DNA from: a bacterium | GTDB taxonomy: Bacteria; ARS69 | DNA length: 64,000 nucleotides | Assembly (NCBI GenBank): GCA_025774805.1 | Contig: JALGZR010000012.1 | Location: 39,922-103,921, forward strand | Reading direction: 5' to 3' | Shown here: positions 1-64,000 of the stretch, in pieces | How positions within the stretch are numbered: position 1 is the first letter of the stretch | Layout of the letters: each line of letters opens with the position of its first letter | Made by a program: the position numbers and the translations under genes | Notes under the pieces: model-generated | Databases searched by the model: none | Told to the model about the DNA's origin: nothing | What the model saw: the letters and a program-made list of their open reading frames with translations, nothing else

Positions 1-28
1 GGAACGGCGGGCGGGATTTGCAGGCTAG
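1..28. repeat. Family A palindromic element, partial (right end at window edge)
   Basis: The window begins inside what looks like the right end of the family A element: the segment ends in TGCAGGCTAG, matching the consensus end GGTGAGAAATGCAGGCTAG. The CTAG at 25-28 provides the TAG stop codon of the adjacent minus-strand OmpA-like gene. The other half lies outside the window, so assignment rests on about 10 matching bases plus the stop-codon arrangement shared with better copies. Confidence 0.4.
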
Positions 29-684
29 CCGGCCGTCTCTCGCTCGGCCGCCTTTTTCAGGTCTTCGTTCGCCATGATGGCCAGCTCCACCCGGCGATTG
101 GCCTGACGTCCGGCCTCGGTCCCGTTGTCCGCGACGGGCTGCGACTCGCCGTAGCCCATGATCGAGAAGCGGGACGGCGACACCCCGAGAGTTACCAGAT
201 GGTGGCGCACCGACTCGGCGCGCTGGCGGGAGAGCTGCATATTGTGCTCGTCCGTCCCGGTCGCGTCCGTGTGCCCCTCCACGAGGATGTTCGTATCCTC
301 GTACTTCTGGAGAATCGCGGCGAGCTCCTCGAGGTTCGCACGGGCCACGGGACGCAGATCGGCCTTGTTCACGTCGAACAGGATGCCGGAGTCGAAGGTG
401 ACCTTGATCCCCTCTCCGACGCGCTCGATCCTGGCGCCTTCCAGGTCCTTCTCCATCTCCTCGGCCTGGTTGTCCATGTAATTGCCGATGTAGGCCCCGG
501 CGGCGCCTCCCACCGCGGCTCCGATGATCGCGCCGACGGCGGTGTTCCCCGCCTGCTTCCCGATGATACCGCCGAGGAGGGCACCCGAGCCGGTCCCGAC
601 GGCGGCCCCCTTCTGGGTCCGGGTGCAGCCGAACCCCGCCACGAGAACGATCCCCACGGCGGCGCACGCGATGATCCTCTTCAT
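25..684 (-). CDS. OmpA-family peptidoglycan-associated lipoprotein with glycine-zipper region
   Basis: A 219-residue outer-membrane lipoprotein predicted to bind peptidoglycan and tether the outer membrane. The N-terminus is a lipoprotein signal with the lipobox Cys at residue 20 (VAGFGC). Residues ~28-68 are a Gly/Ala-rich glycine-zipper segment (GALLGGIIGKQAG, GAIIGAAVGGAAG), usually membrane-inserting. An OmpA C-terminal domain fills ~95-205, with the peptidoglycan-binding signature VEGHTDATG followed by LSRQRAESV and GYGESQPV..N...ANRRVEL. The Met at 684 is chosen because AAGGAG lies just upstream; the open frame continues far upstream but that part is low-complexity and antisense-like. 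A TATATT -10-like box lies about 110 bases upstream. The stop falls in a family A element. Family assignment is secure; the exact role (Pal-like or YiaD-like) is not. Confidence 0.92.
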   Translation of the reverse strand: MKRIIACAAVGIVLVAGFGCTRTQKGAAVGTGSGALLGGIIGKQAGNTAVGAIIGAAVGGAAGAYIGNYMDNQAEEMEKDLEGARIERVGEGIKVTFDSGILFDVNKADLRPVARANLEELAAILQKYEDTNILVEGHTDATGTDEHNMQLSRQRAESVRHHLVTLGVSPSRFSIMGYGESQPVADNGTEAGRQANRRVELAIMANEDLKKAAERETAG

Positions 685-757
685 ACTGTTCACTCCTTGT
701 CTCTCTCCGGTCGGAGCCCGCCCGACGCCGGTCCCTGCGGCTCCGGCGATCAGAGGT

Positions 758-800
758 GGACGCCGCTCCCGGCGTCCGGTCCGAAGGCGGGGGCAATATA
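758..800 (-). promoter_or_regulatory. Possible promoter and 5' leader hairpin of the OmpA-like gene
   Basis: On the minus strand a TATATT -10-like hexamer (795-800) is followed by a leader of about 100 bases. The leader contains a perfect 8-bp hairpin with a 4-base loop (GGACGCCG at 758-765 and CGGCGTCC at 770-777). No convincing -35 is visible. Such leaders occur on envelope genes but no regulatory class can be named. Confidence 0.3.
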
Positions 801-873
801 GCACGGTGGGGCCGAATGGCGAGTCCGAAGGGCGGGCTGGCCGGGGCCCGGAGAGTGGGATAGGCTGGGCCCC

Positions 874-953
874 AGGCCGCATTTCTCGCCAGGCGCGGAG
901 AGCCGCTGCCGCAGCATGGACGGGAGCATGGACGGGTGAGAGATGCCGGTCAG
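874..953. repeat. Family A palindromic element, diverged copy
   Basis: The left end GCATTTCTCGCCAGG (879-893) and right end GGGTGAGAGATGCCGG (934-949) are diverged versions of the family A termini. The subterminal GCTGCCGCAGCA motif found in other copies is present at 905-916. An ATG at 943 lies within the element, which argues against it being the start of the following protease gene. Confidence 0.6.
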
Positions 954-963
954 GAGGTGGCTC

Positions 964-3768
964 ATGCGGGGTCGAGAGCGTAAGGACGTCCCGGCCGGCC
1001 GGAGGCGGGGAAATGAGAACGCGAGGCGGGCCGGGCGGTTTCGCCGCTGCCGGGGGCTCGGGACGGCACTCGGGGCGGCGGCGATTCTCGGAATGGCCGG
1101 GGGCCCCGAAGCCGTCCTCGCCGATCGGACCGAGGTCCTGCCCGGGGCGTGGATGGATCGGATCGAGGGCGGTCCGCGGATCCTCATGATCCCCCAGCGA
1201 ACGGTGCCGATGTTCTCGTGCACCGTGCTGGTTCCCGCCGGATCGGCGCTGGAGACCGGGGCGACGAACGGGGCCGCCCACTATCTCGAGCACCTCCTGT
1301 TCAACGGGACGACGACCCGCACCCGCGAGGAGATCTACGGCACGACCGATCTCCTGGGCGCCTACAACAACGCCTCGACCCAGCGCGAGCGCACGGTGTT
1401 TCAGCTCCTGCTTCCCTCGGAGAACTGGCGGGCCGGACTCGAGCTCCAGGCGGACATGATCCTGCACTCGACCCTCCCGCGGGAGATGTTCGAGAAGGAG
1501 AAGGGGATCATCCTCGAGGAGCTCGCCAAGGATCGGACGGACCCCGGCTACGAGGCGGAGCGTTTCACGAGCCGCGTCCTCTGGGGAGAGGACCCCCGGG
1601 CTCTCCCCGTGCTGGGAACGGAGGAGTCGATCTCGAACATGGATCCCGCCGCCGTCGCCGCGTTCTATCGCGAGTGCTACCACCCCGAGGGAATGACGAT
1701 CGTCCTGATGGGGGACTTCGATATCTCCGAGGCCACCGCGGAGATCGGGACGCTCTACGGAGGACGGGAGAGCGGGGCGTCGCGAGACCTCCCTCCCCGA
1801 CCCGAGTTCCCGCCCGGCCGTGTCGCCCTCTCGGAGAGCGTGACGGGGCTGGGCAAGGTCGAGGTTCGCGTCCTGCTGCCCCTGCCGGCCCTGGATCCTT
1901 CGGACCGCGCCGGAGCCCGCATTCTGGAGGAGCTTCTCACGAGCGGGGAGCGGTCCTCCCTGACGCGGGCGATCGAGGCCGCCGGATTGAGCGCCCTCTC
2001 GGTGAGCGCGTCGATCGATGCGGGGCGCCCCGTCTCGGTTCTGACGCTCGCGGTCGATCTTCCCGAGGGCTCAAGCGGGGGCGAGATTCCGGGGACCTCG
2101 GTCCCGGTCGCGGGGAATCTGCTCGCCCATCTCGCCCGTTTCGCCGAGGTCGGACCGTGGCCGGACGAGCTGGAGTCGGCCCGGCGCTCCTTCGCCGCCG
2201 AGGAGCTCTCCCTGCAGGAGAAGATGCACTACTACGGATTCATGCGGGCGGAGGTGCTCGGCTCCGACCATCCCGAGGTCGCGCTTCGCATGGTCCACGA
2301 TCTGGACGGTGACGTGGCGGGGGTCGCCCGCCGTCTGGCGAGGGAGGCCCTCCGGGACGGGCGCATCCGGATCGCTCTCGCCGGGCCCGAGATCGGAAGC
2401 GCGCGCGAGACGTTCGACTCGGTGCCGGGCCCGGAGACGGCGAGCTGGCTGCCGCCCCCCGAGGCGATCGAGATCGAGCGCCTCGACTACGCGACGCCCC
2501 TCGACGCGCCGCGGGGGAGCGGCATCCGCCGCACGGTCCTCGAGAACGGCCTCGTCCTCATCCAGCAGACGGGTCCCGAGTCGCGGACCTTCGCCGCTCA
2601 CGTGCTCTTTCGGGATCGCGGCGGGCTCGAGTCGGCTCTCGGTCTGCCGCCCGGCGCCGTGGACGTCGTGCACCGTTTGATGTCCCTGGGCACCGAGACG
2701 CTCGACGAGAACGCCCTCCGCGGTCGGCTGGCGGGTCTGGGCGCGAAGCTGAAGATCACCGACGCCGACTGGATCCCCTACGACGACTACTACTTCACTC
2801 CCGAGTACTCCTACGTGCGGATCGAGACCTTCGACACGTTCGGCCTCGCCGCGATCGACCTCCTCGGCGAGATCGTGAACGCACCGCGCTTCGAGGATCG
2901 CCCCTTCGAGAGGGCGCGGGAGGCGGCGGTCATTCGGGCGGAGAAGGACCGGGGAACCCCGTCGAACCGAGCCGTGAGGGAGTTCCACCGCGCTCTCGGT
3001 GAGAACCATCCGCTGGCCGAGGGGGTCCTCGGGTCGCCCGAAGCGCTGCACGAGCTCTCCCTCGAGGACGCCCGACGCCTGCACGGAGCGCTCATCGATC
3101 CCGCTCGGATGGTCGTCACCGTCTCGAGCAATCTGCCGTTCGACCGGGTCGGGGAGGCGGTTCGCCTCGCCTTTCCCGGAGCCGGAGCGACCCGGGTGTC
3201 GGTCCCGGAGGACTGGCGTCCGGCCGAGGAGGAGAGGGAGAGAACGGTCGCCGTCGAGACCGGCATGGAGCAGTCGTGGATCGTCGTCGGGTTTCCGGTG
3301 ACCGTGCCCGAGCCGGATCGCCCCGCCCTGCGCCTGGCGACCTCGATTCTCTCCGAGCGGCTCGCCGATCGTCTGCGCGAGCGCGAAGGTCTGGCCTACC
3401 GGATCGGCGCCTCCGTTCGCCTCGACGGAGCCGGCCCCTGCGTCCGGATGTCGGCGGGAACGAGATCGGAAAACCTCGAGCGGATGCGGGAGGGAATGCT
3501 CGAGATCTCCCGATCCCTCACTCAAGAGCCACCGACGCCCGAGGAGATCGAGGGGGCCCGCAATCGGGGTGAAGGGCGCCGACGCCTGCGCCGTCTCTCC
3601 CGGATCGGACAGGCGTACGCTCTGGCGATGCTCGAGTGGAGCGGACGCGACCCGACGCATCCGGATGCCGATCTTCCCGGATTGCGAGAGGTCACGGCCG
3701 CGGACATCGAGCGGGTTGCGGACCGGTACTTCCGGCCCGAACGGTCCATCACCGCGATCGCGCGCTGA
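964..3768 (+). CDS. M16-family zinc metalloprotease (pitrilysin/insulinase-like), two-domain
   Basis: A 934-residue exported peptidase of the M16 family, which clamps and degrades short peptides. The inverted zinc motif HxxEH is H106-Y-L-E-H110, with the third ligand Glu at ~185/186 (IILEELAK). A second M16-like domain (~530-920) lacks the motif and should be the non-catalytic half, as is usual in the family. The basic N-terminus followed by the stretch GTALGAAAILGMAGG suggests export to the periplasm. The ATG at 964 is chosen because AGGAGGT lies 6 bases upstream; an in-frame ATG at 943 lies inside a family A repeat. The TonB receptor follows 88 bases downstream in the same direction, so possible co-expression. 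Substrate unknown. Confidence 0.93.
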   Translation: MRGRERKDVPAGRRRGNENARRAGRFRRCRGLGTALGAAAILGMAGGPEAVLADRTEVLPGAWMDRIEGGPRILMIPQRTVPMFSCTVLVPAGSALETGATNGAAHYLEHLLFNGTTTRTREEIYGTTDLLGAYNNASTQRERTVFQLLLPSENWRAGLELQADMILHSTLPREMFEKEKGIILEELAKDRTDPGYEAERFTSRVLWGEDPRALPVLGTEESISNMDPAAVAAFYRECYHPEGMTIVLMGDFDISEATAEIGTLYGGRESGASRDLPPRPEFPPGRVALSESVTGLGKVEVRVLLPLPALDPSDRAGARILEELLTSGERSSLTRAIEAAGLSALSVSASIDAGRPVSVLTLAVDLPEGSSGGEIPGTSVPVAGNLLAHLARFAEVGPWPDELESARRSFAAEELSLQEKMHYYGFMRAEVLGSDHPEVALRMVHDLDGDVAGVARRLAREALRDGRIRIALAGPEIGSARETFDSVPGPETASWLPPPEAIEIERLDYATPLDAPRGSGIRRTVLENGLVLIQQTGPESRTFAAHVLFRDRGGLESALGLPPGAVDVVHRLMSLGTETLDENALRGRLAGLGAKLKITDADWIPYDDYYFTPEYSYVRIETFDTFGLAAIDLLGEIVNAPRFEDRPFERAREAAVIRAEKDRGTPSNRAVREFHRALGENHPLAEGVLGSPEALHELSLEDARRLHGALIDPARMVVTVSSNLPFDRVGEAVRLAFPGAGATRVSVPEDWRPAEEERERTVAVETGMEQSWIVVGFPVTVPEPDRPALRLATSILSERLADRLREREGLAYRIGASVRLDGAGPCVRMSAGTRSENLERMREGMLEISRSLTQEPPTPEEIEGARNRGEGRRRLRRLSRIGQAYALAMLEWSGRDPTHPDADLPGLREVTAADIERVADRYFRPERSITAIAR

Positions 3769-3856
3769 GTCCCGCGCCCCCGGTCCCGTGCACTGGCGGA
3801 TCGTGCGGGGCCGATGGTACGATGCGGCCCATCCCGGAACCCAGGAGGGAACCCCG

Positions 3857-6601
3857 ATGCGGCCGGTGAAGGCCCGTCTCATCGCCCTGGCTGCGTCCCT
3901 CCTCGTCTCGATCTCCACTGCCCTCCCGATCGCGGCCCAGGTCGGAGACGTCGTCGGTCACGTCCGCGGCGGAGAGTCGTTCGAACCCCTCTTCGGCGCG
4001 AACGTGCTCGTCACCTCGCTTCGTGACCCGTCCTATCGCGTCACCCGTCTCGCCGATCGGAGCGGCCGATTTCGGATCGAGAACCTGCCGGAGGGCCGCT
4101 ACGAGATTCGTGCCTCCTATGTCGGGTACACCACGTTCGTGATCGATGCGGTGGAGGTCACCAAAGGGATCACGGTCAACGTGGATCTGTGGCTCGAGGT
4201 GGAGCCGCTCGTCGTGAGCGCCGTCGTGATCAGCGCCTCGCGCCGGGAGGAGAAGGTGCTCGACGCCCCCGCGGCCATCCACGTCCTCGACGGAGAGCGG
4301 GTCCGCGCCCGACCGGTCCTGACCCCGGCCGATCATCTTCAAGCGGTTCCATCCGTCGACGTCGTCCGCACCGGCCTCACCCAATCCAACGTGGTGCTGC
4401 GGGGCTTCAACAACGTCTTCTCCGGGACCACGCTCCTGCTGGTCGACAATCGGATCGCGCGCGTGCCCTCCCTCCGCTACAACGCCTGGAACCTGTTGCC
4501 GACCACGAACGAGGATCTCGAGCGCCTCGAGATGGTTTCCGGACCCGGCTCCGCCCTCTACGGACCGAACTGTGCCAACGGCGTGGTCCACGCGATCACG
4601 CGCCCTCCGATCGACTCGGAGGGAACGACCCTGTCCATCGCGGGAGGCGATCGGAGCACCGCGTTGGCGTCCGTTCGCCACGCCGGGAAGCACACCGAGA
4701 GAGTCGGGTGGAAGGTCACGGCCCACTGGCTCACGGGTGAGGACTTTTCCCATGTGGATCCGGTGGAGAAGGGCCTCCGCGAGGGTGAGATCGCGGACGG
4801 CGCCGATCCGGACACCCTCAAGATCGGTGCCCGCGACGAGGACGTCGAGAAGATCGGCTTCGAAGGTCGCCTCGACGCTCGCGTGAGTCACAAAGTCTGG
4901 GTCGTCCTGAACGGAGGCTTCAGTCGCCTGGACAGCATCGAGCTCACGGGCCTCGGCGCCGCTCAGGTGAAGAACTGGAGCACCGCCTACGGCCAGGCCC
5001 GTCTGAACTGGCGCGACCTGTTTCTGCAGACATACGTGAACCGCTCCGACGCCGGAGACACCTACAACCTCCGGACCGGTCTCGATTTCGTCGATCGATC
5101 CACTCTGGTCGTGGGTCAGGCGCAGCACCAGTGGAGTCCGAGTCCCCGGCGGGCTCTCGTCTACGGCGTCGATGCGCTTCTCACCCGTCCGGAGACGGAC
5201 GCGACGATCAACGGCCGCAACGAGGAAGACGACGACATCAACGAGATCGGGGCGTACGTGCAGGCGGAGACGTACCTGACCGACCGGTGGTCGGTGGTCG
5301 CCGCGGCCCGGATCGACGATCACAACCGTCTCGACGACCCGGTCTTCTCGCCACGCGCCGCTGTCGTGTTCGGCCCGACGTCCGACCACAAGCTCCGGGC
5401 GACGTACAACCGCGCCTACTCGACGCCGACGTCGAACAACCTCTTCCTCGATCTCGTGACGGAGCGGGACCTGGGAGATCTCGGGGCGGCGATGGGGATG
5501 GAGGGCTACGACCTGTGGGCCAAGGGCGTCCCGGAGGGGGGCTTTCACTTCCGACGCGACGGGGACGGTGGTCTGGACGGGCTCTACATGCAGGTGCCGC
5601 TGGCGCTGGGGGGCGCCGAGAGCACCCAGGTCGGCGCGACGGCCCTCGGGCCGCACGACCACGTTCCGGCGTCCGCCCACCTCGTGTGGCAGGGAGCCGT
5701 CAAGCTCCTTCTCGAGCAGAGCCAGGGCCGAATCGACCTGACGCACACTCTCTCCCCGGGGAATCTCCCGGGTGAGGGGATCGGCACGGTCCTGCGTGCG
5801 CTCAACCCGTCCACGGGGACGTTCGACCCGGTCTCTCCCGATGCCGTTCGCGATGTCGGGGAGATGGATCCCACGATCACGAACACGTTCGAGATCGGTT
5901 ACAAAGGCGCGTTCGGCAAGAGCTTCTCGGCCACGATCGACGTGCACTACGACCGGATCAATGATTTCATCGGGCCCCTGAGGGTCGAGACGCCGAACGT
6001 CTTCTTCGATCCGACCGATCCGGAGCTCGCCGGCTACCTGGCCACGGCCGGAGTCCCCGCCGACTCGATCCCGATCGTGATCGATGCGCTGGCCCGGATC
6101 CCGGTCGGCACCGTGACTCCGGACGGGAACGACGATCCCGCCGATCCGATCCTGACGTATCGCAACTTCGGGAGCATCGACCTGACAGGGATCGACGTCG
6201 GGTGCGCTTGGGCGGTCGACCCGCGCTGGACGATCGAGGCGAGCTACTCGTTCACCAGTCGTGACGTCTTCCGAGACGTGGAAGGTGGGCTCGACGTTTC
6301 TCTCAACGCCCCGCGGCACAAAGCCGGGGGCACGCTCCGGTACGTGGACGCGGACCACGGTCTCGACGCCGGGGCTCGACTGCGCTTCGTGGACGGATTC
6401 CCCGTCGAGTCGGGTGTCTTCGTCGGGGAGATCGGTTACTACGTCCTTCTCGACCTCGACGCCTCCTGGCGTGTTCCCGCGTCCCCGTCCACGGTGCTCT
6501 CGGTGAGAGTGCTGAATGTCCTGGACGACGAGCACCGCGAGTTCGTGGGGGCACCCGAACTCGGCAGAGTGGGTATCTTGAGACTGAGCCATTCGTTCTA
6601 G
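3857..6601 (+). CDS. TonB-dependent outer-membrane receptor with N-terminal carboxypeptidase-regulatory-like domain
   Basis: A 914-residue TonB-dependent receptor for energised uptake of an unknown ligand across the outer membrane. Signal peptide ~1-27 (ending PIAAQ), then a CarboxypepD_reg-like beta-sandwich (~30-115; RFRIENLPEGRYEIRASYVGY). The plug domain (~125-260) contains ASRREEKVLDAPAAIHVL and LERLEMVSGPGSALYGPNC, and a long beta-barrel follows to the C-terminal Phe (LSHSF) typical of outer-membrane proteins. The ATG at 3857 has AGGAGG six bases upstream; a TACGAT -10-like box is at 3818. No classical TonB box could be identified by eye. The Rossmann-protein operon follows, separated by a hairpin. 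No siderophore or vitamin genes are nearby, so the substrate stays open. Confidence 0.93.
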   Translation: MRPVKARLIALAASLLVSISTALPIAAQVGDVVGHVRGGESFEPLFGANVLVTSLRDPSYRVTRLADRSGRFRIENLPEGRYEIRASYVGYTTFVIDAVEVTKGITVNVDLWLEVEPLVVSAVVISASRREEKVLDAPAAIHVLDGERVRARPVLTPADHLQAVPSVDVVRTGLTQSNVVLRGFNNVFSGTTLLLVDNRIARVPSLRYNAWNLLPTTNEDLERLEMVSGPGSALYGPNCANGVVHAITRPPIDSEGTTLSIAGGDRSTALASVRHAGKHTERVGWKVTAHWLTGEDFSHVDPVEKGLREGEIADGADPDTLKIGARDEDVEKIGFEGRLDARVSHKVWVVLNGGFSRLDSIELTGLGAAQVKNWSTAYGQARLNWRDLFLQTYVNRSDAGDTYNLRTGLDFVDRSTLVVGQAQHQWSPSPRRALVYGVDALLTRPETDATINGRNEEDDDINEIGAYVQAETYLTDRWSVVAAARIDDHNRLDDPVFSPRAAVVFGPTSDHKLRATYNRAYSTPTSNNLFLDLVTERDLGDLGAAMGMEGYDLWAKGVPEGGFHFRRDGDGGLDGLYMQVPLALGGAESTQVGATALGPHDHVPASAHLVWQGAVKLLLEQSQGRIDLTHTLSPGNLPGEGIGTVLRALNPSTGTFDPVSPDAVRDVGEMDPTITNTFEIGYKGAFGKSFSATIDVHYDRINDFIGPLRVETPNVFFDPTDPELAGYLATAGVPADSIPIVIDALARIPVGTVTPDGNDDPADPILTYRNFGSIDLTGIDVGCAWAVDPRWTIEASYSFTSRDVFRDVEGGLDVSLNAPRHKAGGTLRYVDADHGLDAGARLRFVDGFPVESGVFVGEIGYYVLLDLDASWRVPASPSTVLSVRVLNVLDDEHREFVGAPELGRVGILRLSHSF

Positions 6602-6618
6602 AAGGACCCGAATCGCGA

Positions 6619-6657
6619 CCGGGGCCGGCGATCGCGCCGATCGTCCGGCTGCCCCGG
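6619..6657 (+). terminator. Imperfect GC-rich hairpin between TonB receptor and next gene
   Basis: CCGGGGC..CGG.CGATCG pairs with CGATCG.CCGG..GCCCCGG across 6619-6657, forming a long interrupted stem immediately after the receptor gene and just before the ribosome-binding site of the next. There is no U-tract, so it may be a weak terminator, an attenuator or an RNA-stability element. Confidence 0.4.
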
Positions 6658-6671
6658 CCGGGAGGAGACCT

Positions 6672-8480
6672 ATGCCCGCCCTCGACAAGACCGTCCTCAT
6701 TCTGGGAGGCGCCGGCCTCGTCGGAATCCAGTGCGCGAAGAAGATCTCGCGCACCCTTCGTCCGAAACGCGTCGTGATCGCCTCCCTCTTCCGCAAGGAG
6801 ACGCGCGAGGCCGTGACCGTTCTGCGCCGGGAGTTCCCGTACGTCGACTACGCCGGTTACTTCGGGAACTTGTTCGTCCGCGGAGAGCCGACTCCGATCG
6901 AGAGGCGAGTCCCCGAGCCGTCGCCGCGCGAGTTCCTCGAAAGGCCGGAGAACCGGCACGCCGTCTTCGAGGACATATTCCAGGACTTCGAGACGGCGTA
7001 CCGCGAATCGTTTCTCGTGCGCCTGCTTCTGCGCGAGGAGCCCGACGCCGTCGTGGACACCGTCAACACCGCCACCGGCATCAGCTACCAGGACATCTTC
7101 TCGAGCTCCTTCGTCGTGTCCCGGGGTCTCGAGGAGACGAGGTCCCGGAAGGAGGCGATCTCGGAGGGGTTCGCCGTCGATCTGGAGAAGCACCTCGTCT
7201 CCGCGGCGGTGCCCCAGCTCATCTCCCACGTGCGCCTTCTCCACCGGGCGTTGACCGAGATCGGGTGCCGTATCTACCTGAAGGTCGGAACGACCGGAAC
7301 GGGCGGAATGGGACTCAATGTTCCCTACACCCACGGCGAGGACAAGCCGAGTCGCACCCTCATGGCGAAGACCGCGACCGCGTTCGCCCACTCCGGTCTC
7401 CTCTTCCTCATGGCGCGCACGCCGGAATGTCCGATCATCAAGGAGATCAAGCCGGCGGCGATGATCGGGTACCGCGAGATCGGTTTCACGCCGGTCCGCG
7501 GCGTGCAGTACCGACCGATGAAGGGGACGGGGAAGGGCGGCGAGAGGGTGAAGCTCGTTCCCGGGGAGCCCTACGCGCTCTTCGAGTGTCGTGAGCAGAA
7601 GCTCACGGATAGCCTCGACAACGAGCCGACGTTCGACGGGTTCGAGCCCCGGCGCGGTGAGGACGGAAAGCCGGCGAAGCTCGTACTCCCCTGCGTCAAC
7701 ACGGGGGAGAACGGCATCTTCACGAAGGGCGAGTTCGAGGCGATCACCTCCCTCGCCCAGATGGAGTTCGTGACCCCCGAGGAGATCGCCGATCTCGTGA
7801 CGTTGGAGCTCCAGGGCAGCAATACCGGCCGCGACGTCATCTCCGCCATCGACTCCTCGATCCTCAGCCCGTCCTACAAGGGCGGTCTCATCCGGGGTAT
7901 CGCGATCGAGGAGCTCGAGAAGCTGGAGCGGGAGAAGGGCGTCCCCTCCGTCGCCATCGGACAGCTCGGCCCGCCCCAGCTCGCCAAGTACCTGTATGAG
8001 GCACACTTTCTCCGGGAGCTCTACGGCTCGGTCGAGGGAGTGCTCACCGACGAGAACGGGACCGCGAGGAAGGCGGCCGAGATCTCCGAGGCGATGCACG
8101 AGCGGGTGACGAAGAGCCCGATCCGTCACACCATCACCTCCATCGGAATCCCGATTCTGCTTCCCGACGGGAAGACGATCCTGCGCGGCCCGGTCATCAA
8201 GATCCCGCCCTACAACAAGAAGGCCCACGTGGTCGAGCTCTCGGCACGTCGGATCGACGCGTTCGCGAAGAAGGGGTGGGTGGATCTCCGTCCCGTGCAC
8301 ATGGGCTGGTGGCTCGACAAGTTCCGAAAGATGCACAAGACCGTGTTCCGGCACGGCGCGAAGTGGAGCTCGGAGCGCCTCGACTTCCGTTCCTACCTCG
8401 CCGAGGAGATCCGGATCGGCGAGGTCGTGGCCTGGATCTTCAACAACGAGATCGAGCCCAAGGGGCACCGCATCAAGTGA
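6672..8480 (+). CDS. Large NAD(P)-binding Rossmann-fold (SDR-like) protein of unknown function
   Basis: A 602-residue cytoplasmic protein. The N-terminus has a dinucleotide-binding signature LILGGAGLVGIQCAKK (~8-24), followed by AVVDTVNTATGISYQDI (~125-141) in the position where SDR proteins bind the cofactor ribose. A Gly-rich stretch KVGTTGTGGMGLN is at ~207-219. It is twice the length of a normal short-chain dehydrogenase, and the C-terminal half (~300-602) matches no family I can name. AGGAG (GGGAGGAGACCT) precedes the ATG. Its stop overlaps the GTG start of the acyl-AMP ligase fusion, and FadD follows, so a role in oxidising or reducing an acyl or polyketide-like substrate is plausible inference only. 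Confidence 0.75.
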   Translation: MPALDKTVLILGGAGLVGIQCAKKISRTLRPKRVVIASLFRKETREAVTVLRREFPYVDYAGYFGNLFVRGEPTPIERRVPEPSPREFLERPENRHAVFEDIFQDFETAYRESFLVRLLLREEPDAVVDTVNTATGISYQDIFSSSFVVSRGLEETRSRKEAISEGFAVDLEKHLVSAAVPQLISHVRLLHRALTEIGCRIYLKVGTTGTGGMGLNVPYTHGEDKPSRTLMAKTATAFAHSGLLFLMARTPECPIIKEIKPAAMIGYREIGFTPVRGVQYRPMKGTGKGGERVKLVPGEPYALFECREQKLTDSLDNEPTFDGFEPRRGEDGKPAKLVLPCVNTGENGIFTKGEFEAITSLAQMEFVTPEEIADLVTLELQGSNTGRDVISAIDSSILSPSYKGGLIRGIAIEELEKLEREKGVPSVAIGQLGPPQLAKYLYEAHFLRELYGSVEGVLTDENGTARKAAEISEAMHERVTKSPIRHTITSIGIPILLPDGKTILRGPVIKIPPYNKKAHVVELSARRIDAFAKKGWVDLRPVHMGWWLDKFRKMHKTVFRHGAKWSSERLDFRSYLAEEIRIGEVVAWIFNNEIEPKGHRIK

Positions 8481-11400
8481 CGTCGACATCGGCCGTGAGC
8501 CCCGAGCTGTTGTCCCGAGTCCAGGACGCGTTCGCCGCCCTCGAGAGCGGGTCGCCCGCCGATCCGGCCACCGCGACGGTGACCCTGGTCCGAGCGACCC
8601 GCGAGGCGGTGAGGGCCCTGGAGCGGATGACCGCGTCGCTCACGGAGGAGACCGATTCGGACCGAGGCGACGTCCGCGCCCATCGTTCCCTGGTGCACCG
8701 GATTCTCGACGACGCCGGCCACCGGTCGGTCAGCACGGCCTTCGCAGAATCCCCGTTCGCGAAGGAGTGGACGGATCTGCTTCTCGAGGCGGTGCTCGCC
8801 TCCGACTACACGGTCGGGGACCTTTTCTTTTCGCGGGCCCGCGCCCTCGGAGATCGCACGCTGTTCCTGCTGCCCCCCGGTCGGAAGGAGGGTCGGGTCT
8901 CCTGGGTGGAGGCGGAGCGGCGGGTCGTTCGCATCGGGCGGGCGCTCCTCGCCGCCCGCGACCGGGGAGAGGTCGGACCCGAGGCCGGACCGGTCGCGAT
9001 CCTCGGACCGAACTCGCCCGAGCTCGCGCTGTTCGATCTCGCCTGTCTCGTGGTCGGGATCCCGAACGTCCCGGTGCCGGCGAACTCGCCGCCCGACCAG
9101 ATCGAGTTCATTCTCGTTCACGCGAAGGCCACCGCGCTGTTCCTCGGGGACGATGCGGCCGCCCGGGCGGCGGCGGGAGCGATCGCCGCCCGCGGGGACG
9201 CGCTGCGGGTCCACTGGATCGACGGGCGTCGCCCGGAGGCGCTTCCGGTCCGTTCGCTGGAGGAGTTCCTCGCGAAGGGAGACACCGTTCCCGAGGAGCG
9301 GGTGAGGGAGGAGGCCTTCCGAGTCCGCTCCGCCGATCTCGCGACGACGATGTACACGTCGGGAACGACCGGCGTCCCCCGGGGGATCCCGTTCACCCAG
9401 GGGAACCTCGTCACGAAGCGATTCGCGCGCGCCGCGGCCTGGCCCGATCTCGGAACGGGCGACGTCTTTCTCTGTTACCTGCCGCTCTACCACACGTTCG
9501 GTCGCTGGCTGGAGATGCTTGGCTGCGTCTTCTGGGGGGCGGTGTACGCGTTCCTCGAGGACGTCTCGCTCGAGTCCCTTCTCTACTCCTTCCAGCGCGT
9601 ACGTCCGACCGCGTTCATCAGCGTCCCGAAGAAGTGGATTCAGATCGCGGAGTCGGTCGGGCCGGGCGGCGAGGACGCTCTTGACGACGCCGCGTCCCCC
9701 GACGAGCGGGAGATCAGCCGAGAGCTCGTTCGCGTCACGGGAGGGCGGCTGCGGCGAGGTCTCTCCGCGGCGGGCTACCTCCCTCCCTGGATCTTCCGTC
9801 GCTTCCACGGCGCGGACATCGAGCTGCACTCCGGGTTCGGCATGACCGAGGCCACGGGGGGCATCACGATGACGCCGGAAGGGGACTACCGGGACGAATC
9901 GATCGGCGTGGCGCTTCCCGGTATCGAGCTGAAGGTCGCCGAGGACGGCGAGCTCTTCATCCGGGGTCCCTACGTCACCCCCGAGTCGGAGGACGAGCCC
10001 CCGCGGGTGGAGGGGTGGCTCGCGACCGGCGACATCGTTCGATCGGACGCGGAGGGGCACTACCGGATCGTCGATCGGAAGAAAGAGATCTTCAAGAACA
10101 TCCAGGGAGAGACGATCTCCCCGCGACGGATCGAGAGCCTGTTCGCCGATTTCGAGATCGTCGAACGGGTCGTCGTCATCGGAGACGATCGACCCTACTG
10201 CACGGCGCTGATCGTGCCGACCGCCGAGCTGCGGAGCGAGTTCGCGGCCGATGCGAACGCTTTCACGATCGACACGCCGGATCTCCGCGAGCGGTTCGCT
10301 CCCGTCGTGTCCAGCGTGAACGGCTTCCTGGCCCCGTACGAGCGCGTGCTCGACTTCGCCGTGCTCGCGCGGGACCTCGATCCGGATCGCGGCGAGCTCA
10401 CCGCAAAGGGCACCCCGCGCCGCAACGTGTTGGTCGACCGGTTCCGCGACGCGATCGAGCCTCTCTACTCGCGGGAGGCGGTGCAGCGAACGATCGGCGA
10501 GGTCACCGTGCGCGTCCCCCACTGGTTCTTGAGACAGACCGGCATCCCGCCGACCGAGCTGCGGGCGACCCCGGAGGGGCTCGAGGCCGGCTCCTCCGCG
10601 CGGCTGTCGATCCGCCCCGGGACGGGCGAGGGGTGCGTGATCGTGGGGGACCTGGAATACGATCCGGGCGGCGGCGAGGTGCGGCTGGGCGAGATCGTAG
10701 GACGCGCCGAGCTCTGGTTGGGGAACGACATGGTGCGACGCTTCGCGGGACCGGGCATCGACCACTGGTGGCGCCGCGGCCCCCGCCTCGACGTACGCAC
10801 TCGACTGGTGAGCCGGCTCGTCGCCGGGGCAGCTCCGCCCGAGGACCCGAGCCGGAGAACGGAGCTTCCCCCCCGCGAGCCCTCGGGCTCCCCCGTCGAT
10901 CTCGCGAACCTCCACGCGTGGGTCCGGGGACTGTCCTCCCCCGATCCGGACGTTCGAAGGGAGACCGTGGAGGCTCTGCGAAAGGACCTCACGGGGGAGA
11001 ACCCCGAGCGCGACTCCCTGGTCCGTCGCGTGCTCCGTTCCGGACTCTCCGACACCCCCATTCGCCCCCACTGCCTGCGCGCGATCATCCCCGGCCTGGC
11101 GCCGGAAGAGCTGGACCGGGCGATCGAAGAGGGAATCGCCGACCCGACGTTTCTATCGGAGGATGAGATCCGGATCGCGGCCGAGTCTCCCCTGCGCGGG
11201 GATCAGCTCGACTACCTGATGCACCGGATCCGGGACTCCGCTCCCGCCGACGAGGAGAAGCGGTGGCCCGAACGGATGCCGGGGCTGCTCCGCCGGCTGC
11301 GTTTCCTCGTGGAGCTGGCGATTCGACATCGCGCGAATCTCCTACGGGTTCGCTCTCTCCTCGCGGATCTGATCGCCCGATCCCGCGACCCCGGTCGGAC

Positions 11401-13276
11401 CGAGGAGCTGGAGACGCTGTTCTCCCGACTCGAGTGCGGATTCCTGGAGAGACTGCCCGAGACCCAGGTCGCTCCCGGGGTGCCGTGGAGGGGGGCGGTG
11501 TTCTTCCGGGGCGAGGTGGAGGAGAACCACCAGGATCGCATCCTCGACGCGATCTCCCGCACGAAGCTCCTGGCGGAGGCGCTCGCCCTGCTCGGTGCGA
11601 CCCCGCCCCGGAGTCCCCTCCTCCTGTCTTCCCGATCGGTGCGCATCTCGCGGCTCGCTCCGAGCCGCGGTCGTACCGTCTACCTGCTCGCGTGGTCCCC
11701 CGCCGGCCTGGACCGCACCGCTCCCCGCTTCGAGTGCGTCCTGAAGGTGAACGAGAGCCTCGACTGGGAGAAGATCCGGGAGGAGCGGCGTCTTCTCGTA
11801 CGCATGCGGACGGGGGGCACCGGGCGTCCGGTCGTGAAGGCCCAGGGCGGGGCCTACCCCGAGCAGGGTCTCTGGACCGAGGAGTACATTCCGGGGCCGA
11901 CCCTCGATCGACTCGTGGAGGACCTCGTCCGGGAGGAGGACGAACGCACCACCGGCCGCCTACCCGAGCTCTGGCAGTTCCTGGTTTCGTCGTGCGCTTC
12001 CCTCGTGGTCGATGCCTGGAGGCGAACGGGGAGCACGCAGACGCTCGCGAACCCCTCGCCGCGCATGGTCGTGCTTCCTCCCCGCGACTGGCAGGTGGGG
12101 GGACGGCTCGTCTCCGTCGCGAACCGCAAGCGGTGCGAGCGTCTGATCGACGTGCTCGAGTCGGTTCGCCAGGGCATCATCCGCCCGCTGCACGAGCGGT
12201 TCGGATCGGCGGGACTCGAGTCCGAACGGCGGCTTCTTCTCTCCGGCGCCCTCGAGGCGATCGGCGAGGAGGAGGGCCTCGCAATCCTCGAGAGGGAGGC
12301 CCCCCCCGACTCGGCGGCCTCCCGATTCGTCTCGTCCGTCCGCCGGCGCGGGTTCCTTCCGGTCCACATCCGAATCGCCGCGCGCCGTTACCGCCGGTGG
12401 TGCCACCTCAACGCGGACGCCACCCTGCAGGCCCAGGCCGCGACACTCGACCAGGTCGCCGCGGCCTACGGACTCGGCGAGCTCGACGTGGAACGGCCCG
12501 GCTCCCGACTGCAGTTCTACCGCCACACGGTGTTCCGGGGAACGGACGATCGTTTCATGCGGGCGTTCGACGCGATCATCGCCGACACCCTCGCGCGCTC
12601 CGCGACGGGGGACCGCCCTCCCCGAGGCGCGGCGACCTCCGGCCCCCCCGGACGATGGCACCGAGAGCTCGCCGATCTCCGGGAGCGCTTCCCTCTGACC
12701 GATCGACAGGAGTTCTTCCTCGCCCAGACGCTCTACCCCCACGTCGATCCGGAGGGAAAGGCCATGCTCGTGCGCGAGCGGGCCGAGGGTGCAGGACACG
12801 GCACGGGAATGGAGGTCACGTATCAGGACGCGGAGGGTGAGGAGTTCCGCATTCACCCCCCGCGCAATCCGAACGAGGTCGGCGCCCTCTCCCGTGTGTT
12901 CCGCGCCGCCAATTTCCGCCGGGTCCCGTCCGCAGAACAGGACGAGCTGCTCGTGGTGACCCAGGCGCAGGGGCGGGTGATCGGCGGACTCATCTTCCAC
13001 CGCCCGAGCGCGACGTATGCTCACCTCGAGTGGCTCGTGGTGAGCCGGCACCGAAGGGGACGCGGCATCGGGGCCGTGCTGCTGAGGGAGTTCCTCGACC
13101 GCGTCAAGGCGCAGGGGGTCCTGGCCGTCTCCACCGGGTTCTTCCATCGGCAGTTCTTCGCGAGGTTCGATTTCGTGATCGATCCTCGCTATGCGGGTCA
13201 AGTGCGGATCCTCGGCGGAGAGGAGACGGGAGATCCCACCGCGCCCGATTCAGGGGACGTGACGGAAATCCGATAG
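8477..13276 (+). CDS. 1599-residue fusion: acyl-AMP ligase, middle kinase-like region, C-terminal GNAT acetyltransferase
   Basis: N-terminal ANL-superfamily adenylation domain (~100-690): ATP motif YTSGTTGVPRG (Y293), GFGMTEATGG, GWLATGDIV and the hinge/A8 region VDRKKEIFKNIQGE, closest in style to long-chain acyl-CoA synthetases. An alpha-helical linker (~800-1000) resembles HEAT-like helices. At ~1080-1200 a segment resembles the N-lobe of kinase/phosphotransferase folds (CVLKV with K1090, then EEYIPGPTL), but a clear catalytic loop is not recognisable. A GNAT acetyltransferase (~1440-1599) carries the acetyl-CoA loop RRGRGIG (R1526-G1532). The GTG start at 8477 overlaps the upstream stop (GTGA); a GTG at 8495 is an alternative. 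Presumed to activate a fatty acid and acylate or acetylate a target. The order of domains is seen; substrate and target are unknown. Confidence 0.85.
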   Translation: MTSTSAVSPELLSRVQDAFAALESGSPADPATATVTLVRATREAVRALERMTASLTEETDSDRGDVRAHRSLVHRILDDAGHRSVSTAFAESPFAKEWTDLLLEAVLASDYTVGDLFFSRARALGDRTLFLLPPGRKEGRVSWVEAERRVVRIGRALLAARDRGEVGPEAGPVAILGPNSPELALFDLACLVVGIPNVPVPANSPPDQIEFILVHAKATALFLGDDAAARAAAGAIAARGDALRVHWIDGRRPEALPVRSLEEFLAKGDTVPEERVREEAFRVRSADLATTMYTSGTTGVPRGIPFTQGNLVTKRFARAAAWPDLGTGDVFLCYLPLYHTFGRWLEMLGCVFWGAVYAFLEDVSLESLLYSFQRVRPTAFISVPKKWIQIAESVGPGGEDALDDAASPDEREISRELVRVTGGRLRRGLSAAGYLPPWIFRRFHGADIELHSGFGMTEATGGITMTPEGDYRDESIGVALPGIELKVAEDGELFIRGPYVTPESEDEPPRVEGWLATGDIVRSDAEGHYRIVDRKKEIFKNIQGETISPRRIESLFADFEIVERVVVIGDDRPYCTALIVPTAELRSEFAADANAFTIDTPDLRERFAPVVSSVNGFLAPYERVLDFAVLARDLDPDRGELTAKGTPRRNVLVDRFRDAIEPLYSREAVQRTIGEVTVRVPHWFLRQTGIPPTELRATPEGLEAGSSARLSIRPGTGEGCVIVGDLEYDPGGGEVRLGEIVGRAELWLGNDMVRRFAGPGIDHWWRRGPRLDVRTRLVSRLVAGAAPPEDPSRRTELPPREPSGSPVDLANLHAWVRGLSSPDPDVRRETVEALRKDLTGENPERDSLVRRVLRSGLSDTPIRPHCLRAIIPGLAPEELDRAIEEGIADPTFLSEDEIRIAAESPLRGDQLDYLMHRIRDSAPADEEKRWPERMPGLLRRLRFLVELAIRHRANLLRVRSLLADLIARSRDPGRTEELETLFSRLECGFLERLPETQVAPGVPWRGAVFFRGEVEENHQDRILDAISRTKLLAEALALLGATPPRSPLLLSSRSVRISRLAPSRGRTVYLLAWSPAGLDRTAPRFECVLKVNESLDWEKIREERRLLVRMRTGGTGRPVVKAQGGAYPEQGLWTEEYIPGPTLDRLVEDLVREEDERTTGRLPELWQFLVSSCASLVVDAWRRTGSTQTLANPSPRMVVLPPRDWQVGGRLVSVANRKRCERLIDVLESVRQGIIRPLHERFGSAGLESERRLLLSGALEAIGEEEGLAILEREAPPDSAASRFVSSVRRRGFLPVHIRIAARRYRRWCHLNADATLQAQAATLDQVAAAYGLGELDVERPGSRLQFYRHTVFRGTDDRFMRAFDAIIADTLARSATGDRPPRGAATSGPPGRWHRELADLRERFPLTDRQEFFLAQTLYPHVDPEGKAMLVRERAEGAGHGTGMEVTYQDAEGEEFRIHPPRNPNEVGALSRVFRAANFRRVPSAEQDELLVVTQAQGRVIGGLIFHRPSATYAHLEWLVVSRHRRGRGIGAVLLREFLDRVKAQGVLAVSTGFFHRQFFARFDFVIDPRYAGQVRILGGEETGDPTAPDSGDVTEIR

Positions 13277-13317
13277 CAGGATGTCGGCGCGAGGCCGCGC
13301 TCGCCCCGGGGGTGGCA

Positions 13318-15021
13318 ATGGACCGCAAATCTTGGCACGAAGCTTACGAACCGGGGGTGCCCCCCTCTCTCGAGTACGAGGAGATCACCCTTCCGGCCAT
13401 GCTACGCCGGTCGGCCGGGTCGCACCCGGACGCGGCGGCCGTCCGGTTCATGAACCGGACGATGACGTATCGTCAGCTCGTGGAGGACGTCGATCGCTTC
13501 GCAGCCGGACTCGCATCGCTCGGAGTGACTCCGGGGGCACGGGTGGCGATCCACCTACCGAACCTGCCCCAGACGGTCATCTCCGTTCACGCGGCGCTCT
13601 CCCTGGGTGCCGTGCCGGTGATGACGAACCCGCTCTACGTGTCCCGCGAGATCGAGCAGCAGTGGAACGACGCCGGGTGCGTCGTCGCGGTGACCACGGA
13701 CTTCCTGTTCACGAGTCGGGTCGCGCCGATCCGATCCCGACTTCCCGTGCGCGAGTACGTCATCGCGTCGATCCCCGAGTATCTCCGCTTTCCCCTGCGG
13801 CTCTTGGCCCCTTGGAAGCTGCGGAGATCCGATCCTCCCCTCATCGCCAACGTGCCGGACCAGAGATCGGTCCACCGATTCCGACTCCTGCGGGGGGCGC
13901 CGTCCGGCACCCGATCCCACCCTCCGCCCGCTCTCGACGATCTGGCGATCCTCCAGTACACGGGAGGAACGACGGGGGTCGCGAAAGCGGCGATGCTCAC
14001 CCATCGGAACCTGTCTTTCCAGGTCCAGCAGCTGAGGGCCTGGCTTCCCGGACTCGTGCCCGGAGGAGAGGTCTTCCTCGGCGCGCTCCCGTTCTTCCAC
14101 GTGTTCGGGCTCACCGTGGCGCTGAACCTGCCCGTCGCGCTCGCGGCCGAGATGGTGTTGATCCCCAACCCGAGGGACATCCCCCGGTTGATCTCGAGCA
14201 TCAATCGCTACGGTGTTTCGATCTTCCCGACCGTGCCCGCCATGATCGACGGGATCAACCGGAGCCCCAAGGTCGGCTCGCTGAAGGTCGGCACGTTGAA
14301 GATGTGCGTCTCGGGCTCCGCCCCCATGCCCGAGAGCACCCTCCGCCGCTTCGAGGAGCGCACCGGCGGGAAGATCGTCGAGGGTTACGGCCTCACCGAG
14401 ACGTCCCCGGTCACCCACGTCAATCCGCAGAACGGCGTCCGCAAGGTCAACACGATCGGTCTGCCCCTGCCCGACACCGATTGCCGGATCGTGTCGCTCG
14501 AAGACGGGGTCAGCGAGTTGCCGGCGGGCGGAGAGGGGGAGCTCTACATCCGGGGACCGCAGGTGATGGCCGGCTACTGGAATCGTCCCGACGAGACCGA
14601 GCGCGTGTTGCGGGACGGGTGGCTGCGCACCGGCGATCTCGCCGCGCGCGACGAAGAGGGGTACTTCCGGATCTGCGGCCGCAAGAAGGACATGATCCTC
14701 GCGAGCGGGTACAACATCTACCCGGACGAGGTGGACCAAGTCCTCTCTTCCCACCCGGCCGTGCTCGAGTGCGCGACCATCGGCGTTCCGGACGAGAGGC
14801 GCGGGGAGACGGTGAAGTCCTTCGTCGTTCTCCGATCGGATCGTGAGGCGACCTCCGACGACCTCCGGGAACACTGCCGCGCGAATCTCGCCGTCTTCAA
14901 GGTTCCCCGGGAGATCGAGTTCCGGGACGAGCTGCCCAAGAGCAGCGTGTTGAAGGTCCTCCGGCGGGAGCTGCTGGTGCAGGAGCTGCGGGCTAGAGGG
15001 TTACCTGAACCAGGGCCATGA
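13318..15021 (+). CDS. fadD: Long-chain fatty acid-CoA ligase (FadD-type)
   Basis: A 567-residue acyl-CoA synthetase that adenylates a fatty acid and transfers it to CoA. Motifs in order: ATP loop YTGGTTGVAKAAMLTH (~213-228), FFHVFGLT, GYGLTETSPVTH (~360-371), GWLRTGDLAARDEEGYFRICGRKKDMI (A7/A8 hinge), and the C-terminal lysine region LPKSSVLKVLRREL, where the K aligned with the catalytic acyl-adenylate lysine is visible. The ATG at 13318 has only a weak GGGGTGG ribosome-binding region. It is third in the operon after the Rossmann protein and the ligase fusion, giving two acyl-activating enzymes side by side. Its 3' end overlaps the convergent ZIP transporter gene by 29 bases. Confidence 0.9.
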   Translation: MDRKSWHEAYEPGVPPSLEYEEITLPAMLRRSAGSHPDAAAVRFMNRTMTYRQLVEDVDRFAAGLASLGVTPGARVAIHLPNLPQTVISVHAALSLGAVPVMTNPLYVSREIEQQWNDAGCVVAVTTDFLFTSRVAPIRSRLPVREYVIASIPEYLRFPLRLLAPWKLRRSDPPLIANVPDQRSVHRFRLLRGAPSGTRSHPPPALDDLAILQYTGGTTGVAKAAMLTHRNLSFQVQQLRAWLPGLVPGGEVFLGALPFFHVFGLTVALNLPVALAAEMVLIPNPRDIPRLISSINRYGVSIFPTVPAMIDGINRSPKVGSLKVGTLKMCVSGSAPMPESTLRRFEERTGGKIVEGYGLTETSPVTHVNPQNGVRKVNTIGLPLPDTDCRIVSLEDGVSELPAGGEGELYIRGPQVMAGYWNRPDETERVLRDGWLRTGDLAARDEEGYFRICGRKKDMILASGYNIYPDEVDQVLSSHPAVLECATIGVPDERRGETVKSFVVLRSDREATSDDLREHCRANLAVFKVPREIEFRDELPKSSVLKVLRRELLVQELRARGLPEPGP

Positions 15022-15805
15022 CCCCGAAGCCGAGCAGGAACATCCAGGCTATTTGAGCCGGGGACCGCTCCTCGAGCGCGCTGGGGACGAGCTCGATCAG
15101 GACCAGGTACATCATCGCCCCGGCGGCGAAACCCAGGAACGGGAGCATCAACGGCTCGAACAGCCATACGGTGAGCCCCGCGGGCACGGCCGCGAGGGGC
15201 TGCGGCAGGCTCGTGGCGACGGCGAGCACGAAGCACTTGCGCAGCGAGGCCCCCTGAAGGCGAAGCGGAAGAGCGACCGCGAGCCCCTCGGGGATGTTGT
15301 GGAACGCGATGGCGAGCGCGACGTAGTTCCCGAAGCCCGCCGTCGCGGCGAGGTGGGTCTCGGCGCCGTACCCGACTCCGACCGCGACGCCCTCCGGAAT
15401 GGAGTGGAACGTCATCGCCAGGAACACGAGGACCTCCGTTCGTCCCCCCACGCGACGGAGAATCGAGCTCTCGGTTCGCTCCGGGGTGAGGTATCTCTCG
15501 ACCAGAGCCAGGAAACCGGCCCCGGCCGCCATGCCGGCGAGCACCTTCAGAACGGGGCTGATTGCCGTCGCGTTGTCGCCCCCCACCGTCAAGGCCGGCA
15601 GGAGCAGGTTGTAGACGGAGGCGGAGAACATGAGACCGGACGCGAACGCATAGCCGAGTCCGACCCGTCGTTCGAGATGGAGACCGGGAAACGCGAGAGG
15701 GAGGGCCCCGAGTCCACAGGCGATGCTGGCGACGATGCCCGCGATGAAGGCGCGGAGAACGAAGTCGTACTGGACGTACCAGGGAAGGATCCCGCCGCCT
15801 TCCAC
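14993..15805 (-). CDS. ZIP-family divalent metal transporter
   Basis: A 270-residue inner-membrane protein of the ZIP (ZupT-like) family, which imports zinc, iron or manganese. About eight membrane helices are visible. The two metal-binding helices carry HSIPEGVAVGVG and HNIPEGLAVALP, the diagnostic H-x-x-P-E-G pairs of the bacterial GufA/ZupT branch. The GTG at 15805 is preferred: GGAGGG lies just upstream and a promoter (TTGGCC, 17 bases, TAGATT) ends about 25 bases before it. The longer open frame would start inside the promoter and a repeat and is Pro/Arg-rich. Convergent with fadD. No metal regulator binding site was recognised. Confidence 0.92.
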   Translation of the reverse strand: MEGGGILPWYVQYDFVLRAFIAGIVASIACGLGALPLAFPGLHLERRVGLGYAFASGLMFSASVYNLLLPALTVGGDNATAISPVLKVLAGMAAGAGFLALVERYLTPERTESSILRRVGGRTEVLVFLAMTFHSIPEGVAVGVGYGAETHLAATAGFGNYVALAIAFHNIPEGLAVALPLRLQGASLRKCFVLAVATSLPQPLAAVPAGLTVWLFEPLMLPFLGFAAGAMMYLVLIELVPSALEERSPAQIAWMFLLGFGVMALVQVTL

Positions 15806-15836
15806 GCGAGCCCTCCGGACACGGGGGGGTCCGGGC

Positions 15837-15865
15837 AATCTAACCCGACTCTCGAACGGGGCCAA
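15837..15865 (-). promoter_or_regulatory. Sigma70-like promoter of the ZIP transporter gene
   Basis: Read on the minus strand: TTGGCC (15865-15860), a 17-base spacer, and TAGATT (15842-15837). This places the transcription start near 15830 and the GTG start codon at 15805 with a 25-base leader containing GGAGGG. It supports the shorter transporter reading frame. Confidence 0.5.
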
Positions 15866-15938
15866 GCCCGGATCTGGGGGTCCTGGGGGCGGATTTCGGG
15901 TCGCAGCCGGACCGCCCGAGGCCGGTGGGATCTGGGGG

Positions 15939-16119
15939 CTAGCCTGCATTTCTCACCAGGCTCGTCGCGAGGCTGTGGATCGTCGTGTCTGGCGAGGAGA
16001 TGGGGGGGTTTCACCCAAGGCGGGGCCGTAGCCCCGTCGCAGGGGGGAAGCGCGCCAGCGACGAAGCCAGGCGCGGCGAGCGGCTGCCGCAGCAGAGGCC
16101 GGTGAGATATGCAGGCTAG
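15939..16119. repeat. Family A palindromic element, longest copy (181 bp)
   Basis: Begins CTAGCCTGCATTTCTCACC and ends GGTGAGATATGCAGGCTAG, an inverted repeat of 19 bases with one mismatch. The two ends have different subterminal sequences: left AGGCTCGTCGCGAGGCT, right (inward) GGCCTCTGCTGCGGCAGC. The middle (~15978-16080) codes for nothing recognisable. It fits a non-autonomous miniature inverted-repeat element and is the reference copy for the shorter derivatives in this window. It fills much of the gap between the ZIP gene and the C25 protease gene. Confidence 0.85.
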
Positions 16120-16202
16120 AAGGGGAGTGCCTGGTCCGGTATGCTGGTGCCGTCGCAAGCCCTCACTCCCCGCCGTCACGCGGGCGTTCCCGGAGGACGG
16201 AC

Positions 16203-18521
16203 ATGTCCAGACTACTTCCCTTCGCGCTCCTGGTACTCCCTCTCATCTTCCCGTTCCCGTCCGGCGCCACCGGCTTCCAGGCCGGCTCCCTCCAGGAGGG
16301 GTATCGGGTGGAAGTGCTGGCTTCCGGCCCCGAGAGGACGGTCCTCCGATTCCAGGTGGGCCAGTTCGACCTGAGCCCCGTGGAGATCGACGGCGGGGAG
16401 TGGTCGATCGTCGACTGGAAGGGCGGCGCGGCGGGGCTAGAGCGGGGCCTTCCGTCCCTTCCCGCGTTCCACGAGTCGATCGTCCTGCCGGACGACGCCC
16501 GCATGGAGCTCCGGGTGCTGTCGGCGGAGTTCCAGGACTTCCAGGGCGTCCGGATCGCTCCCTCCAAGGGCCTGTTCACGCGGGACATCCTGCCGTCGGA
16601 CGTCCCGTACGAGTTCTCCGAATTCTACAACGGGAACGACTGGTATCCCGCAGAGCTGGCGTCCCTCGGAGCGCCCTACATCCTGCGGGACGTGCGCGGC
16701 GCCGTCACCTCGGTGAACGCGTTCCAGTGGAACCCGGCATTGGAGACGCTTCGCGTCTATACCCGCGTGGACGTCGAGATCCGGGCCGCGGGACCGGGTG
16801 AGATCAACGTGCTCACCCATCGCCCCGACCGGCGGGTCCGCGAGTTCGAGGAGATCTACGCGCGGCACTTCCTGAACTACGGGGGCGGCCTCCGCTACTC
16901 GCCGGTAGTCGAGGCGGGCACCGTGCTCGTGATCGCCTACGACTCGTTCGCCCCCGCGACTCAGCCTCTGGTGGACTGGAAGAACGAGATGGGCCTGCCC
17001 ACTCGGCTGGCGCTGAAGTCCGAGGTCGGGACCACGGCAAACGACTTCAAGGCCTACATCCAGGACGCCTACGACAACGAGGGGGTCTGCTACATCATCC
17101 TCGTGGGAGACGCCGCCCAAATCCCGTACTTCTTGAACGACGGCGGCGCCGCCGATCCGATGATGACGCTTCTCGCGGGAGGGGACAGCTACCCGGACGC
17201 CTTCATCGGTCGCATCTCGGCCGAGACGCCGAGTCAGGTCGAGACGCAGGTGGAGCGGATCGTCGAATACGAGCGGGATCCCGACCCCGCCGGCACGTGG
17301 TACTCCAAGGGGATCGCGATCGCGTCGAACGAGGGAGCCGGCATCGGAGACGATGGAGAAGCGGACTGGCAGCACGCCCGGAACTATCGGGCGGACCTCC
17401 TCGCGTTCACCTACACGACGGTCGACGAGCTGTACGACGGTTCGCACGGGGGCGATCCCACGGGCAACGGAGGAGGCGGCGATGCCGCTGGCAATCCGAC
17501 CCCGTCCATGGTCGCGGATCGGGTCAATGCGGGCCGGAGCTTCATCGGCTACACCGGCCACGGATCCTCGTCGGCCTGGTCGACCTCCGGATTTTCGAGC
17601 GCCAACGTCAATGCCCTGGTCAACGACAACCAGCTTCCGGCGATCATCAGCGTGGCCTGCGTGAACGGACTGTTCACGAGCGGGACCTGCTTCGCGGAGG
17701 CGTGGCTCCGCGCCACCCACTCCGGGGAGCCCACGGGAGCGGTGGCCTGCTACATGTCGACGGTGAATCAGGGCTGGGCGCCACCGATGCGCGCGCAGGA
17801 CGAGTTGGTCGACCTCCTCTGCGGCGAGGCGATGCGAACCTGGGGCGGGCTCTGCTTCAACGGCTCCTGCGACATGATCGACCACTACGGCTCGGCCGGC
17901 ATCTCCGAGTTCAAGAACTGGACGATCTTCGGGGATCCGAGCCTGCAGATGCGCACGGCCACTCCCCTGCCCCTCGCCGTCAGCCACTCGGGAACGGTGG
18001 ATCCCGCGGCGGGCGAGTTCGAGGTCACGACGGAGCCCGGGGCCCTTGCCGCGCTCAGTGACGAGGGCGTGCTCATCGGCTCGGCGTACGCCGACGAGCT
18101 CGGCATCGCGCTCATCATGTTCGACCCGCAGGACATGGCCGGTCGATCCGAGGTCACGCTCACGGTCACCGCGTTCAACTGCGTGCCGAACTCGAGCACG
18201 GTTCCGGTGGGAACGAGCACGACGTCCGTGCCGGCGGTGGCGGGTGTCGTGTCGCTCGAGCAGAACCTCCCCAACCCCTTCGCCCGATCGACCCGAATCG
18301 CGTTCTCCATTGCGGGCGACGCGGCCGTTCGGCTCGAGATCTACGACGTGGCCGGCCGCCGCGTCCGGACTCTGGAGAACGGACTCCTTCCGGCCGGAAT
18401 CCACGACGTGACGTGGGACGGCACCGACGACGCCGGTCACCGGCTGGCGGCGGGCAGCTACTTCTACCGTCTCGTTACGAACGAGAGAGTGGAGACGAAA
18501 CGGATGGTGCGTCTCCGCTGA
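16203..18521 (+). CDS. Secreted C25-family (gingipain-like) cysteine protease with C-terminal FlgD-like sorting-type domain
   Basis: A 772-residue exported protease. Signal peptide ~1-25. A C25 propeptide-like region (~30-230) precedes a catalytic domain (~235-590) with the His in GYTGHGSSSAW (H453) and the nucleophile in ISVACVNG (C486), the spacing expected for caspase-like gingipains. VGDAAQIPYF and ENWTIFGDPSL-type elements (FKNWTIFGDPSLQM) are also family hallmarks. The last ~85 residues (LEQNLPNPFA, RLEIYDVAGRRVR, WDGTDDAGHRLAAGSYFYRL, ending RMVRLR) match the FlgD-Ig/type-IX-secretion-like C-terminal domains. The ATG at 16203 follows GAGGACGG; a TATGCT -10-like box is at 16140. A strong hairpin follows the stop. 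No secretion-machinery gene is seen in the window. Confidence 0.9.
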   Translation: MSRLLPFALLVLPLIFPFPSGATGFQAGSLQEGYRVEVLASGPERTVLRFQVGQFDLSPVEIDGGEWSIVDWKGGAAGLERGLPSLPAFHESIVLPDDARMELRVLSAEFQDFQGVRIAPSKGLFTRDILPSDVPYEFSEFYNGNDWYPAELASLGAPYILRDVRGAVTSVNAFQWNPALETLRVYTRVDVEIRAAGPGEINVLTHRPDRRVREFEEIYARHFLNYGGGLRYSPVVEAGTVLVIAYDSFAPATQPLVDWKNEMGLPTRLALKSEVGTTANDFKAYIQDAYDNEGVCYIILVGDAAQIPYFLNDGGAADPMMTLLAGGDSYPDAFIGRISAETPSQVETQVERIVEYERDPDPAGTWYSKGIAIASNEGAGIGDDGEADWQHARNYRADLLAFTYTTVDELYDGSHGGDPTGNGGGGDAAGNPTPSMVADRVNAGRSFIGYTGHGSSSAWSTSGFSSANVNALVNDNQLPAIISVACVNGLFTSGTCFAEAWLRATHSGEPTGAVACYMSTVNQGWAPPMRAQDELVDLLCGEAMRTWGGLCFNGSCDMIDHYGSAGISEFKNWTIFGDPSLQMRTATPLPLAVSHSGTVDPAAGEFEVTTEPGALAALSDEGVLIGSAYADELGIALIMFDPQDMAGRSEVTLTVTAFNCVPNSSTVPVGTSTTSVPAVAGVVSLEQNLPNPFARSTRIAFSIAGDAAVRLEIYDVAGRRVRTLENGLLPAGIHDVTWDGTDDAGHRLAAGSYFYRLVTNERVETKRMVRLR

Positions 18522-18549
18522 GACCCCGCTCTCCGGCATCACCCCGGGG

Positions 18550-18580
18550 GGGGCGGATCGGTCCGAGACCGGTCCGCCCC
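18550..18580 (+). terminator. Strong hairpin terminator-like structure after the C25 protease
   Basis: GGGGCGGATCGGTC (18550-18563) pairs with GACCGGTCCGCCCC (18567-18580) around a 3-base loop; the single mismatch is a G-U wobble in RNA. It lies 29 bases past the stop codon. There is no U-run, as is common in GC-rich genomes. Confidence 0.6.
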
Positions 18581-18689
18581 GTCCAACGAAGGGCCGGCCG
18601 GGAACTCCCGGCGAGGCGAGACCGTTCCCAGGCATCCCGCCAGGGTTCCGAATCCTCGCGGGAAGCTCGCCGTCTCGCCTCGGGAGGGG

Positions 18690-18742
18690 CTGGCCCGCAT
18701 TTCTCCACAGCCATGCGGCGAGCCGGGGGAGAAACACGGGCC
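18690..18742. repeat. Family A palindromic element, short diverged copy
   Basis: CTGGCCCGCATTTCTCC on the left and GGAGAAACACGGGCC on the right form a partly degraded inverted repeat, with a 20-base centre. It lies in the 436-base gap between the C25 protease and the outer-membrane protein gene, which otherwise holds the terminator and a family B fragment. Confidence 0.6.
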
Positions 18743-18788
18743 GGACCGACGAGAGGAGACCGGGCGGCGGTGGTTGGATCGCCGGACT

Positions 18789-18900
18789 AGCCCGGACTAT
18801 TCATGAAGGGCCGTCGCGAGATCGTGGAGACGCCCACCGGACGGGCACCCGCAGGGGCTCGAACCCGAGTCGTATCTGAACGATACGTCGCAGGGTGCGT
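18789..18900. repeat. Family B element, right-truncated copy
   Basis: Starts TAGCCCGGACTATTCATGAAG and continues for about 110 bases with roughly 80 percent identity to the complete family B copy at 45366-45547, sharing CCGGACGGGCACCCGCAGGGG and a GTATCTG..CGATAC hairpin. Similarity stops near 18900, so the right terminal repeat is lost. The fragment directly precedes the outer-membrane protein gene and probably carries or abuts its promoter. Confidence 0.75.
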
Positions 18901-18957
18901 GATGGTGGTTTCATTGGGGTCTCTCCACCGTTCGAGACCGCGGAGAAGGAGCATCGA

Positions 18958-19899
18958 ATGAGTCGGTCTCTTGCACGCGCCTTTCAGAGCCACCCTGGAG
19001 CGGTCCTCACGCTGGTTCTCGCCCTGGCCGCTCTCGTGGCACCTCCCACCGCGAGAGCCCAGATCGGAGCCCTTCCGGTCCCCACCGACGAGGACTTCGA
19101 AGACGATCTCGAGATCTACGTCCCGCGACTCGTCATGGGCATCACGGGCCACAGCACCGTGGGGGCCACTGCGATGGACGACCTCAACGACTCCGTCGAG
19201 AGCTTGAACGCGAAGATCGCCGAGCAGGGGACTTCCGGCGTCGAGTACGGGAAGTTCAATGCGGGCCCCTCCTTCGGCGTCGGGCTCCGGGCCCTGATCT
19301 TCCGAAAGGTCATCCTCACGACGGAGTTCGAGCGCTTCTTCCGGATGGACGAGGTCGGAGGCTTCACTCAGCAGTCGGAGATCACCATTCCGGCCAGCGT
19401 GTACACGGTGACGGCGGGATGGAACTTCCTGAACGAGCCCCACCGTCGCTTCGGCTTCGGGGCGGGAATCGCCCACTGGACGGCGGAGGGCGAACAGGTC
19501 TTTCTGGAGAACGAGGAGGAGATCGGGAAGCTCACCTTCGAGGGTTCGTCTTTCGGGCACCAGTACTTCACGTACCTCGAGATGCCCCTCACCGAGCGGC
19601 TCTACGTGCACGGGGTGATGGGCTGGCGATTCGCCAAGATCGACGATCTGGACTTCGCCGGCGTGGAGACTCTGGATCCTCGGATCACCGACAGCGATTA
19701 CGTCGATCGCTTCGTGTGGAACACGTTCCCCGACGTTCCCCCGCCCCCTCCGCCGGAGGAGAACGGAGAAGAGGAGGAGCCGGAGTTCGTGCCGCAGATC
19801 CTGCAGCGCTTCGACGACGGGGGCAACTCGCTGGACTACTCCGGCTTTTACGGCCGCATGGGATTCACGATCTACTGGAATCCGCCGGACCGCTTCTGA
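18958..19899 (+). CDS. Predicted outer-membrane beta-barrel protein, function unknown
   Basis: A 313-residue exported protein. The signal peptide covers ~1-34 (VLALAALVAPPTARAQ). The mature part alternates short hydrophobic strands and turns typical of an 8-12-stranded barrel (FNAGPSFGVGLRALIF, RRFGFGAGIAHW, ERLYVHGVMGWRFAKI) and ends in Phe after FYGRMGFTIYWNPPDRF. A Pro-run followed by an acidic tract (PPPPPPEENGEEEEPE, ~262-277) forms a probable surface or periplasmic loop. The ATG at 18958 has AAGGAG upstream; an in-frame GTG at 18895 lies in the family B fragment and is disfavoured. No specific family recognised. Convergent with glyA, 50 bases apart. Confidence 0.75.
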   Translation: MSRSLARAFQSHPGAVLTLVLALAALVAPPTARAQIGALPVPTDEDFEDDLEIYVPRLVMGITGHSTVGATAMDDLNDSVESLNAKIAEQGTSGVEYGKFNAGPSFGVGLRALIFRKVILTTEFERFFRMDEVGGFTQQSEITIPASVYTVTAGWNFLNEPHRRFGFGAGIAHWTAEGEQVFLENEEEIGKLTFEGSSFGHQYFTYLEMPLTERLYVHGVMGWRFAKIDDLDFAGVETLDPRITDSDYVDRFVWNTFPDVPPPPPPEENGEEEEPEFVPQILQRFDDGGNSLDYSGFYGRMGFTIYWNPPDRF

Positions 19900-19949
19900 C
19901 AGACCGCCTCTGACGGGCGCGGCATCGCTCCCGGAGCTCCCGAGGACCC

Positions 19950-21233
19950 CTATGGGGTCCCCGTCTCGATCTCCGCGTCCTCGAGATCGGGATAGAGGGG
20001 ATACTCGGCCGCCAGAGCCTCCACCTCCCCCTTCAGCGACGCCTTCACGCCCTCGTCCTCGGCGAGATTCTCGAGCGTTCGTCCGATGAGCGACGCGATC
20101 CGCCGCATCGCCTTCGGGCCCATGCCGCGCGATGTGATCGCCGGAGTGCCGACCCGGATGCCGCTCGTGATGGTCGGCTTCTTGGTGTCGAACGGGATCG
20201 CGTTCTTGTTCACCGTGATCCCGACCTCGTTCAAGAGCCGTTCGGCCTTCTTTCCCGAGATCCCCTTCGGAGTCATGTCCACGAGCATGAGGTGATTGTC
20301 GGTTCCGCCGGAGACGAGGCGAAAGCCTTCCTCGATCAGGGCCTCGGCGAGGACGTGCGCGTTCTCCACGATCTTCGCCGCGTAATCCCGGAACCCCGGG
20401 TGGAGCGCCTCTCCGAAGCAGACCGCCTTCGCGGCGATGACGTGGCAGAGGGGCCCGCCCTGCATCCCGGGAAAGTTCGTCTTGTCGATCCGTTGGGAAA
20501 GGTCCTCCGTGCAGAGGATGAATCCCGAGCGGGGTCCGCGAAGCGTCTTGTGCGTGGTGGAGGTCACGACGTCGGAGTGCGGCACGGGGGAGTCGTGCAC
20601 GCCGCCCGCCACCAACCCGGCGAAGTGCGCCATATCGGTCAAGAAGTAGGCGCCGATCTCGTGGGCGATCTCCCGGAAGGCGGGGAAGTCCCAGGCCCGG
20701 GGATAGGCGCTCCCTCCGGCGACGACCATCTTCGGCCGGTGCTCTCGGGCGAGATCTCTCACCCGATCGAGATCGATGCGCTCCGTTTCCCGGTCGACCT
20801 CGTAGTGGACCACGTTGAAGAACCGCCCCGAGAAGTTGGCCGGATGACCGTGCGTGAGGTGGCCACCGTGGGCGAGCGAGAGCCCGAGCAGCCCGTCGCC
20901 CGGCTCGAGCAGGGAAAAGTAGGCGGTCAGGTTCGCGGTGGACCCGGAGTGAGCCTGCACGTTCGCGTGCTCGGCTCCGAAGAGCTCCTTGGCGCGCTCG
21001 ATGGCCAAAGTCTCCGTCTTGTCGACCTCGGAGCAACCGCCGTAGTAGCGGCGACGGGGATACCCCTCGGCGTACTTGTTCGTGAGCGGAGAGCCGACCG
21101 TCTCCAGCACGGCCCGACTGACGAAGTTCTCGGACGCGATGAGCTCGATCCCTTCGTTTTGACGGCGGACCTCCCCCTGGACCGCCTCGTACACGGCACG
21201 GTCCGTCTTCCTGAGCGACTCGAACTTGGACAT
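19950..21233 (-). CDS. glyA: Serine hydroxymethyltransferase
   Basis: A 427-residue PLP enzyme that interconverts serine and glycine and loads one-carbon units on tetrahydrofolate; normal family length. Signatures: ELIASENF-type start ([11 protein letters not shown]), [23 protein letters not shown], and the PLP lysine in [16 protein letters not shown] (K229). GAAAGAGG precedes the ATG. It is the last gene of the long minus-strand operon, 12 bases after the phosphatase gene. Its glycine and one-carbon products feed the purine genes purD and purE of the same operon, which makes the grouping metabolically coherent. Confidence 0.97.
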
Positions 21234-21245
21234 GTCGACCTCTTT

Positions 21246-21734
21246 CTAAGAGTGATCCGCGTCTCCGGCGGCCATCTCGAGAATACGGGGGATACCCTCG
21301 CGAAACAGGGCCTCGATCTTCGCGAACGTGCGACGGTACGAATCGACGTTGCCGCCGAGAGGATCGGCGACGCTCGCCTCGGAGCCCTCTCTCCCCGCGA
21401 GGGCCCCCAGAAGCCGTGTCTTCGTGTCGGCGGCGGGCGAGAGTCCGAGGACGCCCGAGCGGTGACCCGGCTCCATCACCAGCACCAGATCGGCCTCGTC
21501 GATCCGGTCCGCAGTGAGGCTCCGGCTCTGGAAGCCCTCGAGATCGAGGCCGTTCTCCCGCGCGATCTCGAGGGCGCCCGGAGAGGCGAGACCCCCCTCC
21601 CTCGCCTGGATGCCGGCGGACGAGAACTCGAACCCGCCTTCCCCCTCGCGCTCGACGAATCCCCTCGCGATCGCCTCCGCGAGAGGACTCCGGCAGGTGT
21701 TTCCGGTACACACGAACAGAACGCGAAACGGCAT
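21246..21734 (-). CDS. Low-molecular-weight protein phosphatase (arginine/tyrosine phosphatase, YwlE-like)
   Basis: A 162-residue phosphatase. The P-loop VCTGNTCRSPLAEA holds nucleophile C9 and R15. The general-acid loop DPLGGNVDSYRRT near the C-terminus resembles that of protein-arginine phosphatases (DPFGG) rather than the DPYY loop of tyrosine phosphatases. The second residue of the loop being Thr (CTGNTC) also fits the YwlE/arginine branch. The Met at 21734 is the natural start, 17 bases after the upstream stop. In several Gram-positive genomes this family sits next to sua5 and glyA, as here, so the neighbourhood supports the assignment. Substrate is inference. Confidence 0.88.
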   Translation of the reverse strand: MPFRVLFVCTGNTCRSPLAEAIARGFVEREGEGGFEFSSAGIQAREGGLASPGALEIARENGLDLEGFQSRSLTADRIDEADLVLVMEPGHRSGVLGLSPAADTKTRLLGALAGREGSEASVADPLGGNVDSYRRTFAKIEALFREGIPRILEMAAGDADHS

Positions 21735-21751
21735 GGACACCTCGGGCGGGT

Positions 21752-22420
21752 TCAGCGGGACTCGAATTGACGAAGGGCGGGGACGACCGCTCCCCGGCGC
21801 AAGATCTCGGCGTGGGGCCCCGTGCAATCGACGATCGTGGAGGGAACGGAAGCCGGCGCCGGTCCGCCGTCGAGAACGAGGTCGACTCCGTTCCCGAAGA
21901 TCTCGAGAACCTCCGCCGCCGAAGCCGCCGGCCTCTCTCCCGACAGGTTCGCGCTCGGGGCCGCGAACGGCCCTCGGACCGCGGCGAGCAGGTCGAGAAG
22001 AAGGTCATCGCCGGGGATCCGGACCGCGACCGTGCGCCGCGCGGCGACGACCTCGGTCGGAAGGTCCTCCTCGGCGGGAAGGACGAGCGTAAGTGGGCCG
22101 GGCCAATGCGCCGATCCGAGGCGGCGGGCGACCGGGGTGAGGTGGGACGTCACCGCCCGCACTTCGATCCACGACGCGGCCAGGAGGACGAACGGCTTCG
22201 CCTTCGGCCGCTCCTTCAGTTCGACAAGGCGGCGGAGCGCGTCGGGGCAATTCACGCTGGCCAGGAGACCGTAGGTGGTGTCGGTCCGGCCGGCGACGAT
22301 CCCACCCCTCTGGAGGAGGAGGGCGATACGGTGCAGGACCCCCGGGTCCGGGGCGGAGTGATCGACGGACACGACCTCGGGGGAGTCGCTACTTGGCTGC
22401 GAGCTCGGTCTTGTACTCAT
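21752..22420 (-). CDS. tsaC: Threonylcarbamoyl-AMP synthase (TsaC/Sua5/YrdC family)
   Basis: A 222-residue YrdC-domain protein that makes threonylcarbamoyl-AMP from Thr, bicarbonate and ATP for the t6A modification of ANN-decoding tRNAs. Motifs: GGIVAGRTDTTYGLL (~39-53), KERPKAKPFVLL, HWPGPLTLVLP, VAVRIPGDDLL and PFAAPSANLSGE. It has the YrdC domain only, without the C-terminal Sua5 domain. The ATG at 22420 overlaps purE by 32 bases; a GTG at 22372, 16 bases after the purE stop and preceded by CGAGG, is an equally good start and would give 206 residues. Within the gatCAB/pur/glyA operon. Confidence 0.93.
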   Translation of the reverse strand: MSTRPSSQPSSDSPEVVSVDHSAPDPGVLHRIALLLQRGGIVAGRTDTTYGLLASVNCPDALRRLVELKERPKAKPFVLLAASWIEVRAVTSHLTPVARRLGSAHWPGPLTLVLPAEEDLPTEVVAARRTVAVRIPGDDLLLDLLAAVRGPFAAPSANLSGERPAASAAEVLEIFGNGVDLVLDGGPAPASVPSTIVDCTGPHAEILRRGAVVPALRQFESR

Positions 22421-22853
22421 CGAGCCTCTTCTCGATCTCGGGATCGTTCAGACCCAGGATCTGGGCCGCGAAGATCGCGGCATTCTTCCCCCCCGCGACT
22501 CCGATCGCCATCGTGGCCACCGGCACTCCGGGGGGCATCTGGACGATGGCGTGGAGCGAGTCCACCCCCGAGAGATGGGATCCGGCCAGTGGCACTCCGA
22601 TCACCGGAACCGTGGTCATCGACGCGACCACCCCGGGGAGTGCCGCGGCCATTCCGGCCCCGCAGATGATCACCTGGTACCCCCGGGCCCGCGCGCCCAT
22701 CGCGATCTCGCGGGTCCGTTCCGGGGCGCGGTGCGCCGACGAGACGACGAAGTCGCCGGTGAGTCCGAACTTCTCCAGATAGTCGAGGCACCCCTGCATC
22801 GCCTCCCGGTCACTCTCGCTTCCCACCATCACGAGGACGCGTTTGGACATCAT
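22389..22853 (-). CDS. purE: N5-carboxyaminoimidazole ribonucleotide mutase
   Basis: A 154-residue class I PurE of de novo purine synthesis, converting N5-CAIR to CAIR. Visible motifs: MVGSESDREAM (the SxSD phosphate loop), VVSSAHRAPERT (catalytic His), ICGAGMAAALPGVVAS, VPVIGVPLAG, and MPPGVPVATMAIG near the active-site lid. The ATG at 22853 overlaps the purD stop as ATGA, so translation is coupled. No purK is seen in the window; it would be needed elsewhere to supply N5-CAIR. Confidence 0.96.
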   Translation of the reverse strand: MMSKRVLVMVGSESDREAMQGCLDYLEKFGLTGDFVVSSAHRAPERTREIAMGARARGYQVIICGAGMAAALPGVVASMTTVPVIGVPLAGSHLSGVDSLHAIVQMPPGVPVATMAIGVAGGKNAAIFAAQILGLNDPEIEKRLDEYKTELAAK

Positions 22854-24154
22854 CCGGTCTCCTCATTCACGGTGGCAGTCTCGGCCAATCCCTTCTCTCC
22901 GATGTCCGTCCGGTGGAACATCCCCTCGAACCGGATCGTGGCAAGCGTCCGGTGGGCCGCTTCGCGGGCGGCGGCGAGCGTCGGGCCCAGGCCCGTCACG
23001 GCGAGAACTCTCCCGCCCGCGGTGACGATTCGCCCGTCCTCGCGCCGGGCGGTCCCGGCGTGGAAGACGATCGCGTCGTCGCGCTGGTCCTCCTCCTCGA
23101 GCCCGGTGATCGTCCGTCCCGGGTCCGATCTCCGCGGATATCCCGCCGACGCGGCCACCACGGTGAGCGCGGCGCCCGGCCGAGTTCTCGGCGGCGGAGC
23201 CGAGGCCAGGTTTCCGCGGGCACACGCGGCGAACAGTTCGAGCGCGTCCCCGTCGAGAAGGGGCAGAACCACCTGAGCCTCCGGATCGCCGAAGCGCACG
23301 TTGTATTCGAGAACCTTCAGTCCCTGCGACGTGAACATCAGCCCCGCATAGAGCACGCCGCGGAAGTCGATCCCCTGCCGCGCGAGTCCCTCGACGATCG
23401 GCGTGACGGCCGAGGCCACCGCCGCCTCCAGAGCCTTCCCGCCGAGAGGAGGATAGGGAGCGTACGCGCCCATGCCTCCGGTGTTCGGCCCGCGATCGCC
23501 GTCGTAGACCCTCTTGTGATCCTGGCTCGGCACGAGCGTTCGAATCTCGTCTCCGGCGACGACGGCCATGACCGAGGCCTCGTCCCCTTCCAGCCACTCC
23601 TCGAGAACGAGTCGAGACCCCGCCTCACCGAAGACCTTCTCCTCCACCGCGCGCCGCACGGCGTCGAGAGCCGCGTCCCGGTTCTCCGCCATCACGACGC
23701 CCTTGCCGGCGGCGAGGCCGTCGGCCTTGACCGCGACGCGCTCTCCGAGCTCTTCGAGGGCCCGGGCCGCCTCGTCCCGGCTTCCCACGGTGATGGCGCG
23801 CGCGGTCGGCACGCCGCAGTCACGCATCCACTTCTTCGCGTGCACCTTGCTGCCCTCGAGTCGCGCCGCCTCACGGCCGGCGCCGAACACGAGAGCTCCC
23901 TCCCGCCGGAGGTGATCGGCGAGCCCGGCCACGAGCGGGGCCTCGGGCCCGACCACGACGAGATCGATGTCCTCGCGCCGGCAGTACGACACGACTTCGT
24001 CCCCGCGCGAGGGATCGAGGACGGCGTTCTCCGCGAGACGGGCCGTGCCCGCGTTGCCCGGCGCGCAGACCAGCCGGCCGCAGGCGGAGCTCTTCGCGAT
24101 CGCCCACGCGAGCGCGTGTTCGCGGCCCCCGCTTCCCAGAATCAGGACGTTCAC
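22850..24154 (-). CDS. purD: Phosphoribosylamine-glycine ligase (GAR synthetase)
   Basis: A 434-residue ATP-grasp enzyme joining glycine to phosphoribosylamine, step two of purine synthesis. Motifs: VLILGSGGREHALAW, APGNAGTA, VVVGPEAPLVAGLADHL, ADGLAAGKGVV, VLEEWLEGDEASVMA, PSQDHKRVYDGDRGPNTGGMG, LEYNVRFGDPEAQVVLP. The start is GTG at 24154 with GAGGATCTC upstream. It is separated from the NlpC-like gene by 82 bases that contain a degraded family A element, the only sizeable gap inside the operon. Glycine supply may come from glyA at the end of the same operon. Confidence 0.97.
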   Translation of the reverse strand: MNVLILGSGGREHALAWAIAKSSACGRLVCAPGNAGTARLAENAVLDPSRGDEVVSYCRREDIDLVVVGPEAPLVAGLADHLRREGALVFGAGREAARLEGSKVHAKKWMRDCGVPTARAITVGSRDEAARALEELGERVAVKADGLAAGKGVVMAENRDAALDAVRRAVEEKVFGEAGSRLVLEEWLEGDEASVMAVVAGDEIRTLVPSQDHKRVYDGDRGPNTGGMGAYAPYPPLGGKALEAAVASAVTPIVEGLARQGIDFRGVLYAGLMFTSQGLKVLEYNVRFGDPEAQVVLPLLDGDALELFAACARGNLASAPPPRTRPGAALTVVAASAGYPRRSDPGRTITGLEEEDQRDDAIVFHAGTARREDGRIVTAGGRVLAVTGLGPTLAAAREAAHRTLATIRFEGMFHRTDIGEKGLAETATVNEETG

Positions 24155-24187
24155 GAGATCCTCCCCGTTCGGCGACCGGGCCGGCCC

Positions 24188-24240
24188 GTCCCACCCTGCT
24201 CGACCGCCGCCGCGGCGAGCCGCGTGAGAGAGCGGGCTAG
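24188..24240. repeat. Family A element, strongly degraded copy inside the gat-pur operon
   Basis: The right end CGTGAGAGAGCGGGCTAG (24223-24240) matches about 13 of 18 bases of the family A end; a possible left remnant is CCCACCCTGCT. The terminal CTAG supplies the stop codon of the minus-strand NlpC/P60 gene. Weak on its own; the stop-codon placement is what makes it notable. Confidence 0.4.
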
Positions 24241-24743
24241 TCGGCGAACACCCGGCGAGCTTCCACGATTCGCCGGTGAAAGTAGGCGTCCATCAGGTAG
24301 TCGATCACGACTCCCCGTGAGGAGGATGCGTGAATGAACCGGTTCGAGTCGAGAGCGATTCCCACGTGATTCACCCGCGAGGAGTCCAGCCGGAAGAAGA
24401 TCAGATCGCCCGCCGCCAGCTTCTTGACGGGGATCGACCGTCCGGCCCGCTGCTGGGCCCGGACGGTCCGGGGCAGAGACGCACCCAGCTCTCCCAGGAC
24501 GGCCTGGGTGAGCGCGGAGCAGTCCACCCCGCGGCGATCCACCCCCCCGTATCGATAGGGCGTGCCCAGCCAGGACCTCGACGCCTCCTCGACCCGTGCG
24601 CGAGCCGGGAGCCGGACGGCGGGGGAGGCCAGGCCGGGCCGTGCCGCCCGCCCGGAGTCGGGAGAGCGATGGATCGGCTTGGGCCCACACCCGATGGCCA
24701 GGAGCAGGAGACCGAGGACCGTCGGTCGGAGCACTCGTCTCAC
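24237..24743 (-). CDS. NlpC/P60-family cell-wall peptidase lipoprotein
   Basis: A 168-residue lipoprotein endopeptidase predicted to cut peptide stems of peptidoglycan. Lipobox Cys19 (LLLAIGC). The NlpC/P60 domain spans ~52-165: nucleophile in GVDCSALTQ (C75), His in NHVGIAL (H125) and the third polar residue in RFIHASS (H137), a complete Cys-His-His triad. The length equals Spr/MepS-type enzymes. The GTG start overlaps the gatB stop by 4 bases. Its placement between translation and purine genes looks like operon convenience rather than function. Confidence 0.92.
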   Translation of the reverse strand: MRRVLRPTVLGLLLLAIGCGPKPIHRSPDSGRAARPGLASPAVRLPARARVEEASRSWLGTPYRYGGVDRRGVDCSALTQAVLGELGASLPRTVRAQQRAGRSIPVKKLAAGDLIFFRLDSSRVNHVGIALDSNRFIHASSSRGVVIDYLMDAYFHRRIVEARRVFAD

Positions 24744-26200
24744 GCGTCGCCCCCGCGGTCGGACCCGCGGCCGAGCCGCTCGCGAAGGATTTCGTGCGTC
24801 CGCCTCGGATCGGCCCGGCCCCGACTGGCCTTCAGGACGCGCCCGACCAGGAATCCGAGAACCCGTTCCTCGCCCGTTCGAGCGCGGTCGGCCTCGACCG
24901 GGTGAGCGGAGATCACGCCGTCCACGAGGGCGGCGAGCTCCGCGTCATCGGAGATCCGCTCGAGCCGCTCGGCCGCCACGATCTCCGACGCCGGCCTTCC
25001 CGTCTCGACCATGCGCGTGAACACCCTCTTGGCCGCGGTCCCCGACACGCGTCCCTCCTTCACCCGGCGGAGCAGCTCCGCGAGGGCGGAGGGGGTCACG
25101 GGGAGCTCGGCGAGACCGCATCCCCTCTCCATCAACGTGCGCAGAACCTCTCCCCTCGTCCAGTTGCTCGCGAGCTTTCCGTCGCCCACCCGCCCCGCCA
25201 GCTCCTCGTACCAGTCCGCGAGCACGCGCGATGCCGTGAGAACCCCGGCGTCGGTCTCCGGGATCCCGTACCGGACGACGAGACGGTCGCGCCGGGCGAG
25301 GGGAAGCTCGGGCAACGCGCGACGCACCCGCTCGCGCCGGGCGGGATCGACGACGAGCGGTCGCAGATCCGGCTCGGGGAAGTACCGGTAATCGGGAGCC
25401 CCCTCCTTCGCCCGCACGGGGCGCACGGCTCCTCTCGCCTCGTCCCAGAGAAGAGTGGCGGGGATCACGTCCTCTCCGCGCTCGATTCGCTTGATCTGCC
25501 GCGAGGTCTCGGCGGCGATCGCCCGCACGACGGACTTCTTGCTGTTGAGGTTCTTCACCTCGGTCTTCGCTCCGAGGCTCGTGTCACCGGATCGGCGCAC
25601 CGACACGTTCGCGTCGCACCGCATGCTCCCACGACTCATGTCCCCGTCGGAGACGCCGAGGTGGACGACGATCCGCCGCAGCGACTCGAGAGCCGCGCCC
25701 GCCTCCTCCGGACGTCCCAGATCCGGCTCGCTCACGATCTCGATGAGAGGTGTTCCGCACCGGTTCAGATCGATCCGCGTGTCCCCCGATCCCCCGGTCT
25801 CGTCGTGCAGGGATTTCCCGGCGTCCTCCTCGAGATGGATCCGGGAGAGGGCGATGGACCGACGCGCCCCGCCGACTTCGATCGGGAGGTTCCCCCCGAC
25901 CGCGAGCGGACGGTCGTACTGGGTGATCTGGTATCCCTTCGGAAGGTCGGGGTAGAAGTAGTTCTTGCGCGCGAACACTGAGATCTCGGGGACCTCGCAT
26001 CCGAGCGCGAGCGCGACGCGAAGCGCGAAGTCGACCGCCCCCTCGTTCACTACGGGAAGTGCACCGGGCAGACCGAGACAGACGGGACAGACGAGCGTGT
26101 TCGGCGGATCGCCGAAGGCGTTGCGGCAGCCGCAGAAGATCTTCGTCCGGGTCGCCAGCCGGACGTGGACCTCCAGCCCGGCCACCGTCTCCCAGCTCAC
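24740..26200 (-). CDS. gatB: Asp/Glu-tRNA amidotransferase subunit B
   Basis: A 486-residue subunit B, which phosphorylates tRNA-bound Glu/Asp and receives ammonia from GatA. Motifs: GLEVHVRLATRTKIFCGC (zinc-binding Cys pair with CPVCLGLPGALPV), YFYPDLPKGYQITQYD, IHLEEDAGKS, DLNRCGTPLIEIVSEPD, GSMRCDANVS, KTEVKNLNS, YRYFPEPDL. The C-terminal YqeY-like tail (~335-486) is present. The GTG at 26200 overlaps gatA as GTGA. Presence of gatCAB implies this organism makes Gln-tRNA and/or Asn-tRNA by the indirect route. Confidence 0.97.
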   Translation of the reverse strand: MSWETVAGLEVHVRLATRTKIFCGCRNAFGDPPNTLVCPVCLGLPGALPVVNEGAVDFALRVALALGCEVPEISVFARKNYFYPDLPKGYQITQYDRPLAVGGNLPIEVGGARRSIALSRIHLEEDAGKSLHDETGGSGDTRIDLNRCGTPLIEIVSEPDLGRPEEAGAALESLRRIVVHLGVSDGDMSRGSMRCDANVSVRRSGDTSLGAKTEVKNLNSKKSVVRAIAAETSRQIKRIERGEDVIPATLLWDEARGAVRPVRAKEGAPDYRYFPEPDLRPLVVDPARRERVRRALPELPLARRDRLVVRYGIPETDAGVLTASRVLADWYEELAGRVGDGKLASNWTRGEVLRTLMERGCGLAELPVTPSALAELLRRVKEGRVSGTAAKRVFTRMVETGRPASEIVAAERLERISDDAELAALVDGVISAHPVEADRARTGEERVLGFLVGRVLKASRGRADPRRTHEILRERLGRGSDRGGDA

Positions 26201-27672
26201 GCCGCCTCTCCGGGAACAAGACGGGGCAGCGCGCCGAGTCCCGCCACGCGCTCCCAGGCGTGCGCCACCCGGAGCATCCGAGCCTCCTCCAGAACCGGAG
26301 CCTGGATCTGGAGGCCCACGGGAAGCCCGTCGCCCGTGGGGCGGGCCGGGACCGACAGGGCGGGCACGCCCGCCAGGTTGGCCGGAATCGTGAGGGCGTC
26401 GACGAGGTACATCGCGAGGGGATCGTCGAGGCGCTCGCCGAGCCGGAACGGGAGCACGGGAGCGGCGGGCGAGACCAGAGCATCCGCCCGCGCGAACGCC
26501 TTCTCGTAGTCGCGGCGGACGAGGGACCGCGCTTTCATCGCTCGGCCGTAGTACTCGTCGTGGTAGCCGGCGGAGAGGGCGAACGTCCCGATCAGAATGC
26601 GTCGCTTCACCTCATCGCCGAAGCCGTCGGCGCGACTCCGGACGTAGAGCTCCTCGAGGTCGGCGACCCGGTCGGCCCGGCGCCCGTAACGGGCCCCGTC
26701 GAACCGAGCCAGGTTCGAGGACGCCTCGGCCCCGGACACGACGTGGTACGCCGCGACGGCGAAGCGAGTGTGGGGCATCTCGACCTCGACGACGCGGGCG
26801 CCTTCCCTCTCGAGGACCCGGATCGCCTCCTCGACGCGGTCCCGGACCACGGGATCGATCCCCTCGCCGAGATGCTCGCGGACGACGCCGATCCGGAGAC
26901 CGGCGATCCCCTCGTCGAGCGCGGCGACCCAGTCGGGCACGGGCGCACGGCAGGTGGTGGCGTCGCGCGGGTCCTCGCCGGCGACGACCTGCAGCGCCCG
27001 GGCCGCGCCCTCGACGCTGCGGGCGATCGGACCGATCTGGTCGAGCGACGAGCCGAAGGCCACGAGGCCGTAGCGGGAGACCCGCCCGTAGCTCGGCTTG
27101 GCGCCGACCACCCCGCAGAAGGAGGCGGGCAGCCGGACGGACCCCCCGGTCGAGCTGCCGAACGCGAGCGGGATCATCCCGGCGGCGACGGCGGCGCAGG
27201 CCCCTCCGGACGACCCTCCCGGAACGCGCTCCGGATCGTGGGGATTCCGCGTCGGGCCGAACGCCGAGTGCTCGTTCGAGCTCCCCATGGCGAACTCGTC
27301 CATATTCGCCTTCCCGATCAGGACGGCCCCGGCCCGCCGCAGCCTCTCGACCACCGTCGCGTCGTAGGGCGGAACGAACCCCGCGAGAAACCGGGAGCCG
27401 CAGGTCGCGGGCATCCCGCGCGCGACGATGTTGTCCTTGAGGGCGTAGGGGATCCCGTCGAGCGGACCGCGGAGGCACCCCCGGGCGCGGCGGGTGTCGG
27501 ACGCGGCGGCGGCGGCCCGTGCCCCGGCCGCGTCCACGTGGAGGAAGACGTTCAGCCTCCGGTTCCACGCGTCGACCCGGGCCAGCGCGTCCTCCACGAG
27601 GTCGGCCGAGCTCAGCTCGCCCCGAGCGAGCGCCGCGGACAGCTCGGGCAGGGGCCGGTGCCCCGACGTCAC
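26197..27672 (-). CDS. gatA: Asp/Glu-tRNA amidotransferase subunit A (amidase signature)
   Basis: A 491-residue glutaminase subunit that releases ammonia from glutamine or asparagine. The Ser-cisSer-Lys triad is visible: K in YALKDNI, Ser in VPGGSSGGACAAVAAG, and nucleophile Ser in SSTGGSVRLPASFCGVVGAKP. The usual GSDTGGS reads GSSTGGS here, a small deviation next to the nucleophile. RNPHDPERVPGGSSGG and GRVSRYGLVAFGSSLDQIGP are typical GatA blocks. The GTG at 27672 overlaps gatC as GTGA. Confidence 0.97.
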   Translation of the reverse strand: MTSGHRPLPELSAALARGELSSADLVEDALARVDAWNRRLNVFLHVDAAGARAAAAASDTRRARGCLRGPLDGIPYALKDNIVARGMPATCGSRFLAGFVPPYDATVVERLRRAGAVLIGKANMDEFAMGSSNEHSAFGPTRNPHDPERVPGGSSGGACAAVAAGMIPLAFGSSTGGSVRLPASFCGVVGAKPSYGRVSRYGLVAFGSSLDQIGPIARSVEGAARALQVVAGEDPRDATTCRAPVPDWVAALDEGIAGLRIGVVREHLGEGIDPVVRDRVEEAIRVLEREGARVVEVEMPHTRFAVAAYHVVSGAEASSNLARFDGARYGRRADRVADLEELYVRSRADGFGDEVKRRILIGTFALSAGYHDEYYGRAMKARSLVRRDYEKAFARADALVSPAAPVLPFRLGERLDDPLAMYLVDALTIPANLAGVPALSVPARPTGDGLPVGLQIQAPVLEEARMLRVAHAWERVAGLGALPRLVPGEAA

Positions 27673-27995
27673 GCTCCCCCCCGCTCTTCGAGAGCCCGCC
27701 CCTCGAGGACGGCCGGTACCCGGAAGGTCTCGCCGTCGGTCCGGGGAGCGAGGGCCAGGACGGCCTCTCGCGGAAGAGAGGGAGTCGGCTCGTCGGGCCG
27801 GAGGGAGGGCGCTTCCGCCTCTTGCCCGGGCGCGGCCTCGAGCGCCGCCTCGAGCGCCGTGTCGTCGATCTCCCGGAGCCGGGCGACGTACTCCAGGATC
27901 TCGGCGAGCTGCCGGGAGAGCCGTTCCTCCTCTTCGGCCGACAGGCTCAGCTTCGCCAGCCGGGAGACGTGGCGGATCTGCTCGCGCGTGACCAT
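27669..27995 (-). CDS. gatC: Asp/Glu-tRNA amidotransferase subunit C
   Basis: A 108-residue small subunit that wraps around the GatA-GatB interface. N-terminus VTREQIRHVSRLAKLSLSAEE and LAEILEYVARLREIDDTALE are the standard GatC helices; the C-terminal DGETFRVPAVLE region is also conserved. First gene of the nine-gene minus-strand operon, with a plausible promoter 65-95 bases upstream. ATG start at 27995. Confidence 0.95.
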   Translation of the reverse strand: MVTREQIRHVSRLAKLSLSAEEEERLSRQLAEILEYVARLREIDDTALEAALEAAPGQEAEAPSLRPDEPTPSLPREAVLALAPRTDGETFRVPAVLEGRALEERGGA

Positions 27996-28059
27996 GGGAT
28001 CACCCCGGGGACGGCGCGACCGGGCGGCGCGACCGGCGGGAGAGAGAGTTGGCGCGGGG

Positions 28060-28088
28060 AGGATACACCCGCCCCTTCGGGGGAGAAA
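28060..28088 (-). promoter_or_regulatory. Possible promoter of the gatC-to-glyA operon
   Basis: On the minus strand TTTCTC (28088-28083), 17 bases, TATCCT (28065-28060). The spacer contains CCCCGAAGGGG, able to form a small hairpin. The leader then holds two direct copies of GGCGCGACCGG (28014-28039). The -35 is weak, so confidence is moderate to low. Confidence 0.35.
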
Positions 28089-28145
28089 AGGCGGCGACGG
28101 GGGTTCCGGTGGCGCTCGGCGGGGAGAGGGGGGCAGGCCCCGCCC

Positions 28146-28176
28146 GCAGCAGAGGCTGGTGAGAGATGCTGGCTAG
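28146..28176. repeat. Family A element, right-end half copy
   Basis: CAGCAGAGGCTGGTGAGAGATGCTGGCTAG matches the right end of the longest family A copy, including the subterminal GCAGCAGAGG. No left end is recognisable before it. The terminal CTAG (28173-28176) gives the stop codon of the small secreted-protein gene. Confidence 0.65.
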
Positions 28177-28511
28177 TCGCGGGGCGCTTCCACTCCCGAG
28201 ACCACGACCCGGATGGTGACCCGGGGCGGGCTCCAGTTCCGGCAGGCGAGGCTGCCGGCGACCTGCCAGAGGTGATCGAGAAGCAGGGGATCCTGCAGAG
28301 CGGCCCCTCCCTTCAGAACCTCGAAGATCTCCTCCCGGCAGAGGCCGTCCTTCTCGGTCTGGCCGGGGGCGTGCAGCGTGGCCAACGGCGCGGGAACGAG
28401 ACGGGACGAGGCCGGAGCATCGTCGGCGGCAGCACCGAGAGGGGCCGCGAGGAACGCGACGAGCCCGAGGATCAACGGGAGGGCCCGGAGGCGGGACGGT
28501 AGACCTGGCAT
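28173..28511 (-). CDS. Small exported protein, function unknown
   Basis: A 112-residue protein. A signal peptide at ~1-30 (LPLILGLVAFLAAPLGAAADD) is followed by an ~80-residue mature domain with two Cys (LCREEIF and LACRNW), which could form a disulfide in the periplasm. The central KDGLCREEIFEVLKGGAALQDPLLLDHLWQVAGSLACRNW looks globular and helical, and the C-terminus is a beta-like VTIRVVVSGVE. No family recognised. ATG at 28511; an in-frame TTG at 28517 is possible. The stop lies in a family A half element. A lipoprotein gene on the same strand ends 87 bases upstream. Confidence 0.65.
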   Translation of the reverse strand: MPGLPSRLRALPLILGLVAFLAAPLGAAADDAPASSRLVPAPLATLHAPGQTEKDGLCREEIFEVLKGGAALQDPLLLDHLWQVAGSLACRNWSPPRVTIRVVVSGVEAPRD

Positions 28512-28559
28512 GGGCAACGTGTCTCCGTGGCGAGTGATACGGATGCTGTACTGTCCACA

Positions 28560-28601
28560 GAATCGGCCGATTCGTCTACCGAGTAAACTGACATTTGTCA
28601 G
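28560..28601. promoter_or_regulatory. Two adjacent perfect palindromes, possible operator
   Basis: GAATCGGCCGATTC (28560-28573) and CTGACATTTGTCAG (28588-28601) are perfect 14-base palindromes only 14 bases apart, upstream of the small exported protein gene. The second overlaps the stop codon of the lipoprotein gene and abuts TTTACT, a possible -35. Dyads of this size are typical of dimeric repressor sites; no regulator can be named. Confidence 0.4.
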
Positions 28602-29152
28602 ATTTCACCCCCCTCCCCGGCCTCGAGAGCCTCGCGGAAGGCCTCCGCCAGCTCGGGGTAGCCTGCCGTCCCGCGGGCTCGCGCGGCGAGAGCCGGGTCG
28701 TCCTCGAACGGGAAGTGGAGATCCGCGAGGGCCCCGGAGGAGGTGACCCCGGGCTCGGCGGACCGCGCGGGCTCGAGCACGAGAACCGCTCCGTCGGTGG
28801 CGAGCCGCCCCTCGGGGCGCCGGAGAACGGCGGGCCTCCGGCCGGGAGCGAACGCCGCGAGGGCGATCCGGGCACCGCGGCGCCACGGGATCTTCAGCGG
28901 TTCACGGGCCGAGTCGGGAACCTCCCCCGCCTCGCCGGCCCGCGCGATGAGGAAGGCGAAGGCGCCGGAGTCGTCGTAGGCCTCCGCGTAGAAGATCGCC
29001 CCGGGGACGGGATTCCCTGCACCGTCCAGGATCGTCACCCGGACGTCGCGGGTCGAGGCCAGGTCGGAGCACGCGATCGTGAGCAACGCGAGCAACGCGG
29101 GGAGCGGGAAAACTCCCCGGAGGTGACGGCAGCGGACGACGGGGTGATCCAT
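28598..29152 (-). CDS. Predicted lipoprotein with carboxypeptidase-regulatory-like fold, function unknown
   Basis: A 184-residue lipoprotein. The signal ends in LLTIAC with the lipidated Cys at ~28. Residues ~35-120 (DVRVTILDGAGNPVPGAIFYAEAYDDSG) have the look of a CarboxypepD_reg/transthyretin-like beta-sandwich, in which a decorated loop follows G-N-P-V-P-G. The tail (~135-184) is Ala/Glu-rich and helical (YPELAEAFREALEAGEG). Start ATG at 29152. No functional partner is obvious; with the next small exported protein it forms a same-strand pair. Confidence 0.6.
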   Translation of the reverse strand: MDHPVVRCRHLRGVFPLPALLALLTIACSDLASTRDVRVTILDGAGNPVPGAIFYAEAYDDSGAFAFLIARAGEAGEVPDSAREPLKIPWRRGARIALAAFAPGRRPAVLRRPEGRLATDGAVLVLEPARSAEPGVTSSGALADLHFPFEDDPALAARARGTAGYPELAEAFREALEAGEGGEI

Positions 29153-29311
29153 GGGAAGAACCTATCGCGGGTCGGTTGCGCGCGGCCAGGCCCGTCCTGA
29201 TTCGGGGTGGGGAGCCGTGCTCCGAGGTGACGGTCGAGTCCCGCCCGAGGTCGTGGCCCCCCGTCCGGAGGGGCGAGAGATCTTCACGGCGGAGAAGATC
29301 ACGGTTCTTCG

Positions 29312-29375
29312 CTAGCCCGCGCATGTCACCACTCTCCGCTGCGGCAGCGATAGAGCATGGTAAGAAAGGCGGGCC
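29312..29375. repeat. Family A element, short copy upstream of EIIA gene
   Basis: CTAGCCCGCGCATGTCACC (left) and GGTAAGAAAGGCGGGCC (right) flank a core with CTCCGCTGCGGCAGCG, the same subterminal motif as in other copies. It occupies the middle of the 306-base gap between divergent genes. A TATGCT -10-like box (29384-29389) for the EIIA-like gene starts 9 bases beyond its right end. Confidence 0.65.
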
Positions 29376-29458
29376 AGGTTTGCTATGCTCGGGGGTCGAT
29401 TCCCTGGCTTCCTTCGAGGAGCTACCGAGGAGCCACGGCCGCCGACCGGGAAGAACCG

Positions 29459-29971
29459 ATGAACCTCGCCCGCCACCTCCGTCCCGAGCTCATTCTCCTG
29501 GAGATGGAGACCCGCGATCTTCCCGAGGACGGGCGCGGGGAGATGTCGCCGGAACGGTACCTTCTTCAGCAGAAGGAGCGGATTCTCGTCGAGCTGGTCG
29601 ACCTTCTCGATCGCTCCGGACGGGTGGGCAGACGGAACCGGCTTCTCACCGATCTCTTCAACCGGGAGAAGAAGGCGGGGACCGGGCTCAAGAATGGACT
29701 GGCCGTTCCGCACGTCCGGACGCCGCAGGTGAAGGAGTTCCTGTTCGCGTTCGCCCGTTCCCGGCCCGGGCTGGAGTTCGGCTGTCTCGACGGCCGCCCC
29801 GCTCACCTGTTCTTCACCCTCGTCGCGCCCCCCTACGACGACATGACCTACCTGAAGATCTACCGGAAGCTGGCGACCGCGTTCTCCCACCCGGGTCTGG
29901 AGATCACGCGCGAGTTTCTGGAGGCGCGCGACGAGGGGGAGATCATCCGGGCGGTGAGGAGACTGGATTGA
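29459..29971 (+). CDS. PTS EIIA type-2 (nitrogen/fructose class) phosphoacceptor protein
   Basis: A 170-residue protein with one EIIA domain (~15-165). The phosphoacceptor His lies in LKNGLAVPHVRTP, matching the N-(A/G)-(I/V)-A-(I/L)-P-H motif of EIIA-Ntr and EIIA-fructose. LDGRPAHLFFTLVAPP follows as expected. No EI, HPr, EIIB or EIIC gene is in the window, so a regulatory rather than transport role is likely. The ATG at 29459 follows GGGAAGA. Translation of the next membrane protein begins 11 bases after its stop, suggesting co-expression. Confidence 0.85.
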   Translation: MNLARHLRPELILLEMETRDLPEDGRGEMSPERYLLQQKERILVELVDLLDRSGRVGRRNRLLTDLFNREKKAGTGLKNGLAVPHVRTPQVKEFLFAFARSRPGLEFGCLDGRPAHLFFTLVAPPYDDMTYLKIYRKLATAFSHPGLEITREFLEARDEGEIIRAVRRLD

Positions 29972-29982
29972 CGGAAGGGAGC

Positions 29983-31791
29983 GTGGGCGAGGTGCGCGAT
30001 CGGAGCTCCGCCTGGAGGGTTCTCGCGCTCCTGGGGCTGGTCCTCGCCGCCCACTCTCCCGCGCTCCGCGCGGACTTCCTCTGGGACGACGAGTTCTGGC
30101 TCTGGAACAGCCCGTTGACACAGGCCGGCGACGGACTGCTCCGCGCCTGGTACTCCGGGGACCGCTGGGACTTCTACCCGATCACTTCCTCGGTGTTCTG
30201 GGTGATGTGGCGGATCGCGGGAAACGGGGCGGCGGGCTATCACCTGCTCAATCTCGCATTGCACGGTCTGGGCGCCGTTCTTCTCTGGCGGGTCTTTCGA
30301 GAGTTGCGCTTGCCGGCGGCCTGGCTGACCGCCGCCGTCTTCGTCGTGCATCCCGTGACGGTGGGGACCGTCGCGTGGATCACGCAGCTCAAGAACACGC
30401 TGTCGCTCGCGTTCTACGCGCTCGCCATCCTAGCGTATCTCCGCTTCGACCGGGAGCCCGTTCCCGACCGGACCCGGTGGTACGCAGGGGCACTCCTCGC
30501 ATTCGTGGCGGCCCTGCTGTGCAAGGCCTCCGTGGTCATGCTCCCCGTGGTGCTGTTGCTCTTGATCCACTGGCGGCGCGGGCGTCTCGGGAAGGGCGAT
30601 CTCGTGCCGCTCGTGCCCATCTTCGCTCTGTCCGCCGCGTCGGCCGCGGTGACGATCGCCTTCCAGAGCCGGAGGGCGTTCGGGGGAGCCGCGGAGATGA
30701 CCGAGAGCTTCGCGACGCGCCTCGCGGCGGCGGGGCGGTGCGTCGACTTCTACGCTCTCAAGGCGGTCCTGCCGACCGATCTGGCGATCATCTATCCGCG
30801 CTGGGAGGTGGATGCGGTCTCCGTCACGGCATGGTTGCCGCTGTTTCTCCTCGGAGCCGTCTTCTGCGTGGCGGTGTTGCTGCGAGGGGGGGCCGGAAGA
30901 GCACTTCGGACCGGGCTCGGCGCTTACGTCGCGACGCTCTTCCCCGTCCTCGGTTTCTTCGCCATGTACTATACGCGGTACTCGCGCGTGGCCGATCACT
31001 GGCAGTATCACGCGCTTCCCGCGGCCCTCGCGCTCGGGATCGGCGCGGGGGCCGTTCTGCTCCGCCGGGCGGGCGCGCTCCTTCCGCGAATCGTCGGAGC
31101 GATCCTGATCCTGGCGCTCGGCGCCCAGACGTTCCGGCAGTCCCGGGTCTACGAGAACGAGGGCACGTTCTGGAGCGCCGTGCTCGAGCGGAATCCCGCC
31201 GCGTGGGTCGCGTGGAACGGCCAGGGCACCTGGCTCGGACGGCAGGGCGACCACGAGGAGGCGCGCCGTCACTTCGAGCGGGCGGTCGAGTTGAACCCCG
31301 AGTACGCGCTCGGATGGAACAACCTCGGGAAGGCCCACGAGCGCACCGGGGACCTCGAGCGCGCCGAGGACGCCTTCCGTCGTGCCATCCGGGTCCGCCC
31401 GGATCTCGCGGAGGCGGTGAGCAATCTCGGCTCCCTCCTCGCGCGCCGGGGGGAGCTCGACGAGGGAATCGATCGGATGCGGGAAGCGGTGCGTCTCGCC
31501 CCGCTTGAACCGGGTTTTCACTTTCGTCTGGCTCTGGCCCAGGCCCAACGCGGGGATCCCGCCGCCGCCGCCGAGGATCTCCGGGCGGTCGTCCGTCTCG
31601 CGCCCGACGACATCGAGGCGCGCTACCTGCTCGCCAAGACTCTCGTGCAGACGGGGAACCTGCGGGAGGCGCGGATCCAGCTCCTCGAGGTCGTCCACCG
31701 CGATCCCGGATACGACGGTGGCGCGGCTCAGCAGGCGTTGCAGGCGGTGCGGAAGGCTCGGCCCGGGGAGGGGCGGAGCACGGGGGAGTGA
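29983..31791 (+). CDS. Polytopic membrane protein with C-terminal TPR repeats (TMTC/PMT-type glycosyltransferase-like)
   Basis: A 602-residue inner-membrane protein. About ten membrane helices occupy ~10-400, with FLWDDEFWLWNSP at ~27-39 resembling the DD motif loop of GT-C glycosyltransferases (Asp pair after the first helix), and HPVTVGTVAWITQLKNTLSLAFY matching the TMTC/O-GlcNAc-like DUF family. From ~410 there are five TPR units (AWVAWNGQGTWLGRQGDHEEARRHFERAVELNPE, ALGWNNLGKAHERTGDLERAEDAF and so on). This architecture is common in delta-proteobacteria and Planctomycetes. GTG at 29983 follows GGAAGGGA; GTG at 29992 is possible. Acceptor and donor unknown. Confidence 0.82.
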   Translation: MGEVRDRSSAWRVLALLGLVLAAHSPALRADFLWDDEFWLWNSPLTQAGDGLLRAWYSGDRWDFYPITSSVFWVMWRIAGNGAAGYHLLNLALHGLGAVLLWRVFRELRLPAAWLTAAVFVVHPVTVGTVAWITQLKNTLSLAFYALAILAYLRFDREPVPDRTRWYAGALLAFVAALLCKASVVMLPVVLLLLIHWRRGRLGKGDLVPLVPIFALSAASAAVTIAFQSRRAFGGAAEMTESFATRLAAAGRCVDFYALKAVLPTDLAIIYPRWEVDAVSVTAWLPLFLLGAVFCVAVLLRGGAGRALRTGLGAYVATLFPVLGFFAMYYTRYSRVADHWQYHALPAALALGIGAGAVLLRRAGALLPRIVGAILILALGAQTFRQSRVYENEGTFWSAVLERNPAAWVAWNGQGTWLGRQGDHEEARRHFERAVELNPEYALGWNNLGKAHERTGDLERAEDAFRRAIRVRPDLAEAVSNLGSLLARRGELDEGIDRMREAVRLAPLEPGFHFRLALAQAQRGDPAAAAEDLRAVVRLAPDDIEARYLLAKTLVQTGNLREARIQLLEVVHRDPGYDGGAAQQALQAVRKARPGEGRSTGE

Positions 31792-32099
31792 AGGGAGGCG
31801 CGTACCGGGACGACAACCCGGCGGCCTCGGTCCAGGGAAGCACCACGCGATGGGCCTCCCGGACGAAGAAGCGTGTGCACTCTTCCCACCGGAACGGCGC
31901 CAGCGTCGCGGGCTCCGGCTCTTCCTCGGCGTCCGCGAAATACGTCAGGCTTCCGCGGCCGGACACCGCCACCAGCTTCATCAAGGCCATGCCGGTGGGA
32001 ACGGCTACGCGGAAGGATCGGTACGGAGGAGTCGGCGGTCTCTACGACCTCCAGAAAGGCTCGGCATCCGTCCGGGAGAACCTCTTCGCTCCGGGCCAT
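31792..32099 (-). pseudogene. Possible frameshifted small gene (minus strand)
   Basis: Two adjacent minus-strand frames read as plausible protein only if joined. One begins at 32099 (MARSEEVLPDGCRAFLEVVE). The other continues from about 32030 (YRSFRVAVPTGMALMKLVAVSG, then LTYFADAEEEPEPATLAPFRW) to about 31792. Third codon positions are GC-rich in both. A TAG interrupts the second frame upstream, so a shift near 32000-32035 is needed. The reverse strand shares the same GC3 register and is also open, so this may be a shadow. No family recognised. Nothing else is visible in 31792-32146. Confidence 0.3.
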
Positions 32100-32146
32100 C
32101 TTGGACGATTCGGAACTCTGGAGGTGGGTGGGCCCGCCCCCGCCAA

Positions 32147-32176
32147 TTGACGTCGGAACCTCCCCCTTTCTATGAT
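32147..32176 (+). promoter_or_regulatory. Sigma70-like promoter of the large C25 protease gene
   Basis: TTGACG (32147-32152), an 18-base spacer, TATGAT (32171-32176): the best sigma70 match in the window. The start of transcription would be near 32183, excluding the in-frame GTG at 32183 and supporting the ATG at 32237. Confidence 0.6.
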
Positions 32177-32236
32177 CGTCCCGTGATCAGGATATTCCCG
32201 TCCGAGCCCCAACGCCCCTCCCGGTGGCTCTCCCTC

Positions 32237-35200
32237 ATGAAGCGCATCCGCGCGTCGGACCGTCAGGAACTCGGCATCCTCCCTCCGCCGTCGCCCCGAA
32301 AGAAGTCGCTTCCGCGCGCCTCGACCTTGTGCGCCGCGCTCGTCTGCGCGTTTCTTGCGGTTGGGCAACCGGCGCGGGCGGGGATTCACGTCCGTGAGTC
32401 GGATGATCGGCACGTCATCCTGGAGATCATTCCCGACGGGCTTCGCACCGAACGGGTCCTGACCGAGGAGCGGGAGTACATCCGGGTGGTGGGCGAGGGG
32501 GTGGGCCTCACCGACGAAACCGGTTTACCCGAGCTGCCCGTCGGCAGCGTGCCGATCGGCGTCCCGTTCGGGGCGATCCCCCGCTTGCGCGTTCTCAGCG
32601 CCCGGTGGTCCTCTCCCCGTCCGGGAGCGATCGTCCCCGTCCCCGATCGGTACGGGATCCGGCCCCCGTTCGGACCGTCGCGCGTCGTGGAGAGGGAGCC
32701 GGTCGAGGGCAGTCTCTACCGGTCGCGCACGACCCATCCGGAAGCCCCCTTCGAGCTCTCCCCGGTGCGCCGCCTGCGCGGACTCTCCGTCGTTCACGTG
32801 ATCTGGTACGCCGCGACGACGGAGGTGTTCGCGCGCACGCACCGGGTCCTCGAGCGCGCCGTCCTCGAGATCCTCTTCGAAACGGACGGACGCGACGGTC
32901 CCGGGCTGCGCGCGGCCCGGCGGCCGGAGCGCGTCGGACGCCACTGGGAGCGCACCTACCGGGGAGCAGTGGTCAACGCGACCCGCGCGGTCGCATGGGC
33001 GCGGAGCTGCCCCGGGGACGGCGCGGCGGTCGGCGACACGCCCTGGGGAGGGGGCACGCAATGGAAGATCCGCGTGTCCGAAACGGGAATCACCGAGATT
33101 CCGTTCTCGACGCTGAACGGGGCCCGGTTTCCGCCGGGAATCCCCGTCGAGAACGTCTCTCTCTACCAGCGCGACTTCCGGCTCGACCTCGTCGACGCGG
33201 ACACCGTCTCGGCGCCCCAGCTCTTCGAGCGCTCGGACGTCCCGATCGACCTTCGCGATCGCAACGGGAACGGGACATTCGACGCCGGGGACGGGATCGT
33301 TTTCTGGGGTCGCTCGGTGCGGGATCAGTGGATGACCTCGGGGTGGGAGTGCGAGGATCGTCACGACGCCCTGAACGCGTATTGGGTGCGGATCGATCCC
33401 GGGGGGCAGGCGCTCCGGATGGCCGTTCCCCGACCGGGTGGGAGCCTTTCCGGGAACCCCGCCGACTCCCTCGACTCGACGCCTTCCCGGATCTTCCGGG
33501 AGGAGGACGTCCAGATCTACGCGCGCCCTCCCGACTACGGCCCCGGGGGCAGGGCCTTCGAGAACGAGTTCTACTACCGAAACGGCCCGACGGCGGACGT
33601 CGATCCCGTCGACGGCTGGTGGTTCGACGACGCCTTTACGACTCACGATCCCGTCCCCGGCCGGCCGGCGAAGCTCCTGTCCCGTGTGGCGGGAGGGGGA
33701 CTTCCCGTCGACGGGTCGTACACGAATCGAATCCGGTTTCTCGTCAACGGAGCGCAGATCGGGGCGGACCGCGTCTTCCGGAACTTCGCCGTCACGACCC
33801 CGGGCGCGGTTCTGAACGAGCATCCGATCCCTCCCGACCTCCTCGAGAACGGCCTCGACGCGAACCTCTTCCGCTTCGTGGGGTGGACGTACCACCCGAT
33901 CACCGGTGATCCGGTGCGCGTGGCCCGGTTCTTCTTCGACTGGTACGAGATCACGTACGACCGGGCGCTCGTGGCCCGCGACGACCGCCTCGTTCTCTCG
34001 ACCGCCTACGACTCGACCGGCAACGTTCTCGTCCGGGTGCGGGGATTCACCGGCGACCAGCTCCGGCTCTACGACGTGACCGACGCCGACTCGACCCGCG
34101 CGCTGGACGTGGCCGGCTCTCAGGTGATCCCCACGGGCGGGACCTGGGATCTCCGCTTCGATCATGATCACGACGCTCCCGGCGCGGGAGGGGCCCGCAC
34201 GTTCGTCGCCGTCCGGGACGAGGCGATCCCGAAGGTGCCGGCCTCTCGGGTGCTCCGGGTCGGCGCGCCGACGATTCTCGCCGGAGGTCAGGGAGCCCGA
34301 TACGTCGTCGTGGCGCACGATGCCCTGATGGGCAAGGCGCGTGAGTTCGCCGCACTCCGGTCGAAGCGGTACACCACGCGATCCGCTCCCGTCTCCGAGG
34401 TGTACGACGTCTTCGGAAACGGACGCATTCACCCCGACGCGATCAAGGCGTACACCGCGTACGCGTTCCACCGCTGGGCCGACCCCATCGTCTTCCTCTG
34501 TCTGATCGGCGACGCGAGTGAGGATCACCGGGGCGTGACCGCAAACTCGGACCCCGATCTCGTTCCGAGCCACAGCCTCTTCGGCGACTACGAGGGAGCC
34601 GCCGAGGGGTCGGACCAGTACTACGCCGAAGTGACACGGGAGGATTCGGGCGCCTTCGACGACCTGCCGGATCTCTACGTCGGCCGCATCGCCGTCAACA
34701 CTCTCGACGAGCTCGACTGGAATCTCCGGCGCGTCATGGAATACGAGTCACACTGGCGCGGCTCCGATCCGAAATGGCGCCATCGCGTGATCTTCATGGC
34801 CGACGATGCTTTCAGTGGCACGCTCAGCGAGACCATCGGCCAGGGGGCGTACGGGTGGCGCCCCGGCGAGCTCCTCTTCGAGGACACGTCGGAGTACTAC
34901 GCCGAGGAGGTCACCGCGCATCCTCTCGACAGCTACCACGCCCGGCGGGTCTATCTCTCCGAGTTCACTCATCCCTGTGCCGACTCGTGCTACGAGAGCC
35001 ACAGCCGCAACTGCGAAGAGGACCTCGGCATCGACTGCGGGATCTGGTACGACTGCCGGAACCCGGCCAATTGGCAGGCGGAGTACTTCTGCCTGCGCAC
35101 GACGCTCCGTCCTCTCGCTCTGTCCCGTATCCTCGAGTACGTGAACGACGGCGCCCTGATCTGGAACTTCCAGGGACACGGCCACCGGTCGTTGATGACG

Positions 35201-36343
35201 CACGAGGAGGCCTTCCGGGACGATCGGTTCAGCGGTTATCGCGACGTGGATGCTTTCCGGAACGAGGGTAAACCGCTCCTTTTCGTCGCGTTCGCTTGTC
35301 ACCTGGGGGAGTTCGATCGCGCGGACGAGGGTCGGAACGAGGATTGCCTCAGCGAGAAGATGATGAACCACCGGCCGACTGGAACGCAGGAGCCGGGAGG
35401 CGCGATCGCCTGCTTCGTGAGCTCGGGTTTCGAGTTCCTCAACCCGAACCGCTCGTTCAACCTCTACGTGCTGCAGGCCTTCTTCTATCCGGAGATCGCC
35501 GCCGATTCGACGGAGCTCGCGATCGGCGCCTCCCTTCCCGACAACTCTTTCGGAGGCGCCTACGGGTGGACGCTCGGCGAGTCGACGACCCGGGCCCGGC
35601 TCATGTTCCAGCGTCGGTATCCGCTGCCGGGTCAGTTCCGCCGGGCCTCGCAGCGCTTCGTTCTGCTCGGGGATCCGGCGCTCGAGCCCGACGCGGGGCC
35701 CCCTCGCATGAAGGTGACCGTCGACGGGAACGAGGTCGAGGACTTCCGCGATCCGTACATCGTGAGCGGGAACCACCCCGAGCCCCCGAGGTACACGGTC
35801 GCGGCGACGGCGTCCGATCCGTGGGGGATCGCCGCCGTTCGCATTCGCGACACGGCTCGGGGAGAGGTCCCGGTCGCGGACTACGAGATCGAGGGGGACC
35901 TCACGACCGGGGACGGGGTCCGGCAGTCCCTCACGATGATCTACGGGATCCGGCCCCGGATCGGCGAGACGTACGACGTCGTCTTCGTGGCGGAGGACGG
36001 AAACGGCCGGACGGCCGAGTTCGTGTTCCGCGTGTCCTCCCGGTTCGAGTTCCTCGACGATCCGGTCGCCTTCCCGAACCCGTCCCGCGGGCGGGTGGTG
36101 ATCGGTTACCGGCTGACCGATCGGGCCGAGCGCGTGAGCGCCGAGATCTACACGATCACCGGACGCAGGATCGCGGAGATCGACGAGGGGGTCCGGGGAG
36201 ACAGCGTTCTGAACCGCCTGTCGTGGAACGGATTCGACGACCACGGCAACCCCGTCGCCAGCGGCACCTACCTGATCCGGATTCGCGCCCGAAGCGTGCG
36301 GGAGACGATCGAGTCGGTCGTCCCCGTGGTCCTCCTACGGTAG
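32237..36343 (+). CDS. Very large secreted C25-family cysteine protease (PorU-like in size) with C-terminal FlgD-like domain
   Basis: A 1368-residue exported protein. A long n-region precedes the hydrophobic signal core (~30-47, LCAALVCAFLAVGQPARAG). The N-terminal ~600 residues are beta-rich. The C25 domain (~680-1130) has the His in IWNFQGHGHRS (H981) and nucleophile in LFVAFACHLGEFD (C1021). VFLCLIGDASEDHRG and RFVLLGDPALEPD are C25 hallmarks. A Cys-rich insert (~910-945: HPCADSCYESHSRNC...GIDCGIWYDC) may be disulfide-linked. The final ~90 residues (AFPNPSRGRVVIGYRL, AEIYTITGRRIAEI, WNGFDDHGNPVASGTYLIRI) form a FlgD-like domain. Length and layout recall PorU, the type IX sortase, but having its own sorting-type tail makes an ordinary secreted protease as likely. 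Confidence 0.87.
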   Translation: MKRIRASDRQELGILPPPSPRKKSLPRASTLCAALVCAFLAVGQPARAGIHVRESDDRHVILEIIPDGLRTERVLTEEREYIRVVGEGVGLTDETGLPELPVGSVPIGVPFGAIPRLRVLSARWSSPRPGAIVPVPDRYGIRPPFGPSRVVEREPVEGSLYRSRTTHPEAPFELSPVRRLRGLSVVHVIWYAATTEVFARTHRVLERAVLEILFETDGRDGPGLRAARRPERVGRHWERTYRGAVVNATRAVAWARSCPGDGAAVGDTPWGGGTQWKIRVSETGITEIPFSTLNGARFPPGIPVENVSLYQRDFRLDLVDADTVSAPQLFERSDVPIDLRDRNGNGTFDAGDGIVFWGRSVRDQWMTSGWECEDRHDALNAYWVRIDPGGQALRMAVPRPGGSLSGNPADSLDSTPSRIFREEDVQIYARPPDYGPGGRAFENEFYYRNGPTADVDPVDGWWFDDAFTTHDPVPGRPAKLLSRVAGGGLPVDGSYTNRIRFLVNGAQIGADRVFRNFAVTTPGAVLNEHPIPPDLLENGLDANLFRFVGWTYHPITGDPVRVARFFFDWYEITYDRALVARDDRLVLSTAYDSTGNVLVRVRGFTGDQLRLYDVTDADSTRALDVAGSQVIPTGGTWDLRFDHDHDAPGAGGARTFVAVRDEAIPKVPASRVLRVGAPTILAGGQGARYVVVAHDALMGKAREFAALRSKRYTTRSAPVSEVYDVFGNGRIHPDAIKAYTAYAFHRWADPIVFLCLIGDASEDHRGVTANSDPDLVPSHSLFGDYEGAAEGSDQYYAEVTREDSGAFDDLPDLYVGRIAVNTLDELDWNLRRVMEYESHWRGSDPKWRHRVIFMADDAFSGTLSETIGQGAYGWRPGELLFEDTSEYYAEEVTAHPLDSYHARRVYLSEFTHPCADSCYESHSRNCEEDLGIDCGIWYDCRNPANWQAEYFCLRTTLRPLALSRILEYVNDGALIWNFQGHGHRSLMTHEEAFRDDRFSGYRDVDAFRNEGKPLLFVAFACHLGEFDRADEGRNEDCLSEKMMNHRPTGTQEPGGAIACFVSSGFEFLNPNRSFNLYVLQAFFYPEIAADSTELAIGASLPDNSFGGAYGWTLGESTTRARLMFQRRYPLPGQFRRASQRFVLLGDPALEPDAGPPRMKVTVDGNEVEDFRDPYIVSGNHPEPPRYTVAATASDPWGIAAVRIRDTARGEVPVADYEIEGDLTTGDGVRQSLTMIYGIRPRIGETYDVVFVAEDGNGRTAEFVFRVSSRFEFLDDPVAFPNPSRGRVVIGYRLTDRAERVSAEIYTITGRRIAEIDEGVRGDSVLNRLSWNGFDDHGNPVASGTYLIRIRARSVRETIESVVPVVLLR

Positions 36344-36368
36344 CGCTCGTCCTGGCGAAGCCCCTCCC

Positions 36369-37439
<1,071 letters not shown>

Positions 37440-37634
37440 CTCGTCACTCCTCGTGTCAATTCACCCAATCTGAGGCGAAAGTGGCTCCCCGCATACGGGG
37501 ATGTCTCGTAAAGTCGCCTACGCTGAAGTTGGCATTCCCGGAGGGCCCGGTCAAGCTCGCCGTGGGGTCCGTCGGGGAGCAAGCTCTCGTCTCATTGCCC
37601 GGTGGCGGGGGGTGAAACCTGCTACCCTCGTCCG

Positions 37635-39797
37635 ATGATGGCTGATGGTCGGAACCCAACCGGGGCCGCGGGGAGGGAGTCGTTTCCCGGCCGCGTCCCG
37701 ATTCTCCTCTCGACTCTCCTCCTGGTCCTCCTCATCGGCATCGCGTCCTTCCTCGGCGACGACGCCCCTCCCGAGGAATCCGTACCGGACCCCTCGGCGC
37801 TCCGGGTCCTCGTCCGATCCGATCCCATCGCCTTTCTCCCCCGCAACGCGGACCCCGTCACGCTCGATCGGGAGATCGCGGCGGGTCTCGCCGCGTCTCT
37901 CGGCCGCTCCCTCGAGCTCGTCCACGAGGACGATTTCTCCCGGATGGAGGAGCGCCTCCTGGCCGGTGAGGCCGATCTGATCGCCGCCGGCATGACGGCC
38001 ACCGAGATCCGCCGGGAACGGATGGCGTTCTCACTCCCGTATCTGCACGTGGACGAGCTGCTCGTGATGCCGAAGAGCAAGCGGCGCCCGGAGTCGGTCG
38101 AAGACCTCTCCGGCCGTCGCATCGCCATCCGGCGAGCGACCTCGTACGCCGAGACCCTCGAGGAGATCTGCGAAGAAGTCCCCGGAGTCCGGGTCCGCTG
38201 GACGCCCGAGACGTGGAACGCGGAGGACATTCTCGATCTACTCGTCGCGGGTGAGGCCGACGGCACCATCCTCGACTCCAACATGTGGCACGCCGTGGAG
38301 GGGCACTACGAATCGCTGCGGGCCGTTCTTCCTCTGGCCCGGGACCGGCCGATCGCGATCGCCCTCTGCCCGGAGGACGTCGAGCTCCGGCGCGGCGTGA
38401 ACGAGTTCCTGATCGCGCGCGCACTGACGGAGCCTCGGGAGGAGGTGCACACCGCCGATCTGCCCGGGCTCCGGGAGCGCCGGCGGCTCCGGATGATCAC
38501 TCGAAACGACGCGGCCACGTACTTCCTGCACCGGGGGACGGAGCTCGGATTCGAGTACGAGCTCCTCGCGCGCTTCGCCGAGCGGCAGGGGCTTCGCCTG
38601 GAGATCGTGATCCCTCCCTCCCACACGGAGCTCCGGTCGTGGTTGCGGAGCGGAAGAGGAGACGTGATCGCCGCGTCGCTCGCCATCCCCACCGACGGGC
38701 CGGCGCCCGTCGCCTTCACCCGCGCGTTCGCCACGGTGGAGCAGGTGATCGTGGTGCGCGCGGAGGAGGCCGGGCGCATTCGGGGCCCGGAAGATCTCGC
38801 CGGACGCGCGGTCGTCGTCCGGGACAGCAGCTCGTGCCGCGAATCGCTTCGCCGGCTCCGGCAGAGCGCGGACAGCCTGGAGATCGTCTTCACCTCCGAA
38901 GATCTCGAGACCGAGGAGATCTTGGCCCGCGTGGAGAGCGGCGAGTTCGACGTCACGGTATGCCACTCGAACCTGCTCGATCTCGCGCGGAACTCGGGAA
39001 GCGAGCTCGCCGACGCCTACTCCCTGGGGCCGGTCGAGCTCGGCTGGGCGGTCCGACCGGAGAACGTCGAGCTCCTCGAAGCCCTGAACGACTTCCTGAA
39101 CCGGGAGGTGCGCGGCCTCGAGTACAACGTGATCTGGAACAGCTACTTCGAGAGACCGGAGCCGATCGTGCGACTCGACGCGGAGTGGCGCTCGGACCGT
39201 ACGGGCCGGATCTCTCCCTACGACGAGCTGGCGCGGAGATACGCGATGGTCCACGACATGGACTGGCGGCTCCTCATCGCGCAGATGTACGTGGAGTCGC
39301 GGTTCGACCCGGATCGGGTCAGCCTCGCGGGGGCCACCGGACTGATGCAGATCGTGCCGCGAACCGCGCACGAGCTGGGTGTCACCGACCTGCGGGATCC
39401 GGAGCACTCGATTCGCGGCGGGGCGAAGTATCTGCGCTGGCTCATGGATCGCTTCGATCCGAAGCTGCCGCTCGCCACGCGGATCCGCTTCGCGCTGGCG
39501 AGTTACAACGCGGGACGGGGTCACGTGCTCGATGCGCGTCGCCTCGCCAAAAGGATCGGTCTCGATCCCGACCGGTGGTACGGCCACGTGGAGCAGGCGC
39601 TGCTGCTCCTCGAGCGTCACGAGTACTTCGAGCCGTCACGCTACGGCTACTGCCGCGGATCCGAGTGCGTGCGCTACGTCAACGAGATCGACCGCATCTA
39701 CCGGACCTACGTGGTGCAGGTGCCGGATTCGCCCGCCCTGCGGCCCACGACGACGCCGGCCGCCCCGGAGGCTCGGGACGCGCTCGGAACGCGGTAG
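37635..39797 (+). CDS. MltF-like membrane-bound lytic transglycosylase with two tandem solute-binding domains
   Basis: A 720-residue protein anchored by one N-terminal helix (~22-41, ILLSTLLLVLLIGIASFLG). The periplasmic part holds two successive SBP_bac_3-like domains, ~54-270 (from LRVLVRSDPIAF; includes DLIAAGMTATEIRRERMAFSLPY) and ~290-515 (from LRMITRNDAATYF; includes DVIAASLAIPTD..VAFTRAF). A C-terminal SLT transglycosylase domain (~530-690) has the catalytic Glu in AQMYVESRFDP (E554), GATGLMQIVP and ASYNAGRGHV. E. coli MltF has only one binding domain, so this is a duplicated-sensor variant. It cleaves peptidoglycan glycan strands; the binding domains presumably gate activity. A TACCCT box 7 bases before the ATG suggests a very short or absent leader. 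Confidence 0.88.
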   Translation: MMADGRNPTGAAGRESFPGRVPILLSTLLLVLLIGIASFLGDDAPPEESVPDPSALRVLVRSDPIAFLPRNADPVTLDREIAAGLAASLGRSLELVHEDDFSRMEERLLAGEADLIAAGMTATEIRRERMAFSLPYLHVDELLVMPKSKRRPESVEDLSGRRIAIRRATSYAETLEEICEEVPGVRVRWTPETWNAEDILDLLVAGEADGTILDSNMWHAVEGHYESLRAVLPLARDRPIAIALCPEDVELRRGVNEFLIARALTEPREEVHTADLPGLRERRRLRMITRNDAATYFLHRGTELGFEYELLARFAERQGLRLEIVIPPSHTELRSWLRSGRGDVIAASLAIPTDGPAPVAFTRAFATVEQVIVVRAEEAGRIRGPEDLAGRAVVVRDSSSCRESLRRLRQSADSLEIVFTSEDLETEEILARVESGEFDVTVCHSNLLDLARNSGSELADAYSLGPVELGWAVRPENVELLEALNDFLNREVRGLEYNVIWNSYFERPEPIVRLDAEWRSDRTGRISPYDELARRYAMVHDMDWRLLIAQMYVESRFDPDRVSLAGATGLMQIVPRTAHELGVTDLRDPEHSIRGGAKYLRWLMDRFDPKLPLATRIRFALASYNAGRGHVLDARRLAKRIGLDPDRWYGHVEQALLLLERHEYFEPSRYGYCRGSECVRYVNEIDRIYRTYVVQVPDSPALRPTTTPAAPEARDALGTR

Positions 39798-39805
39798 TCG
39801 TCCGG

Positions 39806-40486
39806 TCAGTCGTTCTCGTCCTCGTCCAACCGCGCGATGCGGGCAAGGCGGCTCGAATCGAGGACCACGATCTGACGACCTCGGCTCTCGAGAAGCCTCT
39901 CGGCGCGGAACTCGGTGAGCTGCCGGATGACGGTCTCGACGGCCGCACCGATCATTTCGGCGATCTCCTCGCGGGAGAGCTTGATGCCGATGAGGGTGCC
40001 GTGGGGGGACGATTCCCCGTGGGTGCGGGCGAGCATCACGAGGAGGCGCGCGGTCCTCTCCCGCACGTCGCCCACGGCCAGCTCGACCCGCTCCGCCTCG
40101 GAAGCCCGAAGCCGCCGGGCGAGCGCCATCGCCACCGCCCGGTAGAGCTCCGGCTGCTCCTGGAGGAATTCCAGGAGCGGTTCGCGTTCGATGAGACAGA
40201 CCACCCCTCCTTGAATCATCTCCGCGGTCGTGGAGTAGAGGTGGTCCTCGCAAAAGAGAGCTTCCAGACCAAGCACGTCCCCGGGATTCGTCAGGCGCAG
40301 GATGCACATCTTCCCGCCGGGGGCGGATCGAAGGACCTTGGCCCTCCCGGAGTCGAAACAGTGGATCCCGACGCTGGGCGTTCCCTCGTAGTGGAGAATC
40401 TGCCCCTTTCGGTAGCGGTGGGCGGTCCGGATGCTCTCGAGTCGATCGAGCGCTTCCCCCTCGAGCTCCCGGAAGAGGCTCGTCAC
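39806..40486 (-). CDS. Crp/Fnr-family transcriptional regulator
   Basis: A 226-residue regulator with an N-terminal cyclic-nucleotide-binding-fold domain (~10-120, FDSGRAKVLRSAPGGKMCILRLTNPGDVLGLEALF) and a C-terminal winged helix (~145-215, LSREEIAEMIGAAVETVIRQLTEFRAERLLE). The phosphate-binding cassette lacks the conserved Arg pair of true cAMP binders, so cAMP is not the likely signal. Four scattered Cys are present, but not the N-terminal cluster of FNR. GTG start at 40486. Convergent with the transglycosylase gene; divergent from an exported protein across a region with a 20-base palindrome. Confidence 0.9.
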   Translation of the reverse strand: MTSLFRELEGEALDRLESIRTAHRYRKGQILHYEGTPSVGIHCFDSGRAKVLRSAPGGKMCILRLTNPGDVLGLEALFCEDHLYSTTAEMIQGGVVCLIEREPLLEFLQEQPELYRAVAMALARRLRASEAERVELAVGDVRERTARLLVMLARTHGESSPHGTLIGIKLSREEIAEMIGAAVETVIRQLTEFRAERLLESRGRQIVVLDSSRLARIARLDEDEND

Positions 40487-40550
40487 CCGCTTGTCACACC
40501 ACCGACAGTCCGGCAGGGTCTGGGTAGACTCGTCGACTTCTTCCAGCGAA

Positions 40551-40573
40551 ATACCCTCCGTCGGGGGTATATT
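40551..40573 (+). promoter_or_regulatory. Palindrome overlapping a -10 box between Crp/Fnr gene and exported protein gene
   Basis: ATACCCTCCGTCGGGGGTAT (40551-40570) has perfect 6-base outer arms and partly paired inner bases. It runs directly into TATATT (40568-40573), a good -10 for the rightward gene. An operator in this position would block transcription; the divergently encoded Crp/Fnr protein is the obvious candidate, but the sequence is not the canonical TGTGA or TTGAT half-site. Confidence 0.4.
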
Positions 40574-40620
40574 GACGGCATTCGGTAGTGTACGTGTCCG
40601 TTCTCGCCGAGGAAAGGGTA

Positions 40621-41667
40621 TTGACGATTCCCGTCATCGTTCCACTGGCGTGCGGCCTTCTCGTCGTCCTCGCGGGTCCGCGCGCGGGGAGGGCCATCGG
40701 GACGTCCCCTCCGGAGATTGCGGGGATCGAGGAGGCTTCCGGCGTCGTGCGGCAGGGCGATCGCCTGATCATCGTCGGCGATCACTATCCCGGAACCTAC
40801 TACTCCTGTCCGATCGGAACCGTGTCGTCGGGACGGATTCCCCTGGGGCCCCGGCTCCTCACCCGTCACAGGATCGCCGCGGGAATCCACGGCATCGATC
40901 TGGAAGCGGTGGACGTGCTGGCCGACGGACGAATCGTGATCCTCTCGGAGCGTCTCGGGGTCCTCTTCGACGCGAACACGGTCGTGGCCACGTACGGCCA
41001 GTCCGTGGCCGAGTTCGGAGGGCGCGGTCTGGAGGGCCTCGCGGTGCGCGATCTCGGCGGGGGACGATCCCGCGTCGCGATCCTCTGGGAGGGGGGGTAT
41101 CCGGAGCGCGGCCGGCTTCCCTCCCCGGTGCGGGAGGCGGTGCGCGACCGGGCCCTGCTCCCCCAGCTCGTCGTCCACGATCTCGAGGCGGGACAGACCG
41201 GGCTCGATCTGCGGAACTCGGACGCGAGCCCGGCGGTCGAGCTTCGCGTCCCGCGGCCCCCGGGGTCGGAGCCGAGGGCGCAGCGCTTCCGGACGCCCGA
41301 TCTCGTGTGGCACCGGTGGGAAGTGAACGGCGAAGCGACGTGGGGATTCCTCGTTCTTCTGAGCTCGGAGTACGGAGAGCGGCCGGGTCCGGAGGAGCGC
41401 GACGCGGAGTGCCCCCGCGCCGAGGACGGAAGGCCCCGCAAGTATTGCTACAAGCTGCTTCAGCGCTTCGATCGGGAGGGGATGCCCTACGGTGAGTCCT
41501 TCGATCTCGAGGCCGCCCTGCCGGAGGAGCTGCACACCGTGAACTGGGAAGGGATGGGTTGGTTCGAGCCGGGCGAGAGCCTGGTCCTCGTCTACGACGA
41601 GAAGGTGTACCGGCGGCGCGTCGATCCGCAGGTGGCCTTCGTGATCCCGTTGCCGGAGGGTTGGTGA
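40621..41667 (+). CDS. Exported protein, esterase-like/SdiA-regulated type beta-propeller, function unknown
   Basis: A 348-residue predicted periplasmic or secreted protein. The signal sequence is ~1-25 (TIPVIVPLACGLLVVLAGPRAGRA). The mature part has repeated strand-turn units (GVVRQGDRLIIVGDHYPGTYY, EAVDVLADGRIVILSERLGVLF, GRGLEGLAVRDLGGG, NWEGMGWFEPGESLVLVYDE) resembling the esterase-like/phytase-like propeller family (DUF4221/SdiA-regulated group). TTG at 40621 is preferred because GAGGAAAGG lies upstream and the -10 box TATATT is at 40568; a GTG at 40588 would be within a few bases of the transcription start. A Cys pair (ECPRAEDGRPRKYCY) may form a disulfide. Confidence 0.6.
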   Translation: MTIPVIVPLACGLLVVLAGPRAGRAIGTSPPEIAGIEEASGVVRQGDRLIIVGDHYPGTYYSCPIGTVSSGRIPLGPRLLTRHRIAAGIHGIDLEAVDVLADGRIVILSERLGVLFDANTVVATYGQSVAEFGGRGLEGLAVRDLGGGRSRVAILWEGGYPERGRLPSPVREAVRDRALLPQLVVHDLEAGQTGLDLRNSDASPAVELRVPRPPGSEPRAQRFRTPDLVWHRWEVNGEATWGFLVLLSSEYGERPGPEERDAECPRAEDGRPRKYCYKLLQRFDREGMPYGESFDLEAALPEELHTVNWEGMGWFEPGESLVLVYDEKVYRRRVDPQVAFVIPLPEGW

Positions 41668-41716
41668 CCGACCGCGAGCGGAGCGCGAGGAAAGCTGACC
41701 GGTCGCGGGGGCGTTC

Positions 41717-41794
41717 CTGGCCCGCATGTCTCACCGGCCTCTGCTGCGGCAGCGGAGAAGCCGCGCGACGAGCAGGGTGAGACATGCGGGCTAG
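41717..41794. repeat. Family A palindromic element, 78-bp copy
   Basis: CTGGCCCGCATGTCTCACC (41717-41735) and GGTGAGACATGCGGGCTAG (41776-41794) pair over 19 bases with one mismatch; the core carries GGCCTCTGCTGCGGCAGCGG. It lies between convergent genes. The terminal CTAG gives the stop codon of the minus-strand helicase gene, and the rightward gene ends 50 bases before it, so it could terminate both. Confidence 0.85.
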
Positions 41795-44082
41795 GGAAGC
41801 CGCTCCAGCTTCACGTAGCGCGCCAGGATCTTCTTGCGCACCCCTCCGCGGAACCGAATCGTCAGCTTGAGGCGCTCTCCCGATCCCTCGACGGTCTCGA
41901 CGACCCCTTCCCCCCAGCTCGGGTGACGTACCCGCACTCCGGGCCGGACGACGTCCCCGTCCTGGTTCTCTTCCTCGTAGCTCGGAAGGTAGTCCGGCGC
42001 GTCCTCGACCGCGACCCGACGGACTCCGCCGCCGGAGGCGGCCCCGGAGGGGCACGCGGATCGCCGCCACGGCACGCCCGATGCGGCCTCCCCCCCCTCC
42101 GATCTCCTCCGAGCGGGGAAGCCGAGCGTCCGGCACTCGACATGATCGGGGTCGATCTCCTCGAGGAACCGGGACGGCATGCAGTCACCGTACCCGCCGA
42201 ACCGCCGGCGTCTCCCCGCGTGCAGAAGGACCACCCGGAGATGGGCTCGGGTGAGCCCCACGTAGAACAGTCGCCGCTCCTCCTCCAATCCCTCCGGCTC
42301 GTAGGCGGAGTTCGCGTGGGGAAAGAGCCCCTCCTCGATCCCGGTGATGATCACCCAGGGGAACTCCAGTCCCTTCGCGTTGTGGAGCGTCATCAGCGTG
42401 ACCTTCGGCGCCTCCTCCTCGTACTCGTCGAGATCGGTCAGGAGCGACACCTCTTCGAGGAAGGCCACGACGCCCGTGTCCTCGCGATCGGGGGAGTCGG
42501 CGAACTCCTGCATGGCGGCGAGAAGCTCCAGGACGTTCTCCCACCGGGTCGACGCCTCGCGCTCGGACTCCCGCTCCAGGTAGACGGCGTACTCGACGTC
42601 CGTGAGGATGCGCTCGGTCACTTCGGCCACGGAATCACCCTCCATCCGGGAGGCGGCCCGGTCGACCACTTCGAGGAAGTCCCGGACCTTCGCGCGCGCC
42701 GTCGGGCGCAGCGGAGCGCCCTCGCCCACCGCCGCCCGCCGCATCGCCCCGAGGAGCGAGCCGCCGCCCCCGGCGCGATCCGCTTCAAGATCCTCGAGAG
42801 TCTTTCTGCCGAGCCCGCGCGGGGGCACGTTGATCACCCGGCGGACGGCCACGTCGTCGTTCGGGTTGGCGAGGAGCCGCAGATACGCGATGACGTCCTT
42901 GATCTCGCGCCGCTCGTAGAATCGCTGCCCGCCGACGACCTGGTACGCGAGGCCCCCGAGCTGGAACGTGTTCTCGAGCACCCGGCTCTGGGCGTTCGTG
43001 CGATAGAGGACGACGAACTCGTCGGGGGACCGGTCCTCCTCCTCGACCGCGGCGGTGATGATCTTCAGGACCGCCATCGCCTCCGCCTGCTCATCGGGAA
43101 CCTCGAGAACGAGGACCGGTTCTCCCGTGTCGTTCTCGGTCCAGAGCTCCTTCCCCTTGCGCCCCTCGTTGTGGCGGATCACGCTGTTCGCCGCGAGGAG
43201 GATCGTCTTCGTCGAGCGGTAGTTCTGCTCCAGACGGATCGTCGACGCGTCGGGGAAGTCGGACTCGAAGTCGAGGATGTTCGACAGGTCCGCGCCCCGC
43301 CAGCGATAGATGGACTGATCGTCGTCCCCCACGACGAAGAGCCGTCGGTGATCCCGCGCTACGGCGTGCAGGAACTCGTACTGGCAGCGATTCGTGTCCT
43401 GGTACTCGTCGACGAGGACGTGCGCGAACAGGCTCCCGTAGCGGAGGCGCGTGTCCTCGTCCCGGAGGAGCTGCACGGGCAGCACGAGCAGATCGTCGAA
43501 GTCGAGCGCGCCCTGGGCGCGGAGCGACTCGTCGTAGGCGCGGAACACGCGCACCACGAGCCGGTCCCAGGGACCCTCCGCCTCCCTCTCGAGATCGTCC
43601 GGCGTCTCGAGGTCGTTCTTCGCGCGGGTGATGACGGACAGGAAACGCTCGGGAGGATGCTCCTTCGGCGAGACCCGCAGATCGGCGAGGACCCGTTTCA
43701 GGGCCGAGATCGAATCGGCGCGGTCGAAGATCGAGAAGTCCCGCGCGATGCCGATTCGATCCGCCTCCCTTCGCAGGATCCGCGCCCCGATCGCGTGAAA
43801 CGTGCCGATCCAGACGTTGAGGCCCGTCCCCCCGACCAGGGAGCTGATTCGCTCCTTCATCTCGCCGGCCGCCTTGTTCGTGAACGTCACGGCGAGAATC
43901 GAGCCGGGGTGGACCCCGCGCACCCCGATCAGCCACGCGACGCGCCGGGTCAGAACGCGGGTCTTGCCCGAACCGGCCCCGGCGAGCACGAGGAGCGGCC
44001 CCCCCTCGTGCTCGACGGCCTCACGCTGGGGCGGATTCAGCCCCTCCAGGATCAACTTCTCCCCCCGGGATCGGTGCGGCAC
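41791..44082 (-). CDS. pcrA: ATP-dependent DNA helicase PcrA/UvrD
   Basis: A 763-residue superfamily 1A 3'-5' helicase for nucleotide excision and mismatch repair and for clearing stalled complexes. Motifs in order: LNPPQREAV (Q motif), AGAGSGKTRVLTRR (I), TFTNKAAGEM (Ia), ILVDEYQDTN-type box VLVDEYQDTN (II), VGDDDQSIYRWRGA (III), LEQNYRS (IV), LMTLHNAKGLEF (V), LFYVGLTRA (VI). The C-terminal VRHPSWGEGVVETVEG is the Tudor-like RNA-polymerase-binding fold of PcrA. The start is GTG at 44082 without a clear ribosome-binding site; a TTG nine codons later follows GGGGGGAGAAG. The stop lies in a family A element. Confidence 0.96.
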   Translation of the reverse strand: MPHRSRGEKLILEGLNPPQREAVEHEGGPLLVLAGAGSGKTRVLTRRVAWLIGVRGVHPGSILAVTFTNKAAGEMKERISSLVGGTGLNVWIGTFHAIGARILRREADRIGIARDFSIFDRADSISALKRVLADLRVSPKEHPPERFLSVITRAKNDLETPDDLEREAEGPWDRLVVRVFRAYDESLRAQGALDFDDLLVLPVQLLRDEDTRLRYGSLFAHVLVDEYQDTNRCQYEFLHAVARDHRRLFVVGDDDQSIYRWRGADLSNILDFESDFPDASTIRLEQNYRSTKTILLAANSVIRHNEGRKGKELWTENDTGEPVLVLEVPDEQAEAMAVLKIITAAVEEEDRSPDEFVVLYRTNAQSRVLENTFQLGGLAYQVVGGQRFYERREIKDVIAYLRLLANPNDDVAVRRVINVPPRGLGRKTLEDLEADRAGGGGSLLGAMRRAAVGEGAPLRPTARAKVRDFLEVVDRAASRMEGDSVAEVTERILTDVEYAVYLERESEREASTRWENVLELLAAMQEFADSPDREDTGVVAFLEEVSLLTDLDEYEEEAPKVTLMTLHNAKGLEFPWVIITGIEEGLFPHANSAYEPEGLEEERRLFYVGLTRAHLRVVLLHAGRRRRFGGYGDCMPSRFLEEIDPDHVECRTLGFPARRRSEGGEAASGVPWRRSACPSGAASGGGVRRVAVEDAPDYLPSYEEENQDGDVVRPGVRVRHPSWGEGVVETVEGSGERLKLTIRFRGGVRKKILARYVKLERLP

Positions 44083-44174
44083 GCGGAATTAAAAGAGGGC
44101 GAGTGTAACACAGGGGGATCGCGGGATCGCCGCGATTCGCTATGATGAAGGCAGCGTCGGAGAGGAGGTCGAGG

Positions 44175-45368
44175 TTGCCGTTCCGACACGTCCGGGGTGT
44201 TCCCGTCTGGGGCAAGCCCCTCGACAACGCGATCGAGCAGATCGTCCGTTGCGCGAAGGACGCCGAGCGGGCCGCCCTCATGGCCGATCACCATCTCGGT
44301 TACGCGGTCCCGATCGGGGGAGTGATCGCGTACGAGGATCACGTGAGCCCTTCGGGCGTCGGGTACGACATCGCCTGCGGGAACAAGGCGGTTCTCCTCG
44401 ACATCGAGGCCGAGGAGCTGAGGAAGAACATCCGATCGATCATGGACGATCTCTTCCGGACGCTCTCGTTCGGCATCGGACGGAAGAACGTCGAGCGGGT
44501 CGATCATCCCCTCTTCGACGACGATCCCGCCTGGGACGTCCCGATCGCGCGCTCGCTCCGCGAGCTGGCCCTCTCCCAGCTCGGGACCATCGGCAGCGGA
44601 AACCACTACGTCGATCTCTTCCTCGACGAAAAGGACCGCGTCTGGTGCGGCGTGCACTTCGGATCCCGTGGCTTCGGTCACAAGCTGGCCACGCACTTCA
44701 TCCGGGCGGGCGGGGGAAAGGACGGAATGCACGTGGATCCGGTGCTCTTCCGGGCCGATTCCGATCTGGGGAGCCAGTACGTCACCTGCATGAAGCTCGC
44801 CGGCCGCTACGCGTACGCCGGTCGCGACTGGGTCTGCGAGAAGGTGGCCGGCCTGCTGGGGGCCTCGATCCTCGAGGAGGTGCACAATCACCACAACTTC
44901 GCGTGGCGGGAGGAGCACGGGGGACGTTCGCTGTGGGTGGTCCGCAAGGGGGCGACGCCGGCGTTCCCGAACCAGAAGGGGTTCGTGGGTGGCTCCATGG
45001 GGGATGTCTCCGTGATCCTCGAGGGGGTCGATGGCGAGGAGAGCCGGGAGGCGCTCTACTCGACGGTCCACGGCGCCGGGCGGGTGATGTCCCGGCGGCA
45101 GGCGGCGGGGCCGCGGCGCTGGGGGAAGCGCCGGAGGAAGAGGGGAAGACGCCCGGAGGGAGCCATCAGCCGCGACATGATGCTGGACTGGGTGAAGGAG
45201 GCCGGGGTGGAATTGCGGGGCGCGGGAACGGACGAGTCTCCCCACTGCTACAAGCGCCTGCCCGAAGTTCTGGACGCGCACGAGGGGACGATTCGTATCC
45301 TGCACACTTTGCGGCCGGTCGGGGTGGCGATGGCCTCCCCCGACGAGTTCGATCCGTTCATCGACTAA
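44175..45368 (+). CDS. rtcB: RtcB-family RNA ligase
   Basis: A 397-residue Mn/GTP-dependent ligase joining 2',3'-cyclic phosphate or 3'-phosphate to 5'-OH RNA ends. Metal ligands: GVGYDIACGNKAV (C68), SGNHYVD, HFGSRGFGH and VHNHHNF; the GMP-accepting His is in STVHGAGRVMSRRQA (H299). AGGAGG stands 6 bases before TTG 44175, while ATG 44142/44145 overlap a TATGAT -10 box (44141-44146) and would lie upstream of the transcript start, so TTG is chosen. A basic insert (RRWGKRRRKRGRR) follows the active site. There is no archease or RtcA gene nearby. The TAA stop is the first three bases of the family B element. Confidence 0.93.
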   Translation: MPFRHVRGVPVWGKPLDNAIEQIVRCAKDAERAALMADHHLGYAVPIGGVIAYEDHVSPSGVGYDIACGNKAVLLDIEAEELRKNIRSIMDDLFRTLSFGIGRKNVERVDHPLFDDDPAWDVPIARSLRELALSQLGTIGSGNHYVDLFLDEKDRVWCGVHFGSRGFGHKLATHFIRAGGGKDGMHVDPVLFRADSDLGSQYVTCMKLAGRYAYAGRDWVCEKVAGLLGASILEEVHNHHNFAWREEHGGRSLWVVRKGATPAFPNQKGFVGGSMGDVSVILEGVDGEESREALYSTVHGAGRVMSRRQAAGPRRWGKRRRKRGRRPEGAISRDMMLDWVKEAGVELRGAGTDESPHCYKRLPEVLDAHEGTIRILHTLRPVGVAMASPDEFDPFID

Positions 45369-45547
45369 CCCGGGCGATCCATGAAGATCGTCACGAGATT
45401 GCGGAAACGCCCGCCGGACGGGCACCCGCAGGGGTTCGGACCCGAGGCGTATCTGGACGATACCTCGCAGGGTACGGATACCGAGGACGCCCGTCCGGTG
45501 GCGTGGTTCCGCGATCGCAGTAGATCCTTCATGAATCGTCCGGGTTA
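45366..45547. repeat. Family B palindromic element, complete copy (182 bp)
   Basis: The left terminus TAACCCGGGCGATCCATGAAG and right terminus CTTCATGAATCGTCCGGGTTA are inverted repeats (19 of 21). Pairing extends inward: GCGGAA..ACGCC.CCGGACGGGC with GCCCGTCCGGTGGCGT..TTCCGC, so the whole element is one long imperfect hairpin. The centre has GTATCTGGACGATAC. It encodes no protein and looks like a non-autonomous miniature transposon. Its first bases are the stop codon of rtcB; its right end is 41 bases from the kinase gene start. Confidence 0.85.
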
Positions 45548-45588
45548 ACAGCGCGAGTCCGCGAACTCGCCGCGGAAGGAGACGCGGA

Positions 45589-46332
45589 ATGGTCCGACGG
45601 TCCGTGAAGGGAGTCCCCCGCATCGAGTCCTTCGATCTCGAGCCGGGACGCATCCTGGCCGGAAAGTACGAGATCGTCGACAAGCTGGGAGAGGGGTGGG
45701 AAGGGGAAGTCTACCGGATCCGCGAAACGGTGACCGGGATTCCGCGCGCGGCCAAGTGCTTCTTCCCGCACCGCAATCCGAACGACCGGGCCGCGCGGTT
45801 CTACGCGCGCAAGCTCCACAAGCTGCGGCACTGTCCGATCGTGATCCAGTACCACGGGCGGGAGACGTTCATCTCCCGCCGGCAGCGGATCACCGTGCTC
45901 ATCTCCGAGTTCGTGGAGGGGGAGCTCCTCTCCGACTTCCTCCGCCGGCAGCCGTCGCGCCGGCTCTCCCCCTTCGCGGCGATGCACCTGCTCCACGCCC
46001 TGGCGGTGGGAATCGAGGAGATTCACGGCTTGCGCGAGTACCACGGGGATCTCCACGAGGGGAACGTCATGGTGTGCCGGTTCGGACTCGGCTTCGACCT
46101 CAAACTCCTCGACCTCTACCACTGGGAAACGCCCCGTCCCGAGAACATTCGAGAGGACGTCGTGGACATGATCAAGGTCTTCCACGAGGCGCTGGGCGGG
46201 GCGAAGCGATACGCCTCCCAGCCACCCGAGGTGAAGGAGATCTGCCGGGGATTGAAGCGATCCCTCATCACGGCGCGATTCCGCACCGCGGGCGAGATCC
46301 GGCGACACCTGGAGGGCCTGGAGTGGACGTAG
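45589..46332 (+). CDS. Compact Ser/Thr protein kinase-like protein
   Basis: A 247-residue soluble kinase. Glycine loop LGEGWEGEVY (~33-42), catalytic Lys in RAAKCFF (K56), catalytic loop YHGDLHEGNVMV (D154, N159, with HGD replacing HRD) and a metal-binding DLY in LLDLYHWE replacing DFG (the Asp is kept). It lacks membrane helices or sensor domains. AAGGAG precedes the ATG. The PP2C phosphatase gene overlaps its 3' end by 10 bases, giving a reversible phosphorylation pair. The replacement of HRD and DFG is typical of the RIO/APH-like side of the superfamily, so it could phosphorylate a non-protein substrate. Confidence 0.85.
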   Translation: MVRRSVKGVPRIESFDLEPGRILAGKYEIVDKLGEGWEGEVYRIRETVTGIPRAAKCFFPHRNPNDRAARFYARKLHKLRHCPIVIQYHGRETFISRRQRITVLISEFVEGELLSDFLRRQPSRRLSPFAAMHLLHALAVGIEEIHGLREYHGDLHEGNVMVCRFGLGFDLKLLDLYHWETPRPENIREDVVDMIKVFHEALGGAKRYASQPPEVKEICRGLKRSLITARFRTAGEIRRHLEGLEWT

Positions 46333-47207
46333 GCGAGTCCCGCCTGTTCCTCGGGGCCGACCATGCGGTCCCCGAGGTGATCCCCGTGGCCGGGGGAACG
46401 TGCGTCGCCGTTTCCCGCGCGTCCCCGCGACACCCCGAGGGCACCGGCAACGAGGACGGCGCGATGATCCTGGAGATGGGAGAGGACTCGGGTCTGCTGG
46501 CGGTGGCCGACGGCGTCGGGGGAGGTCCCGCCGGTGCGGAGGCCGCCGCGGTCGCCCTCCGGACGATGGCCGAGACCGTCGGTGCCGCGGTACGGGAGGG
46601 ACACGGTCTACGGGCGCCCGTCATCGACGGCATCGAGCACGCGCAGGCGGCCGTGCTCGCGGTGGGCGGAGGAGCGGCCACGACCCTCGCGGTCGTCGAG
46701 ATCGGCCCCGAGACCATCCGTCCCTACCACGTGGGCGACTCGGAGATCCTGCTGACGGGCCAGCGGGGCCGGGTGAAGCTCCGCACGCTCTCCCACTCCC
46801 CCGTCGCCTACGCCGTCGAGTCCGGCCTGCTCGAGGAACGGGACGCGCTCCACCACGACGACCGTCACCTCGTCACGAACGCGCTCGGCATTCCGGACAT
46901 GAGATTCGACGTCGGCTCTCCGATCCGTCTCGCCCCGCGGGATACGCTTCTCCTCGCGACCGACGGCCTCGTCGACAACCTCTACCCCGACGAGATCGTC
47001 GAGGGGATCCGGATCGGTCCGCTGGAGAGGCGAATGCGCGAGGTCGGGGACCTCGCCCGCCGGAGGATGGAGCGGAGCCGGGAGGATGATTCGGCCGGGC
47101 CGCCCCTGACGAGCAAGCCGGGGAAGCCCGGAAAGCCGGACGACCTCACGATCCTGCTCTTTCGGAGAGGACGCGGGCGGGAGCGGGGACGGCGCAAGGG
47201 GAGCTGA
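46323..47207 (+). CDS. PP2C-family Ser/Thr phosphatase
   Basis: A 294-residue metal-dependent phosphatase. PP2C motifs: NEDGAMILEM (motif 1 region), VADGVGGGPAGAEAAAVAL (metal Asp-Gly), VGDSEILL (motif 8-like), LLATDGLVDNLY and KPDDLTILLFRR (final metal Asp). No membrane segment. The GTG at 46323 overlaps the kinase stop, so they are translationally coupled. The C-terminus is rich in Gly/Lys/Arg (SKPGKPGKP and GRGRERGRRKG), possibly a nucleic-acid or membrane contact. Together with the kinase it forms a switch whose substrate could be the nearby FHA-domain cyclase; that link is inference. Confidence 0.9.
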   Translation: MDVGESRLFLGADHAVPEVIPVAGGTCVAVSRASPRHPEGTGNEDGAMILEMGEDSGLLAVADGVGGGPAGAEAAAVALRTMAETVGAAVREGHGLRAPVIDGIEHAQAAVLAVGGGAATTLAVVEIGPETIRPYHVGDSEILLTGQRGRVKLRTLSHSPVAYAVESGLLEERDALHHDDRHLVTNALGIPDMRFDVGSPIRLAPRDTLLLATDGLVDNLYPDEIVEGIRIGPLERRMREVGDLARRRMERSREDDSAGPPLTSKPGKPGKPDDLTILLFRRGRGRERGRRKGS

Positions 47208-47400
47208 GCCGGGAGGCCGGACGTGGAGCCGCTCGAGCCCCTGTTGTTCCCGAGAATCCCATGCAGGGTGAGCTGGCGGTCTGGGGAAGGCCTTCTCTCC
47301 GTCCACACAAGAGTTGCCGAATCAACAGTTTCGAGTTTTCGGGATCCCCAGGTGCGGCAGCCGTAGTAGTGCTACTCGTGTTCGGCCTGTCGTTCGCGCG

Positions 47401-48210
47401 TCACGGCCGCGATCCCGCGAGCACCTCCTGGAACCTTGCTTCGCACAATCCCTTGAACCGGTTCAAGACGTTTCCCGTGACCCGGTTGTGGATCCTCTCC
47501 CAGATGGTGTTGATCACGTGCTTGCTGGGCCAATCGTCTCTTCCGTAAAAGTCGAATCCTACGGCAAAAAACACCTGCGTCTGCTCCACCTCACCCCGAC
47601 TGGCGATCGGGGATCGCACGTACGTGACGAAGAACCCGATCGGATAACCGCCACTGCACTCGTACAGGAGGTAGCGCGCGTTGTCGAAGTCAGAGGAGTT
47701 GGGGAAACTCTCGAATTTCAGCGCGTCCAGCCTGAACAGCGGAATCTTATTCAGGCCGAACATGTCGTTCTTGATTCCGAGCAGGTGCCTCCTCCGATCC
47801 AGCAGATAGATGGACACGTGTTCCAGGCGTCCCTCCTCCCGCTCGACGGCGGCAAGATGATTCGGCCAGTGAACGGAATCGCGGTCCCATCTCAGCAGCT
47901 CCTCAAACGCGAACTGGGACGGAACGTTGATGCCGATCCTGTGGATGTTGAGGATCGCGTACTTCGTGACACTGATTCCCAGGCGCTGGAGTATTCGTTG
48001 GCCGTAGTCCTCTCTTTCAGCCTCCGAAGTGAACTCGACCAGCGTCGGGATGGCGGGTTTTTGGAGAACGAAAAGCCTGATGTCGGACAGGAGTCCCGGG
48101 CTCTTTGCGGGAGCGGTTGGTTGTGCATCGCCGGAGGCGGTGCTACTCGATGGCCAGGTCACGTTCACGACTTTGGAGAGGTTGACAGGTGCCCGCTCAC
48201 CCGGGACCAT
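47401..48210 (-). CDS. Hypothetical protein of lower GC, divergent from the cyclic-nucleotide operon
   Basis: A 269-residue protein with no signal peptide or clear membrane helix and no family I recognise. Residues ~40-250 look like one alpha/beta domain (LFVLQKPAIPTLVEFTSEAEREDYGQRILQRL; EHVSIYLLDRRRHLLGIKNDM; YLLYECSGGYPIGFFVTYVRS; VFFAVGFDFYG). Codon use has noticeably more A/T in third positions than its neighbours, suggesting acquisition or weak expression. ATG at 48210. It shares a 183-base upstream region with the divergent flavoprotein operon. The 193 bases between its stop and the PP2C gene show nothing recognisable. Confidence 0.65.
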   Translation of the reverse strand: MVPGERAPVNLSKVVNVTWPSSSTASGDAQPTAPAKSPGLLSDIRLFVLQKPAIPTLVEFTSEAEREDYGQRILQRLGISVTKYAILNIHRIGINVPSQFAFEELLRWDRDSVHWPNHLAAVEREEGRLEHVSIYLLDRRRHLLGIKNDMFGLNKIPLFRLDALKFESFPNSSDFDNARYLLYECSGGYPIGFFVTYVRSPIASRGEVEQTQVFFAVGFDFYGRDDWPSKHVINTIWERIHNRVTGNVLNRFKGLCEARFQEVLAGSRP

Positions 48211-48361
48211 CGTCCTGAGTGTCGCTCGCAGTCAAGGAAATGCGCGAGTGAGCCGCACGCCCCCAGGAGCGGCCTGGGCCGAACTCCCGAACCGCCCGCT
48301 CCGGACGCCGGAATTCACTACCCCTGACAACGGCCGGGGTGCTATCCTTGCTGGTACAGTC

Positions 48362-48393
48362 GGCCAAGGTGGTGCACGGCCAAGGTGGTGCAA
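48362..48393 (+). repeat. Tandem 16-base duplication at the ribosome-binding region
   Basis: GGCCAAGGTGGTGCAC occurs twice in direct tandem (48362-48377, 48378-48393, the second ending in A). The second copy supplies AAGG 8 bases before ATG 48394; the first is a second ribosome-binding region one unit upstream with an in-frame GTG start. Unit number could vary by slippage and change translation of the operon. Confidence 0.7.
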
Positions 48394-49776
48394 ATGCGAT
48401 CCGGGCAGCCATGGCCGGCGCCCGTCGAGTCCCCTAGCGAGCTCCGACTGGACGACGGAGCGCGCATTGGCGTGATCGGAGGGGGGCCGGCCGGTTCGTT
48501 CTTCAGTTATTTCCTCCTCGACATGGCCGGCCGCGTCGGCCTCGACCTCGAAGTCGACGTGTACGAGCCGCGTGACTACACGCGCCCGGCCCCGTACGGC
48601 TGCAACATGTGCGGCGGCATCGTCTCCGAGTCACTCGTGCAGACCCTCGCCACTGAGGGGATCATTCTGCCGCCCGAGACCATCGAGCGCGGGATCGATT
48701 CCTACGTGCTCCACACGGACGTCGGCAGCGTCCGGATCGGGACCCCCACCCACGAGATGCGGATCGCCGCCGTCTACCGAGGCGCCGGCCCGCGTGACGC
48801 CGCGGAGGGAAGCGCCACCCGCAGCTTCGACGGATACCTCCAGAAGCTCGCAGTCGGGAAGGGCGCGCGTGTGGTGCGCGAGCGCGTGTCGAACGTGGAA
48901 CGGACGAACGGACGGTTCGCCGTCAAAAGGAAGGGGGCCGACCCGGTCTCGTACGACCTCGTGGCCGTGGCCACCGGCATTAACTCCGGCGCCAAGACTC
49001 TCCTCGATGGCCTCGACCTGAGCTACCGTCCGCCGCGCGCGACGAAGACGGTCATCCAGGAGTACCGGCTGGGCGAAGAGGGGGTCCGCCGGACGATCGG
49101 CACCTCGATGCACGTGTTCCTCCTGGACATTCGCCGACTGGAGTTCGCGGCCGTCATTCCCAAGGGCGAGTACGCCACCATCTGTCTTCTTGGAGAGGAC
49201 ATCGACAAGGCCCTGGTAGACGACTTTCTGAGTTCGGCTCCCCTTCGGCGCTGCCTGCCCGTCGCGGAGCAGCCGCCGTGCCACTGCTCGCCGCGGATCG
49301 CGGTGCAAGGAGCGTTCCGTCCGTACGACGATCGCCTCCTTTTCATCGGGGACTGCGGCGTCACGCGCCTGTACAAGGACGGCATCGGCGCCGCTTACCG
49401 GACCGCGAAGGCCGCCGCCAAGACGGTTGTCTTCCACGGCGTTGCCGCTGCGGACTTCGAGAGACATTACTGGCCCGCGTGCTACGCCATCACGAAGGAC
49501 AACACGCTCGGCGGCTGGATCTTCTCGGCGACCCGGCTCGTCCAGAGAATGCGGTTCGCGCGCCGGGCGATCCTTCGCATGGTTGCGCGGGAGCAGCGAG
49601 AGACGGGCATGCCGCGCATGAGCATGATCCTCTGGGATCTCTTCTCGGGAAGCGCTCCGTACCGCGACATCCTGAAGCGCGGCATGCACCCCACCTTCCT
49701 CGCTCGTCTCGCTGGGGACCTGGTCGCAGCGTTGGCAGTACCTCAGGACGTCCATCAGGAGGAGGTTGCTCGATGA
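48394..49776 (+). CDS. FAD-dependent oxidoreductase of the geranylgeranyl-reductase-like family
   Basis: A 460-residue flavoprotein. FAD dinucleotide fold at the N-terminus (ARIGVIGGGPAGSFFSYFLL, ~24-43) and the second FAD motif LLFIGDCGVTRLYKDGIGAAYRTAKAAA (~310-337), the DG pattern of the geranylgeranyl-reductase/GGR group; YGCNMCGGIVSESL carries the Cys pair often seen in this family near the flavin. The family reduces isoprenoid double bonds or hydroxylates substrates. The C-terminal ~100 residues are amphipathic helices that could touch the membrane. First gene of the cyclic-nucleotide operon; its stop overlaps the next start (ATGA). GTG codons at 48385/48388 are alternative starts. Substrate unknown. 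Confidence 0.85.
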   Translation: MRSGQPWPAPVESPSELRLDDGARIGVIGGGPAGSFFSYFLLDMAGRVGLDLEVDVYEPRDYTRPAPYGCNMCGGIVSESLVQTLATEGIILPPETIERGIDSYVLHTDVGSVRIGTPTHEMRIAAVYRGAGPRDAAEGSATRSFDGYLQKLAVGKGARVVRERVSNVERTNGRFAVKRKGADPVSYDLVAVATGINSGAKTLLDGLDLSYRPPRATKTVIQEYRLGEEGVRRTIGTSMHVFLLDIRRLEFAAVIPKGEYATICLLGEDIDKALVDDFLSSAPLRRCLPVAEQPPCHCSPRIAVQGAFRPYDDRLLFIGDCGVTRLYKDGIGAAYRTAKAAAKTVVFHGVAAADFERHYWPACYAITKDNTLGGWIFSATRLVQRMRFARRAILRMVAREQRETGMPRMSMILWDLFSGSAPYRDILKRGMHPTFLARLAGDLVAALAVPQDVHQEEVAR

Positions 49777-50168
49777 AGAGTGGCGCCCTCGGCAGGGTCT
49801 ACCGGGACGGCGAAGTGATCATGCAGCAGGGGGAGGTCGGGGATTGCATGTACGTGGTCCAGGAGGGTCGCGTGGGCATCTATGTCGAGCGGGATGGACG
49901 GGAGGTCCTGCTCCGGGAGCCGGTCGAGGAGGAGATTGTCCTGGGCGAGATGGCGCTGCTCGGCTCCGAGGTTCGTTCCGCCACGGTGAAGGCACACGGA
50001 GAGGCGCGCGTGCTCACCGTCGACAAGAAGGCGTTTCTGCGCCGCGTGCACGAGGACCCGTCGGTCGTCTTCCAGGTCGTTCGCACGCTCTCCCAGAGGG
50101 TCCGCGAGCTGAGCGCCGAGGTCGCCCGCCTGCGCGCGGAGTCCGGGAAGCGGGGCGCGGGATCGTGA
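49773..50168 (+). CDS. Stand-alone cyclic-nucleotide-binding domain protein
   Basis: A 131-residue protein made of one cNMP-binding domain (~5-115) and a short C-terminal coiled coil (SQRVRELSAEVARLRAES). The phosphate-binding cassette LGEMALLGSEVRSATV keeps the Gly-Glu and Arg needed to bind the cyclic phosphate and ribose, unlike the Crp/Fnr protein elsewhere in the window. No DNA-binding domain or effector enzyme is attached, so it must act by protein contact, the operon's flavoprotein being the natural partner. AGGAGGAGG precedes the ATG at 49773. The stop overlaps the cyclase start as GTGA. Confidence 0.93.
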   Translation: MKSGALGRVYRDGEVIMQQGEVGDCMYVVQEGRVGIYVERDGREVLLREPVEEEIVLGEMALLGSEVRSATVKAHGEARVLTVDKKAFLRRVHEDPSVVFQVVRTLSQRVRELSAEVARLRAESGKRGAGS

Positions 50169-51190
50169 GCCCGGACGCGGAAGGCGCACGCCTCCTTTAC
50201 AGGACCCCGGTCGCGAGCGTGGAGGCGGCCCTGGAGCTCGTGCGGGTCGTAAGAGGCGAGGAGACCCACCACTTCCCCTTCCACGATCGGCTGGAGGTCG
50301 GGCGCTACGAGCATGGCCGTGAGCACCGAGTCGGGTGCCTTCTCGTCGAAGATCCCACCGTCTCGTTCCATCACTGCATCCTGAACCGGAGATCGGACGG
50401 GCGCTGCTTCCTGCGCGATATCAGCCGGAACGGGACGCTGGTGGACGGCCGACGTCTCGTGCCGAGCGTCGAAGTCGAGATACAGCCGGGTCAGACGATC
50501 TCCGTGGGCGAAGGAAACGAGTTCCTCTTGCGGGGCGGCCCGGGACTGCCCGGCGATCCGGAGCCGAACGCTCCATTCCGCGGGACTCTCGTCACCCGGG
50601 CCACGACGAACGTGACGCTCCTCGTGGGGGACATCAAGGACTACACGGTACTCGTTCGTGAGGTCCCCTCCGACGTGCTGCAGCCCGCGGTGGTGCGCGT
50701 CTTCGACGCGCTCGAGAAGATCGTGATCAAGCACGGGGGCACGGTGAAGGAGTACCAGGGCGATGCGATCTTTGCGTTCTGGGAGGACCGCGACGACGTG
50801 AACCGGGCGTCCGCGGCCTGTCACGCGGCTCTGGCCCTGAACCGCGAGGCCCGGAGGCTCGCCGAGGAACCCGGCGTGTGGACCGCTCCCGGATTCCCTC
50901 TGCATGTCGACTGGGCCCTGGCTACGGGAACCGTCGTCCTCCGGCGTCTCGGGGAGGACACGGCGACGGGCCTGTCCATGATCGGCGAGGTGGTACCGCT
51001 GGCCTTCCGCCTCGAGAAGTTGGCGAGCGACGACACCGGACCGATCATCGCATGCGCCGCGACACGCGAGCTGGCCGTGGACGGCTTCGTGTTCCGCGAC
51101 CTTGGCCGGGTCGAAGTGAAGGGGTTCGACGTTCCTCCGCGGGCTTTCGCCCTGGAGGGACATGTCACCCCGCGGAAGGGCGGGCCATGA
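50165..51190 (+). CDS. FHA-domain class III adenylate/guanylate cyclase
   Basis: A 341-residue enzyme that makes a cyclic nucleotide. An FHA domain (~30-125; LEVGRYEHG, SFHHCILNRR, DISRNGTLVDG) reads phosphothreonine. The class III catalytic domain (~145-330) has both metal aspartates, in LLVGDIKDYT (D156) and YQGDAIFAFW (D200). In IGEVVPLAFRLEKLA the transition-state Arg is kept but the usual Asn (VNLAAR pattern) reads Pro. Whether ATP or GTP is used cannot be told by eye. GTG start overlaps the upstream stop; its own stop overlaps the phosphodiesterase start. The FHA domain implies control by a Ser/Thr kinase, and one is encoded 3.8 kb upstream. Confidence 0.93.
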   Translation: MSPDAEGARLLYRTPVASVEAALELVRVVRGEETHHFPFHDRLEVGRYEHGREHRVGCLLVEDPTVSFHHCILNRRSDGRCFLRDISRNGTLVDGRRLVPSVEVEIQPGQTISVGEGNEFLLRGGPGLPGDPEPNAPFRGTLVTRATTNVTLLVGDIKDYTVLVREVPSDVLQPAVVRVFDALEKIVIKHGGTVKEYQGDAIFAFWEDRDDVNRASAACHAALALNREARRLAEEPGVWTAPGFPLHVDWALATGTVVLRRLGEDTATGLSMIGEVVPLAFRLEKLASDDTGPIIACAATRELAVDGFVFRDLGRVEVKGFDVPPRAFALEGHVTPRKGGP

Positions 51191-51945
51191 GAGTCCGCAT
51201 ACTGACCCACGTGCCCGGCGACGCGATACAATACCTGACGAGTTATCTCGTCGATGATCGCGTGGCGATTGACGCTGGATGTATCGGCTTGTACGGTGGG
51301 CCGGAGGATCAAGGGCAGATCGACCACGTCTTCCTCTCCCATACGCACGCCGATCACATATTCTCCCTCCCGTTCTTCCTTCAAAACGCCTGCCAGGAGA
51401 ACGGGAGGATCGTGGCCGTCCATGGTCACGAGCACGTCCTCCGAAGCGTCCGGACGGACATGTTCAACGACCGTCTGTGGCCGCAGTACCTGATAGAGGA
51501 AGGCCCGGGGTCTTCCTGCGTGCGGCTCGAGACTCTGGAGCCCGAAACGCCCGTGTCGGTCACGGGGTTGAGTGTCACTCCTGTCCTCGTGGACCACATC
51601 GTCCCCACGTTCGGCTTCATCGTGGAGGACGGGACCTCGGCCGTCGCGTTCGGGTCCGACTCGGGGCCCACCGAGCGGATCTGGGAAATCGCCCGCGGCC
51701 TTGTGAACCTGAAGGGCGTCTTCATGGAGACATCGTTTCCGGACGGAATGCGAGACCTTGCACGGAGCTCGGGTCACATGACACCGCGGATGGTGAGAGA
51801 AGAGGTGACGAAGCTCCCCGAGGGCGTACCCGTGATCGCCGTCCACCTGTGCCCCCGGCACCGGGCCCGCATCGTGGAGGAACTCAATGCGCTCGAGCTG
51901 CCCAACCTGAGCGTCGGGGTGGGAGACCGCGAGTACACGTTCTGA
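51187..51945 (+). CDS. Class II cyclic-nucleotide phosphodiesterase (metallo-beta-lactamase fold)
   Basis: A 252-residue enzyme predicted to hydrolyse 3',5'-cyclic nucleotides. The metallo-beta-lactamase zinc motif is SHTHADHI (H52, H54, D56, H57). The class II PDE pattern of yeast PDE1 and Vibrio CpdP is recognisable further on: VAFGSDSGPTERIW, then GVFMETSFPDGMRDLARSSGHMTP, and the final His in VIAVHLCPRHR. ATGA overlap with the cyclase gene shows translational coupling. Having the degrading enzyme as last gene gives a self-limiting circuit. Other MBL hydrolases are possible, but the SFP...GHMTP signature and the neighbours favour this call. Confidence 0.88.
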   Translation: MRVRILTHVPGDAIQYLTSYLVDDRVAIDAGCIGLYGGPEDQGQIDHVFLSHTHADHIFSLPFFLQNACQENGRIVAVHGHEHVLRSVRTDMFNDRLWPQYLIEEGPGSSCVRLETLEPETPVSVTGLSVTPVLVDHIVPTFGFIVEDGTSAVAFGSDSGPTERIWEIARGLVNLKGVFMETSFPDGMRDLARSSGHMTPRMVREEVTKLPEGVPVIAVHLCPRHRARIVEELNALELPNLSVGVGDREYTF

Positions 51946-52098
51946 GCTCCCGAGAGACCCGGTGTCCGGAGAGCTCCAACCCACCCCCATCCCGAAGGAC
52001 GACTCGATCAAGTGATCTTGCGTTTCCGGATCTGCCCCGATTACCGTGTACAGCTTATTGAGACCGCCTTCCGGGATCATCTCCTGGGGTCTTTGATG

Positions 52099-54906
52099 CT
52101 ATCTGACAACAGCCATCTTTCGTGTCTTGACGAACCTGCTCGTTTCGAGACGATAGAAGTAGACTCCGGTGGCGACCGGGTGACCGTTCTGGTCTCTTCC
52201 GTCCCAGGTAGTCGAGAAAAGCCCTGCCGGAGAAGACTCGTCGACGAGCGTTCGGACAACGCGGCCCGCGACGTCGTAGATCGCCAGCTTCGCGGGTCCT
52301 TCTCGCGGCAGGTTCCACCGGATCATTGTTTCGCGGTGAAACGGATTTGGTGCATTCTGCAAGAGACTCGTGAGGTCTCCCTCACCGAGAATTACCCCGG
52401 TTCCCACAAGAATCCCCGTCGCCTCCGTGTAGTCACTGGCATTGCCATGGACGTCGAACGCGGCCGCGCGGTAATATGCCGAGTCCCCATAGGAGACGTC
52501 GAAGTCTTCGTATGTGGTCTTTGATGTCCGACCGATGTAGTCGAGCGGACTCTCGGGGAGAAACGTCGGACTTGGCCCCTTGTAGATGGCGTAGTCTCGC
52601 AGATCGGCTTCCCCGTTGGGCGCCCAGCTCAGAACGACCCTAAGCGGTGTCCCCCGTAGCCTCTCCTCGCCCGCTTCTTGTCCTGGGCCCGCCGCGATCA
52701 CAGAAGAGGGGGTTCCTTCCTCCGTAGCGCGGAACGACAGAGGTGTGCTTGGGGCCAAGTTGTCACCCGAGTACGCGGTCACAACATTCGAATCCCACCA
52801 AGGCCGCGCCGGGACCGATCGATAGATCTGGAGCGAGTCGGAACCGCTCTCAGGAATCCCGTGAGCCGATACGAAGAATTCATGGATCACGTCCGGCAAC
52901 CCAACTACGTCGGATGAGTCCATCCTCGTGGCCGCGCAAAACGAGTAGCCTTCCGCGGCCCGATGCGCGAGCTGCGTCCCCACAAGTTCCCAGAGGCCCG
53001 CGGGGCCATCAGACCGCACCGTCGGCCGCGCCCCGGTCCGCACAGCCGCTTCGAATTCTTCTACCGTAACCGTAGCGAGGTCAACGGACGCGAATTCACC
53101 GCCGTCGCGCAGACGATCCGTCTCCTGCAGGCGCCTCCAGATTGAGTAGAATGAGATCACATCTGAAGGAAAGTCTCCATCACTCGGGGAATCTGGATCT
53201 GCAGGCAAATCGTCCAGATAGCTTCGAGTCCATGTGAGCTCGACAAATCCGCCCTGATCCCCTGGAACGTCTCCAAGGCTTGAAAGGAAAGGTGCTGCAC
53301 AACCTCGAGCGCCGTGATAGTCCACGCGTTGCGCCATAACGGTTGTCGTGGATCCCAAGCCCGGTCGATCGTCCTCCCAGGCCACCGCGAACGCGAACTT
53401 TGGCTCGCCGGTGGTGGGATCTGAGAGAGCGTCCTCCGACGCGACGAGTGCTACGGCCGGGTGGGCCTGATTGCCTGAGCCTGTCGCGACCTGTGCTCCA
53501 TCGGACGCCCAACACAGTTCACCACGATACCCGCTCAGACGCTGCGCATAGATGTCGGTGCCCGCCCCCCGATGGTCTGCCCAGACGACAACGACACCAT
53601 CCTCGGAGTCGGAGACGATGGCGAGATCGTGGGCGTATGCCGGTTGGCCTTCCGCGAGGTTGACCTGGTCCCAACTGTAGAAAGGTGGGATGACGGTCAG
53701 CGGCAGCACAGCTTCCTCCGGATAGTAGTCATCGATCCGAACGGCACTCACGCCGGACTCGCTGGTCCATGCGACCACGGCGCCTCCCATCGAGTCCGAC
53801 TCGATCACGACCTCGACTCCGCCCCGACTCGAAGGCACCTCGATAAGACTCGGTGTGAACGTGACCTGATCCCACACGGGGCTCCACACGATCTGCGCCC
53901 CCGGACCTTGTTCGATGACTCTCTGCATACAAATGTGCCGTTCGTCGCCCTGCCCACTCGCCCAAGTGGCATAGGCGCCCCCGGTTCCGTCGTGATTGAC
54001 GACTGGTTCTCGCCCAGGTACCAAGTCCCCTCCTGTAGGCGTGTTAGCCTGTTCGGTCACGTCCATCTGCCAGGCCACACCGCCGTCTGCAAGCGAGACC
54101 TTGAAGACCACGACTTCCCGACCGTCGTTTATTTCGAAGACTCCCACTGCCGTCGGGTTCGCGGGGTCGATCGGATCGATGAATCCATCGATATCGACCG
54201 GGTTCTCGCTATCCCAACGGACGCCACCGGCTATGTCGAGCCCCCACGGTCCGAATGCCGCCGTCCCATTCGCGGCGACGTGCTGCACATGGATGAATCC
54301 AATGTTTTGGGGTGGTCTCTTCGTACACACGATCCACGCGCCGCCTTGCTCGTCCGAGGATACCCGCACATCATCGAGAACATCTCCCGTTGCGATGTGG
54401 TCGACGACCATCAGACAGAAGGACGACGTGCCGTCTTCCATCAGGCGACACATCCATACGTCGGCGCCGTCCGTCGACCCGCAGGTCGGGTCGTTCACGA
54501 CGAGCCACGCAACGAAGCAACCGCCTTGACCATCGCTGCACATGACGGGACGTGTCGATATCGATTCACAGACCCATCCAGTCACCGGAGGCTCGAAGGT
54601 CCAAAGGGTGTCACCACTCGAAGCGACGCGACTGATTCGCGTCGTGCAAACAGAACCTGAATGGGTCTCGTACGCGACGTAGAAGCCTCCTTCCAGGTCC
54701 GGTGCGATCGCAGGTCGTCCCGCTGGAATGCCGGCCGCAGGGATCTGGACCCCTTCGTCCGGATCCGCCGGCCAAACCCCCGGACACTGAGCTCGCGCAG
54801 ACGGCGGAGCGAGTAGCATGAGGGACAGAGCAGCTACGGCAAGGGTGGACGTTCTCCTTCTGGGTGCCCGTACTAGGTGATCGGGTGAGAGGGTTGATGC
54901 ACGCAT
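52099..54906 (-). CDS. Large secreted beta-propeller-like protein with C-terminal FlgD-like sorting-type domain
   Basis: A 935-residue exported protein. Signal peptide ~1-40 (LAVAALSLMLLAPPSARAQ). Residues ~45-530 contain repeated units of the form GGAWIVCTKR, GGAYATWASG..RHICMQRV, GGAVVAWTSES and DGVVVVWADHRGAGTDIYAQRLS, typical of surface propeller-like repeats. A fibronectin-type-III-like region (~780-850) precedes the C-terminal domain (~855-935: LLQNAPNPFHRETMIRWNLP, LAIYDVAGRVVRTL, WDGRDQNGHPVATGVYFYRLE, ending KMAVVR). AAAAGGAGG before ATG 54906 fixes the start. Probably displayed at the cell surface or released; ligand unknown. Base composition is somewhat lower in GC than the core genes. 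Confidence 0.82.
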   Translation of the reverse strand: MRASTLSPDHLVRAPRRRTSTLAVAALSLMLLAPPSARAQCPGVWPADPDEGVQIPAAGIPAGRPAIAPDLEGGFYVAYETHSGSVCTTRISRVASSGDTLWTFEPPVTGWVCESISTRPVMCSDGQGGCFVAWLVVNDPTCGSTDGADVWMCRLMEDGTSSFCLMVVDHIATGDVLDDVRVSSDEQGGAWIVCTKRPPQNIGFIHVQHVAANGTAAFGPWGLDIAGGVRWDSENPVDIDGFIDPIDPANPTAVGVFEINDGREVVVFKVSLADGGVAWQMDVTEQANTPTGGDLVPGREPVVNHDGTGGAYATWASGQGDERHICMQRVIEQGPGAQIVWSPVWDQVTFTPSLIEVPSSRGGVEVVIESDSMGGAVVAWTSESGVSAVRIDDYYPEEAVLPLTVIPPFYSWDQVNLAEGQPAYAHDLAIVSDSEDGVVVVWADHRGAGTDIYAQRLSGYRGELCWASDGAQVATGSGNQAHPAVALVASEDALSDPTTGEPKFAFAVAWEDDRPGLGSTTTVMAQRVDYHGARGCAAPFLSSLGDVPGDQGGFVELTWTRSYLDDLPADPDSPSDGDFPSDVISFYSIWRRLQETDRLRDGGEFASVDLATVTVEEFEAAVRTGARPTVRSDGPAGLWELVGTQLAHRAAEGYSFCAATRMDSSDVVGLPDVIHEFFVSAHGIPESGSDSLQIYRSVPARPWWDSNVVTAYSGDNLAPSTPLSFRATEEGTPSSVIAAGPGQEAGEERLRGTPLRVVLSWAPNGEADLRDYAIYKGPSPTFLPESPLDYIGRTSKTTYEDFDVSYGDSAYYRAAAFDVHGNASDYTEATGILVGTGVILGEGDLTSLLQNAPNPFHRETMIRWNLPREGPAKLAIYDVAGRVVRTLVDESSPAGLFSTTWDGRDQNGHPVATGVYFYRLETSRFVKTRKMAVVR

Positions 54907-55432
54907 CGGGAACCTCCTTTTGGGTGAAGCATGCGGTAGGAACGCGGCGGCGTCGCGAGTGTCGCGTCTAACTGACAGATGCCGCGGCTCAGAGATGTGC
55001 TGCACCGTCTCATTCTGCTTCGCCACGGCCGCGTTCCGCAGAAAGGGACATGCAGAGTCCCGGAAACAGGGAGGCCCGCCTATCCCGCAGCCGGTTCCCG
55101 GTGACCTACGCCCGACCCCGATGCCGGGCTCAACCGGTCCCCACCGGCCCGCGATTCAGTTTCCTCAGGTGGCAACAGGCCTGCCGCGCCCGAGGAGGGC
55201 GTGGATCGACCATGGAATCCATGCTGGCCTGGCCCCCATCGTGACGGCGATCGGCGGCGAAACGCCAGTGTGATTCGAAGTGCCGGCCGACGGCGGGATC
55301 GAGTCTGAATTGTCGATCAGGCGACTCCACGTCCCGATCCATTCACCGGCAACCCGGCCAGGGGGGGAGGGTTGCGCATGGAAGGAAAGCTCCTCGCCAC
55401 ACCAACGGCCAAGTCGGAGCGGATCGTTGTGG
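54907..55432. other. Intergenic stretch with no supportable intact gene
   Basis: The first ~20 bases hold the ribosome-binding site of the secreted-protein gene. Beyond this, both strands are open only in short, low-complexity frames. The last ~50 bases (from about 55384) contain a frame reading KLLATPTAKSERIVVDDSG that may belong to the lost 5' part of the following gene remnant in another frame. No repeat of families A or B was found here. Confidence 0.5.
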
Positions 55433-55876
55433 ATGATTCTGGGCGGCGACGCGCAGTTCGATGCCTGGGCCCGGGTCACCGAAGAGTTTCCCCACCTCGT
55501 CCCCACCTCGAACAGGTTTCAGCTCATCGATCCGGATGCCCGGGTACACAAGCCGTTGAAATGCCAGGTGCTCAAGGTCCCGCACCACATGAGCAAGCAC
55601 GGTATTTCCCTGGAAGTGCTCGAAACCATGCGGCCCAACTTCGTCCTGGCCTCGTGCGCCAGCAAATCAAGGCATGGGTTTCCCCACGAGGTCACCGTCA
55701 TGGCGGCCGAGGACATCAAGAAGAAGACGGTGAAGGACAAGGGAATTCGGTACACGGGCCATCCCGACCCATCCCTGCGCGGCGGTACACTGGTGACGAT
55801 CATGAAGGGAGACGGAAAGAAGCCCCGGGTCTATTCCCTCAAGGATGCAGTCAAACACAACGCTCCGCTCACATAG
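55433..55876 (+). pseudogene. 5'-truncated metallo-beta-lactamase/ComEC-type hydrolase remnant
   Basis: 147 residues from MILGGDAQFDAWARV onward look like the C-terminal half of an MBL-fold competence-type (ComEC/Rec2-like) hydrolase: GGDA (second-site Asp loop), then VLKVPHHMSKHGISLEVLETMRPNFVLASCASKSRHGFPHE, with the metal His pair and the conserved RHG(F)PH(E). The first half, including the HxHxDH motif, is not found upstream in any frame. A neighbouring frame just upstream (KLLATPTAKSERIVVDDSG) suggests a frameshift as well as truncation. Such hydrolases in isolated form are often part of mobile or defence islands; here only a relic is left. Confidence 0.55.
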
Positions 55877-55969
55877 CGTAGCTCCACCCTGCTCTCGAGA
55901 AACTCGGCATCCCTGTGCCGCGCCTGAATTGACGGGGATCGTGGTGCGGCGTCTCGGTGTCAGAAATGA

Positions 55970-55993
55970 GGGGCGGCCCCGAAGGGCCGCCCC
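55970..55993 (-). terminator. Terminator hairpin with UUCG tetraloop
   Basis: GGGGCGGCCC (55970-55979) and GGGCCGCCCC (55984-55993) form a perfect 10-bp stem; on the minus strand the loop is UUCG closed by C-G, an extra-stable tetraloop. It lies 65-90 bases beyond the stop codon of the minus-strand secreted-protein gene. There is no U-run. Confidence 0.65.
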
Positions 55994-56058
55994 GGTTCAA
56001 TCGTGCGAGCTCCCGCAGAGCGGATCTCGAAGAGAGACGCCGCTGCCGGGAGGAGTTC

Positions 56059-57681
56059 TCACCGCATGATCACCACCCGTTGGGAGCTGGTGCCACCGTC
56101 CCAGGTCAGTTTGACGAAGTAGACACCGTTGACGACCGCTTCGCTTGCGTCGCTCAGACCATCCCAGGTCAGCAAGTGGCGACCGGCCGGGACGGACTTA
56201 CTGACCAGCTCGCGCACGCGGCGGCCGGAGACGTCATAGACCCCGAGTTCCACTTCGCTCTCGCGCGGCAAGTTGAACTGAATCGTGGTTCTGCCCGTGG
56301 TCGGGTTCGGCACCGGGGGCAGCAGAATGAACGGGAGTTCCCTCTCATCGATCGAACCGACATCGACGAGGTCACTCCGCTCTCGCTTCCCGGTCGGCAC
56401 GACCAGGTATTCGATCGGATGGGCGACCGGATCCCTTCTGAGAACAGCCGGTCCGATGCGGAATTGATCGGCGATGTCCACGCCGGTTTCGAAGAAGGGA
56501 GGTCTGATTCTGTAGAGGGCGAGGTGCCGTAGATCATCGAGTACCGGGTAGAATTGGCCATCGTGCATCTTCGCACAAGGAGCGCACAGGTACTGCAAGG
56601 CCTTCACGTCGAGGTACTCGGGCAGGTTGAACTGATCCTCCAGTCGAACCGTATCGGGAGGATCGGCCGTGCGTGCACGATAGCAGAGATAGTGGTCGAC
56701 GGTGGTAGGAATCGGAGGGAACGGAGGACCCGGCTGGAGATCCTTTCCTGCCGGCGCCAGCAGGAAATCAGGCCCGTCGAGGATCCAGTTCGCGCGCCTC
56801 GCCGGCGGGTGGAACTGGTTTTCCACCCTCACGTAGTGGGTGTCCCTCGGAGCGAAGACGTTGATCGACCACCACGTCAGATGAGCTTCGGGGTCGGTGA
56901 TTTCGCCGTGGTTCTTACGGACGGGGACGAGCAACCTCTCGAGAGAGACCATTTGGATCGTCAACGAGTCGGGGTAGAACTGATCGGCGACCTGGAGTGT
57001 GTCTCCGTTCGTCACGGGAGAGTCGACCCAGTAGGTCTGATAGTGTTGCTGCGGAGTAAACACACGGTGCCGAGCCGACACGAGGTTGGCCACGTGGACT
57101 GCGGGGGTGTCCGGCTGATCGTAGAGCGGAACAATGCCGGTGGGGTGCAGATAGTCGCCACAGGGGGGAACGCGGTCGATCAGTCCATCGATCCGCAGTG
57201 CCTCGTGATTCCAGAGACACATCCCACTCGGCAGTCGAACTTCGAAGAACACGTCGAAGAAGCTCTCTCCCAGCTCAGGCATCGAGGTCTGGATGATGCT
57301 GCCGAGCGATGGATGCATGAGAGCGGGAGTACACGTGCCTTGCTGTAGCCCGGCCGTCAGAGTGTAACCTCCTCCGGTGAGCGACATGGAGACGATCTCG
57401 GTCGGAATCGATCCGCCGGATTCGGCCTCTCGGACGACGATCGTCGGACCGCCCATGATCAGGCTCACGTCGGCGATGCCATCGAGAGGCTGGTTCAAAT
57501 CGAGCCCCACGAGAGCTTCCGTCTGCATGTTGTCGGTGCCCGGAAAGCAACCATCGATCCAGAACGGTCCGGGCCCGCACTCGCCGGGTTCACACTGGGA
57601 CCGAGCCGGAATGGCTGAGGTTGTGACCATCATGGCCGCGACGAGAAGACCTCCCGCGGCTTCGGTGAATCGCCGTTTCAT
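56059..57681 (-). CDS. Secreted protein with four DQF repeats and C-terminal FlgD-like domain
   Basis: A 540-residue exported protein. Signal peptide ~1-29 (GGLLVAAMMVTTSAIPARSQ), then a domain (~35-180) with Cys-rich start CEPGECGPGPFWIDGC. Four tandem ~60-75-residue units follow (~190-440), each with a (D/N)QF core and a LxPxxK end: VADQFYPDSLTIQMVSLERLLVPVRK, VENQFHPP...FLLAPAGK, LEDQFNLPEYLDVKALQYLCAPCAK, IADQFRIGP...EYLVVPTGK. The tail (LPPVPNPTTGRTTIQFNLP, LGVYDVSGRRVRELV, GVYFVKLTW, ending RVVIMR) is the FlgD/sorting-type domain shared with three other proteins here. GGGAGGTCGGGAAC precedes ATG 57681. The repeats resemble the DUF7450-like unit; function unknown. Confidence 0.78.
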   Translation of the reverse strand: MKRRFTEAAGGLLVAAMMVTTSAIPARSQCEPGECGPGPFWIDGCFPGTDNMQTEALVGLDLNQPLDGIADVSLIMGGPTIVVREAESGGSIPTEIVSMSLTGGGYTLTAGLQQGTCTPALMHPSLGSIIQTSMPELGESFFDVFFEVRLPSGMCLWNHEALRIDGLIDRVPPCGDYLHPTGIVPLYDQPDTPAVHVANLVSARHRVFTPQQHYQTYWVDSPVTNGDTLQVADQFYPDSLTIQMVSLERLLVPVRKNHGEITDPEAHLTWWSINVFAPRDTHYVRVENQFHPPARRANWILDGPDFLLAPAGKDLQPGPPFPPIPTTVDHYLCYRARTADPPDTVRLEDQFNLPEYLDVKALQYLCAPCAKMHDGQFYPVLDDLRHLALYRIRPPFFETGVDIADQFRIGPAVLRRDPVAHPIEYLVVPTGKRERSDLVDVGSIDERELPFILLPPVPNPTTGRTTIQFNLPRESEVELGVYDVSGRRVRELVSKSVPAGRHLLTWDGLSDASEAVVNGVYFVKLTWDGGTSSQRVVIMR

Positions 57682-58406
57682 GTTCCCGACCTCCCGGGAT
57701 GTTGGGAGAGCTTCCGTGTCGCGCATTCGCTTCGCATCGCGACACGGGATACTGGACGGCTTGTCGACGTCGGCGACCGGTGACACGGCCGGCTCACGAT
57801 GGAGCTGCCGGCGGCGCACAGGATCGGGGCCGTCGAAGGAAGAGAAGGAGATTCGAGGGCGGATGTGGAAAGCACGGCAGGATGCCACCGGGCATCGGGG
57901 TGGCCGAGACATGGAGGCACTCCCCTTGCAGCAACGTTGGACAGTCGGAGGTGCCGCCGGACGTCATCAGCCTTCCGGTCCGTCACCCGCGCTGGAATGC
58001 TAGACAGGAATACTGTCAAATACTAGCGGGGAAACCCCCACAAGTGCCCTCTTGTGTGGGGGAATCCCTGACACCGGGCCAATCTCCATCACCGCGGCAG
58101 CTCGGAGCAGCCGGCTCAAACGTCAGGGGTGACCCGAGTCGGTAAGCTGCGAGCTCCGGTGGCCTGTCACCGAAGGAGAGGGGCGTGTCCGTGGAAGAAG
58201 CCCACGAGGGGGTCCGTCGCTCATGAGATCGAGTTTCAGGGAGTACCTCATCGGGCCGGCCCGGCTGCGGACGCCGAGCTTCGCCATGCCACGAGGGCGA
58301 TGGGTCCCTACCCACGTGCCCGCAGGAGCGAGATCTACGTCGGTCCTGCGGACCCTGCTCGGATGCGTCGCACGTGGAAGCGATGGCGACAACGCTCTCT
58401 TCGGCG
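57682..58406. other. 725-base stretch without a supportable gene
   Basis: Holds the leader and promoter region of the DQF-repeat gene, including the dyad at 57714-57747, and a hairpin at 58035-58062 (CCCCCACAAG with CTTGTGTGGGGG, 2-base bulge) that could be a terminator for the minus-strand barrel gene, though about 345 bases past its stop. Short open frames on both strands lack ribosome-binding sites or protein-like composition. It may contain decayed sequence. Confidence 0.5.
57714..57747. promoter_or_regulatory. Large inverted repeat in the leader of the DQF-repeat gene
   Basis: CCGTGTCGCG (57714-57723) and CGCGACACGG (57738-57747) are perfect 10-base arms separated by 14 bases, which themselves read CATTCGCTTCGCAT. 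It lies 33-66 bases upstream of the start codon, so it is either an operator dyad or an RNA leader hairpin. Confidence 0.45.
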
Positions 58407-61313
58407 TCAGTACTCCGGACCGATCGTGAAGTGCCATCGCGGGCTGCCGACCCCGCTTCCGTCTGTCGGCCAGCCGAGGTCGAGGCGTAGAGGCAGGTGG
58501 GCGATCCGCGCCCGGGCGCCGACACCGAAGCCCACGTGAAGGTCCTCGAGACCCGGGCGGCCGTCGGCGTCGGTACCGCCGAGACGCCAGTGGCCCGGGT
58601 CGTCGAAGGCGGTGCCGAGGTCCAGGAACAGGTTCCCCCGGATCCCTCCGAACGCGGTCCGGAACGGCCATCCCAGCTGTACGTGGTCGACGAACGGGTA
58701 GCGGAACTCCGCGGAGAGCATCGCGGTGTGACGGCCGCGGATCTCCTGGAAGCGGTAACCGCGGATCGTGTTCACTCCGCCGAGCTGGAACTCCTGCGGA
58801 TCGGGACCGTAGGAGACGGCCGCCGTGGCACGCCAGGCGACGATGTAGCGCGGGGCGAACCGATGGTAGAGCCGCACGTCCCCGAGGACCGTGCCGTAGG
58901 AGACCCGGGAGCCTCCGAGCGGAATCGACTGCTCCAGCGAGAGCACGGAGCGCCGTCCCTGCACGGGGCCGGTCCATCCCCAGAGCGTGTTGTCGAACGT
59001 GTGGTAAAGGCGAGGGATCACCAACCGGCTCGAGCTCTCGCCGATCTCCTCCCGATTCTCCCCGAGCTCGCGCGACTCTTCGGTGAACCGCACGCGCTCG
59101 AGGTTCAGCGCCGCGACCTCGAGGCCGATCCGCCGAAACGTGTGAAAGGGATACGTCACCGCCGCGGTCACCCCCCACCTGCGCTCGGAGAAAAACGCGT
59201 CGTCCCCCTCCTCGCCGATCGGTTGCCCCAGCGTGGTCCGGTCGTCGTACAGGAAGTCCTTCACGTGGAAGGCGCCGACGATCCAGTCGAGTCGACGGGG
59301 GAGGTAGGAGTACGTGAGGAACGCGTCCGAGCTCTCGAGGGAACGGAACACGCTCGTGCCCAGATGGAAGCGATGGTTACCGAGCACGTCGCTCACCGAG
59401 GTCTGAACGGCGCCGTTCAGGCCGTATCCGGAGTAAGCGAGGGCACCCGTGATCCACTCTGTGCGGAATCGCGGCCGGTAGTCGCGGAGAACCGGCTCGG
59501 CGGTCTCCTTTTCCGATCCTCCCTTCCCATCCGCGGCGGCGCGGGAATCAGGCGCACCGGCGGGTGTCTCTCCGGACGGAGGCTCGATCGGAACGGCCGG
59601 CGCCTCCACCGTCGTGAGCGTGTCGGCGTCCTCGACCAGCACCAGATTCCACCCGCCCCCGTCGTAGGCGGCGAGGACCAGACGGTTGCTGTCTCGAGCA
59701 AGGCTCGGAGAGTCGACACCGCCCAGTAGTCCGGAAAGTCGCCGGGTCTCTCCCGTGCCCCGGTTCGTCACCATCAGATCGCGCGTTCCGAACTCGTCGC
59801 TCGCGTGGTAGATGCTCTGGCCGTCCGCGCTCCACGCGGGATCCCACTGGTCGCCGGGAGCGCGGCGCAGGGCCGTGATCGTGCCCGTCTCGACGTCGAG
59901 CATCCACACGTCGAGCCCGGTGGAGTCGGTGCGATCGGAGGCGAACGCCACGAGACGGCCGTCCGGACTCCAGCGCGGACCTCTCTCCTCGTAGAGGTCG
60001 TCCGTGACGCGGACGAAGCCCGTCCCGTCCGCATCCATCGCGTAGAGATCGACCCGGCCGCTCTTCATGCCGGTGAAGACGAATCGCGCCGTGGTCGACG
60101 ACCAGTCGGGGCGCTCCACCGCGTCGAGGGGGGGGAGGAACTCCGCCGCCGTTCGTCCGGTCATCGCGTCGAGAACGTAGATCGCGTCCCGGGCCTCCCT
60201 CTGCGCCGCCACGACGAGGTATCGCTCGTCGGGTGACCAGCCGACGGAGCTGCGCAGTCGATGGAGAGATTCGAACTTCCCGCCCCGCGCGCCCCGCACG
60301 AGAGCTCGCGGGGGTTCGGGATTCGATTCGTCGCCGAGACCCATCACCCAGAGATCGGGAGTGCCGCTTCGATCGGAGAGGAACACGACCTTCGATCCCG
60401 ACGGGGAGACCGTCGGATTCGAGTTGATTCGTCCCCCCTCCGTCGCGTGACTCGTGAGGGGCCGCCCGAGGTCGTCCGGATCGTGAAGGTGCGCGACGGT
60501 CGGCCAGGTGCGGCGGCGGACCGCCTCCAGCCACTCCCTTCCGAGCTCCTCGACGCTCTCTCCGGTCACGTTCTTCACGGAGGCCGTGATGTTGCGGGTC
60601 TCCTTCAGGTCGTCCAGGATCCGCGGGATGCAGCCCTCCCCGTGACGCTCGACGAGGAATTCGATCGCCGATCGCCCCGCCTTGTAGACGAAGTAGCCTC
60701 CGTGGATCCGCGGGAAGGGGGGCAACCGACCGGACACCGCGGCGTCACGAATCATCATCTCCGCCTCGGAGTCCCAACGGTTCGAGTAGTACTCCGCGAT
60801 GCCCTCCACGAACCAGAGGGGGAGGTGGAACGCGTACTGCAGCACGAAGAGCGACTTCACGGGCCCGCCGTAGAGCAGGTCGAAGCAGTACGCGTGCACG
60901 AGTTCGTGGTGGATCACGTGACGGAAGTTCTCCTCCGACCCGGAGTAGGGCAGCGCCACCCGGGTCCGAAAGATCTCGGTGAATCCGCCCGTCGATTCCC
61001 CGACGAGCGACGGCGTCACGTTGTTCTGCCGGAAATGGTAGTGCGAGGAGTAGACGAGGACGGGGATGCGCTTCGTCAGGGTGTGGGTCAGAGCCTCGTC
61101 GAGACGGGAGCACGCCTCCTCCCCGTAGGCGGCCGCTCGCTCGGCCAGCGCGCGCTCCCCGGAGTAGAAATGGACCTCGAGGTGCTCGGTCTCCAACACC
61201 TGCCACTCGAACGTGTCGTACTGGACCTTGTTTCGTCCGAACGGAACCGCCTCCGCGTCCTCACCGGGCAGGAGCGGGACGAGGACGAGGATGGCGAGGA
61301 TCGAGTGTCTCAT
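58407..61313 (-). CDS. Fusion: gluzincin (peptidase MA-like) domain, TolB-like propeller, C-terminal outer-membrane barrel
   Basis: A 968-residue exported protein. Signal ~1-22. A peptidase-MA-type domain (~30-270) has the zinc motif HHELVHAY (H136-E-x-x-H140) and a Glu ligand in WFVEGIAEYYSNRW. A WD40/PD40 (TolB-like) propeller (~290-580) shows repeated SPSGSKVVFLSDRSGTPDLWVM, SPDERYLVVAAQ, SPDGRLVAFASDRTDSTGLDVWML, SADGQSIYHASDEFGTRDLMV. After a Glu/Lys-rich linker, a BamA/surface-antigen type barrel (~640-968) includes LGGVNTIRGYRFQEIRGRH, the conserved RGY..L6-loop region, and ends IGPEY. ATG at 61313 is chosen for its signal sequence; GTG at 61361 is possible. The neighbour upstream is TamB, so a TamA-like role is conceivable. 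Confidence 0.87.
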   Translation of the reverse strand: MRHSILAILVLVPLLPGEDAEAVPFGRNKVQYDTFEWQVLETEHLEVHFYSGERALAERAAAYGEEACSRLDEALTHTLTKRIPVLVYSSHYHFRQNNVTPSLVGESTGGFTEIFRTRVALPYSGSEENFRHVIHHELVHAYCFDLLYGGPVKSLFVLQYAFHLPLWFVEGIAEYYSNRWDSEAEMMIRDAAVSGRLPPFPRIHGGYFVYKAGRSAIEFLVERHGEGCIPRILDDLKETRNITASVKNVTGESVEELGREWLEAVRRRTWPTVAHLHDPDDLGRPLTSHATEGGRINSNPTVSPSGSKVVFLSDRSGTPDLWVMGLGDESNPEPPRALVRGARGGKFESLHRLRSSVGWSPDERYLVVAAQREARDAIYVLDAMTGRTAAEFLPPLDAVERPDWSSTTARFVFTGMKSGRVDLYAMDADGTGFVRVTDDLYEERGPRWSPDGRLVAFASDRTDSTGLDVWMLDVETGTITALRRAPGDQWDPAWSADGQSIYHASDEFGTRDLMVTNRGTGETRRLSGLLGGVDSPSLARDSNRLVLAAYDGGGWNLVLVEDADTLTTVEAPAVPIEPPSGETPAGAPDSRAAADGKGGSEKETAEPVLRDYRPRFRTEWITGALAYSGYGLNGAVQTSVSDVLGNHRFHLGTSVFRSLESSDAFLTYSYLPRRLDWIVGAFHVKDFLYDDRTTLGQPIGEEGDDAFFSERRWGVTAAVTYPFHTFRRIGLEVAALNLERVRFTEESRELGENREEIGESSSRLVIPRLYHTFDNTLWGWTGPVQGRRSVLSLEQSIPLGGSRVSYGTVLGDVRLYHRFAPRYIVAWRATAAVSYGPDPQEFQLGGVNTIRGYRFQEIRGRHTAMLSAEFRYPFVDHVQLGWPFRTAFGGIRGNLFLDLGTAFDDPGHWRLGGTDADGRPGLEDLHVGFGVGARARIAHLPLRLDLGWPTDGSGVGSPRWHFTIGPEY

Positions 61314-61391
61314 CGGGGCGTCGTCCCGGCGGGAGAGGGAGGGTTTCCCCTGGATCGGCACGCCGCGAGAGTGAATTGACGCGGAAGCGGG

Positions 61392-61446
61392 CTAGCCTGC
61401 ATATCTCACCGGCCTCGCGACGAGTCTGGTGAGAAATGCAGGCTAG
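61392..61446. repeat. Family A element, minimal 55-bp copy
   Basis: CTAGCCTGCATATCTCACC (61392-61410) and GGTGAGAAATGCAGGCTAG (61428-61446) with one mismatch and a 17-base centre. The left subterminal bases (GGCCTCGCG) match the right end of the 181-bp copy, and the right ones (ACGAGTCT) match its left end, so this is an internal-deletion derivative in opposite orientation. It lies between the tamB-like and barrel-fusion genes, and its CTAG is the stop of the tamB-like gene. Confidence 0.88.
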
Positions 61447-64000
61447 TATCCCCACTCCGCTCTCAGGTCGACGTTGAGGTATTCGTCGCCCTGGATGGTC
61501 CCGGTCTCTCCCTGGAGTTGGAAGATCCGCGACAGCCGGTACTCGAGGAGGAGCTGCCGCTCGGGCGTCTCGAGCTGCTCCCGGAAGACGTCCTCCTCCA
61601 GGGACTCCTCGGTCGCCACCTCCTGACGGTACCGCAGGAAGAAGTTCGACCCGAGGGCCTTCCCCAGTCCCAGGCGGGTCTGGCTCTCTCCCACCTCGAC
61701 GTCGAACGTGTCGAGTCCCATCTCCTGGGAGAGCTCCCGACCGAATCGGTTCGCAAGCACGGAGCCCCACGAGGCGACGAGCGCGTCGCTCACGACACTC
61801 CCGGACGCGTCGGGGTCGTCCGGGGCGGTCCGCTTCTGCCGGAGCGCGAGGAGCTCGTAGATTTCCGCCTCCGTCATGCCGCTTTCCGTCGAGGTCTCGA
61901 TCAGCGGCTCCGCCAGCGTCCCGGTGACGACGGCGGTGACGTCCTCGTCGAGAACCGTGGTGCGAGCCTCGGCGTCGAGATTGCTCGCACCCACGTCTTC
62001 GGGGTCGACGAATCGGACCTCCGCCTTCTCCACGACGAACTCGGTGTTGAGCACCGTATAGGTTCCCCGCAGAGTTCTCAGGTCCCCGGTGATTCCGACG
62101 TACCGGGGGGTGGCGTGGAGCGTGACCTCGCCGGCCATCTCGACCTGGATCTCGGGCGTGCGCAGCCAGAGGTTGTTCTCCCCGGCGAGCGAGATCTCGG
62201 CGAGCACACCCGGCTCCTCGGGCTCTTCGATGCTCACGGCGGCCGGCGCCCCGAGAATCGGCTCGGGGGCGTTCACGCCTTCGGGCATCTCGGGGAAAGC
62301 GGTCGCGCTGGACGAGGGGACGAGGGCGCGTTCATCGACCGTCGCCTCGGCCACGTCGAAGTCTCCGGCGAAGAGGGGAAGGGTCGTGCCGTCGATCTGC
62401 GGAGCGGCGGTGAGCGTGAGAGCTCCGGTTCCGGTCCCCCGGATACCGCTCACGATGCTCTGATAATGAAACCTCTCCGCCTCCATCTCGATGCGATAGT
62501 CCACCGGGCTCAGATTCGTGAGCGCCACCCACCCGCGGCCCGTCACGATACCGCCCTTGCCGTCCTCGAATCGGGCCCGAGTGATCTCGAGCCTCTCCTC
62601 GTCGAAGACCCCGGCGGCCTCTCCGCCGACCAGGGGATCGGCGAAATCGGGAATGACGAGTCGTCCCTCGCGGAGCGCGAAGTTTCCGGTGAAGTGCGCC
62701 GATCCGGGCACGCCTTCCAGCACGAGATCGGTGTCGATTCGACCTCCGAAGCTCTCGAAGAGGGGAACGATGTCGGAGAGGGCTCCGATGGGGAACTCGG
62801 TCGCGGCGAGCCGGAGATCGTACGGCTCTCCCGAGGGGAAGCCCGGCGTGGGGTGCTCGAAGCTCCAGCGGACCGGAAGGCTGCCTCCCAGCGCGAGCGA
62901 CCCGGGGCCGGACCGGAGGGCGAAGTCCTCGAAGCGGAGCCGGTGGCCGTCGTAGACCGCCCGTCCGATCGCCTCGTCCAGCGGCTCACTCGCGAGTCGA
63001 CCGTGGCTGAGGCGGGCCCGCAGCTCGGCGTTCGGCCGTCGAACCGGCCCGTCCACTCGGATGGTGACCTCTCCCTCTCCCGCGAGGGGAGGAACCGCGT
63101 CGATCTGATCCCACAGCCAGGACCAGTCCGGCGACTCGCATCGGGCGACGAGACGGTCGCACACCATCCGGTCCAGAATCCGCGCGCGCTCGAGGGAATC
63201 GAGGATGGCGGTGCGGAAGGAGCCCTCGGGCAGCGTGAGATCCCCGTCGATCGCCGCCGAGGCGAAGCTCGCGCGCAGGATCATGTCGTCGAAGGTGGCC
63301 CGATCCTCGTGAAGAGAGACGCGCCCTCGAATCTCCTGGAGCGTGTGCGGGCCGTACCGGCCGTCGGCCAGATCGATCTGCAGGTCGACGGCAAGGGTGT
63401 CTCGACCCAGAGCCGCGTCGGCGGAGAACTCGAGCGCGCCGCCGAGAGGCTCCGGAAGGAGAAGGAAAGGAGAGAACACCTCGAGATCGACCCCCTTTCC
63501 GGTGGTCCGCACGAGCACTTCTCCCGATCGGGCCAGCGAGACGTCGCCGCTGACCCGTCCCCCGCCGTTCCGCAGATCGAGGCCCTCGACGGCGAAGGAG
63601 CCCTCGGATCGCTCGATGCGGATCGCTCCGTGGTTGATCCAGCTGGCCCCCCCGTCCGGCGGGCGGATCTCGAGCTCGCGGACCAGTCCCGAGATCACTC
63701 CCTCGCTTTCCACGACCTGGGCGGCGAGACGAAGCTCGCCTCGACGCTCCGACTCGAGCCGGAGCTGGGACAGGGCCAGCATGCTCGCACCGAGGACCCC
63801 GCTTCCCGTCGCGCGCACGATCTCCTGACCTCCGTACCCGATCCCCCGCCCGTCGAGGGTGAAGTCGAAGTCGGCGTCGCGGGAGACGCGGTCGGTGAAC
63901 AGCTCGAGCTCGAGGTGTCTTGCCCTCGCTCCGAGAATCGTCGCGTCGGCCAGTGTGAAGGTCGCCTCGAGACTCGGGCCGTCGATCGGACCGAGAAGAA
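61443..64000 (-). CDS. TamB-like translocation/assembly module protein (5' end outside window)
   Basis: At least 852 residues; the open frame runs past 64000 with protein-like sequence (LGPIDGPSLEATFTLADATI), so the internal GTG at 63818 is not the start. AsmA/TamB-type beta-helical repeats fill most of it (LRNGGGRVSGDVSLARSGE, FEDGKGGIVTGRGWVALTNLSPVDYRIEMEAE). The C-terminal DUF490 domain (~last 330 residues) includes LRGTYTVLNTEFVVEKAEVRF, AVVTGTLAEPLIETST, MTEAEIYELLALRQ and the closing barrel-docking strands ending LNVDLRAEWGY. The family forms a periplasm-spanning groove for lipids or barrel proteins and works with a BamA-type partner; the barrel fusion next door is a candidate. The stop is in a family A element. 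Confidence 0.9.
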   Translation of the reverse strand, partial: LLGPIDGPSLEATFTLADATILGARARHLELELFTDRVSRDADFDFTLDGRGIGYGGQEIVRATGSGVLGASMLALSQLRLESERRGELRLAAQVVESEGVISGLVRELEIRPPDGGASWINHGAIRIERSEGSFAVEGLDLRNGGGRVSGDVSLARSGEVLVRTTGKGVDLEVFSPFLLLPEPLGGALEFSADAALGRDTLAVDLQIDLADGRYGPHTLQEIRGRVSLHEDRATFDDMILRASFASAAIDGDLTLPEGSFRTAILDSLERARILDRMVCDRLVARCESPDWSWLWDQIDAVPPLAGEGEVTIRVDGPVRRPNAELRARLSHGRLASEPLDEAIGRAVYDGHRLRFEDFALRSGPGSLALGGSLPVRWSFEHPTPGFPSGEPYDLRLAATEFPIGALSDIVPLFESFGGRIDTDLVLEGVPGSAHFTGNFALREGRLVIPDFADPLVGGEAAGVFDEERLEITRARFEDGKGGIVTGRGWVALTNLSPVDYRIEMEAERFHYQSIVSGIRGTGTGALTLTAAPQIDGTTLPLFAGDFDVAEATVDERALVPSSSATAFPEMPEGVNAPEPILGAPAAVSIEEPEEPGVLAEISLAGENNLWLRTPEIQVEMAGEVTLHATPRYVGITGDLRTLRGTYTVLNTEFVVEKAEVRFVDPEDVGASNLDAEARTTVLDEDVTAVVTGTLAEPLIETSTESGMTEAEIYELLALRQKRTAPDDPDASGSVVSDALVASWGSVLANRFGRELSQEMGLDTFDVEVGESQTRLGLGKALGSNFFLRYRQEVATEESLEEDVFREQLETPERQLLLEYRLSRIFQLQGETGTIQGDEYLNVDLRAEWGY

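Follow-up and report, generated by a model that had tools for sequence, protein, structure and literature searches.

A conserved fusion of AMP-forming synthetase, kinase-like and GNAT domains in a single bacterial chain, a candidate N-acyltransferase

A gene that starts as an acid-activating enzyme and ends as a GNAT raises the questions of whether such a chain is a real protein and what it could do. In the window, by which we mean the whole 64,000-nucleotide stretch of bacterial DNA analyzed here, positions 8477 to 13276 of the forward strand give a stop-free translation of 1599 residues (the fusion protein P0001). Its start codon is GTG, and the GTGA is shared with the TGA of the preceding gene in a 4-nt overlap. 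The initial annotation had proposed a chain running from an adenylation domain through a helical and a phosphotransferase-like part to a GNAT. This order was recovered, with Pfam matches at both ends and predicted folds in the middle, and it reads AMP-forming synthetase, beta domain, HEAT-like helices, putative pseudokinase and GNAT.

Recurrence of the fusion

P0001 is present in a single copy in the window's genome, and a homologue was found in all four sister genomes of the window's family (50-55% identity). Outside this family the same order was seen in G010, G106, G297, G112 and G452, in family f162 and in the group of the Deltaproteobacteria MAG ADurb.Bin207, where the MAG itself (locus L017) and four further genomes drawn from its group carry the fusion, with some of the loci interrupted at contig ends. 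The fusion of G060 is truncated by its contig end. At least 24 genomes of f162 have the fusion, with one copy in each matching genome and 34-37% identity to P0001, and in the most distant set the identity is 27-30%. The groups of the window, G010, G106, G112 and G182 were handled as separate phyla. Our survey of the architecture across phyla shows that it recurs in at least six deeply separated bacterial groups, a count better put as five to six because the group of the MAG may overlap that of G182. Occurrence is sporadic: the fusion was found in 9 of 290 broadly drawn genomes and, within the last group, in 5 of 282. A contig scan with a single sequence as query gave one relative. The tree of the fusion joins long branches and was used neither for dating nor for transfer between lineages.

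Synthetase, middle and GNAT were found jointly and in the same order in every complete open frame (21/21, the window included). Since the entire order recurs in all of these frames at 28-55% identity, a chance or assembly artefact is ruled out and the fusion is real. The parts are never separated in these frames and no free-standing copies of the middle were seen among the matches, which together argue that they work as a unit. A longer open frame was observed for the fusion of G587 (L116:3942-9074, reverse strand), with 1710 residues from the first start codon. PADLOC models gave no match for P0001, for the product of the preceding gene (P0002) or for two homologues.

A constrained synthetase, a kinase-like fold and a GNAT

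The chain opens with an N-terminal extension (residues 1-108, positions 8477 to 8800) that is its least conserved part, with 12-24% identity to distant homologues as compared to 37-47% for the synthetase. Pfam then places AMP-binding (PF00501, E 3.8e-54) at residues 120-501 (8834 to 9979) and AMP-binding_C_3 (PF23562, E 2.6e-12) at residues 542-667 (10100 to 10477), and the only families of Pfam and NCBIfam that match the synthetase part are those of AMP-forming synthetases. Its nearest relatives in the PDB are adenylation domains of carboxylic acid reductases, followed by luciferases and coumarate ligases, and over residues 95-670 the sequence is closest to FadD11-type acyl-CoA synthetases and to the adenylation domain of carboxylic acid reductase (5mso, 5msp). 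P0001 differs from carboxylic acid reductase in the apparent spacing of A10 and in being without the carrier-protein and reductase domains; neither Pfam nor the layout of the AlphaFold2 model gave a carrier-protein domain in P0001.

In the alignment of 33 members the residues T294, S295, G296, T298 and G299 of A3, T457 and E458 of A5, D519 of A7 and R534, K536, K540 and G544 of A8 (just before AMP-binding_C_3) are invariant, and this includes members that are just 37-41% identical across the synthetase domain. As these residues are identical even in divergent members, adenylation is under selection, and the sequence indicates that the adenylation domain is under strong catalytic constraint. 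The A10 loop, inside AMP-binding_C_3, has the motif ELTxKx(T/S)xxR, with K644 present in 33 of 33 members and a T or S at 646. We take K644 to lie two residues before the place that the A10 lysine usually has in long-chain synthetases, where a T or S stands instead. A profile alignment of the synthetase with carboxylic acid reductase was compatible with either A10 register. With an A10 lysine that may sit two residues off the usual register, the adenylation step could be weakened or changed. The initial claim that all core motifs are present thus stands for A3, A5, A7 and A8, and for A10 it needs the qualification that the lysine is there at an apparently unusual spacing.

The apparently shifted lysine also fits a reading in which the synthetase is a sensor only, that is a regulatory binding module as in type I and II acetyltransferases, and the GNAT is the sole working enzyme. 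NDP-forming synthetase domains act in this way in Pat and PatZ (PMC8556138). However, the A3, A5, A7 and A8 residues are invariant in all 33 members, unlike those of the dead type I and II domains, and we consider this reading improbable.

For the region from about residue 680 to 1460, profile searches gave no Pfam or NCBIfam family apart from a weak HEAT_2, and the sequence profiles of the PDB likewise gave no family. Residues 672-1592 were modelled by AlphaFold2 with 29 homologues (pLDDT 83.7, pTM 0.74). About 400 helical residues had been claimed to follow the adenylation domain, but the first ~110 were predicted to form a small beta-rich domain (residues 672-780, positions 10490 to 10816; model residues 1-108, pLDDT mostly 84-92), for which there was no Pfam or NCBIfam family. 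The helical part of the claim holds for the ~180 residues that come next, modelled as HEAT/ARM-like helical repeats (residues 809-992, positions 10901 to 11452; helices within model residues 138-321) and given weak HEAT_2 matches for 4 of the 29 members, at best with E 0.0037.

The list from VIA-align for the whole middle was filled by GNATs, and for this reason the kinase-like domain was folded alone (residues 994-1382, pLDDT 90.3, pTM 0.87). The 50 best rows from Foldseek and VIA-align were all kinase folds, led by Bud32 (Z 12.5, 214 aligned residues, rmsd 4.0) and with PRPK, PsiK, Rio1, methylthioribose kinase, choline kinase and JAK2 among the further matches. The match spans model residues 20-312, equal to residues 1013-1305 of P0001 (positions 11513 to 12391), and a bilobal protein-kinase-like fold is clearly and confidently predicted for this part, so that structure prediction, in which the absence of such a fold was looked for, found it present. 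In the model CVLKV lies on the beta3 strand and EEYIPG on beta5 and the hinge of the N-lobe. The positions of the beta3 Lys, the catalytic-loop Asp, the loop Asn and the DFG Asp were taken from the alignment, with GDLSPMNIVV of L015 as guide, and P0001 has K1090, N1192, M1197 and N1216 at these places. The quartet is complete in none of the 33 members, since each position drifts, and the commonest letters are N-E-A-D or N-D-A-D. Judged by these residues, the domain is a pseudokinase. What had been called a phosphotransferase-like segment therefore keeps its predicted kinase fold and loses the catalytic residues: Bud32/PRPK, Rio1 and methylthioribose kinase have the same fold (Z 10-12.5), although their catalytic Lys/Asp/Asn set is not kept in P0001 and the identity is about 8-14%. 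An active phosphotransferase, which would give the chain three activities, agrees with the clearly kinase-like fold and with the member closest to a full quartet (G002, L011), which retains K, D and N with an E for the DFG Asp, but with the quartet complete in 0 of 33 members and drift at every position we regard such an activity as very improbable. To our knowledge, few bacterial pseudokinases have assigned roles.

A helical link (residues 1306-1425, positions 12392 to 12751, by AlphaFold2), which is among the better conserved parts outside the synthetase, connects the putative pseudokinase to the GNAT (residues 1428-1583, positions 12758 to 13225). The C-terminal GNAT of the initial annotation was confirmed by Pfam (Acetyltransf_1, PF00583, residues 1487-1550 or 1487-1567, E 1.4e-07), by a predicted GCN5-like fold and by kept residues of the CoA loop. 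The AlphaFold2 model is nearest to YhbS, GCN5 and PCAF (Z about 15-16, best 15.8), and it also matches ArgA (Z 15.0) and the GNAT of S. lividans Pat (Z 13.6). Tetrahymena GCN5 (TGCN5) was the best match of the family profile (E about 7e-09). Compared with GCN5/PCAF and YhbS, the GNAT of P0001 differs in being fused to a synthetase and a kinase-like domain. In the CoA pyrophosphate loop R1527 is found in 32 of 33 members and G1530 in all 33, and the last G/A position is often S. On reading the alignments, conservation of the GCN5 general base was not evident. The fold similarity does not separate protein from small-molecule acceptors.

Neighboring genes and what they suggest

The fusion is the second of three genes of an operon in the window's family. 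The gene before it (positions 6672 to 8480, forward strand) encodes P0002, an atypical NAD(P)-binding Rossmann protein of 602 residues with a GGAGLVG motif and no Pfam or NCBIfam family. The gene after it (13318 to 15021, forward strand) starts about 41 nt past the fusion stop and encodes a stand-alone long-chain fatty-acid--CoA ligase (PF00501 7.3e-91, PF13193 6.6e-20, NCBIfam long-chain ligases) that carries PKSSVLK. The three genes are contiguous in G000, G002 and G004, and G001 and G003 are consistent with this given their contig ends. Further along the forward strand of the window, positions 16203 to 18521 encode a C25 (gingipain-type) protease. It has a propeptide and, at its C-terminus, a sorting-type domain like FlgD/CHU_C, an arrangement that suggests type IX-like secretion in the window's organism. 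Another very long open frame (1612 residues, coding-like base composition) lies at positions 31505 to 36343 of the same strand.

A second AMP-forming ligase directly downstream brings in the possibility that the GNAT acetylates lysines of the fused ligase or of the operon ligase using ordinary acetyl-CoA, as Pat and AcuA do in trans, so that the two activities would be linked by regulation and not by acyl transfer. Acetylation of AMP-forming ligases by GNATs is a common control in bacteria (PMC11619455, PMC8556138), exerted through the active-site lysine (PMC8556138, PMC11255334, PMC4053389), and in the fused ligase the A10 loop contains an invariant lysine. Bacillus AcuA and its target AcsA are, like the ends of P0001, a GNAT and an AMP-forming synthetase that are functional partners (PMC11255334), although they are separate proteins and P0001 is one chain. 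However, targets of Pat are marked by a PX4GK motif, in place of which the downstream ligase shows PKSSVLK, and outside the window's family the ligase partner is absent, with a homocitrate-synthase-like gene or none in its place. We regard an autoregulated or regulating synthetase of this kind as less likely than not.

P0002 is 72-76% identical within the family and exceeds its operon partners in conservation, and in the unrelated lineage of G587 a 43% identical homologue lies downstream of the fusion with a gap of about 0.8 kb (a trypsin-like peptidase gene is found two genes 3' of that homologue). Such coupling could indicate that the chain is a small-molecule N-acyl synthase, in which the GNAT would link the activated acid to a polyamine or an amino acid, with P0002 reducing or oxidizing the product; the match of the GNAT fold to ArgA (Z 15.0) is in line with this. 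The arguments against it are that P0001 has no carrier protein, that the biosynthetic gene set is not constant and that HEAT repeats and a pseudokinase would be unusual for such synthases. Moreover, homologues of P0002 (18 of 290 broadly drawn genomes) are usually found away from the fusion, and in several genomes they adjoin the housekeeping genes scpA, scpB and cmk, surroundings that make the neighborhood of P0002 an untelling clue to function. We find this reading rather unlikely.

In f162 the next gene 3' of the fusion, overlapping it or within about 20 nt as read from the joints, is homocitrate-synthase-like (TIGR02146, 455 bits vs. a cut-off of 413.55). This was so in all loci with enough flank (L056-L062, L068, L069 and L114) and likewise in G686. 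A role of the fusion in lysine synthesis via alpha-aminoadipate, which this partner had suggested, found no support, as LysX was never above its cut-off in 9 genomes. Perhaps the partner is another acetyl-CoA condensing enzyme. A citrate synthase gene lies immediately upstream in L060.

The neighborhoods of the other lineages gave no common partner gene. In G010 a gene for HgcA, the corrinoid protein of mercury methylation (L015:12257-13309, reverse strand; NF040863, 447 bits vs. a cut-off of 275), precedes the fusion on its strand. The gene just before the fusion in G106 (L064:4329-8156, forward strand) encodes a protein of 1275 residues whose transketolase-type domains are confined to the C-terminal half.

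A possible self-supplied N-acyltransferase

Bacterial GNAT protein acetyltransferases have been sorted into five types in a 2021 review, in which types I and II have a catalytically inactive NDP-forming synthetase (PMC8556138). What distinguishes the types is the module joined to the GNAT, and an AMP-forming synthetase occurs in none of them (PMC8556138). Type I Pat of Salmonella and PatZ/YfiQ of E. coli resemble P0001 in being large chains with an N-terminal domain of acyl-CoA-synthetase type and a C-terminal GNAT. Their synthetase, however, is NDP-forming and dead (PMC8556138), whereas that of P0001 is AMP-forming with invariant motifs, so that P0001 does not have the NDP-forming feature that defines types I and II, and it has HEAT-like repeats and a pseudokinase-like domain beyond what they contain. 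In the open-access literature searched, no chain combining an AMP-forming synthetase with a pseudokinase and a GNAT was found. In line with the initial remark that no enzyme of this order had been described, no characterized family of the same architecture was met there, and the fusion is real, conserved and, within that literature, undescribed, built from domains of known kinds.

Our preferred reading, to which we give a probability of roughly 0.4, is that P0001 is a self-supplied N-acyltransferase, with proteins as the probable acceptors. Because the synthetase is constrained and the three parts are constantly joined, we argue for an enzyme that passes an acyl or acetyl group to an amine; the fusion is a conserved machine that probably generates an acyl donor and then joins it to an amine. 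The synthetase would adenylate a carboxylic acid, as its invariant motifs suggest, and convert it to acyl-CoA, a CoA thioester being the expected donor since a carrier-protein domain was not found. The GNAT, with R1527 and G1530 kept and with profile and fold nearest to GCN5-type enzymes, could then acylate an amine with that acyl-CoA or with acetyl-CoA, and the HEAT and pseudokinase parts could serve to bind a protein substrate or to regulate both active sites. HEAT repeats and pseudokinases alike typically serve in protein binding or control, and the gene is tightly coupled to one for a metabolic enzyme, which is a long-chain acyl-CoA ligase in the window's family and homocitrate-synthase-like in f162. 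For these reasons a protein lysine, e.g. on a co-transcribed metabolic enzyme, is the favored acceptor. Perhaps the acceptors are the neighboring metabolic enzymes, though no single target is indicated since the operon partners vary by lineage and are absent in some.

A bolder and more doubtful form of this proposal is that the synthetase is active and makes a specific acyl-CoA in cis while the pseudokinase and HEAT parts choose the protein target, which would make P0001 a new class of N-acyltransferase. If true, protein acylation by this class would be driven by ATP, acyl-specific and independent of the acetyl-CoA level of the cell. Family f162 includes complete genomes in a single contig, so its hosts are probably cultivable, and the single-copy occurrence of the fusion in such genomes makes it amenable to testing. 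The scheme of bacterial protein acylation would gain a type from a conserved chain in which acid activation is combined with a pseudokinase and a GNAT, and possibly also a route of acylation that runs on ATP and a free acid.

Follow-up and report, generated by a model that had tools for sequence, protein, structure and literature searches.

Four overlapping genes in the stretch of bacterial DNA analysed here (the window, 64,000 nucleotides) quite probably encode a flavoenzyme gated by a cyclic nucleotide, together with its own supply of that signal. The genes are as follows:

48394..49776, + strand: FLAV, an FAD-binding flavoprotein of the geranylgeranyl reductase (GGR)/FixC fold (TIGR02032 at 6e-10, sub-threshold; conservation, AF2 model, fold comparison)
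49773..50168, + strand: CNB, a lone cyclic-nucleotide-binding protein of 131 aa (PF00027, 3e-21)
50165..51190, + strand: CYC, an N-terminal FHA domain joined to a class III cyclase (PF00498, 2e-12; match to CyaB)
51187..51945, + strand: MBL, a metallo-beta-lactamase-fold protein of the atypical class-II phosphodiesterase (PDE) type (PF12706, PF02112, motifs)

The original prediction had proposed four genes coupled by 4-base overlaps, and the reading frames and junctions bear this out: the overlaps are ATGA (49773), GTGA (50165) and ATGA (51187). CYC starts with the GTG at 50165, and FLAV, placed here at ATG 48394, has an alternative in-frame GTG upstream at 48385. The domains that had been claimed were also recovered, through Pfam matches for CNB, FHA and MBL, through P. 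aeruginosa CyaB (3r5g) for the cyclase and through the GGR/FixC fold for FLAV. Around the operon, no sequence resembling a promoter turned up, and candidate terminators did not clearly exceed the chance level.

Sequence and comparison establish the order and coupling of the genes, their domains, the FLAV-CNB pair with its natural fusions, and intact motifs for nucleotide and metal binding. Beyond these the scheme is one that we infer, from the substrate of the enzyme and the direction of its switch to the nucleotide, the electron donor and the kinase input. FLAV would be an FAD redox enzyme with a four-cysteine site, probably supplied with electrons by a GltD-like/4Fe-4S reductase that uses NAD(P)H, neighbours FLAV in many loci and is encoded elsewhere in this genome. 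CNB would be a regulatory subunit docking on FLAV, and a 3′,5′-cyclic nucleotide filling its cassette would turn FLAV on or off. Ser/Thr phosphorylation would set the cyclase through its FHA domain, the cyclase residues would favour GTP (making cGMP the likelier messenger in the window), and MBL would reset the switch by hydrolysing the nucleotide.

The familiar route of cAMP and cGMP action in bacteria is through transcription factors. Here roughly a dozen phyla pair a probable redox enzyme with a dedicated CNB subunit. If the proposed gating is real, direct second-messenger control of electron flow would be a common strategy among uncultured bacteria of soil, groundwater and sediment, and the window operon would predict bacterial cGMP signalling beyond the few known cases.

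The FLAV-CNB pair across genomes

The 86 FLAV loci surveyed span roughly a dozen phyla, and the FLAV relatives examined were the best 80 of 334, all from MAGs. CNB adjoins FLAV in 81 of the 86 loci; contig ends cut three of the five exceptions, and two loci (L059 and L119) have FLAV and no recognisable CNB. Where the two genes are unfused, 27 of 59 FLAV→CNB pairs overlap by exactly 4 bp, and this, with the recurrence of the arrangement, argues that the adjacency is not due to chance. FLAV and CNB pairwise identities also correlate (r 0.55; 0 of 1000 permutations). In 13 loci the two are a single in-frame protein with CNB as its C-terminal part, and the FLAV tree carries eight fusion/fission changes. 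A further candidate fusion, L117, was dropped: its two matches lie in different frames. The AF2 model of one natural fusion (L065:6953-8710, 585 aa) is confident, with pLDDT 91.4 and pTM 0.91, values for the whole chain of a homologue rather than for the window pair. A physical link between the two proteins, which the original prediction had presumed, is thus supported by the natural fusions and this model; the fusions also offer ready single-chain constructs for testing cAMP or cGMP gating.

The neighbourhood is not unique to this contig, since two Eisenbacteria (L093 and L115) have the same four genes in the same order. They are the only other loci with the full order; L061, L067, L070 and L080 have FLAV-CNB-cyclase. 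The earlier description of a self-contained operon therefore holds for the window and these two loci and fails elsewhere, where the broadly conserved unit is the FLAV-CNB pair. On gene neighbourhoods, the conserved core is FLAV plus CNB, with cyclase and PDE as exchangeable accessories. Viral and plasmid collections contained no FLAV relatives, and FLAV is missing from all four other genomes in the phylum to which the window belongs.

CNB itself passes PF00027 comfortably (75.6 bits, cut-off 27.5). Its phosphate-binding cassette is intact, as had been claimed (GE58-59 ... R68-S-A-T), and is well conserved among its counterparts, with Glu59 in 78 of 81 and Arg68 in 74 of 81. CRP/FNR transcription factors have a C-terminal HTH, and no HTH family was found in the 131 aa of CNB. 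Its PDB and NCBIfam matches include PKG, PKA-R, Bd1971 and Pat, and in the surveyed loci CNB also occurs fused to a 2-hydroxyacid dehydrogenase, acetate kinase, a GltD-like protein and an MscS channel. Much as is proposed here, PKA/PKG, mycobacterial Pat/KATmt (Rv0998) and the Bdellovibrio EAL enzyme Bd1971 are controlled by CNB domains whose cassette is intact, the regulated enzyme being either attached or a partner. What sets the present pair apart is its predicted output, an FAD redox enzyme, the form of CNB, which is encoded on its own or fused to the C-terminus of the enzyme, and the cyclase and PDE that sometimes share the operon. Literature searches on CNB with GGR or flavoproteins returned nothing relevant, and the pair seems undescribed so far in the papers searched.

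Proposed supply and removal of the nucleotide

About 17 loci have a class III cyclase next to the pair and in the same orientation; these cyclases come in three architectures: FHA, FHA-GAF and cyclase-AAA-TPR. Most FLAV loci lack cyclase and PDE genes, so the nucleotide would often have another origin. Two members of the BLAST "cyclase" cluster (L078 and L084) were non-cyclases by Pfam and were removed, and the cyclase match in L108 is actually to an FHA-only protein.

The FHA domain of CYC carries GR46-47, S67xxH70 and NG89-90. Its catalytic domain falls below the cut-off for Guanylate_cyc PF00211 (E 0.0016; 18.5 bits, cut-off 21.9) and is matched by CyaB at 4e-18 (phmmer). Alignment to CyaB places the metal-binding Asp pair in VGDIKDYT (154-161) and KEYQGD (195-200) and the transition-state Arg in VVPLAFR (276-282), residues that CYC shares with both CyaB and Ma1120 of M. 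avium. CYC differs from these two enzymes in its N-terminal FHA domain and in a Glu-Ser pair that replaces Lys-Asp/Thr. In guanylyl cyclases Glu stands for Lys, and Cys, Ser, Thr, His, Ala or Gly for Asp (PMC4215837); CYC has Glu in KEYQGD and Ser in LSMIG. Because this pair is typical of guanylyl cyclases, cGMP is the likelier messenger in the window.

It is a substantial possibility, all the same, that the FLAV-CNB pair is real and the messenger is cAMP throughout, with the window's FHA-cyclase a weak or moonlighting member. The FHA-GAF cyclases beside FLAV-CNB in other loci have the K/T/N/R set of the adenylyl cyclase CyaB and look like adenylyl cyclases, the CNB cassette reads RSATV in both the FHA and the FHA-GAF settings, and all seven FHA-cyclases, the window's included, have another residue in place of the transition-state Asn. 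Ma1120, however, also lacks that Asn and is active with Ala in its place (PMC4215837), and the Glu-Ser pair is kept in all seven FHA-cyclases beside FLAV-CNB.

Input to the cyclase could come from two genes upstream of the operon:

45589..46332, + strand: Ser/Thr protein kinase (PF00069, 8e-11)
46323..47207, + strand: PP2C-type phosphatase adjoining the kinase (PF13672, 3.5e-10)

The kinase may place the phospho-Thr that the FHA domain of CYC would recognise, and the phosphatase may remove it.

For removal of the nucleotide, MBL scores over the cut-offs of both PF12706 (4e-14) and PDEase_II PF02112 (4e-10), and its motifs are SHTHADH51-57, FNDRLWP93, GSDSG156, ETSFP181 and GHMTP196. Atypical class-II PDEs are marked by [T/S]HxHxDH (PMC9293780), and SHTHADH together with PF12706 gives MBL the features of the known members Rv1339, C. 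glutamicum CpdA and YhfI; on this signature MBL is a predicted PDE. It differs from these three in being a dedicated copy beside a CNB enzyme and in also having FNDxxWP, like typical class II. We consider it unlikely that MBL is instead an RNase Z/PhnP-like hydrolase acting on another substrate: models of those families score MBL as well as PDE models do, but the FNDxxWP and GHxTP elements are common to MBL and yeast PDE1, the window protein and those of L077 and L078 exceed the PF02112 cut-off, and PDE-type MBL proteins lie beside FLAV-CNB in six loci.

FLAV as the proposed output

The AF2 model of window FLAV (pLDDT 89.6) is closest in fold to the GGR Ta0516 (3oz2, Z 30.4), followed by FixC (7koe_C, Z 28.5) and S. 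acidocaldarius GGR (SaGGR, 3atq; Z 27.4). Sequence matches are weaker: FLAV reaches 39.2 bits against TIGR02032, the GG-reductase family, where the cut-off is 158.8; a PDB sequence search with FLAV found no match, and its profile found weak halogenase matches only. Four cysteines (CNMC73-76 and CHC299-301, numbered from GTG 48385) are invariant in 84 of 84 FLAV proteins, and each of 23 distant homologues has either all of C73, C299 and C301 or none of them. C76, in a conserved CGG, corresponds to the catalytic Cys47 of GGR. FLAV and FixC of Fix/EtfABCX share a fold and an association with Fe-S electron carriers, but no ETF subunits were recognised in annotated FLAV loci, which have a GltD-like partner instead.

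This GltD-like NAD(P)H/4Fe-4S reductase lies beside FLAV-CNB in 24 loci, and FLAV is therefore probably a real redox enzyme. In L109 the GltD-like flavoprotein is fused to CNB, and the window's genome carries a copy that is 50% identical, at C105:23055-24683. An SDR-DUF2867 protein occurs in 14 loci; the window's genome gave no DUF2867 match.

The predicted switch, in which nucleotide-bound CNB acts on FLAV, has a bolder extension that we hold only tentatively: a widespread group of cyclic-nucleotide-gated flavo-metalloenzymes whose four cysteines bind Fe-S or metal beside the flavin, with CNB as allosteric gate. In the window's lineage an FHA guanylyl cyclase under phosphorylation control would open this gate with cGMP, giving a complete bacterial cGMP circuit with redox output.

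Signal flow in the opposite direction is improbable. FLAV would then be a redox sensor that does no metabolic work and tunes CNB, itself a nucleotide reservoir or a control on the cyclase; CNB indeed has no DNA-binding domain or other output in the window, and four cysteines beside a flavin could form a redox switch. Yet the pair is kept in most loci without a cyclase, the GltD-like and SDR-DUF2867 neighbours imply catalysis, and elsewhere CNB is fused to enzymes and a channel. Least probable is that FLAV is an ordinary geranylgeranyl-type reductase with incidental neighbours: it resembles Ta0516 and SaGGR in fold, GxGxxG, (L/F)xGD and the CGG cysteine and matches TIGR02032 weakly, but identity is 15-16%, the catalytic PxxxWxFP of GGR (PMC10821996) is replaced by FAAxIPKG (equivalent by position in the alignment, not by superposition), three further cysteines are invariant, and CNB is its near-constant partner; the 13 fusions largely refute this reading.

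The flavoprotein and its cyclic-nucleotide-binding partner

The original prediction placed four overlapping genes at 48394-51945 of the window, encoding a GGR-like flavoprotein (FLAV; GGR, geranylgeranyl reductase), a lone cyclic-nucleotide-binding protein (CNB), an FHA-cyclase and a metallo-beta-lactamase-fold protein (MBL), and all four were found there, with a 4-bp overlap at every junction. The FLAV start codon is either the ATG at 48394, which AAGGTGG precedes, or the GTG at 48385. Domain searches confirmed the CNB, FHA and MBL domains; FLAV matched the geranylgeranyl-reductase family model only below threshold. The cyclase scores weakly in Pfam (0.0016, under the cut-off), but its relationship to P. 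aeruginosa CyaB is clear (4e-18).

A search of the four remaining genomes in the small phylum of the window gave no FLAV. Homologues are present in unrelated bacteria: a genome survey gave close homologues in five genomes (41-53% identity), with CNB downstream in 4/4 genomes with readable flanking contig. An alignment (A1) of these homologues, used as query of a genome collection, returned 334 relatives, and the window, the five survey loci and the best 80 of the 334 make up a set of 86 loci. CNB adjoins FLAV in 81 of them (FLAV-CNB order in 72, CNB-FLAV in 9); three of the remaining five (L037, L060, L125) are contig ends or broken, and L059 and L119 are real exceptions. By MAG labels, which may include some binning errors, carriers belong to Chloroflexota, Pseudomonadota, Myxococcota, Acidobacteriota, Eiseniibacteriota, Verrucomicrobiota, Gemmatimonadota, Ignavibacteriota, Bacteroidota, Planctomycetota, Actinomycetota, Sumerlaeota, Aminicenantes and Thermodesulfobacteriota.

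The two genes are also closely coupled: 27 of 59 unfused FLAV->CNB pairs have the exact 4-bp overlap, and 13 loci encode both in a single reading frame (linker roughly 12 to 40 residues), with eight fusion/fission changes needed on the tree. Pairwise identities of FLAV and CNB are correlated (r 0.55; 0/1000 permutations), with a median of 53% for both. AlphaFold2 modelled the natural fusion L065 with pLDDT 91.4 and pTM 0.91; since we estimate a pTM nearer 0.75-0.8 if placement of the smaller domain were undefined, a defined FLAV-CNB docking is likely in this fusion. The proposal that nucleotide-bound CNB switches the redox enzyme is thus supported by evidence that was not available when it was made, above all by the natural fusions: a cyclic nucleotide, through CNB, probably gates a putative flavoenzyme allosterically. 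CNB-gated enzymes are a known kind; the searched literature yielded no description of a CNB-gated flavoenzyme that comes with a cyclase and phosphodiesterase (PDE) of its own.

Further CNB fusions lie beside the pair:
L086:4967-6436
L095:8725-10197
L096:5224-6801
L096:10412-12730
L066:2170-3660
L109:8329-10473 (CNB fused to a GltD-like reductase)
The partners are D-2-hydroxyacid dehydrogenase, acetate kinase plus PTAC, an MscS-type channel and the GltD-like reductase; this variety suggests that cNMPs widely control enzymes and channels directly in the bacteria carrying such fusions.

Signal supply

FLAV-CNB is the constant part of the system and signal supply is modular, because cyclase type and placement of the PDE-type MBL vary between loci. 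Downstream of the pair, an FHA-cyclase is encoded in the window, L061, L067, L070, L080, L093 and L115, and a PDE-type MBL follows the same genes in the window, L093 and L115, giving the exact four-gene order in three loci. Elsewhere the pair is flanked by an FHA-GAF-cyclase (L096, by Pfam; L076, L091, L094 and L111, by similarity to L096) or a cyclase-AAA-TPR protein (L120, L073), and a PDE-type MBL lies nearby in opposite orientation in L073, L077 and L078.

In the window cyclase, the two metal Asp residues and the transition-state Arg are intact. In 7/7 FHA-cyclases, Glu replaces the ATP-selecting Lys, with Ser at the second position; the guanylyl cyclase pattern is Glu with Cys, Ser, Thr, His, Ala or Gly (PMC4215837). 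The transition-state Asn is absent from the window cyclase, as from an active cyclase reported in that paper. FHA-GAF cyclases of other loci have the Lys/Thr/Asn/Arg set, as in adenylyl cyclases. The CNB cassette reads RSATV in both settings, so ligand choice is not readable from it. The window MBL contains SHTHADH, an atypical class-II signature (PMC9293780); yeast PDE1 has FNDxxWP and the GHxTP region in common with it.

Other genes surround the window operon:
45589-47207 (+), Ser/Thr kinase gene overlapping a PP2C phosphatase gene, just upstream (1.2-2.8 kb)
40157-40420 (-), second CNB-domain gene, ~8 kb from the operon
52099-55026 (-), gene for a large protein whose C-terminal domain looks, by eye, FlgD/sorting-like, converging on the operon end
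In L093 an STPK-TPR gene follows the MBL; this protein and the window kinase/phosphatase may set the state of the FHA domain. An RtcB-like gene precedes the window kinase/phosphatase genes.

FLAV as a probable enzyme

The closest structures to the window FLAV model (pLDDT 89.6) are Ta0516, a GGR-like protein of T. acidophilum (Z 30.4), FixC (Z 28.5) and the GGR of S. acidocaldarius (Z 27.4). FLAV keeps the FAD motifs, and its CGG cysteine matches GGR catalytic Cys47, whereas the GGR motif PxxxWxFP is absent (PMC10821996). C73, C76, C299 and C301 (numbered from GTG 48385) are invariant in 84 aligned FLAVs. Among 23 distant homologues without CNB, C76 is kept in all, and C73/C299/C301 are all present in 11, all replaced in 12 and mixed in none; double-length homologues have the full set in the N-half and the replaced set in the C-half. 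That the three come or go as a set argues that the four cysteines act together, whether by forming disulfides or by making up a putative site for a metal or Fe-S cluster.

Candidate partners recur. The next gene in 24 loci encodes a GltD-like NAD(P)H flavoprotein that carries 4Fe-4S domains at both its N- and C-terminus, and the window's genome has a copy elsewhere (50% identical). Near FLAV, 14 loci encode an SDR-DUF2867 protein, and in L119 the two are fused. This SDR-type NAD(P)-binding protein, which recurs in L103, L067, L108, L115, L119, L123, L132 and others, may offer a hint about the substrate pathway. The double-FLAV proteins, from the L041-L055 group without CNB, are ~900 aa long, with four Cys in the N-half and Y-C-N-Y in the C-half, and two more, single-copy homologues of this group carry a fused GNAT acetyltransferase.
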